A DNA stretch of 64,000 bases, from contig NC_134837.1 in assembly GCF_004210375.1 (NCBI RefSeq), positions 15,507,798 through 15,571,797 of the forward strand. Reading direction: 5' to 3'. The notes beneath the pieces are model-generated. The model saw only the letters and a list, made by a program, of their open reading frames with translations, was not told the origin of the DNA and made no database searches. The number at the start of each line of letters is the position of its first letter. Position 1 is the stretch's first letter. Position numbers and translations under genes: made by a program. Shown one piece after another: positions 1 to 64,000 of the stretch. The stretch is from Tachypleus tridentatus. Taxonomy: Eukaryota > Arthropoda > Merostomata > Xiphosura > Limulidae.

Positions 1-530
1 ATTTCCTCTAATATCAGAATTTTTGACGACACTATTTCCTATAATATCAAGATTTTTGACGAGAATATTTCCTCTAGTATCAGGATTTCTGACGAGACTA
101 TTTCCTCTAATATCATGATTTGTGACGAGACATTTCCTCTAATATCTGGATTTTTGACGAGACTATTTATTCTAATATCAGAATTTCTGACGAGACTATT
201 TATTCTAATATCAGAATTTCTGACGAGACTATTTTTCTAATATCAGGATTTCTGACGAGACATTTCCTCTAATATCATGATTTGTGACGAGACATTTCCT
301 CTAATATCTGGATTTTTGACGAGACTATTTATTCTAATATCAGAATTTCTGACGAGACTATTTTTTCTAATATCAGGATTTCTGACGAGACATTTCCTCT
401 AATATCAGGATTTCTGACGAGACTATTTCCTCTAATATCATAATATTAGAATAAATAGTCTTGTCAAAATCTGATCAGAAAATCTCGTCAAAATATTTCG
501 CGAGACTATTTCCTCTAATATCAGGATTTC
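1..530. repeat. 33-bp satellite array with an inverted block
   Basis: Tandem units of about 33 bp built on ctctaatatcaggatttctg plus acgagactattt, with several shortened units. A longer period of about 162 bp is visible: the variant catgatttgtg occurs at 114 and 276. Units at about 441-497 run in the opposite orientation. The array is cut by the window start, so its true length is unknown. Confidence 0.9.
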
Positions 531-1200
531 CGAGAGAAGTGTTCCGTTTTTTATTTCATTTTATTTTTTGCTATTCTCTTAACTGTTAGGAATAATATTG
601 TGTTGTTTTATGATAATGCCTGCTTGTTCCATTCTAATCTATTGTATATAATGTGTATGGTATGTTACCATGTTGATTATTGTTGCTATATTACATAATA
701 AGTATCAGTACTGGAACAAGGTAATAACTGGGACTATTATAAAGGTGGTAATGTTTTTATCAGTCATTATCCTATATATTTTTTCCCATTTTAATGTTTA
801 AATGATGCTAATTAAATCACATATTTATAACAAATATTTGCTTAGAGAATTATACAAGTTTACCAGGGACTACTAGATTTAAAATTCCACCAGGCGATCA
901 TTTCTTCAAATGCATCATGAGAAACATAAAATAAAATGTTTAATTAAATATTTATTAGCAATATTTTTGTTTTAAACTCCAAAAGAATGACATTAATGAG
1001 ACTTTCTCACGTGGATACCATAATTTGCAAGAATAGCATTAAATAGTTTTTATTGTCCGAAAATTATGAGATATAATAACCTTTTATTTGAAGGTAATTA
1101 TATTCTTATGAAAGGCCATACAAAGCAGAAAATGAATTGATTGAAAAGAAATATATGTACAAGTGAATTGTAAACTCATCTCTGTTCTAAACTATTCTTC
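531..1200. other. AT-rich stretch, nothing recognised
   Basis: No SINE box, open frame of note, or repeat period seen on either strand. Confidence 0.5.
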
Positions 1201-1409
1201 ATATTTGTTGTTATGATGTTTGACAACTGTTAATACAAAGAAAGAGTACTGAATACACTGTTCGAAAAACCAGAAAAACCATAACTAAAGTTTGAACAGT
1301 GTATTCAGTACTCTTTCTTCATATTTGTTGTTATAACGTTTGACAACTGTTAATACAAAGAAATAGTACTGAATACACTGTTCGAACTTTAGTTGTGGTT
1401 TTTCTGGTT
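1201..1409. repeat. Foldback repeat: 120-bp direct period plus inverted arms
   Basis: 1201-1265 is repeated at 1321-1385, exactly 120 bp away, with few mismatches. In addition 1267-1318 is the reverse complement of 1358-1409 (about 52 bp, few mismatches), so the RNA or single strand would form a long hairpin with a short loop. No coding potential. It could be a foldback or MITE fragment, or a template-switch product. Confidence 0.85.
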
Positions 1410-2764
1410 ATTTTTAAAAGGTAAGAATGTTTTAAGTAAGAAGTACAAAATAAATAATCAAGTATTTTATTGGTGTAAACATTAGATTACAGGTTAAGTT
1501 GAGTTTGGTCAGGTTAGAATGTGATTGAAAATAATAGCAACTTGTATGAAGTTTGAACCAGTGCTTAAACTTTGTGAACAAATCAATCCCCGGGAAATAT
1601 GATAATACAAAAAGGTGAATTAGATATATTAGTTATATCAGGTGTGGAATTTCGAAATTTAATTAATCAAAACTCAGTTTCAGCTCCTTAGACATGCAGT
1701 TCATGTTACTGAAATGACACATTTAATACACAGTTTGGCCACCTTGTTCTAATGATTATTCACTCTGCTACTTTGACAACACAGGCTGTCATTGTGGACA
1801 TCAATGTTCTAATACACTCTCCATCTTTCAAATCCATTTTGGTACAGTGTTATGTCGATTTGATGCAACTCATCAAAAAGGTGCCATTTAAACTAATCTC
1901 ACGTGATTTATTTTGCAATCATGTTTAGTAAAAGAGTCATTGTTTGTAATATAGTTTGTCACTTTAATGACGTATGTTTTCAGTGCAAATGATAAGGATA
2001 ATAATTATGTAATCCATGAGACTGTTTTAATGACAAAAATAATTAACCTTTAAACTCAGCTTCTCAATTAATAGAGAAATTAAATAATTGTTTTTGAAAT
2101 AATATAGTATTGTTATTATTTGATATTCCTTTTAATAAACCTTTGAATTTGGACATGATCAAGTGTTTATTTCGCCATCAGTTGCGGAGCTACTTGTGAA
2201 GAGGTAACACTATTCAGAGTGTACGTTTTTTAGTTACGTAAGAAATCAGTAAGTCTAAAACACATATGAATAAATAAATAAATAATAAAGCAAACATAAA
2301 TTACTAGGCCAACGAGTTCAAGTACAACCAGATTGTTTGTTCATGATAACAGAGCAGAGTGACGTGACATTACTCACAGCCCGCTGGGTGTTAAATACAA
2401 ATTGAACTAGTACACGCAATGCCTAAATTAGACCGAGTCTTCTATCTTATTAATGACAAATTAAACAAAATGCCAACTATTATTTAAACAAATAGTGATG
2501 AATGGCTATAAATAACATAACTTGCTATCCAGTGCAGCTTAAATCTTGTTGTAAATGTTTCTCAGACAGGCAGAGTAAAATAATATAAATGCGATAAAAA
2601 CAACAATATTTTATAACTTGATAAATGAACAAATACATAATTAATTACCTACAAACTGGAATACTCTACTGATAATCACTATCTAAGTAAATGTTCCAGA
2701 ATTGTGTCTGTATGTTTGAAGTTAAGCTCAAAGCTATTCAATAGACTATCTGTCAACCATATCT
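1410..2764. other. AT-rich stretch, nothing recognised
   Basis: Short tetranucleotide run (aata)n near 2270-2285. No recognisable element or coding segment otherwise. Confidence 0.5.
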
Positions 2765-2768
2765 ATCG

Positions 2769-2821
2769 AAACCTGGTTTCTAGCGTTGTGAGTCTGCAGA
2801 CATACCACTATGTGAGAGGCT
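2769..2821 (-). mobile_element. SINE family B fragment (head)
   Basis: Reverse-strand family B head with the motif tagcgttgtgagtctgcaga. A second similar scrap (2923-2970, also minus) follows after about 100 bp. Both are diverged and lack tails. Confidence 0.6.
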
Positions 2822-3197
2822 GTTCCAAGAAATTATAATTATTGTTAAATTATCACGATTATATCGAATACATTTGGCTGTTGGTTTTTTAGCTAAAGGT
2901 ACACGGCATACTATCTACACATTGTGGGGAATCGAATCCCAGTTTATAGCATTGACATACCAGGTGACCAGCGAGCAAGATAAAGATTTTATCGGAATTT
3001 ACGTTTATTTCAGTTTTAACATCGATTTTTAATGGCATGTGAAACATATATAAATAAAAGAGTAACGTGTGCGAGTGAGTGAAACGTTTAGTTTTTTTTA
3101 AACTTTATTTAATTAGACAACAGTGACCGAAGGAGAAGGGAATCCGTCACCACACGTGCGTGAAAAGCTTTTTAAAATTCTTTAACCCCTTCCGTAA

Positions 3198-3763
3198 CGA
3201 CTCGACATGGCCAGGTGGTTCGAGCTTTCGACTTGTAATCTGAGTGTCGCAGATTCGAATCACCTTCACACCAAACATGCTCGCTCTTTCAGTTATGAAG
3301 GCGTTAGAATTTAACAATCAATCCCACTATTCGTTGGTAAAAAAGTAGCCCAAAAGATGGTGATAGGTTGTGGTGACAAGCTGCCTTTTCTCTAGTCTTA
3401 CACTGCTAATTTAGGAAGGGTTTGTTTGTTTGTTTTGAAATTTCGCACAAAGCTACTCGAGGGCCATCTGTGCTAGGCGTCCCTAATATAGCAGTGTAAG
3501 ACTAGAGAGAAGGCAGCTAGTCATCACCACCCACCACCAACTCTTGGGCTACTCTTTTACCAGCGAATAGTGGGATTGACCGTAACATTATAACGCCCCA
3601 CGGCTGAAAGGACGAGCATGTTTGGCGCGACTGGGATGCAAACCCGCGACCCTCAGATTACGAGTTGCACGCCTTAACACGCTTGGACATGCCGGGCCAA
3701 ATTAGGGAAGGCTAGAGCAGGTAGCCCTCGTGTAGCTTTATGCGAAATTCAAAACAAATAAAC
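3198..3763 (+). mobile_element. SINE family A, split by a second SINE
   Basis: Head and body run from 3198 to about 3420. The last part of the body and the tail (gccctcgtgtagctttatgc) resume at about 3699-3763 after the nested copy. Head: A box tggccaggtgg, B box gattcgaatc. The anticodon-like loop is diverged (cttgtaa). Confidence 0.9.
3421..3698 (-). mobile_element. SINE family A, nested copy
   Basis: Full-length reverse copy ending in gccgggcc, inserted in the SINE at 3198-3763. Flanked by an imperfect target-site duplication: aatttaggaagg at about 3408-3419 and aaattagggaagg at 3699-3711. It belongs to the subfamily whose head reads aagcgtgttaaggcg on the sense strand. Confidence 0.9.
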
Positions 3764-5021
3764 TTTCCGTGACTTATCAGAGACAACTCGAGCGTCCTCC
3801 AGTTTCAAAAAGATATTTGTCCGAGTTAATATGAACAAACAATTTGTCACCGTACTTTTAATTTTCTCAAATTTATTTGCATGTATCGTTTATTATAATT
3901 AGTTCTTGCTATATGGCATCATAAATATGTGGTTTTCTCTGTTGGACTTGTTCTAAATAATTCCATAAACATACAACTTCTTACAATTTTTATTAGCTGC
4001 AATCATCCAACCGTAATAGACTGGAATGCGATTAAAAATAAAAACAACTTGCATGATGTATCCTTCACCTTGAATTCAAATATCTTGATTAGACACAATA
4101 CCAGTTCTTGTGTGTGAGTCAAAATTGCCATTAGTACCAACCAGCCGACTACCCATGGCGCCAGTACATTAGATCCGCGTGTGACGTATTCATGACGTCA
4201 TATCTGCACCCTGAGAATGGAAAAAAATAAAGTTCTCAGTTACGGAAAACGGAGGCAAAACGGGAAAATCGTGACCCCTATTGCAAGTCTACATAAACAT
4301 AAGATAAAACTTTTGTGAAGTTGGGAGTTACACATAGCGTAATTAAAACGTTTTTCGAGTATCATTTAAGCAAGAATTACATTATGGTATGATATCCAAT
4401 ATTTATTGAATATTAGTTTGTATATATAAAAGTAAAATCTAGTCATTTGCTTTGTTAAATTCATGACTATAGAATAATGTGAAAGAAAAATCAATAAAGC
4501 GTACAACAAGGACGCAAAAGTCAATTTATTACATAATTACTCAAGAACTAGAAATTTGTTCCTACATTCAATTGAAAGAAGTTAATTCACACCTTAACGT
4601 ATACGACTCGTATCATTAAACGATGCTTTACCTCAACAAGCACCATGTTACTTCTAGTCGTTTTTGTTGTAATTACTTTTCTTAAATGTTAGTAAGCACG
4701 AGAACTAATCAAAATTTTGCTATTTTACAAAAAAAGCGGGATGTGTATTAGCTTCTAAAAGCCGAACATTTCAATTATTAAGAGTTTAATAGAACTATAA
4801 TAAACATAACATTTTTATACAATGATGAGCTCCCATATGTTTCACCTCAAATCATTGGTTCATTATGCAGGTCAAAGGTTAGTTATGCAGATTAAAAGAT
4901 TATCTGATGAACATCAAAGGCATCTACATAAAGTATTAATGAATTTTTGAGGCCGTCATTAACATGGATATCAAATTTTTTGTTGTAATGACGAAAATAC
5001 CCTATCTTATCTTCTGTGGGT
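3764..5021. other. AT-rich stretch, nothing recognised
   Basis: A 62-codon frame at 3929-4117 has no recognisable motif and is probably chance. Nothing else seen. Confidence 0.5.
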
Positions 5022-5284
5022 CTTGTACTTATTGTATCTAGTAACTTGTACTTATTGTATCTAGTAACTTGTACTCATTGTATCTAGTAACTTGTACTTA
5101 TTGTATCTAGTAACTTGTACTTATTGTATATAGTAACTTGTACTCATTGTATCTAGTAACTTGTCCTCATTGTATCTAGTAACTTGTCCTTATTGTATCT
5201 AGTAACTTGTCCTTATTGTATCTAGTAACTTGTCCTTATTGTATCTAGTAACTTGTACTCATTGTATCTAGTAACTTGTGCTTA
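5022..5284. repeat. 23-bp minisatellite, about 11 copies
   Basis: Unit cttgtacttattgtatcta plus gtaa (23 bp). Variants are tact/tcct and tta/tca at fixed positions. Confidence 0.95.
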
Positions 5285-5615
5285 TCATGTAATCATAAAA
5301 ATATCAAAACTAGAAGTTGTTACTCGTAAAATGATGACATCACACATGTCATAATATTGTCCAATTCATAATTATCCTAATGATATTTTACTTTAACATA
5401 TCAGTTATCCTCATTATTTTTATCATTACCCCTCAACCACTCGTTTAACATTATCACCAAAGGCAATGTGGACATGAAGTTCCGCACAAACAACAATTTT
5501 TTTTCTCGCAGAAGACACCTTCCTTCACATATTGTACTTTTTTCACCCACAATTCACATAACGGAGAATATGTTCAGTTGAAAGTTTACAAGCCCTCCAG
5601 TAATGAACATGTCAC
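5285..5615. other. Stretch with nothing recognised
   Basis: AT-rich, no recognisable element. Confidence 0.5.
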
Positions 5616-5620
5616 TGTGT

Positions 5621-5742
5621 TACTAGTAAAGCAGAAAACAACGCTTCGACCTTCTGAGGCCATCTTCAGGTTAACAGGTTTTTTTTTGTTAACCTGAAGA
5701 TGACCAAAGAAGGTCGAAACATTGTTCTATGCTTTGTTAGTA
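5621..5742. repeat. Palindrome of two hammerhead-like motifs
   Basis: Arms 5621-5675 and 5688-5742 (55 bp each, about 46 matching) flank a T-rich loop. On the plus strand the right arm reads cctgaagatgacc, aaaga, then aggtcgaaac: a CUGAAGA core, a GACC/GGUC stem and GAAAC, which resembles a hammerhead ribozyme half. Similar motifs lie near 20377-20465, 41245-41363 and 53358-53498. Such motifs are known from Penelope-like retroelements (established for the family). Assignment here is inference, because an extra U sits between CUGAAGA and the stem. Confidence 0.65.
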
Positions 5743-5764
5743 AAAGTGTTAATACCAATACCAG

Positions 5765-6620
5765 CCGTTATGAGATACATTTCTTCTTCAAGTGGGTTTC
5801 TCGTTATCACGAAAAGGTCACTCTATTGCATTGTCCAAACAAATCTATTTGAAATTGGTGTATTTATAACATTCGCTACAGGACGACACTGATTAACGCC
5901 TTTTTCGAATGGACCAGAAGCGAACATAATGTCTTAGGCATAAGTTTTTCGTTAGTATGCTGAAACCATAAAAGCTTCTATCTTCCTTCATTAAATAATC
6001 TCACAATAAAATCAGTATTAACACAACTAAACACATAAAGTTGGCCAAAAATTAATAAGTCAGTACAATCTACATTAGAATGTTTTAATTCGTATCAATA
6101 AACCTCCTGTAGTAATCAGGATGGTACATAATGTGGGATGTTTCAGTATTCTTACAATGAATGTCTAGATTTAATGAACAAACTTTGGCGAAACTCTGGT
6201 CTACAACCCCTAAATACTGACAATTTTTGTTAGCTTAGCAAAATGTACCCAATTATGTTTTTGTAAACTTTTTGTTTTCAATAATTCCTCACATATGGGC
6301 AATCAATACACTTGAACCTGTTTTTTTATGACATTTTGAGTAGTTATGAGTTTGGAAATACAGGGTACTCACTGAAAAAAAATTAAAAAAGCGTATTTCT
6401 ATGCGGAGTATTTACCTTATGTCACAGTTCTAAAACGTGAGAGCTACTCGAATTACAAGGTAAGAATGTTTGTTTTTAATTAGATCTAATTACGTACCCT
6501 TCAACACGTTTAAAGTTTCGAAAGTCTATCTCTACCACTATAATTTCTACAAATGAGAGATTTCTATAGTTACTAAATGGCCAATCAACTCACATATCTT
6601 ACAACGACATTAAACCGGAT
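5765..6620. other. Stretch with nothing recognised
   Basis: 5743-5815 continues the repeat flank seen at 41 kb (aataccaataccagc and agtgggtttctcg). The rest shows no recognisable structure. Confidence 0.5.
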
Positions 6621-6622
6621 TA

Positions 6623-6895
6623 GGCCCAGCATGGCTAGTTGGATGAGGCACTCGACTCGTAATCAGAGAGTCGCGGGTTCGAACCCCCGTCACACCAAAC
6701 ATGTTCACCCTTTCAGCCGTGGGGCATTATAATGTGGCAGTCGATTCCACTATTCGTTAACAAAAGAGTGGCCCAAGAGTTAGTTGGTAAGTCGTGATGA
6801 CTAGTTGCCTTCCCTCTTGTCTTACACTGCTAAATTAGGGACGGCTAGCGCAGATAGCCCTCAAGTAACTTTGTGCGAAATTAAAAGACATAAAG
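6623..6895 (+). mobile_element. SINE family A
   Basis: Near full-length. Head ggcccagcatggctag, loop ctcgtaatc, B box gggttcgaaccc, body with cactattcg and cttacactgctaaattag, tail ctttgtgcgaaatt. A 75-codon frame at 6805-7032 overlaps it and is not a gene. Confidence 0.95.
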
Positions 6896-7769
6896 ATTTC
6901 ATTAAAGAATTAAAATTTATTACCGTGTTTCGTATTCTAAATTACAAGTTGAATATAGTTCATAGGTTATACAAAATGTTTATTGCATTATGGAACAGAA
7001 GTAACGGAGTTATTCAATCGGAGATATTTTAATAGTACATACATGACACCATGATAGATGTTAAGAAATAATAACGAACTGGTTAGTAAGAAACTAAGCA
7101 CTAAATGGGCGTAGCATTTCGCCTACTAACTCCCATTAATATAAAGAGAGATATTAATTTCATAATGTCAAATTCAAAGCATGTGGTTAATAAAATTGAT
7201 AAAATCCTAATTTTAAGGTAAAAAGTCAATCGATAATAAAAAAAACTCATAAGCTTGAAACTGCGTTTTCTGCCTTTATTAAAAAAACATTCTTGAAGTT
7301 AATAAAGAGGAATTTGAAAATTTAGGTTTTGGAAACACATTAAGAAAAGGATAAGATTCATCCATCTTAAAGGAACATGATAAAAATTATCAAATTCATC
7401 CAACAGTTCACTGTTTAGTTCTACACTTCAAATGCATACAAGGTTTTCCTGACACACCTGGATGGCTGGGCGCAGTATCTCGTTATCAGTAACAAGAAGT
7501 GTGACCTTGTATATTCAAGGGAAAAGGACAAGACGCATATTCTCAGAAAATTTAAAAAGACATAACTACCAGGTAAATAATCATCGACATAAATTTATAT
7601 ATAATTTCAAAAAAACAATTTTAATTGGTTCTGTGACTTTTTTTTAATTAAAAGGTGAGGCTTAAATTCGGAGAAATAAAATATTCATTTACTTAAAGAA
7701 ACGCAAACCAGGGTGAAAAAAATCACATTTTAACTTCCAGTGTACTGGTGAAAAAAAAAAGACAGATGA
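6896..7769. other. AT-rich stretch, nothing recognised
   Basis: Short frames only (e.g. 7462-7647), without motifs. Confidence 0.5.
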
Positions 7770-9330
7770 TATATATATATATATATGTTGTGTGGTCTGT
7801 GAATAATGTGGTATATATATGTTGTGTGGTCTGTGAATAATGCGGTGTATATATCTTGTGTGGTCTGTGAATAATGTGATATATATATATGTTGTGTGGT
7901 CTATGAATAATGTGATATATATATATTGTGTGGCCTGTGAATAATGTGGTATATATATGTTGTGTGGTCTGTGAATAATGCGGTGTATATATATTGTGTG
8001 GTCTGTGAATAATGTGATATATATATGTTGTGTGGTCTGTGAATAATGTTGTATATATATGTTGTGTGGTCTGTGAATAATGTGGTATATATATATTGTG
8101 TGGTCTGTGAATAATGTGGTATATATATATTGTGTGGTCTGTGAACAATGTGATATATATATCTTGTGTGGTCTGTGAATAATGTGGTATATATATATTG
8201 TGTGGTCTGTGAATAATGCGGTGTATATATGTTGTGTGGTCTGTGAATAATGTGATATATATATGTTGTGTGGTCTGTGAATAATGTGATATATATATGT
8301 TGTGTGGTCTGTGAATAATGTGATATACATATATGTTGTGTGGTCTGTGAATAATGTTGTATATATATGTTGTGTGGTCTGTGAATAATGTGGTATATAT
8401 ATATTGTGTGGTCTGTGAATAATGTGGTATATATATATTGTGTGGTCTGTGAATAATGTGGTATATATATATTGTGTGGTCTGTGAATAATGTGATATAT
8501 ATATGTTGTGTGGTCTGTGAATAATGTGATATATATATGTTGTGTGGTCTGTGAATAATGTGATACATATATGTTGTGTGGTCTGTGAATAATGTGATAT
8601 ATATATGTTGTGTGGTCTGTGAATAATGTGATATACATATATGTTGTGTGGTCTGTGAATAATGTTGTATATATATGTTGTGTGGTCTGTGAATAATGTG
8701 GTATATATATATTGTGTGGTCTGTGAATAATGTGGTATATATATATTGTGTGGTCTGTGAATAATGTGGTATATATATATTGTGTGGTCTGTGAATAATG
8801 TGATATATATATGTTGTGTGGTCTGTGAACAATGTGATATACATATATGTTGTGTGGTCTGTGAATAATGTGATATATATATGTTGTGTGGTCTGTGAAT
8901 AATGTGATATATATATATTGTGTGGTCTGTGAATAATTTTACATATATATATGTTGTGTGGTCTGTGAATAATGTGGTATATATATGTTGTGTGGTCTGT
9001 GAATAATCTGGTATATATATGTTGTGTGGTCTGTGAACAATGTGATATACATATATGTTGTGTGGTCTGTGAATAATGTGATATATATATGTTGTGTGGT
9101 CTGTGAATAATGTGATATATATATATTGTGTGGTCTGTGAATAATTTTACATATATATATGTTGTGTGGTCTGTGAATAATGTGGTATATATATGTTGTG
9201 TGGTCTGTGAATAATCTGGTATATATATGTTGTGTGGTCTGTGAATAATGTGATATATATATATATGTTGTGTGGTCTGTGAATAATGTGATATATATAT
9301 ATATATGTTGTGTAGTCTGTGAATAACGTG
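7770..9330. repeat. 34-bp minisatellite array, about 45 copies
   Basis: Unit tgttgtgtggtctgtgaata plus atgtggtatatata, 34 bp with small length changes in the TA run. Because 34 is not a multiple of 3 and no frame of the minus-strand unit has a stop, the minus strand carries long artefactual open frames (up to 548 codons, 7723-9369). Larger periods are present: about 208 bp (variant aattttacatata at 8935 and 9143) and about 308 bp (variant atatacat at 8323 and 8631). Confidence 0.97.
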
Positions 9331-9648
9331 GCACTGGTCAAAGAGGTCGCCGTTTGTGATATTTCTCACGTGAACATCTCTCCTGTATTATAAATTATTA
9401 CATTACGAAATATACAGATAGACAAATATTTCATTAACCTTATCAGCTCCTTCTATAAACTTAGGTTCATGGTTGCTCACTCTACTTTAATTCAAAGAAA
9501 ATACTAAACAAGTGTTGTTTTTTTAATTACCATTGTGTTACTGTAGTTAATAAATCTGTTACAATTACTATTTATTTAAAAACACTAAGAATATGTAGCC
9601 GATAGTTTTGCTTACGTAGCTAACTCGAAGAAGTTCAGAAATGAAACT
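9331..9648. other. Stretch with nothing recognised
   Basis: Nothing seen. Confidence 0.5.
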
Positions 9649-9762
9649 GCCCCAAGTGGCACAGCGGACTCACGCCGCTAAATATCGGGTTTCGATACCC
9701 GGGGGGCAGAGCATATATAGCCCATTGTGCAGCTTTTGAGCTAAATTCTAAACAAACCAAAC
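9649..9762 (+). mobile_element. SINE family B (B1 tail)
   Basis: Head ccccaagtggcacagcgg, B box gggtttcgataccc, then ggcagagcatatatagccc and tail ttctaaacaaacc. Flanks agaaatgaaac (about 9635) and agatgtgaaac (about 9763) look like a duplication with two mismatches. Confidence 0.88.
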
Positions 9763-9769
9763 CAGATGT

Positions 9770-10264
9770 GAAACAAAAAGACAGAGACAAGACACATAAA
9801 AAAATCTCTTAATGTTTCAACACATTTTTCATTACAGTTTTATATGTATACAGGATTTATAACTTAAACGTAGGAAATTACATACATTACTATCCGTTAT
9901 TGTCATAATTCTGTTGTTCTCTACCAATAAAGGAACGTTTCTTGCAGCAGAACTAAATTTTCTTAACTTATAAAAGGATCACTTACATTTAAACTGAATC
10001 TGGATCCAAGATGAAGGGAGTGTGCTGAATGTGAGTGAAGGTAAGCGTAGTAGAGTTAATTCACTGATTATTTCCATAAAGAGCTTGGTTTATCTATTTT
10101 TTTTTTCGATAGGGTTAAACCAGTTCTCTCTGGCGTGCGGTGATGCATAATATAGCCGGAAAGATGTTCGTGGAATTTGCACGAGAAATCGTGATAGTTG
10201 ATATGCGAAAATGTCCTTATTAGATGTTGACAGCAACCAAACTTTGCCTTTTCATCTAATGAAG
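9770..10264. other. Stretch with nothing recognised
   Basis: Nothing beyond short homopolymers. Confidence 0.5.
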
Positions 10265-10538
10265 GGTTGTTTGTTCGAATTTTGCTCAAAGCTACACGAG
10301 GGCTATTTGCTCTAGCCGTCCATAATCTCTCAGTGTAAGGATAAAGGGAAGGCAGATAGTCATCACCACTCATCATCAACTCTTGGGATACTCTTTTATC
10401 ACCAAATAGTGGGATTGAATGAAACATAATAAAGCCCCCACGGCTAAAAGGGGCGAGCATGTTCGGTGTGACAGGATTCAAACCCGCGATCCTCAGATTA
10501 CGAGTTCATCGTTCTAACCACCTGGCCATAACTGTCCG
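10265..10538 (-). mobile_element. SINE family A
   Basis: Full-length reverse copy, moderately diverged, from tail (tttgctcaaagctacacgag) to head (accacctggccata). Confidence 0.92.
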
Positions 10539-10894
10539 TTTGTCTATTAACCATAACAAGCAGTAGTTAAATATTTGTCTTATTTTCTTGCTAAAGCAAT
10601 TCATCGATTACTTTTTCAGAAGGTCGTTTGTGCCATGACCTAAGGTTAACACACTGTATTTCTTCCTATCAATAGTATACATCGTTAGCTAACTATACTG
10701 ATTTTAAAAAATCTTCCAGCTTGCCTCTAAGAAAAATGTTAATAGAAGCATCATTTTAAAAATTCCTCACACAGAAGTTCTTCGAAACCTAGCTAACCGT
10801 GAAAGTTTCTTCAGTTTTAACCTTCTACTTAACCCTTCTTATCTAAAGTGGGAGAGATGCGTATTTTTAGTTCATACAGACCTTTACTAAAGTG

Positions 10895-11157
10895 TTTATT
10901 TGTTATGAAATTCGCGCAAAGCTACCAGAGGACTATCTGCGCTCACAGTCCTTAATTTAGCCAGTGTAAGACCAGAGGGAAGTCAATTATTGATCACCAC
11001 TTACTGCTAACTCTTGAGCTACTAAATTTCCAGCAAATATTGGATTGACTGTAACATTATAACATCCCCAAGGCTGAAAGGGCGAGTATGTTCGGTGTGA
11101 CGGGATTCGAACCCGCTCCTCGCAGATTGCGAGTCAAGCGCTCTCAGCCACCCATCG
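10895..11157 (-). mobile_element. SINE family A
   Basis: Reverse copy from ttcgcgcaaagctacc to gccacccatcg. The B box complement gggattcgaacccgc is intact; the loop is altered (attgcgagtc). Confidence 0.9.
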
Positions 11158-12516
11158 AAAAGTAATTCCAATAGGAGATACAGTTTTTAACAGGTATTAT
11201 TTTTAATATAACTAATTCAGATCTTATAGAAATTAAAGTTTTCCGGAATATGTGTCTCGAGAAATGAGTTTAAACAGTAACATAATATTAAGCAGAAATC
11301 AAGCAAAGCTTTGGTATACAAATGTTCTAGAGGATGACTCGGTCCATAAACTTTACAATAGAAAATCCTTCAAAATAGAATAACTCGTTAAAACTAAACT
11401 ATACCTAGAAAATCTATAAGTGTCGAAATTGCACAAGTTTATTTCACAATATATCTTGTCAACCTTTTCATAACTCAAGGAGCTCGGGAAGAAACTTGGT
11501 ATTCATGTTATTCAGTGAAGTCGCTTAGCTAATCTACGATTGAACTGTTGAAATGGACGCTGGGAAATCGTCGTTCTCGTGTAATTACTGAAGTCATAAT
11601 GAACTGTAATTTTTAGTAAGTATGTGTTACTCACAGGTAAATGCAACGTGCTGCAGCTCTTGACCTTTAACCTTAAGCTAGCATGTGTGTGTTTCAGTAC
11701 GGATTTCTTGGAAAGCAGTTTATTCCAACTGGTAATACAGAAACGTGTACAGTTGGCTTAACATACGGCTGTATACAGTACACTGGATGAATCATGTAAC
11801 CCATGGACTTGTTTCATGGATGAATCATGTAATCCATGGACTTGTGTCATGAATGATTTTTTTTACTCACTCCGTTGTGTGAGTCAGGTGTTTCCGTAGT
11901 TTTATATCTAACCATACATTTTTTATTGTATTAAACAGCAAGACAACTTATCTGTTAAGATAACATGTCGCTGTATTTATGTGTCAAATTATGAGTTTTA
12001 TGATAGAAACTACATTCGTGGTTGTTCATTTTCCTTTTTTCTTTATACATGTCTAATTCATTCGTCATTTAATGATCCTGAACGTTTTGGCTTTTTGCTC
12101 GATACAGTGAACCTGAATATTTAATACATGCACTACATGCGTTACGAAAATCAAACACAACAAAGTTGTGTGTTTTCAACATGAAAAAGAACAAAATTTT
12201 TATACACTTGCAACAAAATACAAATGAAAAAAACGCTATCATAAAACAATGGAACATGCAAAAGGAGATATATAAAAAAATAAAGAATTGTTATATAGAT
12301 TTTATTCTCTAGAAAATCAATATTAAGAAATATATAAATTAATTAATTTTAAAATATAAATTCAATTTGTTCACTTTCTTATTATCTCTTATATTATTAG
12401 TATTTATTCCATATTTTCCACGCCTTCATAACTTATTCATTATTTGATTGTATGATTAGTGGTATACATAATTTCGTGTCAGTTTTATAAATATAAATTT
12501 CTTTATTTCTCAAAAG
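11158..12516. other. Stretch with a small duplication
   Basis: A 33-bp unit (gatgaatcatgtaacccatg and on) is repeated twice at about 11784-11849. No other element or credible coding frame seen. Confidence 0.5.
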
Positions 12517-12638
12517 GCCCTCCAGTGGCACAACGGTATGTCTGCGGATATACAGCGTTGAAAAACGAATTTCGATACCCCTGGTGGGCAGAGCACAAAT
12601 AGCTGCTTGTTTATTTTTGTGCTTAATTCTAAATAATC
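12517..12638 (+). mobile_element. SINE family B (B1 tail)
   Basis: Head ggccctccagtggcacaacg, B box atttcgatacccc, tail tgggcagagcacaaatagc and gtgcttaattctaaataa. Confidence 0.9.
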
Positions 12639-12639
12639 T

Positions 12640-13209
12640 AATTTATCAATAACTTTAGAAATTTACGTATACTAATTATTATTTTTTTTTATATAAAAAT
12701 ATCCATAAGTTATTTATTTATTTCATAAATGTTTAATATATTAATAATATGGAACAATTGCTGAACAGAATAATATATAATGTAGACCTAAAATTATTCT
12801 TATAATTTGTTTTTGTAAGATCCACAAGGAATATAAATTGTTTTCAGAATTTCTCCAAGAAATATTACCATATAATAAATAAATGTATATAAAACTGTAA
12901 TATTACTACAAAATATTAGGTTAGAGTTTTTTAACAGTTAACTTTTTCATTAATAAATATATCTAAATACTTTGCTGTGGAACATCTCTCAAGTTTTACT
13001 CCATTCCTGTTTATATTCATATCACTGTTATTTTATTTTTATAATAAAAAAGATAAATTTATCTTATCATGACACACATACGTTATTATCAATAAGCCAA
13101 AACTTTAATTTATCACGATATAAGTCAACTCTTTCTTCTAATAAATTAAGTCGTTATTATGAGCAATAATTACATTATCAACAAAACAAAAATATTTTTT
13201 AATATAGCA
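12640..13209. other. Very AT-rich stretch
   Basis: No recognisable element. The 65-codon frame at 12972-13169 has no motif. Confidence 0.5.
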
Positions 13210-13672
13210 TAACGCTTTGGAACAACATGGGACCTATTGGTCCATCTCAGCTATTCCATCTTCTAAATTAAAACTATTAATTAATAAATTGAAAAAAAAA
13301 TATTATAGCCAGCGCTTATCGTCCACGTACTTAGCAAGCTTTCTCTTAAGCCTACATTACGGCTTCCTCAACATCCGAAGGCAACTTATTCTAAAGGCCA
13401 ACCATCTTGTTAAAAAACTAAAACTGTCTTAATTGAATATGACTCTTACCCTGCAAATATTTACGTTTCCTAGTCCTACGATTCTCACTGTTAAGTATGA
13501 AAAGAGATAATTCATTGACACTATCAATTCACTTAACAATTTTAAATACCTTAGAGAGATGCCCCTAACTATTGCTTTCGCAAAATAAAACAACTTCAGA
13601 AAATTCAACCTCTCATATGACAACCCCTCTATCTAGACACCATTCTGGTAACCCTTTTTTAAAACCTTTCCA
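13210..13672 (-). pseudogene. CR1/L2-like LINE, C-terminal end of ORF2, decayed
   Basis: Read on the minus strand from about 13672 down, three frames in turn give the usual end of CR1/L2-type ORF2: KRVTRMV, then RLNFLKLFYFAKA, later VGL (stop) NKLPSDVEEAV, AKYVDDKRWL and finally DGIAEMDQ near 13245. Related proteins end with a WN-LP-VV segment and a K-LD segment of this kind (established for the families). Several stops and frameshifts make it a relic. Its 5' side is cut at 13672 by a family A SINE fragment. The clade assignment (CR1 or L2) is uncertain. Confidence 0.75.
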
Positions 13673-13674
13673 AT

Positions 13675-13785
13675 GACTCATCCGCCAACTCTTGAGATGC
13701 TCTTTTACCAACGAATAGTAGGATTGACAGTTACATTATAACGCCACCACGCCTGAAAGGGCGAACATGTTTGGTGTGATGTTGT
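13675..13785 (-). mobile_element. SINE family A fragment
   Basis: Central body only (ccaactcttgagatgctctt to gaacatgtttggtgtga). Both the tRNA head and the tail are missing. It adjoins the LINE relic at 13210-13672. Confidence 0.85.
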
Positions 13786-14204
13786 AAGGAAGCAACAATA
13801 TCACAAATGATTGTTTTCATAACATCTACTGAAGCATTATTATCAATACCAATTATTCTGATATTTTTCAAGTGTTTACAATACAAATAAATCTATTTAT
13901 GTATTTTGGTGTCACAAATATACTTGTTGTATTACCTACATAACTTTGAAATTCATACTTGTTACAAGTGTGGTTAATTTTCTCACACATTGTTTAATAT
14001 GCATTTTATCCAGTTAAGCTATTATTTATAATAGCATTATTCATAACATTGTTATTAGTAGGTTGTTTTTGTTGATGTATTTAATATTTTATTAATACAA
14101 TTCAATTTACTTTTGATATCATGCTGAGATAAAAGGATATTGTTATTATAAATTTTCTTTATGTGTCTAACTATAATTGTTAATCTATTGGCCATTTAGA
14201 TACG
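13786..14204. other. AT-rich stretch, nothing recognised
   Basis: Nothing recognised on either strand. Confidence 0.5.
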
Positions 14205-14690
14205 TTAAATTAGACTATCGAAAAATCAAATGAATTCAGTCTATCTCTTTGCATCAGATGCATTGACTATAAAAAGGCATTTGACTCAGTCGAGAATTAT
14301 AACATCTTTGAAGCCCTGCAAAAAGATGGAATAAACAAAGTATATTTAAATATTCTTAAAGGCATCTACACTGACGCAACAGCAGGAATCTACCTGGACA
14401 ATCACGAATCACACAATTTCTTGATTGTCACGGGTATGGGATAAAAAGCCATTACGTGACCTAAACTGTTTATAGTAACACTGCAGATGTACTAAGCCTC
14501 ACGGAAGGGAGAGATCAAGGGGTAGACCACACAGAAGATGGCATGATGACATCATTTAAAAGAGGGCGTTGCATGGTTGAGGAAAGCAACGGATATACAG
14601 ACTTGGACATTTTTGGCAGAGGGCTACACCATGTTGTGGGAAGACACAGCCTGGGATGAACGACTGATGAATATACACACCTTGCTACAC
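14205..14690 (+). pseudogene. RTE-like LINE reverse transcriptase, internally deleted
   Basis: 14265-14294 encodes DYKKAFDSVE, the conserved start of a LINE reverse transcriptase palm segment, followed by ALQKDGI, YLNILKGIY and ATAGIYLDN. After about 14460 the frame jumps to the C-terminal end typical of these ORFs: GRPHRRWHDDI at about 14520, then TDIQTWTFLAEGYTMLWED. The catalytic segment between them, normally a few hundred residues, is gone. There are several frameshifts and stops. RTE-like is the best match by motif, from memory and not by search. Confidence 0.78.
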
Positions 14691-14836
14691 AGCAAGGCAG
14701 ACAAGTCCAAGAGTTTTGTCTGAACAACAACAAAACCACCAGGGCACACAATGTAATGTGGGGTACATAATGTATTTTGGTTTTTGGAAGTGACAAAAAT
14801 AGTAGGAGAGTAAAGTAAGAAAAATTAAAAGAACAA

Positions 14837-14935
14837 CATGTGGGTGCTCAAGCTCACAACATCCCACATCTATGGCACTCTTCACTGCCTGTAGACAGTT
14901 GTGGGAAGGTGACTGCTTTCAAAAGAATAAAAGTA
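14837..14935 (+). repeat. LINE 3' tail sequence (repeated at 49.6 kb)
   Basis: Begins acatgtgggtgctcaagctc and continues through gacagttgtgggaaggtgac. A close copy lies at 49577-49665. It follows the RTE-like ORF end at 14690, so it is probably that element's 3' UTR. Confidence 0.7.
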
Positions 14936-14949
14936 AACAGTTAATAAGT

Positions 14950-15799
14950 TATGAGATAGACATTACCAGGAATGGAATGCTACTGTTACAGCTCTGAGAA
15001 ACTATAAGAGAGAAAGTTGAATTTGGTTACCATCTAGCGGGATTGCAACAAATAACTTACACATGAAACTGTGGTAACCAATGTGAGTTGAATAACGTTA
15101 CACTGATACAAGTGATTCTCATTCAATTGAACATCTAGAGCACTAGGGATGTATCCAGTGCTAATTTACAGTGATTTTTAGAGGATGAAATCATAAAGTC
15201 TTTCAAAATCTAATGAAACCTGCAATGAGAAAAGTGGCTGATTGAAGTCAGGAATATCTTATATTTGGTTGCACATTTCAATCTTTAGTTGAAAGCCTGA
15301 AAATGATATTCGAGCAAATAAAAATGGCAGAATTCAATTAAAAACCATACAAATAATCCCTTTATAAACTTAAATGTGGAATTTATCAATAATATTGTGG
15401 GTAAAAAAAGAATTTTGTGATATTGCTGAAATAGCAGCAGTGTGAAATTGCTTATAGCCTATGACGAAAGAAAGTTCACAATTATTTTTTTTGTTACATT
15501 ACAAAAAGACCTGTGGCCAAGTTCTTGAAGATTACCTCGCCATTAAAGGTGTTGCAATGGAGTGAGGAATACGAAATATGCACAGTAGCCCATAACGTGC
15601 ACTTTAGTACAATTATTAGCGTTAGTATATCTGTGAAGGATTTTAACTTCCTGTTAGACACTAATGACAGTGATAGCGTATTCAGAGCAATGTTGTCATC
15701 ATTGCAGTACAAAGTAGCACGTGCAGTCCCATATTGTAATTTCATTTGAATACAGATGTTGTGCAAGTACACAACTGCTTATAGTTTAGTTTTGTGTTT
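14950..15799. other. Stretch with overlapping short frames, nothing recognised
   Basis: Opposed frames of 78 (15513-15749, plus) and 92 codons (15494-15772, minus) overlap. Neither has a recognisable motif. The region may be gypsy 3' sequence belonging to the next element. Confidence 0.4.
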
Positions 15800-15804
15800 T
15801 GTTT

Positions 15805-16475
15805 AATCTTCGTTTTCACCGCTTCTATAGGCCATTTTTGTTGCTTGGAATGAGCAGATACCATTATTATACCTGCTCATCTCAGGTCTTTTGATCTTTT
15901 CCAGGATATTGTGAGATCATATCTAACAATGTTTGATTGAATCTTTCTACCAAGTTGTTAGCAGCGAGATGATAAACTGTGGTTTCAGTTTTGTCACTTC
16001 CAAGGCCTCCTCGCTAGTACAGCTGTAAGTCTACGGATTTACAACGCTAAAATCAGGTGTTCGATTACCTTCAGATAGCCTGATGTGGCTTTGTTGTAAG
16101 AAAAACACACACACTCCCAGGGTTTGATAAATTCCCTTCATTAAGTGAGAAATAAAGTTACTACCTCGACATGTTAAAAGATACTGAAGCAGTTATTTGA
16201 TTTACAAATACGTTATTGATTTTCTCAGCTTTCTGATCTGGTAAGCATATAGTTTCCGGATATTCTAGTTAACTAGTCTGCTAGTGCTAATATATACTTA
16301 TTTCCAACAGAGAATGTTGATAGAGGACCTAAAATATCCATATCTACTAACTGGAAGTCTTTGGTTAAATTTGGCATTCTTTTTAAGAGAACCTTTTTTA
16401 ACTGTGGGCTTGTTCTTTGTTTTCGAATTCAATAAAAAATTCACAATAAATTTTAATATTTTTTCTTGTGTTTCT
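15805..16475 (-). pseudogene. Gypsy integrase, decayed and split by a SINE
   Basis: The minus strand shows KTKNKPTVKKGSLKK (zinc-finger end), then LVDMDILGPLSTFSVGNKY, LPDQKAEKINNVF, CRGSNFISHL (first half of the D-x-G-x-NF core; Asp replaced by Cys), then after the SINE NLVERFNQTLLDMISQYP and TKMAYRSGENE. These match gypsy integrase order. Two frameshifts and several stops. RNase H, expected between the polymerase and this domain, is absent: the sequence jumps from the polymerase end to the zinc-finger end around 16460. Confidence 0.85.
16003..16115 (+). mobile_element. SINE family B (B2 tail), inserted in gypsy integrase
   Basis: Head ggcctcctcgctagtacagc, loop acggatttacaacgct, tail cctgatgtggctttgttgta and aaaaacacacacac. 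Flanks cacttccaag (about 15993) and cactcccagg (about 16113) look like a 10-bp duplication with two mismatches. Confidence 0.9.
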
Positions 16476-16519
16476 GCAGCTATCACGCGACTCAAACATT
16501 CTGCTTCGTTTCTTTAAAA

Positions 16520-17173
16520 GTGGTATTTGTTTGGTTTAAGCTTTAGATTACAATTACACAATCTGTTGAATATGTGTTTCAGTCTCTCTGAATGGTCTTC
16601 AAAGATTGCTGCAAAAGCAATAACGTTCATTGTCTAAATAATAGAAACATTCTAAGTCCCGATATCCTGATAACAAAATACCCATCAATCCCTGAACTAT
16701 GGAGAAAGTATTGCATCATTCAAATGACATTCTCTTTGATTGGTGTTTACCTGAAGGTAATACGAAGCCGTTTTTCCCTTGTCTTCTTCTTCCAATGTAC
16801 ATGCCAGAAACCACTTTACAAGTCTATAGATGAAAAATATTTACTATTACCTAATCTATGTAACGTCTTCTCAATATTGGATAATGGATACCAGTTTTTA
16901 TACCAGTTTTAATTTTCAAAAGTTCACGCAAAACCTCATACCACCATCTTTCTTTGGTACTAGTACCACTGGCGATTCATAAGGACTGGTATTATATTCT
17001 ATTACACCTTGATCAAACATGTCTTTCACACATGCTTTTAATTCAATTCTGTGCTTCTCTTGCATTCTATAGGAACTTTGGTATAGCTTTAACCTACTTC
17101 TTCTAGTTTTAATATTCTTAAAACTATTCTTAGTTTTCTCACTATTACTGTCTCTTTTGCCTAGATTTCTCAA
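16520..17173 (-). pseudogene. Gypsy reverse transcriptase, decayed
   Basis: The longest open piece (17173-16916) contains MFDQGVIEYNTSPYESPVVL and KKDGGMRFCVNF, the signature N-terminal part of Ty3/gypsy reverse transcriptase. Further on, in shifted frames, are NSKYFSSIDL, KRMSFE and YYLDN (16629-16643), which stands where the catalytic YLDD box should be, so one aspartate is lost. LKLKPNKYHF follows near 16525. At least three stops and frame changes. Confidence 0.88.
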
Positions 17174-17291
17174 CTAACTGTTTATCTTTTTACCTGCCTA
17201 ACTTTATCGTGTATTACTGCATGAAAGCACATTGGTGCTACTTGAAGACTTCTTTAGATCCATAGCCTTGTTACAAGCAGTTGGTGTCTGA

Positions 17292-17760
17292 CTATACGTG
17301 GTTAGCGAAGACGAATATGTTTGCTTCAGTTACAGCACATAAGTTGAAAGGTGTAAATCTCTCAAAACGTAAGATCTCTTTTGGAACATGCAACTTACCC
17401 AAACTAAGTGAAATATTGGTATCATAATCAAACAAAAAATATTGCCTCAAAATACCATTTGTACCTACATATACTTTTTTTACACATGTAAAAGGAGTGA
17501 CCAATTTCATTTTTCCTTTTGTCAGCTGTTTCCTATATTTACCTAATGTCTTCACAGGATATTCTGTGATAAAATGTAACATACTATGAATTACATCTTT
17601 TCATGTATTATCAAGAACTGTCGGATTTCTTTTAACAATATCTTCACGTAGCAAAGAAGAACGAGTGCCTTTATTCACCAATAACTGACATACCATGTTT
17701 TCTATCTCTACTACTACAACTGGAGACACTTTATTAATGTACCTTATGTTCGCTCTTTTG
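17292..17760 (-). pseudogene. Gypsy protease-like region and linker, decayed
   Basis: At 17650-17688 the minus strand encodes QLLVNKGTRSSLL. In retropepsins this site reads like LLVDTGA, with the catalytic aspartate. Here it is asparagine and the glycine context is altered, so activity is not expected. A stop near 17610 is followed by a 96-codon open stretch (17582-17292) matching the low-conservation linker before the polymerase. Confidence 0.6.
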
Positions 17761-18133
17761 TTCTACATTGCCGAACTACTTCTGACGTGTAATTCTGACA
17801 GAGTCTACGTCCTTTTGTTTGTCTTCAACGAACTGCTGAGTTAGTACTTTCTGGTAACTTTCACGAATACATTACAGCCTTCTGGGATTCGTGTTTATTC
17901 ATTTTCGTTCTTGCCATGTAGGTTCTTTAGATATAACACTGGAGAACATGGGATCTTCATTTGGGTTTTCTAATGACAATTTTGTTCACATTTCCTAATG
18001 TACCGCAGTAAAAGAATTTAGGTAATCGTCTTTAAGTTGAACTGGGTGTTGGTAGTCAGTGTTATTAAACTTCTGCTTTCTAATCATGCTTACAGTTAAA
18101 TATTGCTTCTTAAATATTCGTTGTTTTTTTTTT

Positions 18134-18287
18134 GTAATTCTTCCCTGGTAGAATATTGCAGAAGTTCCACTTCTGTCAGATCTAATAATGTAACATCGGG
18201 TGTGGTTTTCGTAATTCTTCCCTGGTAGAATATTGCAAAAGTTCTACTTCTGTCAGATCTAATAATGTAACATCGGGTGTGGTTTCC
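18134..18287. repeat. 77-bp tandem duplication
   Basis: gtaattcttccctggtagaa and the rest of the unit occur at 18134-18210 and 18211-18287 with about 3 mismatches, in the part of the gypsy relic upstream of the protease. Confidence 0.95.
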
Positions 18288-18400
18288 TCATTTACGTTTC
18301 TTTTTGTTACATTACTAATTAGCCCATTCTTATAATTTAATTTCAGGGTATACTGAGCCATCTCTTTACCGGATAGATATCTGTATGCTATCACTCTCTG

Positions 18401-19059
18401 ATCTGCTTCCTAAATTCTGCAGCTTGTGTGTAAATTTTCAGACCAATTCGCCTTTTACTTGGACTACTGCTTGTATTATTTTCATTATTGTTTTAGGTCT
18501 TTCATCGAATACTATATTCTTCTGAGAACTTACGAGCTACATACCCGAAATCTGTGGATTTTCTCATTTGTGAATAAGCCCTGATAAAAGGCTGAGCGTT
18601 AGTGGTTGCTCTTAATTTCAGTATATTTGTTATTTTTTTACTAGCTATGTTTTATGCCAAGCTTATTCATATATATATATATATTAATAATAAAGTAGTT
18701 TAATTACATTTTTAATGTAACTCTAACCAACACGTCATGAGAGCAGTTAAGAGTACAGAAAGATGTACTCTACCAAAGTTATAAGTCTATGAACAGTAGC
18801 TTTAAGCTTGAGTTACAGCTAGTGGCATTCAGAACTTTGGGACATAGTATTATTCAACAAAACTTTCGAGGACACTCAGATATTAATGTATTTGTGTTAA
18901 CGTTCTATTGTGGTTCTTCTAGCTGTATTTGAGTCGAGACATTCAGTGTTTTTGTGTGCTATGAAGAAACAATCAGCTTAAACAGAGTAAATTCCAATAA
19001 CGAATTGTCAGTTCTCCTCAATACAAAATATCCTTGATAATTACTGGTTCATTCTCAGA
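18401..19059. other. Stretch with a short TA microsatellite
   Basis: (TA)n at about 18669-18684. Possibly gag or LTR remains of one of the two flanking gypsy elements, but no motif supports it. Confidence 0.4.
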
Positions 19060-19500
19060 AATAGAACAAGGTCATCTGTATATAGTCATTATTATCTGCT
19101 TTTTCACAAAGTGGGCCAACGCTTTTCTGTTGGTTAATACTTCTGAAGTTTATAGTGATTGCACTGATGGAGCAATGGATAGCTCATTTCAAGACACTTG
19201 AAGCGATCTACACAGATAAGGGAGCTAAATACAACAACCAACTGTTTCCTGAGATGTGTAAAGTGTTAGGTAAGGTGAATGTACTTTACTTAACATTTCA
19301 GTCTAATGGTTTAGAGAAATTGATGATATCGACTGTCAAACTTATGGTTATTAAGTTTGTTAAACTCAACTTAACCCATCATAATGATGATGTCTCTAAA
19401 CAGAAACAAACAAGTTTTTCATAAATTTACTCATGTGTAGTGAAAACCTCTTTTGCCCTGTAAATATGATGTATGGTTCAAAATGTCCCTAAGAAGATAT
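19060..19500 (+). pseudogene. Second gypsy integrase relic
   Basis: Plus-strand integrase core: FFTKWANAFLLVNTSEV at about 19110-19160, then in another frame ALMEQWIAHF, IYTDKGAKYNNQLFPEMCK (D-x-G-x-x-x-N, the second catalytic Asp present), VKLMVIKFV, then FCPVNMMYGSKCP. The order matches the catalytic core and following segment of Ty3/gypsy integrase. It points opposite to the element at 15800-18400 and differs in sequence, so it is a separate insertion. An acidic stretch (about 19755-19930) resembles a C-terminal pol end. Confidence 0.78.
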
Positions 19501-20009
19501 GGAGGTTAAAATCTGCATCAGTAGTTTGCACGTTGATAACTAGGTAAGGCTGCCATGTGGTTAAATAGATGCTATAATAAACCAGCAGATATTGTGTATA
19601 GCTTTGATACACGCGAGCAGAACATAGTCCTCTTGGCTTTATCTGAAATGACCTCAATTTGTCTTCTGATAAGTTGATTATTAGTGCATAAGTCACAGCA
19701 GCCAAGGGGCATATGGACATATGTATTACACATAGATCAACTGTGTCTGTCCATTACTGTTGAACTGGACGAACCAAGAGCTACAAAAGGAAATAGATGA
19801 ATCAGATGAGGAAAAACCTACATTTTATCCAAATCCATTACTGAAGATGTGGAAGAAATAGCTGAGAATCCTTGTCTGACTGTTCAGCATGATTCAGATG
19901 GAGAAGTGCCAGATCTAGATTTAAGACTCAGTTCTGACTGTCTGTATTGATAATGACCTACCAGTCAATATGGCTGGAAAAATCAGCAGCTATAATAACA
20001 GTCACTGAC

Positions 20010-20376
20010 TGTAGGATCAGTGAATAAAATAATTGCAACCCTTGAGTTTCAAGCTATCAAGTAATTTTTAACATGTAATGTATTTACTCCATTGTGTACT
20101 CTTTCACCTGATTACCAAAATCGACGATAGTTGGCGCCAGTAGATGTAATGCCTCATGCATTAACACTTTGGACAGCTGTAAATAATAGTTGGAAGTTTA
20201 AAAATTGGTTGAAAGTATTGTGTGACATTTGCTTTATGAGTTAATTTTTGAATAGAAATAGCCAACAGTGATAAGGTTAGTGCACGCACTGTGACAAGGA
20301 AATCTGTTATCATTATGCCTACTTAATACGATATTTTCTAAGCGTGGAACAAAATACCACAAAGGTAATTTAATTC
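20010..20376. other. Stretch with nothing recognised
   Basis: Nothing recognised. Confidence 0.4.
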
Positions 20377-20465
20377 TGTTAACCTTAAGATGACCTAAGA
20401 AGGTCGAAACGTAAACGTTGTTCTGTACTTTATTTTAATTAAAGTTTTAATACCCGTCTTGAGAA
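20377..20465 (+). repeat. Single hammerhead-like repeat
   Basis: ccttaagatgacctaag then aaggtcgaaacg and gttgttctgtactttatt, followed by gttttaataccc. It matches the motif at 5688-5742 on the same strand but is not in a palindrome here. Confidence 0.65.
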
Positions 20466-20892
20466 TTCAGGTTTCAACAGCTTTTCAAAACGCTTCTTCT
20501 ACTTAATTGAAAGTCTCAAACCCCAGTAAAGTCTCCTCATTTTATCTTCACTCGTTTGAAACATAAACAAAGATTGTTTTTGTGTCTGATCACCTTCTTT
20601 GCCAAATCCAGTTAAACATAAGAAAAATCAGATTTTGTCCTTCAGAAAAATCTTAAATTTTGACCACTTTCCAGATGAGGCCCACATACTGTGTTATGTT
20701 AGGTTATTCAGTGATTTTGCCTAAATAACTGACAAATAAATTGAATGAGATCACTTATTTGTTATATAATAATACATAGAGTAATCTATCAGTGACAAGT
20801 GGGAACAATAGAAATATTGATCGCATTTTTTACACATTTTTGTATGATTTGGATGTTATTACGGACCATGAAATCCATTACAATACAAATAA

Positions 20893-21888
20893 TACACCCT
20901 TCTGCAAATTAATTGAAACAAGACGAAAAATTACTATTTTTTTATTTTTGCGTTTTATTTCTGAGAATTCAAAAATTACTCACAAATTAATACATGATAT
21001 GACCGCCTTTATTTTTAGGAAGATCATTAATTCGCTTTGACATCGAGTCCACGAGTTGACTGCAATCTTTACTAATTTTTGGATCTCGGTACCACACCTC
21101 AATTATGCCCTCAATTAGCTTACCTTTTGTAGTACAGACTTTTCCCCGAAGTCTTTCTTTACAAATCGCCCAAAGATTTTCAATAGGATTTAAGTCCGGA
21201 GAGTTTCCAGGCCAGTCCAGCACCTTTTTTCTCGTTGTAGTCATAAAATGCTTCACAAGTTTCGATGTGTGGCACGGAGCCAGATCTTGATGAAAAATGC
21301 CAGATCCATCTGGAAAACTCTTTTTCAATTCTGGAACGACTCTTCTCTGCAAACCTTCGATATATTGTGGTCCTCGCATCATACCTTCTACGATATGTAA
21401 GCCTCCGACGCCATAGCAGCTGACAAAGCCCCAAAACATTTTCTTCAAGGGATGTTTTACGAACTGATTGATGTGAGATTCTCGAAGTTTCTTACCTGGA
21501 GATCTGCAAACATGCAGACTTCTTTGACCCTGTACGAAGAAATGAGTCTCGTCACTGAATAACACCTTCCTCCATTGTTCTTGTGTCCAGTTCTTGTATT
21601 TCAGACCCCATTGATACCGTTTTTTCTTCATTGAGTTGATAAGAAATTGTTTTTTGATTGGTCACCTTGCTCTTCTAACGCAATTTTGAATGACGTAATA
21701 TTCCTCAAAACTTCGTCATATATCCCAAAAATAGATCGACCGTACTGCAAAACACAGCTAATGACGCCGTCTGTGTGAAAAAAATGACTATTAAAGGAAA
21801 TCAGCTGGTCCAGCGAGCCTACACCGGCCGCCATGCTGAAAATATTGTAAAATGACTATTTGTTTCAATTAATTTGCACAAGGATGTA
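20893..21888 (-). mobile_element. Tc1-like transposon, shortened copy with TIRs
   Basis: 28-bp terminal repeats: 20893-20920 (tacacccttctgcaaattaa...) and 21861-21888, two mismatches. TA dinucleotides at both ends (20893-20894 and 21887-21888) fit the TA target of Tc1/mariner elements. The span is about 1 kb, shorter than the usual 1.3-1.6 kb, so part of the transposase N-terminal region is probably missing. Confidence 0.9.
20987..21834 (-). pseudogene. Tc1-like transposase (DD34E), frameshifted
   Basis: The 214-codon frame at 21631-20987 holds the catalytic domain: FSDETHFFV with the first Asp, IFHQDLAPCHTSK with the second, and SPDLNPIENLW with the Glu 34 residues after the second Asp, the Tc1 spacing. 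All three acidic residues are present. The same frame stays open upstream of the Met to about 21652 (KKQFLINS). The preceding N-terminal part (21834-21660) lies in another frame, so one frameshift near 21655 breaks the gene. A full family member has about 340 residues; here about 280 are accounted for, with the DNA-binding helices shortened. Confidence 0.92.
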
Positions 21889-21889
21889 A

Positions 21890-22408
21890 GCTGCATAAGT
21901 TAAAAGGCCGATGAAATCCTATCTTTACTTCTCGGATAGGTATAGTTAGCTAGACATATAACTGCAGTAAATGTTTGGAATTCTAATGATAAGTTTTTAT
22001 TAGCATCCAATAAATTAAAAATACTTGCTGATGGATATCTTTACAAATTTACGAACATAAAGTTCATACAACTACATACAACATATACACACGAAATAAT
22101 CAATTTTTAAATCGGCCGTCAAGCTGTAGAATGTTTAATAAAATAAATGTTTATATTACCAAATCACTGTCTGTAAACTCTCAACTACTTTTTTACTCAA
22201 TAACTTATGGAATCCGAATTCAATGACACCTACATTTTAATTTTTATACTTTTGGCTGGATATTGGATTAGATGTGTTGCCAACGTTTTGGTATTGTTAC
22301 AACTTTAAACCACTAGTTACAATCAGAACGTAGTGTTTTCTTTGTAAACTTCAGGCGGATACACAGTTTTATTAATTAGGCTTAACATAACTATATTTCA
22401 GTAGTGTT
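21890..22408. other. Stretch with nothing recognised
   Basis: Nothing recognised. Confidence 0.5.
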
Positions 22409-22409
22409 A

Positions 22410-22545
22410 TTAAAATAATAATTAAAGAACATAAAATAATAATTAAATAACATAAAATAATAATTAAATAACATAAAATAATAATTAAATAACATAAAAT
22501 AATAATTAAAGAACACAAAATAATAACTAAAGAACATAAAATAAT
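22410..22545. repeat. 21-bp AT-only minisatellite, about 6 copies
   Basis: Unit ataaaataataattaaataa plus c. Confidence 0.9.
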
Positions 22546-22722
22546 AATAACACTGCATGTGTTAATTCATTAAAAATATAATCTAAAACTTAACGTTGAG
22601 ATAGTGATGGTGAATAAAGATTATTCTAGGTTAAATAGGGTTTGAAAATAACTGTCACAGTATATATAACTAGATAAGGTTTAGTTTTGAAAATAATTAT
22701 GTGAAATTTAAAGACAAGAATA

Positions 22723-23059
22723 TGGCCCGGCATGGCCAAGCGCGTAAGGCGTGCGACTCGTAATTCGCGGGTTCGCGCCCGCATCGCTCCAAACATGCTC
22801 GTCCTCCCAGCCGTAGGGGCGTTATAATGTGACGGTCAATCCCATTATTTGGTGGTAAAAGAGTAGCCCAAGAGTTGGCGGTGGATGGTGATGACTAGCT
22901 GCCTTCCCTCTAGCCTTACACTACTAAATTAGGGACGGCTCGGTGGAGTGGGCTAACAACCTTCTCACATAAATACCTGTTGAAAAATCCGCAAGCGATT
23001 GCGGCCCTATGTTCCTTGATGGAATCGAGAGGTGAATGAATGATGAATGAATGAATGAA
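22723..23059 (+). mobile_element. SINE family A with an unusual long tail
   Basis: Head gcccggcatggccaagcgcg and normal body up to ctaaattagggacggct (about 22940). The expected tail is replaced by about 100 bp (ggtggagtgggctaacaacc ... gcaagcgattgcggcc) ending in (tgaa)n. Flanks agacaagaata (22712-22722) and agataagaata (23060-23070) form a duplication with one mismatch, so head and new tail inserted as one unit. Confidence 0.9.
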
Positions 23060-23070
23060 AGATAAGAATA

Positions 23071-23770
23071 GTTGAGAAAATAATAGGCTTTCTTATTACG
23101 ACGTTATGAGTTTTAGAAATAAAATGGATGAGCTCACGGTTACAGTTGCAATGAAACAGTATTGTATCAGAGGGTGTGGAAGTTTTAAAAACTTCTGGCC
23201 CAATGGACAAAGTGCTAGAAAAATATATTTGACTTTCTTAAAAATCGACTTACCCGCTCCCAGTCTCATTAAACGCACACAAAACGTAGAATGGAACTTT
23301 TAGGATTTTTCCCTCCTACTATAATAATGATCTATTATATGTGTATATGTATCTTAGCAACCATCACCCAGAGATGGCTGTTTTGAGTACCGTAATTAAT
23401 GATATGGTAACTGGAAACTCTCTGACGGTGTGTATGATCTTGTTTTTTTAGGACATTTGCCCGAGGGAAAGGGGGAAGGGATAAAAACCTGAAAAAGGGC
23501 ACATTTTAACTTTTTTATAAACCTTTAACTTTGAATTTAAAGACACGAGTGGTTACTCAGTAAAGTGAGTCGATTATTATCTTCCACAAAGTAGGCAAAC
23601 AATTAGAATTTAATTATTGTCTTTATGTAATTTTTGTTTGTTTAAAGGGTATCTCGTTAAATATGAGGCCAGTTAACTGCTCAGTTTTGTCAAATTTACG
23701 CTAAAACCTTGAAATCATTGCATTGATTTAGATGTAGATTTGTGAGTTAAATAGATAACTATATAAGTGT
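23071..23770. other. Stretch with nothing recognised
   Basis: Opposed frames around 23007-23303 overlap each other and have no motif. Confidence 0.5.
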
Positions 23771-24046
23771 GACCCGGCATGGCCAGGTGGTAAAGGTCCT
23801 GGACTCGTAATCCGAGGGTTGCGAGTTAGAAACCTCGTCACACCAAACATGCTCGCCCTTTCAGCCGTAGAAGCGTTATATTGTGCGGTCGATCCCACTA
23901 TTCGTTGGTAAAAGAGCAGCTCAAGAGTTGGCGGTGGGTGTTGACGACTAGCTGCATTCTCTCTAGTCTTACACTGCTAAATTAGGAACGGCTAGTGCAG
24001 ATAGCTCTCGTGTAGCTTTGCGCAAAAATCAAAACAAACAAACAAA
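23771..24046 (+). mobile_element. SINE family A
   Basis: Full-length, head gacccggcatggccaggtgg, loop ctcgtaatcc, tail gcgcaaaaatcaaaacaaac with (caaa)n. Confidence 0.95.
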
Positions 24047-24317
24047 CAATATATGTGCAAATACTTTTGGTTTGATGTTTATAGATACACGTTTTGAATA
24101 TTCCGCAGTTCAAAATTTCAAGATTAATTTTCTACAACAAACTATGCGAAAAAAAAAACACACACACAAAATCTTTATTTACTTGTCAAGCAAAGTATAA
24201 CTTGTTGTCCCGGGCGTTGGGCAATTGGAATTCTCCACCCTGTATACATCATGGTAATTACTGGTTAGATTTGTAGAACAACGTTTATGAGTTATTTAAT
24301 AGAGGTATGCTTTTAAG

Positions 24318-25345
24318 AGAGGCGGTGGAGTGACTTTATACAGTGGATGAACTGCTGCATGGTAAGATTGAAGACAAGAAAGAATGAATTGAAGAGGTTC
24401 GGTTTATATGAATTACCACCAGAAGTTTCATGGGTAAAAAAAAAGTTTCTAATTGGCATTTATTACAGGGTATCCGATAATACAAATGGAGTCAATGAAC
24501 AAATTGTATAATGAAATACGAGCTGTTATTATTGATGATAATGCTGAAGCAAAAATAATGGAAGACTTATTTTGAACATACTAATTTAGACTATATGGAG
24601 TAAAGTATTAGAGGGATTGTTTGTTTCGTTTTTCGCGCAAAACTACACGAGAGCTATCTGCGCTAGCCATCCCTAACTTAGCAGTGTAAGACTAATATGA
24701 AGGTAGCTAGTTATCACCTTCTTCCACCAACGAATAGTGGGATTGACCGTCATATTGTAACGCCCCAACGGCTGAAAGGGCGAGAATATTTGGTGTAACG
24801 GGTATTTGAACTCGCGAACCTCAGATTACGAGTCACGTGTTTTATTTAGCCACCTAATCATGCTAAGTGTTTAGGGAAAGAGATTTCTGGAAGTGATTTA
24901 GGATAGTTTTCTGCATTACAATGTTATAAATGTGATTTTAGTTTTATTGTTCAACTACTAATGAGGGTATGGTTATAATAATGGACGTAGGGAAATGTTT
25001 GACGAAAGTGGTAATTGCATAATTAGATCTGACGCTTTACGTCCACAAGTAAGTACAACAAAATGAAATTTATTTCATAATTTTGGGAAAGGGCCTAAAA
25101 GAAGAAGAAACATTTACCAGAGAATGTCACATCGAACTGGCTTATTAAAAGAGAAGATGGCAGGTAAATATTGTAAGTTTGAATCTACAAATGAATTGAA
25201 AGATTTATAGTAATGTAAAGGTTGGAGATTTGGTTAGAAAAAATAAATTAGAAAATCCAAAACTTTACTAGAAATGGATGGATGACAATATTAAAACAAC
25301 GATTACTTTGCAATGTTTTTATGTAAGAAAAATTTCAGAACATGT
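24318..25345 (+). pseudogene. LINE endonuclease domain relic
   Basis: Motifs in order: RGGGVTLYSG (24318), WVKKKFLIGIYYRVSDNTNG (about 24436), EIRAVIIDDNAEAK, then after the SINE RFLEVI (stop) DSFLHYNVI and GNCIIRSDALRP (the S-D-H segment, here N-C-I). These match the APE-type endonuclease of CR1/L2 LINEs, which nicks target DNA. Near 25255-25290 LENPKLY and KWMDDNIKTTI match the segment after the endonuclease. Confidence 0.8.
24616..24868 (-). mobile_element. SINE family A inside LINE endonuclease
   Basis: Reverse copy from ttgtttgtttcg to ccacctaatcatgc. About 20 bp of the central body is missing after ttatcacc. Flanks gtattagaggga and gtgtttaggga may be a worn duplication. Confidence 0.9.
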
Positions 25346-25423
25346 AACATGATGTGAACGGCAAGGATTTTGATCAATACTATGATATGACTCAGATATT
25401 AAATGTTTTGTTCTTTAATGTTC

Positions 25424-25698
25424 GGTCCGGCATGGCCAGGTGGTTAAGACACTCGACTCGTAATCCGTGTGTCGCAAGTTCGAATCGCCATCACACCAAA
25501 CATGCTCGCCCTTTCAGCCGTAGGGGCCTTATATTGTGACGGTAAATCCCACTATTCGTTGGTAAAAGAGTAGCTCGAGAGTTGGCGGTGGGTGGTGATG
25601 ACTAGCTGCCGTCCCTCTAGTCTTACACTACTAAATTAAGGACGGCTAGAGCAGATCGCCCTCGTGTAGCTTTGCGCGAAATTCCAAAAACAAAACAA
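25424..25698 (+). mobile_element. SINE family A inside LINE
   Basis: Full-length, head ggtccggcatggccaggtgg, tail gcgcgaaattcc plus (aaac)n. Left duplication tctttaatgtt at 25412-25422. The right copy is split by the MITE: tcttta up to 25705 and tgtt from 25971. Confidence 0.95.
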
Positions 25699-25701
25699 TC
25701 T

Positions 25702-25970
25702 TTAACCTGTTGACTGCCAAGTATTTCAGCTGCTACGTCAACTCCGAACCAAGTTCAAAATACAACTCCAATGCTTCCTCATTTTGTAACTTTTTTGTGG
25801 CTCCATTTTGAATTGAAAGTGAAACAATTTGTAAGTAGTTCAAATGCATGTATGATTGTGACATCTAGCGTTGATGTTAGGTATTATTGAGAACGAATTA
25901 ATTCGTCCGTGGCACTGTGTTACCGATCAGCTTGGACGAGTTATCTCTTCTTCGGCACTGAACGGGTTAA
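25702..25970. mobile_element. MITE with TTAA duplication (piggyBac-like)
   Basis: About 269 bp between TTAA at 25702-25705 and TTAA at 25967-25970. Ends are imperfect inverted repeats: ttaacctgttgactgccaag on the left and ttaacccgttcagtgccgaa read inwards from the right. TTAA targets are typical of piggyBac elements; family assignment is inference because no transposase is encoded. Confidence 0.78.
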
Positions 25971-26325
25971 TGTTTTCACAAGAGAATACATTAATAATAT
26001 TTCTTGAGACTAATGGTACTATATGAGATATTGAAAGTGCCCAAGTCAAGTAGATACTAATTATTAAGTGTCAAATAAAAGTACTGATAAATTAAAAACA
26101 CACATAACACGAAAATCCGAGAAAATATTTTCCAGGGTTTAGAAAAAATAAAAACATCATATATCTGACTCTCTATCTTTCATTTTTTATGGACCAGTAG
26201 ACAATGAGTAAATAAATACCTGTGAACTAAAGATTTATTCGTGTTATTCCTATTTTCAAACGGAATAAAAACTGCACTGATTTTAGTGTTGTTGCTCTTG
26301 ATTTGTGGGAAAACTGTACAGAGTC

Positions 26326-26412
26326 TGTTACAACTAGCTTCACGAGGTTCGATTCCCCTCGGTGGACACAGCAGATATCCCATTGTGGCTTTTCTGTAAG
26401 AAAGCACACACA
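26326..26412 (+). mobile_element. SINE family B (B2), 5'-truncated, inside LINE
   Basis: Starts within the head (gaggttcgattcccctcgg), then tggacacagcagatatccca, ttgtggcttttctgtaag and cacacaca. Confidence 0.85.
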
Positions 26413-26579
26413 TTTTTTTCAGGATGCTGATTATTGTTTGTTTGTTTTTTGGTGGGGAGGGTGATATGTAAAGAGTGTAAAAGTGACTAAAGTATTTATA
26501 AAACGTATTACAAAGTTTGTTTATGCGCCCCAAAATATAGTAACTAAAGAAATCGCACTGGTTAGTTTGTAAAATAAGA

Positions 26580-27499
26580 CGGTTTATCGTATCGTAGGGT
26601 AGTTGGATCAGAGAAAGTAGTAGGTTGTTATTAGTATACTGAGATTAAATTTCACTCTTGTGATGCACCTCAAGGATCGGTACTTGTACCTTAATAGCAT
26701 AGATGTATGATATTAATAGGGACCACAATGTGTAAATTAACCAAGCTTCCTGATGACGTTAAGCTCTTGAGTTTTTCAATTGAATTGAGAATTCTGAGGA
26801 ATTACAGAATGGCTTGGATCAAGTGCTAAATTGGTTTGCTTAGGGTTTGAATTTCGCACAAAACTACACGAGGGCTATCTGCACTAGACGTCCCTAATTT
26901 AGCAGTGTAAGACTAGAGGATATGTAGCTAGTCATCACCACCCGCCACCAACTCTTGGGCTTCTCGTTTACTAACGAATAGTGGGATTGACCGTCACAGT
27001 ATAACACCCCACGGCTGAAAAGGTGAGCATGTTTGGTGGTACAGAGATTCGAAGCCACGACCATCAGGTTACTAGTCGAGTGCCTTAACCACCTGGCCGT
27101 GACGAGCCTTGATAAATTGGACAAATATTTGGCAAGCTGAATTTTTATTATAGTAAACATGAGGTAACGCAATTCGATCATCATAAATTGGATCACATGG
27201 GACTAAAACAGAGATCTTGACATTGTAATGGATAAGACACTCAAGTCACAGAAACGGTGGTCCAATGAGTAGCAGTACTAATAGTTTTTTATGGTGTGTT
27301 TATAGATATTTCGATATAAAAAAACAAATATCTCTGTAAAAGTAACTTGTTCGACTTTATTTGGAATGCTATATACACAGTTAGACTCTACTTCTTTAAG
27401 TTTGGAATTGACATGTTGGAAAACATTCAGGGAAGCCCTGTCAGAATGATTCATGAGATAAGAGAAATATCTGACATAGACAGGATAAGATATTTTAGT
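26580..27499 (+). pseudogene. LINE reverse transcriptase palm and thumb
   Basis: APQGSV at 26664-26681 (family: GVPQGSVLGP), KLPDDVKL at 26743-26766 where the catalytic F-A-D-D box stands (both Asp kept), ELQNGLDQVLNW ending at 26834, and after the SINE TNIWQAEFLL, RDLDIVMDKTLKSQKRWSNE, then IDMLENIQGSPVRMIHEIRE and FSFSS. Stops and frame changes separate these blocks. Confidence 0.88.
26835..27109 (-). mobile_element. SINE family A inside LINE reverse transcriptase
   Basis: Full-length reverse copy. Flanking duplication tgctaaattgg (26824-26834) and tgataaattgg (27110-27120), one mismatch. Skipping it restores the LINE reading frame, which supports the boundaries. Confidence 0.95.
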
Positions 27500-27510
27500 T
27501 TCTCTTCAAA

Positions 27511-27637
27511 CGTGTGTGTGTGTGTGATTTATTTTCGCACAGCCACATCGACCTATCTGCTGTGTCTTCCTAGGGGAATCGACCCCCTGATTTTAGCGTT
27601 GTAAATCAATAGACTTGCCGCTGTTCCTGAGGGGGAA
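27511..27637 (-). mobile_element. SINE family B (B2) inside LINE
   Basis: Reverse copy starting with (gt)n, then gcacagccacatcgacctat, gaatcgaccccctga and gccgctgttcctgag. Perfect 11-bp duplication ttctcttcaaa at 27500-27510 and 27638-27648. The LINE frame continues after it (KRGHVIDVYKNYRN). Confidence 0.97.
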
Positions 27638-27814
27638 TTCTCTTCAAAAAGAGGTCACGTTATTGACGTTTACAAGAATTATCGGAACATCGAAATAATC
27701 GAGGCCTCTGGTTGATGAATGTTATATTTCGAAAATAAAAGAGCGAAAAAATCAAAGCTTAATATACGAAGAAGACAAACTAAGTTTCTGTAAAAGTCAG
27801 TTTCATTTCCTTAA

Positions 27815-28090
27815 CGTGTTGATTTACCTGTAGAATGAGTTCCATTGGAAGAAATGGAAACGTGTTGATTTACCTGTAGAATGAGTTCCATTGGAAGAAA
27901 TGGAAACGAGTTGATTTACCTGTAGAATGAGTTCCATTGGAAGAAATGGAAACGTGTTGATTTACCTGTGGAATGAGTTCCATTGGAAGAAATGGAAACG
28001 TGTTGATTTACCTGTAGAATGAGTTCCATTGGAAGAAATGGAAACGTGTGGATTTACCTGTAGAATAAGTTCCATTGGAAGAAATGGAAA
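27815..28090 (+). repeat. 46-bp minisatellite, 6 copies, within LINE ORF2 end
   Basis: Unit starts cgtgttgatttacctgtaga and ends gaagaaatggaaa. Copies begin at 27815, 27861, 27907, 27953, 27999 and 28045 with one or two substitutions. Across two frames a unit encodes a WNE...PLEEMET stretch, which resembles the WN-LP-EVV segment expected here near the end of a CR1/L2 ORF2. Confidence 0.93.
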
Positions 28091-28250
28091 CGAGTGCTTT
28101 AACGAAGAAGTGTAAGAGGTAAATCGATTATCTCGTGAAGAAATGTTTTGTTTTAGTTCTTCAAAGGTCGGTACGCAAGGGCAACTTTAATGGACTAAAT
28201 GGTTCATTTGTCGTACGTATGATGTTGGACAGCCTTGAAGAACCAAATGG

Positions 28251-29483
28251 GTTGTTGTTAACTAAACCAGTATATTGGCATCATAGTTTCTCTTTATCAT
28301 TTTGATGTTTGTTACAGTTTATTAATTCTTGAGTCTTGTGCTATAACTTATAGTACTAAGTATTTCATCATTTTTATGCACTAATTAACGTAAAATACCC
28401 CATCTCTGTCGTGGAGTTCAAAGCCCTCACTTCACAAGATTCACAATGTATCGATCAGGCTCCTTCATTATTCTCAGTTACTTTTATAGCTATCTGAAGG
28501 GGGAAGAAACACATACCGTTAAACAAATCCTGTTAAAATACTCGCTCCCAGAACCTGAGCATGTTGCCGTGTTTGGTCTCTCTAGTTTGTAAATGGGGTC
28601 CAAAATCTGCTGCCGGGTTGAGATCCATCAACCCTGGAAACCTACTCGTAGACCCTCATCAGGTCTGGATGACCTTCCGGATACGCTATAAAGACAGGGA
28701 TAATTCCAAACCACCTCGATCCCATCTATGAAGTTTGGTCCCGCAAGCTCTAACACTGTGAGAGGATTTTCCAGAATAACAAAGAAATTTAACACAGAAG
28801 GTAAATTGAAATAGAACATCAAACTCTTGTATAGTTTTATGAGGTTAGTGACTTTTAAACTTAACTTAGAATCATGTAACAGTTTTTATTCATTGCTTTC
28901 TCTTCATATTTTTCTGCCATAGGTCATATAAATATATATACACACAAATATATGCTCTAATCACTCGCATATACGTATGTTTGATTCACCTATGCGCAAT
29001 ATATTTATAAACTATATTTTCCAACCTAGTTCACCTTGAAGCTGTTACCATGGTTAGAGCTCAGTGTGTTTGATTTTTGTGTCACCGCCGTAAGAGCAAG
29101 TCATTGGCCTCTTTCTATATATACACATCATGTTGTGTTGAACTTGTACCACTACTTAGGTTCTCACTCACACACGAAAGCGTCATAACACCTACTAAAA
29201 CATAGTAAGACGAAGGACTTGAGGTACCAGTGCTGCAAACCTGTTTCTATAATGGTTATCAGTGGTTAGTCTTCAATACACAACTTTGAATATGTGTCTC
29301 CACGTGTATACACAATGAATAGTTTTTAAAACGTTGTGAACGTATTGATGATTACGTTATCTCTAACGGCTTTATTTATGGTGAGGCACTATTTTTCATT
29401 TTATGATTCGTGTGTTTTTAATAAAATTATATCAAAGAATTTAAATACATATATAGGTACATCAACACTCGCATACCCGATAA
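28251..29483. other. Stretch with a GC-richer block
   Basis: 28540-28790 is visibly richer in G+C than its surroundings, with a short inverted pair (agaccctcatcaggtct). Its 64-codon minus frame (28822-28628) matches nothing I know. The remainder holds short TA and CA runs near 28925-28960 only. Confidence 0.45.
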
Positions 29484-29668
29484 CAGGCGTGGACTGGTAG
29501 TTGGGATGTTTGGCTTCCAATCTGCGGGTCCCAACCTCGAATTCAGTAGTCACACCAACTCTCCCTTTCAGATGTAATGGCGATATAATGTTACGGTGAA
29601 TTCCATTACTCGATTGGAGCAGCCCCGGAGTGAGCAATGGGTGGTGTTGACTAGCCGTCTTCCATTTA
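29484..29668 (+). mobile_element. SINE family A, old diverged copy
   Basis: Degenerate head, then cacaccaactctccctttca and ttgactagccgtcttcc. It stops where the next SINE begins. Confidence 0.75.
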
Positions 29669-29671
29669 GTT

Positions 29672-29931
29672 AGCCCGGCATGGCTAGGTTGTTAAGGCGC
29701 TCGACTTGTAATCTGAGGGTCACGGGTTCGAATTCCAGTCGCACCAAACATGTTCGCCCTTTCAGCCGTGGGTCAATCCCATTATTCATTGATAAAAGAG
29801 TAGTCCAAGAGTTGGCGGTGGGTTGTGATTACCAGCTGCTCTCCCTCTAGTCTTACATTGCTAAATTAGGAATGGATAGCGCAGATAGCCCTCGAGTAGC
29901 TTTGCGCGAAAATCAAAAACATAACAAACAA
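29672..29931 (+). mobile_element. SINE family A
   Basis: Full-length, head agcccggcatggctaggttg, loop cttgtaatctg, tail gcgcgaaaatcaaaaac. It sits directly after, and probably in, the older copy at 29484-29668. Confidence 0.95.
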
Positions 29932-30156
29932 ATATAACAGAAAATAGTTTAACGTAGACAGTAATTAAGTTTAAAATTGAATCAATATTTTCACTACCAT
30001 TATATATATTATGCATTTTGCTTTAAGCTGGGTATCTCACATTATGTCTTTATTTTAGGTTTACTATACCAACACTCACTACACTTACAAGGTTTCACGG
30101 CTCTCTTGAACCCTTGCTACTGAAATCGTAATAGGCAGACAGTAATCGATCATTCT

Positions 30157-30434
30157 TGCTTGTTTGTTTTGGAATTGCACGCAAAGTTACACACGAAATG
30201 TCTGCGCTAGCCGTTTGTAATTTAGATATTTAAGACTGGAGGGAGAGCAGCTAGTCAGTACTACCCACCGCCATCTCTTGGGCTACTCTTTTACCAACGA
30301 ATTGTTGGATTGACTGCTGAATTACATCGCCCTCATGGCTAAACAGGCGAGTATGTTTGGTATGTCGGAGATTCGATCCCGCGACCCTCAGATTACGAGT
30401 CAAACGCCGTTAATCACTTGACTATGACGGGCCG
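30157..30434 (-). mobile_element. SINE family A
   Basis: Full-length reverse copy from tgtttgttttggaattgc to tgactatgacgggccg. Confidence 0.93.
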
Positions 30435-30439
30435 GATCT

Positions 30440-31296
30440 ATTCTATCTGAATAAATGCATTTTGGCTTTTATGACTCCTCCAATTTCGAGAAATCAAGAG
30501 AAATGAAGCGTGACGTGACACATACTGGCTCTTATATAGGTTAGAATATATGTGTCAAGGATAAATACGCCTCTTCCTTAAAGTTCTGACTGAGAGTACG
30601 CAATATACTAGAACTGTAGTCTGGCAAATGACAGTGATAATTGTAAGTTTTCTTCCAGAAAGTTGGGGCATTGTGCATTACTTAACAAGTACTTTCTGCC
30701 AATTATAATCAGCTTATCAACCCGCGTTTTAAATGAAACTACAACAAGTACCATCTATTCTGAACATTGTTATTTTAACCTGAGAATATCTTGTTTTTTA
30801 TTAGCTATTTTGTCAAGCCACGATCTCGTATTGTCAACGGAAGAACAACATAAACAGTACCAGTTTGTGAGGACCCTGATCTGAGTATGAAGCGGAGCAC
30901 GGTTCTGAAACAACATGTAACAAATCAAATATTTCACGAATAAAAACTTGTGTTTCTCATTGTGACTCTGGCGGAAATTTGTTCCCTTAGGACATGTAGT
31001 TTTTAAGATATAAACAATTTGAATTTTTTTATATTAAAATTATTGGATAAAAATAGAGCAAAAGTCAATATAGTTACAAGATCAAATAGTCTGTAGCTAC
31101 ATACACGACTTGTCGTGACTGGCGAAACTAAAGTAACTCACGCGTAAAGAATTTTCGTCAAAATCATTACTTATAACGAAACAAAAAATATGTCAAATTA
31201 AAGCGATGTTGACAGCAAATTTAAGCTTAAGTCTACGTTTTATCCAAAATCCTTTCGGTTTAATTAATTTTAACTGGCATAGGTTATAAAAATAAA
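30440..31296. other. Stretch with nothing recognised
   Basis: Nothing recognised. Confidence 0.5.
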
Positions 31297-31366
31297 AACC
31301 GGTTTTCGACACCCGTGGTGGACACGTCACAAGTAGCTCTGTGCTTACCTACGATTAAACAAATCC
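31297..31366 (+). mobile_element. SINE family B fragment
   Basis: B box and tail only: ggttttcgacacccgtggtg, gacacgtcacaagtagctct, gtgcttacctacgatt. Confidence 0.7.
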
Positions 31367-31615
31367 ATATAATTAAAAGCGTCGTATATTAACTAATGAA
31401 ATTATATACAGCGACTTAAGAAATGTGTTTGATTCCTGTCAAAATAGATATTTTTGTATTTTTTCTTTTAATAATATCTAGTACGTAATGGGAGATGAAA
31501 CGAAAAGAGTGGTACATGAAGTGTCCTGAAACCCACTTCTGGTGAAAAATAGACCCGAAACGCTAAAGTGAAAAATGAAATATTATAACTCTAAAAGTAA
31601 CGCGTTCATAGCGCG

Positions 31616-31616
<1 letters not shown>

Positions 31617-31640
<24 letters not shown>
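31617..31640. repeat. (TA)n microsatellite
   Basis: About 12 TA dinucleotides. Confidence 0.95.
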
Positions 31641-31647
<7 letters not shown>

Positions 31648-31777
31648 CTAAAATATTGCAGAAATCTCAACGTATAGCTTTGTTCATAACAAGAAAACAA
31701 CCAAAACTAGCATTTATTTTAATGTATATTTTCAAATTTATTGTTAAACATTTCCTCATAAACTTAAGGTTATTTGT

Positions 31778-31880
31778 TAAGAACAAAGCTACACGTTGAG
31801 CTATCTGAGCTTTGTCCTACTACGGGTATGAAAACACAGGTCTTAGTTTTATAAGTTTTCGGACTTACTACTGACGAGCA
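31778..31880 (-). mobile_element. SINE family B (B1), diverged
   Basis: Reverse copy: gaacaaagctacacgttgag, ctatctgagctttgtcctac, tacgggtatgaaaacac, and worn head cggacttactactgacgagc. Confidence 0.7.
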
Positions 31881-31943
31881 TAAATATTAATAGAATTCCG
31901 TTTCTGTTTGCTACGTTGCGTCAGATGCTTCCAAAAGTAGATT

Positions 31944-32209
31944 TGCTTGTTTGATTTCGAAATTCGCGCAAAGTTACACGAGGGCTACCTACGCTAGCCA
32001 TTACTAATTTAGCAATATAAGACTAGAGGGAAGGCAGCTAGTCATCACCACCCACCGTCAACTCTTGTGCTACTCTTTTACCAACGAATAGTGGGATTTA
32101 CCGTCACTTTATAACACCTCCACGGCAGAAAGGGCGAGAATGTTTGGTGTGACGGGGATTCGAACGTCATATTACGAGTCGAGTGCCTTAACCACCTGGC
32201 CATGCCTTT
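31944..32209 (-). mobile_element. SINE family A
   Basis: Reverse copy from gcttgtttgatttcgaaatt to accacctggccatgcc. About 10 bp around the anticodon-B box spacer are missing (gattcgaacgtcatattacg). Confidence 0.93.
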
Positions 32210-32434
32210 CCAACCAGGTTTAAAATAAATAACATCCATAGCTTTAGAATGTAATTTAGAACACACAATACGCATGTATGTATAATACAGTATTCAAAAC
32301 GTATTAATAAACTCCCTTTATTCTATATGTAACTAATATAAATTTACTTCCAAAAACCCTACAACTTGACTTTTCGAGAAACAACATGCAACAGTCAAAC
32401 AACCATTTTATTTAAATAGTTAGTGTTTATTTTC

Positions 32435-33455
32435 AGTGCAGAGTAAGTAATTAAAACATTACTTGAAAGAGACGACAAACAACTTGTCTTCAGTGCAGAT
32501 TGAAAATTGAAACATTACTTGAAAGAAACGACAAACAACGTGTTTTCAGTGCAGATTAAATAATTGAAACATTACTTGAAAGAGACGACAAACAACTTGT
32601 TTTCAGTGCAGATTGAATAATTGAAACATTAGTTGAAAGAGACGACAAACAACTTGTTTTCAGTGCAGATTGAATAATTGAAACATTAGTTGAAAGAGAC
32701 GACAAACAACTTGTTTTCGGTGGAGATTGAATAATTGAAACATTACTTGAAGGAAACGACAAACAACTTGTTTTCAGTGCAGATTAAATAATTGAAACAT
32801 CACTTGGAAGAGACGACAAACAACTTGTTTTCAGTGCAGATTAAATAATTGAAACATTAGTTGAAAGAGACGACAAACAACTTGTTTTCAGTACAGATTG
32901 AATAATTGAAACATTAGTTGAAAGAGACGTCAAACAACTTGTTTTCAGTGCAAATTGAATAATTGAAACATTAGTTGAAAGAGACGACAAACAACTTGAC
33001 TTTCGTGCAAATTGAATAATTGAAACATTACTTGAAAGAAACGACAAACAACTTGTCTTCAGTGCAGATTGAAAATTGAAACATTACTTGAAAGAAACGA
33101 CAAACAACGTGTTTTCAGTGAAGATTAAATAATTGAAACATTACTTGAAAGAGACGACAAACAACTTGTTTTCAGTGCAGATTGAATAATTGAAACATTA
33201 GTTGAAAGAGACGACAAACAACTTGTTTTCAGTGCAGATTGAATAATTGAAACATTAGTTGAAAGAGACGACAAACAACTTGTTTTCAGTGCAGATTGAA
33301 TAATTGAAACATTAGTTGAAAGATACGACAAACAACTTGTTTCAGTGCAGATTAAATAATTGAAACATTACCTGAAAGAGACGACAAACAACTTGTTTTC
33401 AGTGCAGATTAAATAATTGAAACATTACTTGAAATAGACGACAAACAACTTCAGA
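32435..33455. repeat. 57-bp minisatellite, about 18 copies
   Basis: Unit: gacgacaaacaacttgtttt, cagtgcagattgaataattg, aaacattagttgaaaga. As 57 is a multiple of 3, minus-strand frames show a 19-residue repeat (STNVSIIQ...) of up to 68 codons between stops; these are artefacts. A longer period of about 569 bp is marked by cttgtcttcag at 32483 and 33052. Confidence 0.96.
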
Positions 33456-33459
33456 AAAG

Positions 33460-34139
33460 TAAAAGAAAAAATAAATCGAAGTTTCGGATTATTCCTTTTT
33501 TTACAAGTTTTGTAACAAACCTAATTATTTAAATTAACACCAACCGAAAAACATACAAGATTTTAATAATATTCTAAAACCGTGAATATTGAGTCATGCT
33601 ATAGGTTTTGTGTAATAGGGTTGCTATGCAAAGCAATAAACTAAGGCAAATCATTATCAGAATACGTGTATATATATAACAAATATTTGACGTATGTTGA
33701 AGTGATAGGTGTAGTTGAGCTGTTCAGAATACTGACTTCCTATTGGTTATAATTAATAATATGCAGGCTAAGCTGTCTCCAAACAAAACAATAGGAAATT
33801 AAATGAAATAGAGGCATGGTTTTCACATGTATATAAAGATTTATTGTTTCTCAGCTCCACAAAGGGATTGAACTTGAGACCTAGTAAAGGAAAGTAACGT
33901 AAAGGTTTTCAGCACTCAACTTCAGTTGGTAATGTTGAATTAGTACGATTTTCTTAATTCGTGGAGTTGAATTTTCCGAACTGCAGCTGTTATGGAGAAC
34001 TTTGGAAGCTATTAGATATTTTATTTTAGTTTATGTGCGAACTTCTTGATTTTCTGTAATTCATGACTTAAGACTTCAACAGCATCCAATCATTTGTACG
34101 ACTGATTTATTTATTATCATTATCCATTACTTCACTGAC
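33460..34139. other. Stretch with nothing recognised
   Basis: Nothing recognised. Confidence 0.5.
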
Positions 34140-34169
34140 TGAGCCAGAGCTTAAATACTGGTTGGCACT

Positions 34170-34440
34170 TCAGCACAGTTCAAGGCTAATGTAATGGCGG
34201 AGCACTGGATAGATCGATTCTGCACACATGAAGAAATTCATATGGAGGAGTGAACGTATTTCAATATTCAGCCATTGCCTGAATTGTGCAAAGTGTTGTG
34301 TATGGTGAAGACGTACACTTCCCACCTTATCTTCCATACTGTGGCAGAGCGTGTGATGCAAGATTTGAAGTGGATACTTGTGAAGTTTGTTACTTACAGC
34401 AACATAATTCAAATCAACACTTGTCGTACTTCGTGATGGT
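34170..34440 (+). pseudogene. Gypsy integrase relic
   Basis: One frame from 34173 encodes FKANVMAEHWIDRFCTHEEI, HMEE (stop) TYF, LPELCKVLCMVKTYTSHLIF and VAERVMQDLKWILVKFV, in the order of a Ty3/gypsy integrase core. The stop lies in the segment that normally carries D-x-G-x-N. About 400 bp downstream an acidic stretch (about 34750-34820) may be the pol end, as at 19.8 kb. It is close in pattern to the relic at 19060-19500, same strand. Confidence 0.8.
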
Positions 34441-34899
34441 GCCTCAAGCATTAGAACAGTGACATAGTTATCGTTTCCTAGGAAATTTTGGTCCCTGTGA
34501 ATTTTATGAAGGCCATCACATTGCAGAACAGGCTATAACAAAACAGAAACAGCCAAGGAACATAAGTTCTAGAATATGGACCAGTTATGATTTTGTTATG
34601 TGCCACCAGTACAGAAGCAACTCAGCTAGATGTGCCTATACCTAGTATTCTGACACATTGGTTTATTGACATACAGGATATAGCAGTCATATTGACAAGC
34701 TTTCTCTCTTTATATATATTATTACTGAATCTCTGGCATATGCTTGACCAGAATCAAATGTCGAAACTGATAATACAGAGGATGACGAGCTTTTATCAAC
34801 TGAAGAAGAGGAAGGTGTTGAAAGTACTTATCTCTGCAACATATTTCAAACAAAGAAACACCTGAAAGAAAAGTGTAACTGAAATACTATCCACAATCT

Positions 34900-35680
34900 C
34901 TTTATTATAGTTATAGTATAACTGAGATCAACTGCTGGACCAGCAGCTAGGGCAGTCATCTGACTATAAGAAAGTAGTAATCTTGTACTTTCAGTTATCG
35001 AGTGGCATATTGTAACGGAAGTCATGCACTATATTTAGTGAATTCTGCTCTATTGTCACATACTGCAATGGTTGTTGATTGCAAAATTAACAAGACCAAA
35101 AGGGCGTTGCGACCCTCACTGTTCAACCTGACAAACAGAATTTCACTACGATATATCTGTAAGATATTTGAAAATAATTGCTCTGTTATCGCATTATTAA
35201 GATGACTGGTAAAAATAGATGTAATTTTGTAAGATTAACAGTTTGAATGACAGAAGATGAATAATAGAAGTTTTGAAAGTCAGCTAAAGTGATATTGTGA
35301 ACCTTACTTTCCAAATGATAGAGTGAATTTCCATAGTATATTGGTCGTCTGACATTTCAATCACCCATGGATTGAAATCCATGGAATCACCCATCCTCTC
35401 TGGCAAGTCATGTGATACTCCCTGGACCCTCCTCAGTACACTTGAGTGTTAATGAGTTAAATAGTTTTTGTTTCACTGTATTTAATCTTATATGATGACA
35501 AACTGAAGCAAATGGATCATCTCACATACAGCACCGCATGATTTAATTATGGCCCATTTAGAAAAGTAAACACATTTTACTGCGAATTATTGTATATATC
35601 CTAGGCTGATTTGAATAATTACCAACATATAATGTAGAAAACCCACATACCGTAATATCTGGCTGCAATCATTCTGGTTA
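34900..35680. other. Stretch with nothing recognised
   Basis: Possible downstream remains of the gypsy element, no LTR pair found. Confidence 0.4.
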
Positions 35681-35689
35681 AAGTTGCCT

Positions 35690-35930
35690 GAATTCTATCA
35701 GTGGTTAGGCTTTGATGCAAAAAAATATTGTTTTGTTTAACGGCTCACAGATGACAGCACATTACTTTACCATAGCTATAGAGACAAAGCTGGTGAAGCG
35801 GACTTCTTAGGTCAAAATGGTATTGGTATGTGAATCGGAGACACTCTGTCGACAGCTACCAGTGTATTCGACAGTGTTTAATGTTGAAGTCTATGTATGC
35901 ATTTATGTGGGGTGGTGTTGCAAATTTGCA
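35690..35930 (+). pseudogene. Possible RNase H-like relic
   Basis: FNGSQMTA near 35738 resembles the F-T-D-G-S start of RNase H with Asp replaced, and about 110 bp later YSTVFNVEVYV resembles the Y-x-T-V-F-Q-A-E-V catalytic segment of LINE RNase H domains. Stops lie between. No reverse transcriptase was seen next to it. It might be chance similarity. Confidence 0.35.
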
Positions 35931-35959
35931 TGAATATCAAAAAGTTATTCCTGGGTATT

Positions 35960-37123
35960 ATATATCAGTAATGAAATAATGACGGTAAACACAACTACCA
36001 GACAACCTACACATGCAAACAATATATTTGAAGTACATATTAAGTACCTGCAACAGGTATGAAGTTAACCATGATTACTTGCTTGCAAAGTATTATTTGA
36101 AATACGTTGACAAACATCTAGTGTTCCAGAATAGTTTCGTAAAATAAATCCAGTACAAGGTACGGTTGAAATACAGACTCTAAGCGTATGTTGCTAGTAC
36201 ACACGTATGAAAGGGAGCTGTACTATGAGCGTGATAGGTGTGTAATACTTAAGCTTGTAGAAGTGTTATTTGGCCACTAAAATATGTTTAGTACTCTTTG
36301 TTAAGGAAAATATTAGGATTCTTGTAACCAGGTTATTACAACTCTGACCTACACTTTTAGTCAAATGTTTGACCAAGCAGAATTAAATTGTCATTACATT
36401 TTAACCCTGACTTTCTATACTTAAAATCCCACTATTGACCTTTCTAGTTATTTTGTTTTAAACTAGTCAGTTGTTTTTCATAATAATTGCATAGCTAAGC
36501 CTAAAGGAAAAGGTAGTGAAAGTTTGTTCTTTACATGTTCTTCAGCACTTAGTCATATTACAAACTCCATAGACTGGCCTAATCTGATGCCTCCAGAAAA
36601 AAATCACAATCTAATTTGGTAAAAGTAAACTAGAACATGGCTCACATGTAACGGTAAAAGTTGAAGGAGCTCTCTGTACCCAAGCAAAAATTAAAAAGCA
36701 TATCATGCTTCTGCATATATTAGTCCAAAGCGTCATTACCAAAAACATGCAACCAGATAGTTGGAGCCCTGGGTATTTTATAACGAGGCAGAAAACAGGA
36801 CGTTGAAACACCATCATTCTTATTTACATCTGTAAGTGTCTCTTGGACAAGCTGGCTCAGACAAGCATGACTCATGTAGATCGACTGTTACATTAGAGAA
36901 CTTGCTTTTGGGTGTTCAGTAAGTAAGAGGCTTCAGTCTTCTTGCAACATTATGTATTTGTTTTGATTGGTTTATTTTTGTATAATCATGCGCATTCACT
37001 ATAATATTATATTGTAATCTGTTTATGAATAATCATCGAATTTCATTTTGTAATGTTCTCTGTCAGTATATCTTAATATTGCACTTTATATATACGTACA
37101 TTTTGTTTTATATAACTTTAGGA
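35960..37123. other. Stretch with nothing recognised
   Basis: A 68-codon minus frame at 36817-36611 has no known motif. No repeats of note. Confidence 0.45.
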
Positions 37124-37392
37124 TTTGGTTTGTTTTGAATTTTCGCGCAAAGCTACACGAAGGCTATCTGCGCTAGCCGTCCTTAATTTAGCAGTGTAAG
37201 ACTAAACAACTAGACATCACCACCTCCCGCCAACTCTCGGGCTACTCTTTTACCAACGAATAGTGGGACTCTTCGTTCCATTATAACGCCTCCACAGCTT
37301 AAAGGGTGAGCACGTTTGGTGTGACGGGGATTCGAACCCGCGATCCTTAGATCACAAGTTGGGTGACTTAACCACGTGGCCATGGCGGGCCG
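37124..37392 (-). mobile_element. SINE family A
   Basis: Reverse copy from tttgttttgaattttcgcgc to ggccatggcgggcc, with the segment agagggaaggcag partly deleted after gtgtaagact. Confidence 0.94.
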
Positions 37393-37394
37393 AT

Positions 37395-37879
37395 GATTCA
37401 GGAGCTTTTGAAAACACTTTCCTTGATTTTGTATTTGTTTTCGTAGAATAATTTGTAATATTTTGTTCTCTCAGTGTTGCACGAAATCTTGTTATGAAGT
37501 TATAATTAGTTTTCAGTGCAATTTTATTTTATTTTCCACTGTTTATTTGTAGCGTTGATGAAGTGATTGTATGTTTTTGTAGTTCTTACTTTAATCTATT
37601 TTTGCTAATAATGTTTTGTTTTCCGTTCTACTTATTTGTAGTGTGGTGTAAGTGTTATACAAGGGAGAGGCTAAATTGCAGAAGTGGGTTTTAATTTGTT
37701 ATTAAGGTTTAACGTTGGGGTGTACGAAGGTATGAAAGGGAGAGATCAAGTGTGTAAGGTAAAATAAGTTGTGTTCCTTAACCTCTTTGTTTGTATATTT
37801 AAATTTAAAAATTATGTTCAGAGCGAACGTATGTTTCTAACTCTTTTTCGGTTTAACATGATAGTAACGTAACACCCAT
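37395..37879. other. T-rich stretch, nothing recognised
   Basis: Nothing recognised. Confidence 0.5.
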
Positions 37880-38130
37880 TTTGTTTGCTTTTGAATTTCA
37901 CGCAAAGCTCCACGAAGGCTATCTGCGCTAGCACGATTTCTAATTTAGCAGTGTAAGACTAGAGGGAAGGCAGCTAGGCACCACCACCCACCGCCAACTC
38001 TTTGGCTACTCTTTGACCAATTAATAGAGAAATTTATAACACTATTACGTCTGAAAGGGCGAGCGTATTTGGTGTGAAGGGGATTTTATTCTCACGACTC
38101 TCGGGTTACGACTCGAGCGCCCTAACAACA
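37880..38130 (-). mobile_element. SINE family A
   Basis: Reverse copy from tttgtttgcttttgaatttc to cgagcgccctaacaac. The expected tgacggtcaatcccac region is shortened. Confidence 0.9.
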
Positions 38131-38489
38131 AGATTGTTTGAAACAGAAAAGGGAAGAAAATACAGACATGGATATCGTGAAATAATAAAAGTAAAATGAA
38201 CAGAAACTGTCTAGTTTATGGCGAAACTTGTAGAGAAGAGAATCTTTGTAGACAAATTTACAGCTGTAGTTCAAATAATAATAAAAGCTGTTTGAAAATA
38301 CTTTTATCGTGTATCTTGAGGACAACTTGTACTGTGTGATAGAGAAGTTTATATGGTACTGTGGGGGATTGAAGTAGACATGATTTGGTGGATCTCGTTA
38401 AATAAATGATGATTCGACTAACGATAGCCACAAACTACTGGTTTTTGAGGTCAAAGTTCCACAATGGCAACTATTAGTTATCGTTCATA

Positions 38490-38690
38490 ACAATCAAATA
38501 CGTCCTTATCAAAACTAACTAATGTGTAATTATCAACAATCTTACACAACAATCAATTATGTCCTTATCAAAATTAAGTTCATGTGCGATTCACAACAAT
38601 CTTAAACAACAATGAAATATGTCCTTATCAAAATTAAGTCACGTGTAATTCACACCAATCAATAAGTCACGTATAATTTACAACAAACTC
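38490..38690. repeat. Degenerate 60-bp repeat, 3-4 copies
   Basis: Units contain caacaatct, then atgtccttatcaaaatta and cacgtgtaattca. Strongly diverged. Confidence 0.7.
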
Positions 38691-39067
38691 AACAACCCCA
38701 TTAAAAATATCAAACTAATGTAAACAGAACTATATCGGACAACCTGAATGATAGCTTGGGCAAAAATTAGAAGAATACAAACTGCACAAGAGTGATGAAA
38801 ACCCAAAATTAGGGAGTGAAATCACATGACATGTCGAACTGGAGTTGGGCACTTACAGGCAAATGGACTCAGCTAAATTCTGGAGAATTATAAAAATCAA
38901 AGGACATTGTTAGTTCAATATGAAGACACCGTAGCTAAACAGAAGCTCATATCTGTAAATCAGCAGCTTGTAACTGTCATTGGAGAAAATCATCATGTGT
39001 TCTATCAGTTACATTACTTTCCAGAACTACCAGTAATGGCGACACAACACTAAAAGAAATCATAAAC

Positions 39068-39157
39068 CCTCCTGCATAAACAGGTTTACTTTTACCTCCT
39101 CCTGCATAAACAGGTTTACTTTTACCTCCTCCTGCATAAACAGGTTTACTTTTACCT
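39068..39157. repeat. 30-bp tandem repeat, 3 copies
   Basis: cctcctgcataaacaggttt plus acttttac, copies starting at about 39068, 39098 and 39128, nearly identical. Confidence 0.95.
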
Positions 39158-39202
39158 GAAGGTGAAAGATGGAAATGTTTCAAAAAGTAAGTCTCTTCGT
39201 CT

Positions 39203-39464
39203 GGTTTGTTTCTTTGTTTTTGAATTTGATGCAAAGTTCTACGAGGGCTACCTGCGCTCGTAGATTCCTAATTTTGCACTGTAAGACTACAGGAAAGGCA
39301 GCTAGTCCTCACCACCCACTGCCAACTATTGAGCTATTCGTTTGCCAATTCATGTTATAACACCCCAACGGATGAAAGGGCAAACATGTTTGGTGTGACG
39401 AAAATTCGAATCCGCGACCCTCAGATAACGAGTCAAACGCCTTAACCATCTGGCTATGCCAGAG
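39203..39464 (-). mobile_element. SINE family A
   Basis: Reverse copy from ttgtttctttgtttttgaat to catctggctatgcc, with the cactattcg region shortened. Confidence 0.9.
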
Positions 39465-39912
39465 CCTTTCTATATGGACTATTTTTTATACATTAGTTCT
39501 CTGTGACGTTTTCTATAAGAGTCACCTTAAAATGTTCTGTTGCTAATTATTTATCTTTATTTTGTCATAATTAATATTCTCTTTAAATCATCTATAAAAA
39601 TATTGATAAGTTTACTTCTAATAAATGAACGTTTTTGAGTAAATACAAACCTTACTTTTGAATGGGTAGAAATTTTAAAAGTAATTATAAGGGTATTGGT
39701 TACAGGCAATCCTATCAGTGCTGTGTATAAATCAAATTTCGAATATTAATAAGTTATTTGCAAATTACACAGTGTAAATTTTACAATATATTAATTTTTA
39801 AATATTTCTGAGTCAAGAGTTTCTTAAAATAAAGTTAGAATTACTATTTCATTTATACTGCAATCCATTCAGAACAATGTTAATACGAAAGCTTATCAAT
39901 GGAACCACTATG

Positions 39913-40193
39913 AGGCCCGGCATGGCCAAGCGCGTAAGGCGCGCGACTCGTAATCCGAGGGTAGCGGGTTCGCGCCCGCATCGCGCCAAACGTGCTCGCC
40001 CTCCCAGCCGTGGGGGCGTTATAATGTGACGGTTAATCCCACTTTTCGTTGGTAAAAGAGTAGCCCAAGAGTTGGCGGTGGGTGGTGATGACTAGGTGCC
40101 TTCCCTCTAGTCTTACACTGCTAAATTAGGGACGGCTAGCACAGATAGCCCTCGAGTAGCTTTGTGCGAAATTCCAAAACAAACAAACAAACA
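39913..40193 (+). mobile_element. SINE family A, young copy
   Basis: Head ggcccggcatggccaagcgc, loop ctcgtaatccg, B box gggttcgcgccc, tail gtgcgaaattccaaaac plus (aaac)n. Flanking duplication ggaaccactatg (39901-39912) and ggaatcactatg (40194-40205), one mismatch. Sequence is close to the subfamily consensus. Confidence 0.97.
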
Positions 40194-40209
40194 GGAATCA
40201 CTATGTTCC

Positions 40210-40733
40210 TGTAGTACTAGTTACTTAAAGAACTAAGCCAACCAGTAAGATATCACACGTACTTTCTTCTTGTACACGTGAATAATATGATGTTTTATTT
40301 CTAGGGCATATCACTGGAAAATATCAATGCCAATTTCTGTAGAAAATGTTTAACGTTACGGCAGAATAATGACAAGTTAGTTTTTTATTCTGACGTACGT
40401 CCATGTTCTTGGCCTGCATCATTTTAAAAACTTAAGTATATTTTCATAAGCCACAGAAATTGCATACAATCACTCAATATATACATACATCACCAGCGAT
40501 AATACGAATACTTTGTCTATGATCGTTTACAGTGTACTTAACGCCATATGTACACATTCAATATCCAATATCCATTTACTTATTGTAAATGCAAAGCATG
40601 CAAACCGTAAAATTAATTGGTATGTCAAGATCGTGTTCATCACCACAGCTGTATTCACCAGTCCGGTTCTAGTTACTTTTACTATGGAAGATGCTTCAGT
40701 AATGCACATAGAGGGTGGAAAACGAACTTTTTT
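40210..40733. other. Stretch with nothing recognised
   Basis: A 115-codon frame (40513-40860) runs into the next SINE and is not supported as a gene; its N-terminal 75 codons match nothing known to me. Confidence 0.45.
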
Positions 40734-40744
40734 CCATTTTTATC

Positions 40745-41018
40745 GACCCGGCATGACCAGGTGGGTAAGGCACTCGACTCGTAATCTGAGGGTCGCGGGT
40801 TCGAATCCTCATCACACCAAACATGCTCGCCCTTTCAGCCACTGGGGCATTATAATGTGACTGTCAATCTCACTCTTCGTTGCTAAAAGAGTAGCCCAAG
40901 AGTTGGCGGTGGGTGGTGATCAGTAGCTGCCTTCCTTCTAGTCTTACACTGCTAAATTAGGGACGGCTAACGCAGATAGCCCTCGTGTAGCTTTGAGTGA
41001 AATTAAAAACAAACAAAG
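40745..41018 (+). mobile_element. SINE family A
   Basis: Full-length, head gacccggcatgaccaggtgg, tail gagtgaaattaaaaac. Duplication ccatttttatc (40734-40744) and ccatttttacc (41019-41029). Confidence 0.97.
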
Positions 41019-41244
41019 CCATTTTTACCAGTATTTATAAAATCTAGAGGAAACCACAGGTGTATAACTTTCAACGTTTTTTTTTTTCGATCATTTTTAT
41101 TTTCAGATTGAATCAGATTCTGATTCAGATTAATATGACATGAATTTCTACAAATAGATTTTATCATCTACAGAATTATCTACTTATTCTCATTTATATA
41201 AACTTACACAAACTGTGATGACAAGAAACCCACTTGAGGTAAAA

Positions 41245-41363
41245 ATGTATCTCACATGGACTGGTATGGGTATTAACACTTTTATTGATAAGGAGAGAAC
41301 AACGTTTCAACCTTCGCAGGTCATCTCTAGGTTAATACCCATACCAGCTGTCCTGATATACAT
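41245..41363 (-). repeat. Palindromic element with hammerhead-like core
   Basis: Arms 41245-41275 and 41333-41363 (31 bp, sharing actggtatgggtatta). Between them the minus strand reads aacctagagatgacct, gcga, aggttgaaacgttg, related to the motif at 5688-5742. The flank aagaaacccacttgagg also matches the region near 5785 in inverse. Confidence 0.7.
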
Positions 41364-41369
41364 TTGTAC

Positions 41370-42264
41370 ACGAACTGTGTTGTAAATCTATTTACGAGAG
41401 ACAGTAACAGATGGTTTAAGTGTGGTACGTTTTTATTTTTCTTTGGAGGGGTTGCTTTTAGTATCATGTTATTCATTTATGAATAATATTTTACCAAAAG
41501 GAATCATCCGTTTACATACTAACTAACTGCCAGCGACAGCCTAGGGCTGAAAATCGATCAATGGAAGTAGTCGTAATTTACGTATTACCTTAAGTACCTA
41601 TGAACTACGGTGGTAGAATTCGCTTTAAATGTTTTCGTGTCATTTTAGTCATGTGAAAATATTATCCTCTCGTGTTTGTTTGTTACATGTGGTTTAATAC
41701 GAAACAAACACATTTTTAACAAACTGCTTATGGAGGTTCGTTTTTTGTGCCCAAACACGACCTTTGGTAATGAGAAATTACAAAGAGTTTGCTCTAATTA
41801 TAGGCAAAGGGAAACCAACAGTGACATATACTTGGAACACAATATACATCAAGTGCTGTTATTTATTTCAACTCACAAACGTAAGTTTATTAATCTAGAT
41901 TTATTTTAACAGTTAATGATGTGGTGGGCTGTGAGTTGCTTACAAATAATAAACGTATAAATAAAAACATTTCATTTAACCGATATCTGTATGTGTAACG
42001 TGGCTGGAGAAACTCAGTTTTAACGTTTAATTTTAACCCATCGTTTGCGGCTTGAGTAAAGTTGCATATGATTTCACGAGTAAGAATTCACGAGTTTTTG
42101 CGGCTAGCCATTCATGATGTTGGGAGTGAAATGCTTTCGCTATATAATGTCAAGAGGTTGTAGGATTAATAAAAATACACCGATTTTTACGTGTTTTATC
42201 ATTCACAAAACTGGAATTTTGCTTGTTACCTAAATGAATTATTGTATGCATGTTTTCTGTTCTT
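41370..42264. other. Stretch with nothing recognised
   Basis: Nothing recognised. Confidence 0.5.
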
Positions 42265-42365
42265 TTAGCAAAGCTATATCGTGCTATCTGCTGTACCAAC
42301 CAAAAGGAATCGAACCCGTGCTTTTAGCGTCGTAAATCTAACAACTCACCGCCGTCTCACCGGGA
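42265..42365 (-). mobile_element. SINE family B (B2)
   Basis: Reverse copy: agcaaagctatatcgtgcta, tctgctgtaccaaccaaaag, gaatcgaacccgtgc, ttagcgtcgtaaatc and accgccgtctcaccggg. Confidence 0.85.
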
Positions 42366-42657
42366 AGCAAATAAATGATCAGACTTCACAAAAAGCTGTT
42401 TGTTATTGAGATTAGTAAACTCAATAAATATCTGGTCTTACATTTCCACCTTCGTTACTGACTGACTGTAAAACCACATACTTCCATATAAGCAATAAGC
42501 ACACAAAAATAATAAAATACTGGTGAACTATTTAACAAGATGATCCATAACTCTGTCGATCACTCCAACCAAGTCAATTTATAACAACATTTTTTTTGTT
42601 GTCATTAGCATGAAGAACACCAGATGCTCCTCGGATAAACTGTTCCACAGTGAGATC

Positions 42658-42852
42658 TTGTTTGTTTTTGAATTTTGCGCAAAGCTGCACGAGGACTATC
42701 TATGCCAACCGTCCCTAATTGGGCAGTGTAAGACTAGACGGAAGATAGCTAGTCGTTACCACCAACCGCCAACTGTTGGGCTACTATTTTACCAATGAAT
42801 AGTGAGATTGACCGCAACATTATAAGACCACCACAGCTGAAAGGGCGATCCT
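42658..42852 (-). mobile_element. SINE family A lacking its tRNA head
   Basis: Tail and body from cttgtttgtttttgaatttt to gctgaaagggcgatc. The sense-strand 5' end, including both promoter boxes, is absent. Confidence 0.92.
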
Positions 42853-43009
42853 GATGTGTGTTATGAGAACGTCCTAGTTTATTTAATCTTTACAACAAAA
42901 TATGTCAAGAAATGGATATAATAATTCTCTAGTCTTAGATGTTGACGTTAATAACGGTATGCGTTCTTTCCAGACATTCAGAAAATCGTTTTATAGTGAC
43001 AACAGTAGA

Positions 43010-44137
43010 TCAACTCATGTCCCATTTTAGGTTCAGAAAAAATAGAAAGAATTTCAAACGCTTTTAATGTTATTTAATCAGTAATGTATGTTTCATTATT
43101 ATTAATTACTTCTTGCCAAGCTTCTGAATGCCACTTCTATAAAATTCTTGGAGTTTGGAGGAAAATAATGTAGATAGGTTAGTTTTGACATCTTCATGTG
43201 TTCCAAACTCTTTTCCATCAGGATAGTTCTGCAAACTTCGGAATAGATGATAATCTGATGGGGCAAGGTCTGGAGAATAAGGAGGATGTGGAAGTTTATC
43301 CCAGTTTAGCTCTTCAATCTTTCCAGATGTGATCCTTGTTATATGGAGCCGAGCATTATCCTGGTGTAACACACCTTTACGATTGATCAAAGCAGGCCTC
43401 TTTTCTTCCGGTGCAACATTCAAGCACTCTAACTGTTGACAATAGAAGTCTGTTGTAATAGTCACATTGAGTGGCAGCAACTTAAAGTGGATCACATCAA
43501 CAATGTCCCACCAAACGCTTAACAAGACTTTCCTAGGGTGGAGATCCATTTTGGGCTTGCTTTAGCCAGTTTACCTGTACTGAGCCATTGTTTGCGGCGC
43601 TGAACATTTTTATAATATATCCATTTTTCATCTTCAGCCACTAACTTGCCCAAAAAAGATGAGTTACGTACACGAGAGTGCAGATAAGTGCAAATATCCA
43701 CTCTACTTTAAGAATGGTTTCCATCAAATCGTAGGGAACCAATTTTCCAAGTTTTGACATCTTTCCAAGCTGTTGCAGATAACGGTGAACTGTTGAATGG
43801 GTTGAATTAAGTTTCTGTGCTAGTTCTTCAACTGTTACAACACAATTTTCAACAAGTGCAGCTATCAACAAGTCATCATTTAACTCAAGGGGACGACCTG
43901 AACGTGGTGCATCACTTAGGCTGTGGTCATCTGAGCTGAACTTCTGAAACCACCTTCGACATTTTCTTTCACTGAGAGACTCCGCACCATAAACACCTTG
44001 AATGTTTCGTGTAGTTTCTACTGCACTATTGCCTTTGTTAAACTCGTAAAGCATTTTATGCTTAATGTGCTCCTCAGACACGTCCACCTTTATAAGGGTC
44101 TATTTTTATTAATGATCTAAGAAAGTGGAGTTGGGTT
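43010..44137 (-). mobile_element. mariner transposon relic
   Basis: Contains a broken mariner transposase (43106-44087). Weakly matching ends were seen: about 43009-43050 (tgtcccattttaggttcag) and the reverse complement of about 44093-44140, but the terminal repeats are too worn to fix the exact ends. No clear TA duplication identified. Confidence 0.75.
43106..44087 (-). pseudogene. mariner transposase (DD34D), two frameshifts
   Basis: The N-terminal frame (44087 to about 43700) starts MDVSEEHIKHKMLYEFNKGN and contains the helix-turn-helix segments and SGRPLELNDD. A second frame (43701-43550) carries LHSRVRNSSFLGKL and AEDEKWIYY, with the first catalytic Asp. The third (43549-43106) has VLHQDNARLH with the second Asp and PPYSPDLAPSDYHLF with the third 34 residues later, the mariner spacing. 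All three Asp are present, but two frameshifts prevent a full product of about 345 residues, and the last residues (after GIQKLGKK) are missing. Most similar, by eye, to the cecropia group. Confidence 0.93.
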
Positions 44138-44159
44138 AGTTTCTTTCATTTGTCACAAC

Positions 44160-44288
44160 TTTGTTGTTTTGAATTAAGCACAAAGCTACACAATGGGCTA
44201 TCTGTTCTCTGCCCACCAGGGGTATCAAAACCCGGATTTTAGCGTTTTAAGTCCGCAGACATACCGCTGACCCACTGGGGGGGGGGGC
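44160..44288 (-). mobile_element. SINE family B (B1)
   Basis: Reverse copy from tttgttgttttgaattaagc to ccactgggg, ending in a run of G. Perfect duplication ttgtcacaac at 44150-44159 and 44289-44298. Confidence 0.97.
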
Positions 44289-44299
44289 TTGTCACAACA

Positions 44300-44625
44300 T
44301 GTTTATACACGTCCTACTACATACTTTAACCATTAAAGCCTTCTACAAATACAGAAATAATGATGCACTTTCTGTATTAAATTTTCGGACACTACTTATG
44401 GGATGACCTGATACATATTTCGTCAAGAAATCCAATATTTCGCAAATATGCCGCTTACCATTGTTCGTTATTCAGACTTATCGATCTATCTTTATCATCT
44501 GAATATTGTGTAAGTGAACTAAAAACAATAAATCAAATTATTGTCAGTAATAATTATATAAATAAATTAATTATTATTTGAAAAATTGAAACCAATATAC
44601 TTAAAATCAATATACCAACACACTG
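44300..44625. other. Stretch with nothing recognised
   Basis: Nothing recognised. Confidence 0.5.
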
Positions 44626-44904
44626 GGCCCGGCCATATCCAGGTGGTTAAGGCAGTTGACTCGTAATCTAAGGGTCACGGGTTCACGTTCCCGTCACAAC
44701 AAATAAACTCACCCATTTCAGCCGTGGATGATTATAATGTGACGGTCAATCCAATTATTCGTTCGTAAAAGAGTAGCCCAAAATTATCGGTAGATGGTGA
44801 TGACTGATTGGCTGCCTTCGCTCTAGCCTTACACTACTAAATTAGGAGCAGCTAGCGCAGATAGCCCTCGTGTAGCTTTGCGCTAAATTGAAAAACAAAC
44901 CAAC
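44626..44904 (+). mobile_element. SINE family A
   Basis: Full-length, head gggcccggccatatccaggt, loop ctcgtaatct, tail ctttgcgctaaattg. Confidence 0.93.
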
Positions 44905-45604
44905 TCACATACTGTACCCCATTACAAAACAAACTTAAAGAAATGGCGTAAAAGAAATTACACTGAGAAACTAAACAAATATATTTGTCGAGTGGCTTTC
45001 TACTGTACAAACAATCTCAGGCATGATATTGCGTAATTACAAGAGAAAAAAAATTCAGCTACAGCGATGATTAACAATTAACGTGTCAAGACCCATAATG
45101 CGTTTATAGGTCAAACACGATGTCAAAGAATATTCCGGAAACGGAACATTGGGAAATATTGGCTCAACTCTCGCATCACACTTTATATAAACACTAATTT
45201 CATGTGAAAAGACAGCAAAATTTAACATGACTGTGAAAGTAAATATAAGAACAATCTAAATATCTGGACAATTCAAAAATAAATGGAAGTATAAAACCAA
45301 ATCCAGAAAAAGGTTCTTTGGTTAAACAGAAACACACACACACACACATATATATATGTGCTTACAAACTAGTCCAATCTGTACTCGATAGTGTCTCCAC
45401 TGACATATTTGTGATTCTGATAAACGAATATTTGTGAAACGTGAAACTGTGTTAGTTTTATCTAGTTTCTGTAATAAGGAGTTTCACCCTGTAACAACAG
45501 TTTAAATAATTGTATATTTTATTATTACATACTCACATATCGTGTGATTTAGGAGATAATTAGAAAAGAAAGAGATCTGATCTGTATTAGGACAAACAAA
45601 GTAG
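44905..45604. other. Stretch with a CA/TA microsatellite
   Basis: (ca)n then (ta)n at about 45332-45357. Otherwise nothing recognised. Confidence 0.5.
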
Positions 45605-45890
45605 GCTTCTGTTTGTGGAATTTCGCGCCGATCTCCCCTAAGGCCATACATGTTGTCTGACCCTAATTTTTAATTGATAGACTAAAAGAAAAAGAGTTAG
45701 CAAACACCACAAATCGCCAACTTGTTGTCTACTATAATTGAATAGTAGGACATGACGGTCATTCTTGTAATGATCAAAACACGACTTTAATTTGGGAAGT
45801 GTGATTTTTTTTCTCACTACGATAATAGGGCGCAATCTACGAAACCTCGGATCAACAGTCTGGTATGCTAACCATTGTCTATACTTGTGA
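45605..45890 (-). mobile_element. SINE family A, very old copy
   Basis: Starts gtttgtggaatttcgcgccg and keeps fragments such as caaatcgccaactt and gacggtcatt. Very diverged, boundaries uncertain. Confidence 0.5.
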
Positions 45891-46359
45891 ATTTGTAGTA
45901 GTAAGCTAATCAGTTAAGTTTTTGGTTTTGTTTTCAATGATTTCATATTAGGTGGTAACCTGACGCAACATCATGCACTGTGATTGGTCCAGAATTAATA
46001 AGAAAGTTCTGGCGTAGACACGCGCTTTTGTAGTCTTTTAATTAGAGTAGCAGAAAGTGAAAACTGCTCGGTTTTCTTTGAGTTTAACCGTTTAATACAT
46101 GAATTCTTTTAGTGTAGTGAATTGTACAAAGTGTGTGTTATTTGATGAACCTAAATAAATACAAGAGATAAAACTTACGAAAGTATCAAACGCATGGTTA
46201 TTTTACTTTCTTTTTCATGAGCCCATGAACTGATGAGGTCACCGACCCCTCTGGCATTTTACAGAGTTGGTAGTTGACCGTTACGGGCCTGAAATAGCTA
46301 ATATCAATTACACATAGAAAGATGAAATATGCGTATATGGAAAATCTCAAGGCTTAGTA

Positions 46360-46611
46360 GCCCGGTTCACGGCTTGGTGGTCAGGATGCTCCTTGGAATC
46401 CCCGTCCCACCAAACATGCTCGCCCTTTCAGTCGCGTGGACGTAATAATGTGACAGTCAATTCCGCTATTAATTGGTAAAAGAGTAATCCAAGTGTTGGT
46501 TGTGAGTGGTGGTGACTAGCTGCCTTCCATCTATCTAGTCTTACACTGCTAAATTAGGGACGGCTAGAGTGCAGAGCCCTCGTGTAGCTTTGCGCGAAAT
46601 TGAAAACAAGC
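46360..46611 (+). mobile_element. SINE family A, head shortened
   Basis: Head agcccggttcacggcttggt lacks part of the tRNA region including the loop, body is normal, tail gcgcgaaattgaaaacaagc runs straight into the next repeat. Confidence 0.9.
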
Positions 46612-46794
46612 AAACAATTTAGGTTTAGCTGTCGTAAAAAAAATCATAAACAATTTAGGTTTAGCTGTCGTAACAAAGATCATAAACAATTTAGGTTTAG
46701 CTGTCGTAACAAAGATCATAAACAATTTAGGTTTAGCTGTCGTAAAAAAGATCATAAACAATTTAGGTTTAGCTGTCGTAACAAAGATCATAAA
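46612..46794 (+). repeat. 36-bp minisatellite, 5 copies
   Basis: Unit aacaatttaggtttagctgt plus cgtaacaaagatcata, abutting the SINE tail. Both strands stay open over it because 36 is a multiple of 3. Confidence 0.95.
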
Positions 46795-46804
46795 TGTGTG
46801 ATAA

Positions 46805-48030
46805 CCGAAATTTCTCCTCAAAAACCTATAATTCTGACTGCACAGTGTTGCGTGAAGTGGTATTACTGAACGTTCATGTTGATTAAGTTAACAATACCAG
46901 CGAACCACTACGGGTTAACGGAACCAGAAAGAAACAAGATATATTTTAACAACAGAGTACATTTCTGAATTGAAAATATATTTGATTTTCAAGCGAAGTG
47001 TTTTCTTCCAAAGTATAAGACACATAGATATTTTATAAATTGATGTAAACTATTTAGATTTTACTATTCAATTGATTGTTTAGCAATTTTTTCCTGTCAG
47101 TTTATTCTTGACCTAACTAATAGCAGACCAATCGAGGGTTTTGCTCTCTATTTAACCAAGTAAAATAAGAAAACTGGAACAGTTAGATATAAATGGTGCG
47201 TAAGAAGACAAGAAGAAAATGACATGGTTGTAAACTATATGTAAGTTTACCTGAGACAATATCATGCTGTTGGTAAATAATGGATACTGGGAGTACTTCA
47301 ATATACAATAAGTGATTTAACTGGTTAGGGGATAACTTTACCATCCTGTGGGTAAATGATACTGTACACATTTAGTTTGAGGAAAGTCATTTTGATCAGA
47401 ATTGTTTGGTTGAATCCACATGTCATAGAAGTTCAATAATCGATCAACTGAGTAAAATACCTTGTGTAACTGTATGACTGGCATAGAGAGAAAATCATAA
47501 ACATACCATTTTGATTAATAAAACTTTGCTAAACATACTAGATGCAAATGTTTTAAATGGACTTAGAAACAAAGTTTATCTGAAAGTAATGAAAATTATG
47601 AAGTGTGAGAATAATGAAACGTTTTCAGTGATTGGAAGCGAAGTGATAAAGATGGAAGGAGGAAAGATAGAAACGTTACTACTGAAGCAACTATGACAGT
47701 ATCATTGGTTTGGGTGAAATTACACTACTTATAAGAGCAGGTTGGAAACAAATCCATGTCCAGAGCGGAAGTGTTTAACATGGAAATACCAGATCTCACT
47801 GTTTTATTAAGTTCAGTTTAAACCAAAGAGTAATACTTAATTAGCCTAAACTAGGAAGTTTTAGAATACGTTGGAAATTCCCTGCCACTTCACTACTGAA
47901 GGTAGATTAGAATACATCTGCAAAACACGTGAGTTACTCAATACTCCAGATTGTGTAAACAAAGTAAGAAAGTAGAGAAAGAAGAAAACAGAAATATGAA
48001 AGAAAATAAAAATCAACAGCTTTCATTCTC
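46805..48030. other. Stretch with nothing recognised
   Basis: A 61-codon frame (47511-47696) has a plausible composition but no motif. It could be an exon or a degraded element; unsupported. Confidence 0.4.
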
Positions 48031-48043
48031 AAATAATCCATTA

Positions 48044-49182
48044 CAATCATTACGATCATTGCGAACATTACAATCATTACGATCATTACAATCATTTCAA
48101 TCAATTCGATCATTACAATCATTACAATCAATACAATCAATACAATCATTACAATCAATACGATCATTACAATCATTACAATCAATACGATCATTACAAT
48201 CATTACGATCATTACAATCATTACGATCACTACAATCATTACGATCATTGCGAACATTACAATCATTACGATCATTACAATCAATTCGATCATTACAATC
48301 ATTTCAATCAATTCGATCATTACAATCATTTCAATCAATTCGATCATTACAATCATTACAATCAATACAATCATTACAATCATTACAATCAATACAATCA
48401 TTACAATCATTACAATCAATACGATCATTACAATCATTACAATCAATACGATCATTACAATCATTACGATCACTACAATCATTACGATCATTACAATCAT
48501 TACAATCAATACAATCATTACAATCAATACGATCATTACAATCATTACGATCACTACAATCATTACGATCATTACAATCATTACAATCAATACGATCATT
48601 ACAATCATTACAATTAATACGATCATTACAATCATTACGATCATTACGATCACTACAATCAATATGATCATTACAATCATTACAATAAATACGATCATTA
48701 CAATCATTACAATCAATACGATCACTACAATCATTACGATCATTACAATCATTACAATCAATACGATCATTACAATCATTACGATCATTACAATCATTAC
48801 AATCAATACGATCATTACAATCATTACAATCATTACGATCATTACAATCATTACAATCATTACAATCAATACGATCATTGCAATCATTACAATCATTACG
48901 ATCATTACGATCACTACAATCAATACGATCATTACAATCATTACAATCAATACGATCATTACAACCATTACGATCATTACGATCACTACAATCATTACGA
49001 TCATTACAATCATTACGATCATTACAATCATTACGATCATTACAATCAATTTGATCATTACAATCATTACGATCATTACGATCATTACAATCATTGCAAT
49101 CATTACAATCAATTCGATCATTACAATCAATACGATCATTACGATCATTACAATCAATACGATCATTACAATCATTACAATC
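48044..49182. repeat. 9-bp repeat array, about 125 units
   Basis: Variants of CAWTACRAT (cattacaat, cattacgat, caatacaat, caatacgat). With a period of 9 and no stop in any phase, several frames stay open on both strands: up to 413 codons (minus, MIV repeats), 293 codons (minus, NDC/NDR repeats) and 238 codons (plus, LQS/LRS repeats). These are by-products of composition. Longer blocks of the variants recur, suggesting amplification of larger units. Confidence 0.97.
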
Positions 49183-49194
49183 CTTCAACACTTT

Positions 49195-49576
49195 TCTAAT
49201 ATAAGAAAACAAGTATTTTTTTTTTAAATGTAGTTTAAGTGCAAATAGTTTAATTTGTCCTTTTTGGAATGAAAGTCAGAAGAATGTAAAAGTAAGATTT
49301 GAAATCCATCTTTTGTCTGTCACGAGCCACTCGCTGTCCAATATTCCTTTTCTTAAATACCAGAACTCTTCAGTTGAGCCGGACAATGGAAGACAAAAGA
49401 ATTTTGATTTTTTAAAATATTATTTCACTAAGTCTCCCTAAATTAGTGGCAAGTGAAAGAGAGAAAATGTTGTTCCTTCTCTTTGGTCAAAATAATGAGA
49501 AGAATTGTCAAAATATATCTGAAATGATATTGTTTACATGTTAGTGATTTCGAATACAAAATGGACAAATTAAGGC
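49195..49576. other. Stretch with nothing recognised
   Basis: Nothing recognised. Confidence 0.5.
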
Positions 49577-49665
49577 AGATGTGGGTGTTCGAGCCCACAA
49601 CGTCCCACATCTGTATCACCCTTCAGTGTTTGCACACAGTTGTGGGAAGGTGACAGCCCTTTAAA
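49577..49665 (+). repeat. Copy of the LINE 3' tail seen at 14.8 kb
   Basis: agatgtgggtgttcgagccc through gacagccctttaaag, then an A-rich end (about 49666-49690). It matches 14837-14935 closely. No LINE coding sequence precedes it, so it is a 5'-truncated insertion. Confidence 0.75.
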
Positions 49666-49903
49666 GTAAAAAAGAAAAAAAAAGAAAGATTAATTGAAAA
49701 ATAAGAATAAGATGCTACCATATGTGAGTAAGTAAGTTAAATAAACTTACCTCTTGAAGTTAGCATTCCAGCCTCCATTGTGGTAGAAAGGCACTAATTG
49801 GTAGACCAGTAAACGAATTCTTTGCTAGTATGAAGGATCCCATTCAGTTATCTAAATTAACAAGTATATCTCCCAACCACCACCCGTTAAGTCTACTGTA
49901 ACT

Positions 49904-50035
49904 TGCTGTTGTTGTTTTGAATTAAGCACAAAGCTACACAATAGGTTATCTGTGCTCTGCCCACCACGGGTATCGAAACCCGGATTTTAACGTTGTAAGT
50001 CCGCAGACATACCGCTGAGCCACTGAATGGGGCGC
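49904..50035 (-). mobile_element. SINE family B (B1)
   Basis: Reverse copy, close to family consensus: gaattaagcacaaagctaca, ccaccacgggtatcgaaacc, taagtccgcagacataccgc. Perfect 12-bp duplication tctactgtaact at 49892-49903 and 50036-50047. Confidence 0.98.
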
Positions 50036-50049
50036 TCTACTGTAACTAT

Positions 50050-50467
50050 CATGCTCTAAACAAGCCTTTATATGCGGCAAGATATTCATCCGCCTAAAGT
50101 AGTGCCAAGTTTTTAAATGACCTTATTTATAACTAGAAATAGTTATTAGAAATTTTAAGTAAAATTTCCCTAATTTTTATTTCTTTGTATTTATTTAATA
50201 CATTCTTATATTTGTCAGAGAATAGTTTAATAAATTTATAATTCTTTTACTGGTCTATCAGTTAGCGCTTTTCTACCATAATGGGGGCTGGGATGGGGGC
50301 TAATATAATTAGTCAGAGATTTGGATTCGCTGTTTTTAATGCAGTTTTTCCTTTTAATGTTGTTTACATCACTTTATTAGTATTAATTTTCTCTAAAAAT
50401 TCATATACATTTATGTACATTATTTAAGCGCCTTATTCTGTATATTCTTCCGCGGGGGCGTAAGAGT
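50050..50467. other. Stretch with nothing recognised
   Basis: Nothing recognised. Confidence 0.5.
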
Positions 50468-50656
50468 TTGGTTTGAATTTCACGCAAAGCTACACGAGAG
50501 CTATCTGCACTGGCTGTATCTAATTTACCAGTGCTAGAACACAGGAAAGGCAGCTCTTTGGCTATTGTTTAATCAACGAATAATGGGATCGATTGTCACA
50601 TAATAACGACCCAACGGCAATTTGTTGCTCGAGCTCCCTTACAAGGACCTGGTATA
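50468..50656 (-). mobile_element. SINE family A with internal deletions
   Basis: gtttggtttgaatttcacgc to ggacctggtatacg. The parts ctagtcatcaccacccaccg and most of the tRNA head are missing. Confidence 0.85.
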
Positions 50657-51346
50657 CGCTCATCACTGAATTAACAATATTATGGAAAATACATTTTTTT
50701 TGTTGTTTGCCCACACGTAAACAAAAATGAAAGACTTCCCAGTCGATTTTTTTTCAGTAAAAGGTACATTCATTTAATATTATACACATATTTTAAAATA
50801 TAGTAAATTGTGATATTTGGTCAATTTCAGAATGAAACTAATGAAATCATTAGAGGTTGTGAATTTTTTACCGATTTTTTTATTAGTATATAATATTACA
50901 CCAGCAGTCATTATAATTTAGCTTCCATGTAGCTTGATTGTAAGTGCAGTTTTATTGATTTTAAGTCAATCACCTGGATTGTCATTAGTTACCAATATTT
51001 CAGTTTCGAGAAGCCATGGTTATTGATCGATACACTCGCTTTTTGTAACTGTACAAGGCATTAGGCTTCCAGTTTAGCGGATAATTTGGTATAGATTGAA
51101 ACAAAGTGACAAAACTTTAACAGAATGATACATTACTCGGAAAAAAACATTTCCTAACAACTTCAGCAGCAATTAATGTATTGATTCTTTTAAACCTCCA
51201 GTTAGAATTAAACTTCTATTTAATTGTGATGTTGAAATATGATAGAAATATTTGTGTGAAACAAGACAATGTAGGCTTAGTTAAACCACTTTGTTCTTTA
51301 CCATATAAAGTTTCTGTTTCATTATGCCTTATTTGGAATTAGATTA
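50657..51346. other. Stretch with nothing recognised
   Basis: Nothing recognised. Confidence 0.5.
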
Positions 51347-51559
51347 TTGTTTGTTTTGAATTTCGCACAAAGTTACACGAGGGGTATCTGCGATAGCCGT
51401 TCCTAATTTAGCAATGTAAGACTAGAGGGAAGGCAGCTACTCATCACCACCCACCGTCAACTCTTGGGCTACACTTTTACCAACGAATAGTGGGATTGAC
51501 CGCCACATATAACGCCCCTACGGTTGAAAGGATGAGCATGTTTGGTGCGACGGGGATTT
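51347..51559 (-). mobile_element. SINE family A, head cut at the B box
   Basis: Reverse copy from tgtttgttttgaatttcgca to gtttggtgcgacggggattt; the rest of the tRNA head is absent. The next SINE lies head-to-head about 70 bp away. Confidence 0.93.
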
Positions 51560-51631
51560 ATCTTTGTCTTAATTTCACAAACAACACACGCGGTGTCTCT
51601 GTGTTTACTACCACTGGTATGCAATGGAAAC

Positions 51632-51963
51632 AGCCCGACATGGCCAGGTAGATTAAGACGTTCGACTCGTAATCCGAGGATGGCGAGTTTGAATCCAGGT
51701 TGCACCAAACATGCTCGCATTTTCAGCCGTGGGGGCATTATAATGTGACGGTTAATCCCACTATTCGTTGGTAAAAGAGTAGCCCAAGAGTTGGTGGTGG
51801 GTGGTGATGACTAGTAATCCCACTATTCGTTGGTAAAAGAGTAGCCCAAGAGTTGGCGGTGGGTGGTGATGACTAGCTGCCTTCCCTCTAGTCTTACATT
51901 GCTAAATTAGGGACGGCTAGCACAGATAGCCCTCGAGTAAGTTTGTGCGATATTCAAAAAAAC
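51632..51963 (+). mobile_element. SINE family A with a 62-bp internal duplication
   Basis: Head agcccgacatggccaggtag, loop ctcgtaatccg. 51753-51814 is repeated as 51815-51876 with one mismatch (ggtggtg versus ggcggtg). Otherwise full-length with tail gtgcgatattc. Confidence 0.96.
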
Positions 51964-51969
51964 AAAAAC

Positions 51970-53357
51970 AAAAAACTTCTTATCTAAGCTCAGCAAGATT
52001 GTAGTACATATTGATTCCACTTTTTAAAGGTAATTCCACTTTCTTGCGAATAATTAAATTAGATCTAAACTTAAATATTAGTTTCTACACCTAACAAACT
52101 CAATACGAATCACTATATACTTTTTAAACATGGAGTGGGTCTCGTCATCATAATTATATTTTTGGTTGAAACTTTACCGCCTGTGAAATATTTCGAAGTC
52201 AGAAGTGAAAAAATTAATCATTACTCTTAATGAACATATCAGATACAATGTATTACTGAGTAATTATGTGTCACAGGCTGGTAGTTACAGCTAACATCAT
52301 ATCTCGAAGTATTAACTTCCATTAAAATGCTGTATTTTCATTCACACTTTGTTTGATGGTTGTGTTTTCTGTACAATTAGTCCATTCTTGTTATAAAAAA
52401 ATTAATAAAAACAATTCACCTGTGCAATACACACACACATATATATTGCCAGATAAATAAATCTAAATCTTACACACAATATATACTAGGTGTAGATTGG
52501 TTACGTTACATTTCTGGTCGTTTTAGCAGTTTTGACAGCTGTGGTACAGTAATGTTCTGCCATCTAGTGGTAATTAAATTTAACATATTTTAGCGTTACT
52601 GGCGTAATTCGGTCAAACTAAAATTTTTCAGCAGGGATTGATAACCTTGTGTATTTATCGGTAAACATTCACACCAGTCCAGGTTAAATACAGAAACTCA
52701 AGGGAAATATACTTGCTGTTCTTGTCAGCCTCTAAATATGTCATATGAACCATGAAAATGTTGTACCTCTGTGCGTGAGTTGATCTATTGGCTTCATCTA
52801 TTATAACACAAAAATTAACACAGCTAAAAACTATTCCGTTCAGGTTCACAGTAACGCGATTTCCATTTTGTTGCAAAAAAAATAACACAACTTCCTGACT
52901 GCAAATTAAGAAGCTATATTTATTTTTTATAACCTTCAAGGGAGCGTATAATGATTTATGGTTTACTTCACCGAAATAGGATTAGCGATTTTCCGAAAAC
53001 GTCAAATAATAATTTTATTATATAAAATAATTCGGTACCTTAGTTTAACGGCTTTAACACCTTTTCATCTGAATCTTTGAACTCTTAGAGATCATCTTCA
53101 GTCCTGCAAACTTCTGATGTTTCAGACATTACTAGTCATCCAACAATGGGATAATCAGACGGCCATTATTCTGTAGATACTTCTTACCTAAACTCAGACA
53201 GCCAACTCAGAAAGTAAGGTTTGCAACGATCTTGCGGTTCCATTAATCTAACGATCCACAAACCACCATAATTTTATGACAATAATTTGACAAATACAAA
53301 AAGTGGTACATACGTTTCATAGCTTGAAAAGCAAGTAACGCCACGAAAATGTAGTTG
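51970..53357. other. Stretch with nothing recognised
   Basis: Short CA/TA run near 52430-52445. A 94-codon minus frame (52939-52655) has no motif. Confidence 0.5.
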
Positions 53358-53498
53358 AAACTTTGTAGAATGGACATCAACTGTCTGTTGTGGAGACATA
53401 ACTGTAGAACTGTAGAACCGGAAAAGAAGACTTCCGAAACGTCAACCTCTACAGTTGTGTCTCCCCAACAGACAGTTGCCGTCCATTCTACAAAGTTT
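53358..53498. repeat. Long palindrome with hammerhead-like centre
   Basis: Arms 53358-53408 and 53448-53498 (51 bp, 47 matching). The 39-bp centre carries ccggaa, aagaagac, ttccgaaacgtc: a short stem followed by GAAACGU, with ctgtaga just before it where a CUGANGA core would stand. It matches the architecture of the motifs at 5.7, 20.4 and 41.3 kb but has different sequence in the arms. Confidence 0.8.
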
Positions 53499-53620
53499 GA
53501 TCATGAATATTCTGCCTAAACAATCTATCAAAGAATACATTGTGGTTGTTAATTCCACTTTCTATCAGTACCTATCTTAACCGTTTGCTCATCAGTTAAC
53601 CCCAAGCACATTAATCTGAC

Positions 53621-53740
53621 GATCACTGCTATCGTCTCAGTCAACCAGTAAGTCTATGGAGATCACTGCTAACGTCTCAGTCAACCAGTAAGTTTGTGGA
53701 GATCACTGCTAACGTCTCAGTCAACCAGTAAATCTATGCA
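53621..53740. repeat. 40-bp tandem repeat, 3 copies
   Basis: gatcactgctaacgtctcag plus tcaaccagtaagtctatgga at 53621, 53661 and 53701. Confidence 0.95.
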
Positions 53741-53787
53741 GTGATTCTTCTCCAGGTACTTTCTGATCTTTCTGGCACATTCACTTT

Positions 53788-56420
53788 CATCTTATCACGC
53801 ATGTCAGTAAAGCCAATCTTATACAAATCAACATCATCTTATCACGCATGTCAGTAAAGCCAATCTTATACAAATCAACATCATCTTATCACGCATGTCA
53901 GTAAAGCCAATCTTATACAAATCAACATCATCTTATCACGCATGTCAGTAAAGCCAATCTTATACAAATCAACATCATCTTATCACGCATGTCAGTAAAG
54001 CCAATCTTATACAAATCAACATCATCTTATCACGCATGTCAGTAAAGCCAATCTTATATAAATCAACATCATCTTATCACGCATGTCAGTAAAGCCAATC
54101 TTATACAAATCAACATCATCTTATCACGCATGTCAGTAAAGCCAATCTTATACAAATCAACATCATCTTATCACGCATGTCAGTAAAGCTAATCTTATAC
54201 AAATCAACATCATCTTATCACGCTTGTCAGTAAAGCCAATCTTATACAAATCAACATCATCTTATCACGCATGTCAGTAAAGCCAATCTTATACAAATCA
54301 ACATCATCTTATCACGCATGTCAGTAAAGCCAATCTTATACAAATCAACATCATCTTATCACGCATGTCAGTAAAGCCAATCTTATACAAATCAACATCA
54401 TCTTATCACGCATGTCAGTAAAGCCAATCTTATACAAATCAACATCATCTTATCACGCATGTCAGTAAAGCCAATCTTATACAAATCAACATCATCTTAT
54501 CACGCATGTCAGTAAAGCCAATCTTATACAAATCAACATCATCTTATCACGCATGTCAGTAAAGCCAATCTTATACAAATCAACATCATCTTATCACGCT
54601 TGTCAGTAAAGCCAATCTTATACAAATCAACATCATCTTATCACGCATGTCAGTAAAGCCAATCTTATACAAATCAACATCATCTTATCACGCATGTCAG
54701 TAAAGCCAATCTTATACAAATCAACATCATCTTATCACGCATGTCAGTAAAGCCAATCTTATACAAATCAACATCATCTTATCACGCTTGTCAGTAAAGC
54801 CAATCTTATATAAATCAACATCATCTTATCACGCATGTCAGTAAAGCTAATCTTATAAAATCAACATCATCTTATCACGCTTGTCAGTAAAGCCAATCTT
54901 ATACAAATCAACATCATCTTATCACGCATGTCAGTAAAGCCAATCTTATACAAATCAACATCATCTTATCACGCATGTCAGTAAAGCCAATCTTATACAA
55001 ATCAACATCATCTTATCACGCATGTCAGTAAAGCTAATCTTATACAAATCAACATCATCTTATCACGCTTGTCAGTAAAGCCAATCTTATACAAATCAAC
55101 ATCATCTTATCACGCATGTCAGTAAAGCCAATCTTATACAAATCAACATCATCTTATCACGCATGTCAGTAAAGCCAATCTTATACAAATCAACATCATC
55201 TTATCACGCATGTCAGTAAAGCCAATCTTATACAAATCAACATCATCTTATCACGCATGTCAGTAAAGCCAATCTTATACAAATCAACATCATCTTATCA
55301 CGCTTGTCAGTAAAGCCAATCTTATATAAATCAACATCATCTTATCACGCATGTCAGTAAAGCTAATCTTATATAAATCAACATCATCTTATCACGCTTG
55401 TCAGTAAAGCCAATCTTATACAAATCAACATCATCTTATCACGCATGTCAGTAAAGCCAATCTTATACAAATCAACATCATCTTATCACGCATGTCAGTA
55501 AAGCCAATCTTATACAAATCAACATCATCTTATCACGCTTGTCAGTAAAGCCAATCTTATACAAATCAACATCATCTTATCACGCATGTCAGTAAAGCCA
55601 ATCTTATACAAATCAACATCATCTTATCACGCATGTCAGTAAAGCCAATCTTATACAAATCAACATCATCTTATCACGCATGTCAGTAAAGCCAATCTTA
55701 TACAAATCAACATCATCTTATCACGCATGTCAGTAAAGCCAATCTTATACAAATCAACATCATCTTATCGCGCATGTCAGTAAAGCCAATCTTATACAAA
55801 TCAACATCATCTTATCACGCTTGTCAGTAAAGCCAATCTTATACAAATCAACATCATCTTATCGCGCATGTCAGTAAAGCCAATCTTATACAAATCAACA
55901 TCATCTTATCACGCTTGTCAGTAAAGCCAATCTTATACAAATCAACATCATCTTATCACGCTTGTCAGTAAAGCCAATCTTATACAAATCAACATCATCT
56001 TATCACGCATGTCAGTAAAGCCAATCTTATACAAATCAACATCATCTTATCACGCATGTCAGTAAAGCCAATCTTATACAAATCAACATCATCTTATCAC
56101 GCTTGTCAGTAAAGCCAATCTTATACAAATCAACATCATCTTATCACGCTTGTCAGTAAAGCCAATCTTATACAAATCAACATCATCTTATCACGCATGT
56201 CAGTAAAGCCAATCTTATACAAATCAACATCATCTTATCACGCATGTCAGTAAAGCCAATCTTATACAAATCAACATCATCTTATCACGCTTGTCAGTAA
56301 AGCCAATCTTATACAAATCAACATCATCTTATCACGCATGTCAGTAAAGCTAATCTTATACAAATCAACATCATCTTATCACGCATGTCAGTAAAGCCAA
56401 TCTTATACAAATCAACACTC
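53788..56420. repeat. 47-bp satellite array, about 56 copies
   Basis: Unit catcttatcacgcatgtcag, taaagccaatcttatacaaa, tcaacat. Units are nearly identical, differing mainly at cgcatg/cgcttg, gcc/gct, and aca/ata, plus rare cacgc/cgcgc. The ordered variant pair (cttg with tataaat, then catg with gctaat) recurs 516 bp apart (54781 and 55297), about 11 units, so larger blocks were copied. No spacers, hence not CRISPR. Confidence 0.98.
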
Positions 56421-56424
56421 TTTG

Positions 56425-56899
56425 TTTACTGGCTCATCATTCTCGATCTCTGGTCACACCAGTGCACCAGAAGTTTATTAGTAACACTAAAGACATAGCC
56501 AGTATTTATGAATATGAGAGAAGTTAACAATAAATGATTTTTTCTGTTAACATCCACTGTAAGCTTTTTCCAATCAATAAGAGTTAGCTAATGTAACCAA
56601 TAATTCATGACAGAAGAACCAATACTTCATATTTTAATAAAAAAAGAGCTTGACACATAGTAGAAGCCGTAAACAACAGAGTATTTGCTTAGGCCTAAAC
56701 ATCACTTTTCATTTCATCTTTATCTATGATCTTGGAAACAAAATAACCTTAATGTCAATGATCTAATGACATTAATAATTTCTCTCATAATATTACTTTG
56801 TAAATGAATTTGATCATTCAGGAAATTAGTATTTTACCACCTAGGTGTCATAATATTGTTTGTTTCTTAAAGCAGTAACTGTAAATGTATTTTATTATT
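56425..56899. other. Stretch with nothing recognised
   Basis: Nothing recognised. Confidence 0.5.
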
Positions 56900-56911
56900 A
56901 TTATTACCTGA

Positions 56912-57190
56912 TGTTTGTTTGTTTTTTTGAAATCGCACAAAGTTACTCGAGAGCTATCTGTGCTAGCCGTTCCTAATTTAGCATTGTAAGACTAGAGGGA
57001 AGGCAACTAGTCATCACTACCCACCGCCAATTCTTGGGCTATTACTGCGCTAACGCGTAGTGGGATTGACCGTGACATTATAATGCCCCCACGGCTGAAA
57101 GGACGAGCATGTTTGGTGCGAAGGGGATGCGAACCCGCGATCCTCAGATTACGAGTCGCTCGTCTTAACACGCTTGGCCATGCCAGGCCC
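56912..57190 (-). mobile_element. SINE family A, young copy
   Basis: Full-length reverse copy, from tgtttgtttgttttttt to cttggccatgccaggccc. Perfect 12-bp duplication attattacctga at 56900-56911 and 57191-57202. Confidence 0.98.
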
Positions 57191-57320
57191 ATTATTACCT
57201 GAAAATAAGGCAGAATTGGGCTGTTATATGGTAAACGTTTTTATTGTGAAAAAACCATAATGAATGGAACGGAAAATTTTGTGTATTTTAAAACAACGTA
57301 GTAAAGTGCTTGTAGATGTG

Positions 57321-57436
57321 TCGCCAGGAAGGTCAGCAGTAAATTTACGGAATTACGACACTAAAATGGGGGGTTTGATCCCCCTCGGTGCACACAGCAG
57401 ATAGTTTTCAGTGATTTTGATTTAAAACACACCCAC
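57321..57436 (+). mobile_element. SINE family B (B2)
   Basis: cgccaggaaggtcagcagta, gggtttgatccccctcgg, tgcacacagcagatag, then cacacccacac. Confidence 0.85.
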
Positions 57437-57689
57437 ACTTTTGTCGAAATATCCATAAATCATTTCTTGTGATGAGTATCACGGGAAGTTTATTCATTAT
57501 TATAATTATATTAAATATCATTTGTTTTGTGTCAAACGTAGTCTTAATAGATACGTTACGATCCTTTCAAACTTAAAGTGTTATGTCTATCAAAAAGTTC
57601 AAGTTTTATCATTTAAGACTCGTTGAAACGATTGCATATAAAAAAAAGCCAATTGAGGTCAGTTATATGCTGGTGTGACATGATTTAGT

Positions 57690-57892
57690 TTGTTTTGTTT
57701 TGTATTTTCGCGCAAAGCCAAACAACCTTGGGAGTGTTATATGTGAGAGTGAATCCCCCTATTCGTTGGTAAAAGAGTAGCCCAAAAGTTGGCGGTGGGT
57801 AGTGATGACTAACTGCTTTCCATTTAGTCTTACATTGGTAAACTAGGGACAGCTAGCGCAGTAGTTCTCATGTAGCTTTGCGCGAAATTTAA
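57690..57892 (+). mobile_element. SINE family A body next to an inverted tail
   Basis: 57690-57718 is a family A tail on the minus strand (tttgttttgtattttcgcgc). Right after it comes a plus-strand body and tail (about 57745-57892: cctattcgttggtaaaagag ... gcgcgaaattt) without a head. The ends are therefore mutually complementary. Confidence 0.85.
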
Positions 57893-58055
57893 ACCAAAAG
57901 TGACTGAGAAATGATGAAACTGCACCTGACTCTTCCAGGTCTATATGACATAAAGTCCGATGTCAGCAAGAGGACAAGAGAATTTGACCTAACAATGTTT
58001 AAAACCTGGTTAAGCTAAGAAGCAGCTTGTTAGTTTTACAGTAACTGAAAATCAC

Positions 58056-58164
58056 TGGGTGGTGATGACTAGCTGCTTTCCAGTTAGTCTTACACTGATA
58101 AATTAGGGACGACAAGCGAAGACAGTCCTTTTGTAGATTTACGCGAAATTCAAAAATAAAATAA
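58056..58164 (+). mobile_element. SINE family A, 5'-truncated
   Basis: Only the 3' part: gggtggtgatgactagctgc to acgcgaaattcaaaaataaa. Confidence 0.9.
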
Positions 58165-58506
58165 AAGGTTTATACTTATGTTCTGCTTTGTTTACCATAT
58201 GCTTAAAGAACATCAGTAATCTCGTCATATTTTTCGGAATATAAAACAGATATTACGTCATTGTTTCTAAAGAGACGCAAGTATTTTTGGAGTTGCTCAC
58301 CTATATAGGTAGAGTAGCATTGGGGAAAACTGTGGTGATACCTCAAATATGGCTGAAATTCAGTCCTACGTATATGGTTACTTGCTTGGAATCACTACTA
58401 TGCCTTAAACATGTAAAATAACTTGTATGTGTTGAACTAGTTTTTAAGACTAATCCACACTTGTTGACCACCAATAAATGTGTTTTGAGTTTATATACCT
58501 TTTGTC

Positions 58507-58620
58507 GGCCCGTCATAGTCAGGTGGTTAAGGCACTCGACTCGTAATCCGAGGGTCCCATATGCACTCAACAGATAGCCCGATGTGGCCTTGCTGTAAGA
58601 AAACAGAAAACACACACACA
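58507..58620 (+). mobile_element. Chimeric SINE: family A head, family B tail
   Basis: 58507-58550 is a family A tRNA head (ggcccgtcatagtcaggtgg, ctcgactcgtaatccgaggg) and 58556-58620 is the B2 tail (caacagatagcccgatgtgg, ccttgctgtaagaaaac, cacacacaca). The family A body is completely absent. Confidence 0.88.
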
Positions 58621-58973
58621 TGTCCGACTGCTGTTTATATTTTCTAGATTATTTTAAAACCCCAGTGTAGACAATTCACCTCTTTTATCAAAGAATATTT
58701 ACAACGATTTCTAATATTGCAATACATTTTTAACAGCTTAAAGATACTCGATTTTCTTCAGTGTATCATCGGTGTATAGAAAACGATAAAGAAAACGTAT
58801 GACAACAACATCTGTTTCTATTTTATTATTCGGCTCACACTGTGATCAAACGTCAGAGAAACATCGTTTGGTTTTACTACTTTCTCACTTCTAGCTTGTC
58901 TGGCAGGTAAAACTCTGTCTTTTGTTTTCAGATGACAGTAAATACATATTGTAATTTATTATTCTGTAATAAA

Positions 58974-59158
58974 GGGTCAGCATATTCTAGTGGTATGGCG
59001 ACTGGATTCGCAATTTGCGGGTCATGGGCTGAAATTTTATGATCAGTTTCTCTCTTTGGAAAAATAGTAGCTCAAGGACGGACAATAGGTGATATCCATT
59101 AAGGACGGCTAACCCAGAAAGACCTCGAGTATTGGTGCGCAAAATTCAAAACAAATCA
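58974..59158 (+). mobile_element. SINE family A, old diverged copy
   Basis: Worn head gggtcagcatattctagtgg, then a shortened body and aaggacggctaacccag, tail gtgcgcaaaattcaaaac. Confidence 0.75.
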
Positions 59159-59234
59159 ATCTCTAATAAGCTCGTTACTCTAAACATTTTATCTTTAATT
59201 ACACTGGTTAGGTGGTCATTACTTTCTAGATTTG

Positions 59235-59830
59235 GATTGTATGACATAACATGATGAGGAATGTATGTCATAACATGATGACGAACGTATGACATAACAT
59301 AATGAGGAACGTAAGACATAACATGATAAGGAATGTATGACATAACATGATGAGAAACGTATAATATAACATGATGAGGAACGTATGACATAACATAATG
59401 AGGAACGTAAGACATAACATGATAAGGAATGTATGACATAACATGATGAGAAACGTATAATATAACATGATGAGGAACGTATGACATAACATGATGAGGA
59501 ACGTATGACATAACATGATGAGGAATGTATGTATTGACATAACATGATGAGGAACGTATGACATAACATAATGAGGAAAGTATGACATAACATGATGAGG
59601 AACGTATGACATAACATGATGAGGAAAGTATGACATAACATAATGAGGAAAGTATGACATAACATGATGAGGAACGTATGACATAACATGATGAGGAACG
59701 TATGACATAACACTATGAGGAACGTATGACATAACATAATGAGGAAAGTATGACATAACATAATGAGGAACGTATGACATAACATGATGAGGAATGTATG
59801 ACATAACATGATGAGGAATGTATAATATAA
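59235..59830. repeat. 24-bp minisatellite, about 25 copies
   Basis: Unit gaacgtatgacataacatga plus tgag. As 24 is a multiple of 3 and the minus-strand unit has no stop, three minus frames stay open (121, 178 and 196 codons; VPHHVMSY and equivalents). A 4-bp insertion at about 59530 shifts the phase. A 96-bp block (4 units) is duplicated: gtaagac at 59311 and 59407. Confidence 0.97.
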
Positions 59831-59939
59831 CGTGATGTTTTATGAATGAACGGAAGTTTTTGTTTTAACTACACTGGTGTGTAGGTTAGTAAGTACACAA
59901 GGAAGTTGTGATATTTTCTGTTTTAATTATGTTAACAAG

Positions 59940-60530
59940 GATATTACTTTATATAACAAAATAATTGTGTTATTTAACATACCCATCTATTTTCTATTAA
60001 GATAGATACTTCCTTATGAATACTTGCCATGATATTTTTGCTATGTCCTACTGCTGGGACAACGGTAAGTCTACGGATTTACAACGTTAAAATCAGGGGT
60101 TCGATTTTCCTCGGTGGACACGGCAAACAACCTAATGTAGTTTTGCTATAAGAAAAATAAATCATAAACACTTTTGCCATATGTATTTTCTATTAATCCA
60201 AATAACTTTATAATATTTGTTATTTTACATTTTTCTAAATATTCCTTACTGAATATTTGGCTTCTAATGTTTATTACGTCTTTGCACGTTTTATCAAACT
60301 AGATATTTCTTGGTGCATATTCGTTATGTTATATTTTCTATATTGTGTAGTTTCTCTTTAACTAGACATTTCCTGGTGGATATTCGTTATGTTATATTTT
60401 ATATATTGTGTAGTTTCTGTTTAACTAGACATTTCTTGATGGATATTTATAATCTGATATTCCCAGTATGCTGTACTTTCCATTAAACTACGCACCTTTT
60501 GTTGTGTATTTGTCATATTATATTTCCTAT
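59940..60530. repeat. Degenerate 62-bp repeat, interrupted by a SINE
   Basis: Clear units at about 60291-60480 (aactagacatttcttggtg, then gatattcgttatgttatatt). Weak units extend on both sides, from about 59985. Confidence 0.65.
60048..60165 (+). mobile_element. SINE family B (B2)
   Basis: ctactgctgggacaacggta, tttacaacgttaaaatcagg, ggttcgattttcctcgg, tttgctataagaaaaataaa. Flanks tttttgctat and cttttgccat may be its duplication. Confidence 0.9.
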
Positions 60531-60938
60531 GTCATAATCTTCACATTTGTTTATAAATCCAAATATTTTAAATTAAAACGAGAACTTCTAAAGATATGAA
60601 ACTCGTGTTAGTTTATAAGATATAAAAGTTAAGAAAATAAAAAGTCTTTGTTAACTATTTATAATTGTAATATATTCGCACGTTCCTAGTTTCTAAATTT
60701 GGTGAAGCTATTTTTAGTATTACAATTTTAAATACCACAATTCCCTGTACAATACTTACAATTGTAGCTTGCAAGTTTTACAAGATGAATGTCCTTCATA
60801 TATTACCTTTTCTTGTCAATATAAATGTTTACAAACACGGTTTATTTTAAATTAATTAGAATTTACTAACAATATACGTTTGGAAAATGACTATCCTATT
60901 TCAAGTATTCACAAAAACGACATTTTAAACCCATGCGA
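60530..60938. other. AT-rich stretch, nothing recognised
   Basis: Nothing recognised. Confidence 0.5.
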
Positions 60939-60985
60939 ACCCGGCATGGGTAGTAGGTGATTAGGGTCACTCGACTCGTAGAAGT
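60939..60985 (+). mobile_element. SINE family A head only
   Basis: gaacccggcatgggtagtag, then ctcgactcgtaga. The sequence leaves the family after the anticodon-like loop. Confidence 0.8.
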
Positions 60986-61425
60986 CTGGAAAAAAATATA
61001 GAAAGAAAACCTTGCTTGCCACGACAGAAAGTGTTATCGTTTCGTATAAGTTACTTGTAGATTACCATAACGGCCGAGATATCGGCTTGACAAACGGACG
61101 ACTTAAGGTCTTTATATAGTAATTCACTAATATTTAAAAACTTCGATCAGTTTGTGTGCCAAAAAATGTTAAGGTTCCATGAATGAATACAGAAATATGC
61201 ACTTAATGACAGATAAATCCATGAATAAAAGTGGAAAGTCATTACAGAGCTTCATGAATGAAACATCATTATTGAAACATACATATATTTATTTACATAC
61301 ATAAGACATATACATGTATAACCTCCTAAAATAAAACTAATTTATAGTGAAATACAAATTTTTGTCACTGTCTCTGTAATTTCAGAATTTATCACGTTAA
61401 GGTGTCAGTTAAAATCGTTCTGTTT
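60986..61425. other. Stretch with nothing recognised
   Basis: Nothing recognised. Confidence 0.5.
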
Positions 61426-61427
61426 AT

Positions 61428-61592
61428 AATTTAAGTTTATATGTGATGTTTCATTTTGTTGAATGGTATTGTTTTTCTGTTTATAATTTAAGTTTCTGTG
61501 TGATGTTTCATTTTGTTGAATGGTATTGTTTTTCTGTTTATAATTTAAGTTTATATGTGATGTTTCATTTTGTTGAATGGTATTGTTTTTGT
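61428..61592. repeat. 57-bp tandem repeat, 3 copies
   Basis: gatgtttcattttgttgaat, ggtattgtttttctgtttat, aatttaagtttatatgt. Copies begin at 61445, 61502 and 61559. Confidence 0.95.
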
Positions 61593-61715
61593 TTTATATT
61601 ATATTGGTTATCGATCCGATCTTCAGAATACACCTATTTTACATACATTTTCAATTACTGCCATTTATAAAATTAAAATAAGTGAAAAAACGATAGTGGG
61701 AACATAAAAAACTTG

Positions 61716-61835
61716 TCCCTCGCTGGTATAGCGGTAAGTCTATGGATTTACAGCGCTAAAATAAGGGGTTCGATTCCCCTCGGTGGACTCAGCAGATAGC
61801 CCAATGTGGCTTTGTTATAAGAAAACGCACGTAAG
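61716..61835 (+). mobile_element. SINE family B (B2)
   Basis: tccctcgctggtatagcggt, tttacagcgctaaaataagg, ggttcgattcccctcgg, cagcagatagcccaatgtgg, ctttgttataagaaaac. One of the best preserved B2 copies here. Confidence 0.95.
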
Positions 61836-61956
61836 TATAAATCCCCGATCTGAATACATCTTTGAAATCTGGATGTATGAAAAGAGCAATTACATACTCT
61901 TCCAAAACCAACGAACTTTCGGACGCACACACTATCTATGTGACAAAAAACAAGGG

Positions 61957-62178
61957 ACCCGGTATGGTCCGAATCCCTGTCCAACTAAACATGCTCGCCC
62001 TTTCAGCGCTTTAATTTGACGGTCAATCCAACCATTCGTTGATAAAACGAGTAGCCCAAGAGTTGACAGCGGGTGATGATAACTAGCTGCCCGTTTTTTA
62101 ACCTTTCACAGCTGAAGTATGGACAGATGACAAAGATAGTCCTCGTGTAACTTTGCTCAAAATTTGAACCAAACCACA
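61957..62178 (+). mobile_element. SINE family A with deleted tRNA core
   Basis: acccggtatggtccgaatcc joins the first bases of the head directly to the B box; the A box and loop are gone. The body and a diverged tail follow. Confidence 0.9.
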
Positions 62179-64000
62179 AAACAGTGTAAAATGAATCTCA
62201 GTGAAAATGCTGTTTGTCATATATTCAAAATCGTTTTAATATAACCAATGGAAACCACTCTATACGATTCTGAAGCTCTGACAACCAAAGTAAGTACGAG
62301 TAGCTTTCATAAATTCTGTTTTACTATATTTCAAAACGTCTAAGTATTGATAACTTACAAGTTTCATTGTACAGTGTTTGTCTTTTAAAATGTGCATTAT
62401 ATAAGTGAATTTGGGTTTTGAAGCTGATTTCCAAAAAAAAATACTACAATAATAAAGCTTCAAATCTTTATTTAGTGTCTAAACACTCAGTACATAAAAA
62501 TTTGACCCAAGAGTTTCATGTAAAATGAAAAGTATGATCCACAAACCTGTTAGTTTCATGAAATTAACAAAACACATCATGAATCATTAACATTAGAAAA
62601 CCTACACAGAATTTGTAGTTCATGAAAAATAACATTTATAAAGTTTGAAAATGTTATCTTCAGAAGATATTTTGGGTGATGAGGACACGAAGCTTGACGT
62701 CGTTCTTATATTACTGTTGATTTTTCTAGTTTGATAGCGGTATTAATAGCAAATACTGTTTATTTTTAATCATACATGGATAACAAGTGATCTATTGAAG
62801 CAGATGAAACTAACGTAACAGGCTTTGTTATAACACGTAGTAGGATTCGTAAGAATAGCCAATAATGAGTATTGTAAGTAGCATGTGCAACAAACTACGT
62901 GTAGCACGTGCTGTAGATAACACGTTTTAAACATTTAACTTAACCAGCCAATGAGGAAAGCTGTACATGTCACGTGTAACACGAATCACAATAACCTGCA
63001 ATAAGCATAGCTTAGGTAGCAGCTATAGAGTGCTCTACAATAATAACCCATAACACATAAGTATTTCAATACACCAGGTTTTTATTTCTTTCGTTATTCG
63101 AAAAACTATTGAGGAAGAAACGTGTGATACCATTGAAAAATACTTAGCTGATACGTTAACTCTGTTGTTGGTTTTTTTCACTGCTTCGTGTTATTTGAAG
63201 ATGATAGCAACTGTATTATGGCACGTGATTAGCCAATGAGATGTTTCGTAATGGCCCCACTGTGTTTGTTTCTATGAAGATGCTTACAGTTCAATGTAAG
63301 GTGCTTGACATATGTGATGGTTTGTTTGAATTAGAGACACAAGGTGAGTAATTCACAAAAAGCAGAAACTATCTTATTATTATTCAGCTATCTAATCAGA
63401 TCGTTAAGCATTAGAATAAATAAATAAATATTTCTAAGTTCAAAGTTTCCACCATGTTTAATACCACATAAGTGTAATACGTAAGAATACGTTTTCTAAT
63501 AGGTTCATGCTTTTGACTCAATTTCATTGACTGATTAACAGTTTAGGTCATTTTTAAAGTGTGTCTGTTATCAGCTGTTAACTCATTCACTCAATATGTT
63601 ATTCATTGAAAAAATCAAATCTGTTAAATAATTAATGTTGTGAAATATCAGCTGTGAACTGATAATTCACTTCTGAATGGGAAGAGAGTTGATATGCAAT
63701 AGAAGTACAGTCACAATAATATGGATCCATCTAGAAAATGATTCATAATTTCATAAAGAACAACTTGATAGTATTGACAGCTACAACTTGGATGTTGTTT
63801 GAAAGTTCATTTTTTCAATAGCGAGGCTGTAAAGGAAAATTAAACACGACAAAAATCCCATTTCTCTTAGATAAAAGGTTTATAAAGAGTCTTAAACCGC
63901 AGTTTTTCTGGACAGAGCAACCAGAAGTCACAAGAAGAAAGTAGGACAAACGTCTTCTTTCAGTGAAGGTTTTATACACCAATAACAGGACAGAATCCAC
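62179..64000. other. Stretch with nothing recognised
   Basis: No SINE, satellite or recognisable coding motif in these 1.8 kb. This is the longest quiet stretch in the window. Short frames (62260-62463, 63815-64000) carry no motif. Confidence 0.5.

Follow-up and report, generated by a model that had tools for sequence, protein, structure and literature searches.

Features of the locus

The window analyzed here is a 64,000-nucleotide stretch of Tachypleus tridentatus DNA. It contains eight blocks of a LINE, which are interspersed with copies of two SINE families, a MITE and a dispersed repeat, and which lead into a 46-bp tandem array. The original prediction placed a single plus-strand LINE at 24265-28250 and had it split by five SINEs and one MITE, all of which were found inside that interval. 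The features are as follows, with LINE blocks and their scores taken from the profile search described below.

23077-23156, plus strand: LINE block 0, start of endonuclease region (marginal; model 131-216, 1.6 bits)
23314-23633, approximate ends, unstranded: dispersed repeat between LINE blocks 0 and 1 (39 other genomic copies scored)
23774-24037, plus strand: SINE F (SINE1; SINE1 profile 279.5 bits, K2P 11.1%)
24283-24528, plus strand: LINE block 1, endonuclease region (model 281-528, 8.5 bits)
24621-24863, minus strand: SINE A (SINE1; 211.6 bits, K2P 17.1%)
24873-25041, plus strand: LINE block 2, end of endonuclease region (model 598-781, 15.7 bits)
25238-25415, plus strand: LINE block 3, linker (marginal; model 1098-1275, 0.4 bits)
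25412-25422, plus strand: SINE B 5' target-site copy (11/11 bases identical to 25699-25705 plus 25971-25974, MITE bypassed)
25423-25698, plus strand: SINE B (SINE1; profile match 25427-25691, 296.3 bits, K2P 8.8%, which is perhaps too low as SINE B seeded the profile)
25706-25966, unstranded: MITE, 261 bp (flanked by TTAA at 25702-25705 and 25967-25970)
26118-26299, plus strand: LINE block 4, RT region (model 1415-1599, 5.1 bits)
26305-26403, plus strand: SINE C (SINE2; 57.6 bits whole, 49.2 bits from 26340 on, 10.8% divergence)
26561-26821, plus strand: LINE block 5, RT core (model 1858-2130, 18.9 bits)
26835-27109, minus strand: SINE D (SINE1; 269.8 bits, K2P 13.1%)
27123-27506, plus strand: LINE block 6, the best-preserved one, from the C-terminal part of the RT region (model 2146-2559, 57.8 bits)
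27511-27637, minus strand: SINE E (SINE2; 85.7 bits, 16.0% divergence)
27794-27848, plus strand: LINE block 7, C-terminal codons, holding most of the first 46-bp unit (marginal; model 2721-2775, 0.4 bits)
27813-28092, plus strand: 46-bp tandem array, 6.1 copies (TRF)

Recovery of the LINE with a genome-derived profile

The window copy carries stops and frameshifts all along, and the longest stop-to-stop frame on the plus strand of 24265-28250 is 94 amino acids, so annotation by ORF length misses the element, as had been foreseen. A Pfam search of eight window fragments returned no LINE domain and one unrelated sub-threshold match. A genome-wide DNA search with 26640-26840 and a DNA search with the endonuclease fragment 24396-24575 each returned the self-match only, and none of the 151 ORFs of at least 150 amino acids from a set of loci retrieved mostly through RVT_1 and Exo_endo_phos_2 (L003-L063) showed convincing LINE similarity to the window.

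We built a DNA profile from 19 related LINE copies out of the same 2.17 Gb genome (anchor L080, model length 2896) and searched the eight window pieces between insertions with it one by one, using 800 dinucleotide-shuffled pieces as a control. Seven of the eight pieces match, and the eight resulting blocks are collinear, sharing the plus strand and a single order across model positions 131-2775. Five of them score at least 5 bits. Even the weakest of the three marginal blocks (0.4, 0.4 and 1.6 bits) lies above the best shuffled piece, which scores -0.8 bits; the matches listed for a search of the whole window include two of these three, at E 0.082 and 0.13, but not the third. An earlier profile anchored on L073 matched five of the eight pieces, and its 480 shuffled controls reached -5.1 at most. 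Profiles with that anchor missed pieces 3, 6 and 7, partly because L073 lacks approximately 470 model bases between the two domains (969 to 1437), and they were replaced by the L080-anchored profile. Five plus-strand blocks share 59-71% identity with the consensus of the first profile, and the block boundaries are therefore soft.

A CR1/L2-like identity of the window LINE is plausible from motifs, those at the C-terminus looking CR1-like. Elements of the CR1/L2 clade carry a short tandem repeat at the 3' end in place of poly-A. The endonuclease domain PF14529 is over the cut-off in two of seven fragments of relatives (L077, E 5.5e-10; L081, E 3.7e-8), and RVT_1 is found below the cut-off in a fragment of a third relative, L066 (E 0.0024). 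The endonuclease of the window copy is seen through the DNA profile only, its own fragments having no Pfam match, and the blocks of its RT region score 5.1, 18.9 and 57.8 bits against the profile.

The spacing between blocks was calculated as arithmetic from the coordinates of the L080-anchored profile. The LINE had been expected to rejoin when a SINE is skipped. It does so in exact register across SINE D, where 15 LINE bases are left versus 15 in the model. The rejoining is weaker across SINE E, where 149 bases are left versus 161 in the model and where 27641-27800, just past the SINE, is by itself no more LINE-like than its shuffles (74 of 300 as good; 12 relatives). Extended to 27858, the stretch from 27641 scores above 300 of 300 single-base shuffles against the 12 relatives. 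Across SINE B and the MITE, 150 bases are left versus 139 in the model, and by spacing approximately 100-120 model bases are missing within piece 2 and around SINE C. Past the 46-bp array, the sequence resembles the LINE only weakly, being equaled by 8 of 300 shuffles, and has no match to the L080-anchored profile.

Insertions and their order

Within the 64 kb, fragments included, there are 37 matches to SINE1 (E up to 0.001) and 21 to SINE2 (E up to 0.01), five of the latter inside SINE1 copies. We presume from the consensus that these SINEs are of tRNA origin; for their tRNA-like head, ARAGORN (bacterial settings) reported 0 tRNAs and Rfam gave 0 matches at gathering score. The significance of each target-site duplication (TSD) was expressed as the share of 1473 random flank pairs that score equally well. 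The duplications predicted at 26835 and 27511 are present: that of SINE D (26824-26834/27110-27120) matches at 10 of 11 bases (1.8% of random pairs equal) and that of SINE E (27500-27510/27638-27648) at 11 of 11 (0.4%). The TSD of SINE B, read across the MITE, is equaled by 0.4% of random pairs; without the bypass it comprises 7 bases, equaled by 11.7%. SINE F has a weak TSD (23757-23769/24045-24057, 11 of 13 bases, 3.2%). No TSD was found in the flanks of SINE A, or for SINE C with its left edge set at 26303, the 5' boundary of SINE C being ambiguous between 26303 and 26340. Both copies nonetheless probably got there by insertion.

The MITE has 39 other genomic copies scored (from 1382 first-look candidates) at 90-92% identity, all of which start at query base 1-3 and end at 269-276, the TTAAs being query bases 3-6 and 268-271. 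At its termini, 10 of the first 13 bases are inverted-repeat matched. Copies of the dispersed repeat are 67-79% identical over parts of 23314-23633 (249 first-look candidates). Since the MITE lies within the 3' copy of the SINE B target site, it must have arrived after SINE B, which firmly establishes the order LINE, then SINE B, then MITE. The original prediction of a readable order of events thus holds firmly for one pair beyond the LINE; the order of the remaining insertions is suggested by divergence.

The 46-bp tandem array

The prediction omitted the LINE-derived array at 27813-28092. The 46-bp unit is the LINE's own C-terminal coding sequence, amplified sixfold. The first unit begins with AACGTGT, and the last is followed in register by AACGAGT. 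Slippage between these short repeats is the most likely mechanism, in which 46 bp bounded by the near-identical 7-mers would have been amplified to six copies. Of the 19 relatives, 15 cover the site, and none of these has an array there in the TRF output.

LINE-born arrays of at least three units occur in four of the 19 relatives, and in two of these, L071 and L076, the arrays stem from one and the same LINE site but differ in period (44 bp and 37 bp, respectively); the relatives were chosen partly for long open frames, which biases the set towards arrays. Of 10 evenly sampled copies, nine span the L071/L076 site and none has an array in the approximately 520 bp around it, and a same-site hotspot was rejected on this count. 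We consider it very doubtful that LINE corpses in the T. tridentatus genome repeatedly become minisatellites at preferred sites.

One LINE copy and its alternatives

Because the eight blocks match one profile in one order on one strand, we read them as one LINE copy, cut up. It is very likely a near-full-length, long-dead, plus-strand copy that was later broken by independent insertions and had 46 bp of its own amplified. Such a copy would span the endonuclease to the reverse transcriptase C-terminus, beginning near 23.08 kb and ending near 27.85 kb or perhaps 28.3 kb, and would have been split after its insertion by SINE1 copies F, A, B and D, SINE2 copies C and E, the dispersed repeat and the TTAA-type MITE; it presumably lacks any function. 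At least two separate fragments of one family, inserted side by side, could mimic a single element; the genome has 6913 first-look candidates of this abundant family, and the window contains a further minus-strand fragment at 13238-13676. However, the blocks share order and strand, a single copy accounts for the spacing across SINE D, across SINE B with the MITE and across SINE E, and in the whole-window search the only doubly covered model positions are a 7-base overlap inside the SINE D target duplication, so side-by-side fragments are most improbable. Different LINE families and conflicting order, the outcomes that would have spoken against the prediction, were looked for and neither occurred.

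The single copy probably starts near 23077 and not at 24265, in which case SINE F and the dispersed repeat also split it. This likely 5' portion and the two further interruptions in it are absent from the prediction. It is possible, though rather unlikely, that block 0 is a chance match and that the LINE is 5'-truncated, starting at about 24.28 kb: the block is just 80 bp long, scores 1.6 bits (E 0.0046 in pieces, 0.082 in the whole window) and is separated from the next block by 1.1 kb of other sequence. Against this, it outscores all 800 and, with the L073-anchored profile (3.1 bits), all 480 shuffled pieces, it has the expected strand and order, and its translation resembles by eye the endonuclease start of L073 and L076. 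As to the array, an unrelated minisatellite, inserted or arisen beside the LINE, would account for the low profile score at the first unit (0.4 bits in the search by pieces; in the whole window block 7 reaches 0.8 bits at E 0.13) and for the 160 preceding bases not being LINE-like by themselves. Yet 27790-27870 is more LINE-like against 12 relatives than all 300 single-base shuffles (sum 1293 versus a shuffle mean of 1042, s.d. 50, maximum 1210), and the array lies near its expected model position (149 bases versus 161), so an unrelated origin is very unlikely.

Comparison with known systems

A LINE at 59-71% identity to its consensus, interrupted by six or more insertions (by eight, should the upstream block be genuine), is hidden from ORF length and Pfam and is recoverable by a profile of the genome's own copies. 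The position of the MITE within a SINE target duplication puts one pair of events in strict order, and in the 46-bp array a minisatellite has arisen from dead coding sequence. Nesting and transposon-born tandem arrays are already well known; the locus is a clear but ordinary repeat pile-up and by itself raises no new question. As in LINEs of the CR1/L2 group, PF14529 and, below the cut-off, a weak RVT_1 are found in the relatives here, whereas the window copy is full of stops and frameshifts. The MITE shares with the piggyBac-like TTAA-target MITEs the TTAA duplication on both sides, short terminal inverted repeats and a high copy number.

REANNOTATE and TinT defragment old elements and order nested insertions (PMC2672092, PMC3014933); the cases they treat are the same in principle, with the family profile here being built from the genome itself. 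For human, Ahmed and Liang (2012; PMC3389668) report 7,276 tandem repeats derived from transposable elements, of which 300 have flanking direct repeats of 5-20 bp, in most cases 7 bp, and describe transposable element regions as hotspots. The 46-bp array resembles the arrays they report in its 7-bp flanking direct repeats and differs from those human cases in lying within a decayed LINE of another genome.

A single LINE copy in ordered pieces

Because this copy of the LINE is so worn, Pfam identified no LINE domain in eight of its fragments from the window, and parts of it used as queries in two genome searches returned the copy itself and nothing else. A 60-residue fragment (27323-27502) matched one relative, the locus L003, at 32% identity. 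Fragments of L003 and of the endonuclease of a second locus, L073, were used as queries, and the best 150 of 6913 and the best 150 of 1901 first-look candidates, respectively, were scored. We took 18 loci (L065-L082) from these two lists, partly for their long open frames. When seven fragments of relatives were searched against Pfam, those of L077 (E = 5.5e-10) and L081 (E = 3.7e-8) matched the endonuclease PF14529, and that of L066 gave a weak RVT_1 match below the cut-off (E = 0.0024). Compared with L077, L079, and L080, L073 is missing about 470 model bases from the stretch between endonuclease and RT.

From these 19 loci, with L080 as the anchor and the tandem arrays of four loci masked, we built a DNA profile (model length 2896). 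We searched it against the eight pieces left after cutting the window at the insertions, each on its own and none joined. Seven of the eight pieces matched, giving eight plus-strand blocks in a single order; an earlier profile anchored on L073 matched five.

LINE blocks (model positions, strand, score)
Block 0: 131-216, plus, 1.6 bits
Block 1: 281-528, plus, 8.5 bits
Block 2: 598-781, plus, 15.7 bits
Block 3: 1098-1275, plus, 0.4 bits
Block 4: 1415-1599, plus, 5.1 bits
Block 5: 1858-2130, plus, 18.9 bits
Block 6: 2146-2559, plus, 57.8 bits
Block 7: 2721-2775, plus, 0.4 bits

Dinucleotide-shuffled pieces (n = 800) scored at most -0.8 bits, and minus-strand matches within pieces at most -2.8 bits. 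Since shuffled pieces reach -0.8 bits, the blocks at 1.6, 0.4, and 0.4 bits are marginal alone; they are counted because their position and strand are correct. A search of the whole window gave six plus-strand matches, ordered as the blocks are (E = 2.8e-21, 5.9e-15, 2.8e-6, 6.2e-4, 0.082, and 0.13). These data confirm the observation in the original prediction that LINE parts run in order on the plus strand, and support its interpretation as one split element; the assignment of that element to the CR1/L2-like LINEs is putative. The only other strong match in the window was a LINE 3' fragment at 13676-13238 on the minus strand (267 bits). This second fragment of the family (13238-13682) holds the 3' part only, is better preserved, and adjoins a SINE1 fragment at 13682-13782.

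Insertions and rejoining of the LINE

All six predicted insertions (SINEs A to E and the MITE at 25706-25966) were found.

SINE copies (window positions, strand; all profile matches)
F (SINE1): 23774-24037, plus
A (SINE1): 24621-24863, minus
B (SINE1): 25427-25691, plus
D (SINE1): 26844-27103, minus
C (SINE2): 26305-26403, plus, left edge uncertain
E (SINE2): 27528-27629, minus

Of the 57.6 bits of SINE C, 8.4 come from the part before 26340, which is also spanned by an alignment of the LINE profile. Spacing between neighboring blocks, in window bases with insertions left out versus model bases, agreed with the model: 15 versus 15 across SINE D, 150 versus 139 across SINE B and the MITE, 149 versus 161 across SINE E, and about 101 versus 69 across SINE A. 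Inside piece 2 and around SINE C, roughly 100-120 bases are missing relative to the model.

The duplications predicted at 26835 and 27511 are present, matching at 10/11 bases for SINE D and 11/11 for SINE E; 1.8% and 0.4% of random flank pairs did equally well (n = 1473). SINE F has a duplication of 11/13 bases (3.2% of the same pairs), and none was found in the flanks of SINEs A and C. Skipping the SINE had been said to rejoin LINE sequence in both cases. This holds for SINE D, where the register is kept exactly and the best block comes directly after the insertion, but is weaker for SINE E. The sequence at 27641-27858 aligned to 12 relatives with a summed score of 2234, above all 300 single-base shuffles (mean 1926, s.d. 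82), but for its first 160 bases alone 74 of 300 shuffles were equally good. By eye, those bases resemble the relatives' C-terminal codons, with shifting frames.

Order of events

SINE B matches its immediate right flank at 7 bases, as do 11.7% of random pairs. When the MITE is bypassed, 25412-25422 matches 25699-25705 plus 25971-25974 at 11/11 bases (0.4% of random pairs), so that the MITE's TTAA is part of SINE B's target copy. The MITE has at least 39 other genomic copies at 90-92% identity, and in those scored the start is never more than 2 bases from the first TTAA, nor the end more than 5 bases from the last. Given that the MITE lies inside the target copy of SINE B, the order is LINE, then SINE B, then MITE. 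The rest of the order that had been called readable is a divergence estimate. K2P distances from the window's SINE1 consensus (A 17.1%, D 13.1%, F 11.1%, B 8.8%) suggest an age order, old to young, of A, D, F, B; divergence from the SINE2 consensus is 16.0% for E and 10.8% for C. The values for B and E may be too low, as these copies seeded their own profiles.

A tandem array and the extent of the LINE

The original prediction made no mention of a 46-bp array at 27813-28092 (TRF). The sequence at 27790-27870 aligned to 12 relatives in their C-terminal region with a summed score of 1293, where 300 shuffles reached 1210 at most (mean 1042, s.d. 50), and the whole-window profile search placed the array start, weakly, at model 2721-2780 (0.8 bits). 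By this comparison, the array was amplified from the LINE's own sequence. Fifteen of the 19 relatives cover the site in one alignment, and TRF found an array there in none of the 15. AACGTGT opens the first unit and AACGAGT the sequence after the last. The unit length is not a multiple of three, and therefore implies no coding role.

TRF found arrays of at least three units inside the LINE in 4 of the 19 relatives.

Arrays in relatives (positions in the oriented locus)
L067: 63-bp unit
L070: 38-bp unit
L071: 368-1086, 44-bp unit
L076: 27-bp and 37-bp units, the latter at 1914-2364

The 44-bp and 37-bp arrays of L071 and L076 occupy one LINE site with different periods. Picking relatives partly for open frames favors arrays, and we also fetched 10 evenly spaced copies, of 20 first chosen. 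Each of these 10 matched the LINE model and 9 of them extended across the site; an array was present in none of the 10. Given this result and the biased relatives, we do not claim a hotspot.

The LINE start, predicted at 24265, probably lies about 1.2 kb earlier, near 23077, where a profile block of 1.6 bits (23077-23156) has a good chance of being real. It is separated from the next block by SINE F and by a dispersed repeat (about 23314-23633) with at least 39 other genomic copies at 67-79% identity in a genome search. Beyond the array, 28080-28300 is weakly LINE-like (8 of 300 shuffles equally good), and a genome search with 28093-28800 matched nothing beyond that stretch and three others, each over about 50-60 bases; the 3' end is therefore not fixed. 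The LINE is thus probably longer than predicted, with more interruptions and a self-derived array.

Genomic setting and known systems

The window (G000:C13:15507798-15571797; genome of 2.17 Gb, 205 contigs) is repeat-rich. Profile searches gave 37 SINE1 and 21 SINE2 matches, 5 of the latter within SINE1 copies, and TRF gave 19 tandem arrays (28 rows before merging) totaling 9327 of 64000 bases. The longest, at 53787-56417 (47-bp unit, 56 copies, 98% matches), shows strong GC skew (-0.495 in 54001-56000). The SINE1 copy at 51635-51961 holds an internal 62-bp tandem duplication, another example in the window, besides the 46-bp array, of tandem repetition that arose within a mobile element.

Putting nested elements in order and defragmenting old ones is standard practice (PMC2672092, PMC3014933). 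Tandem repeats derived from transposable elements are likewise documented in PMC3389668, whose section 3.4 describes arrays starting between short direct repeats, mostly of 7 bp.
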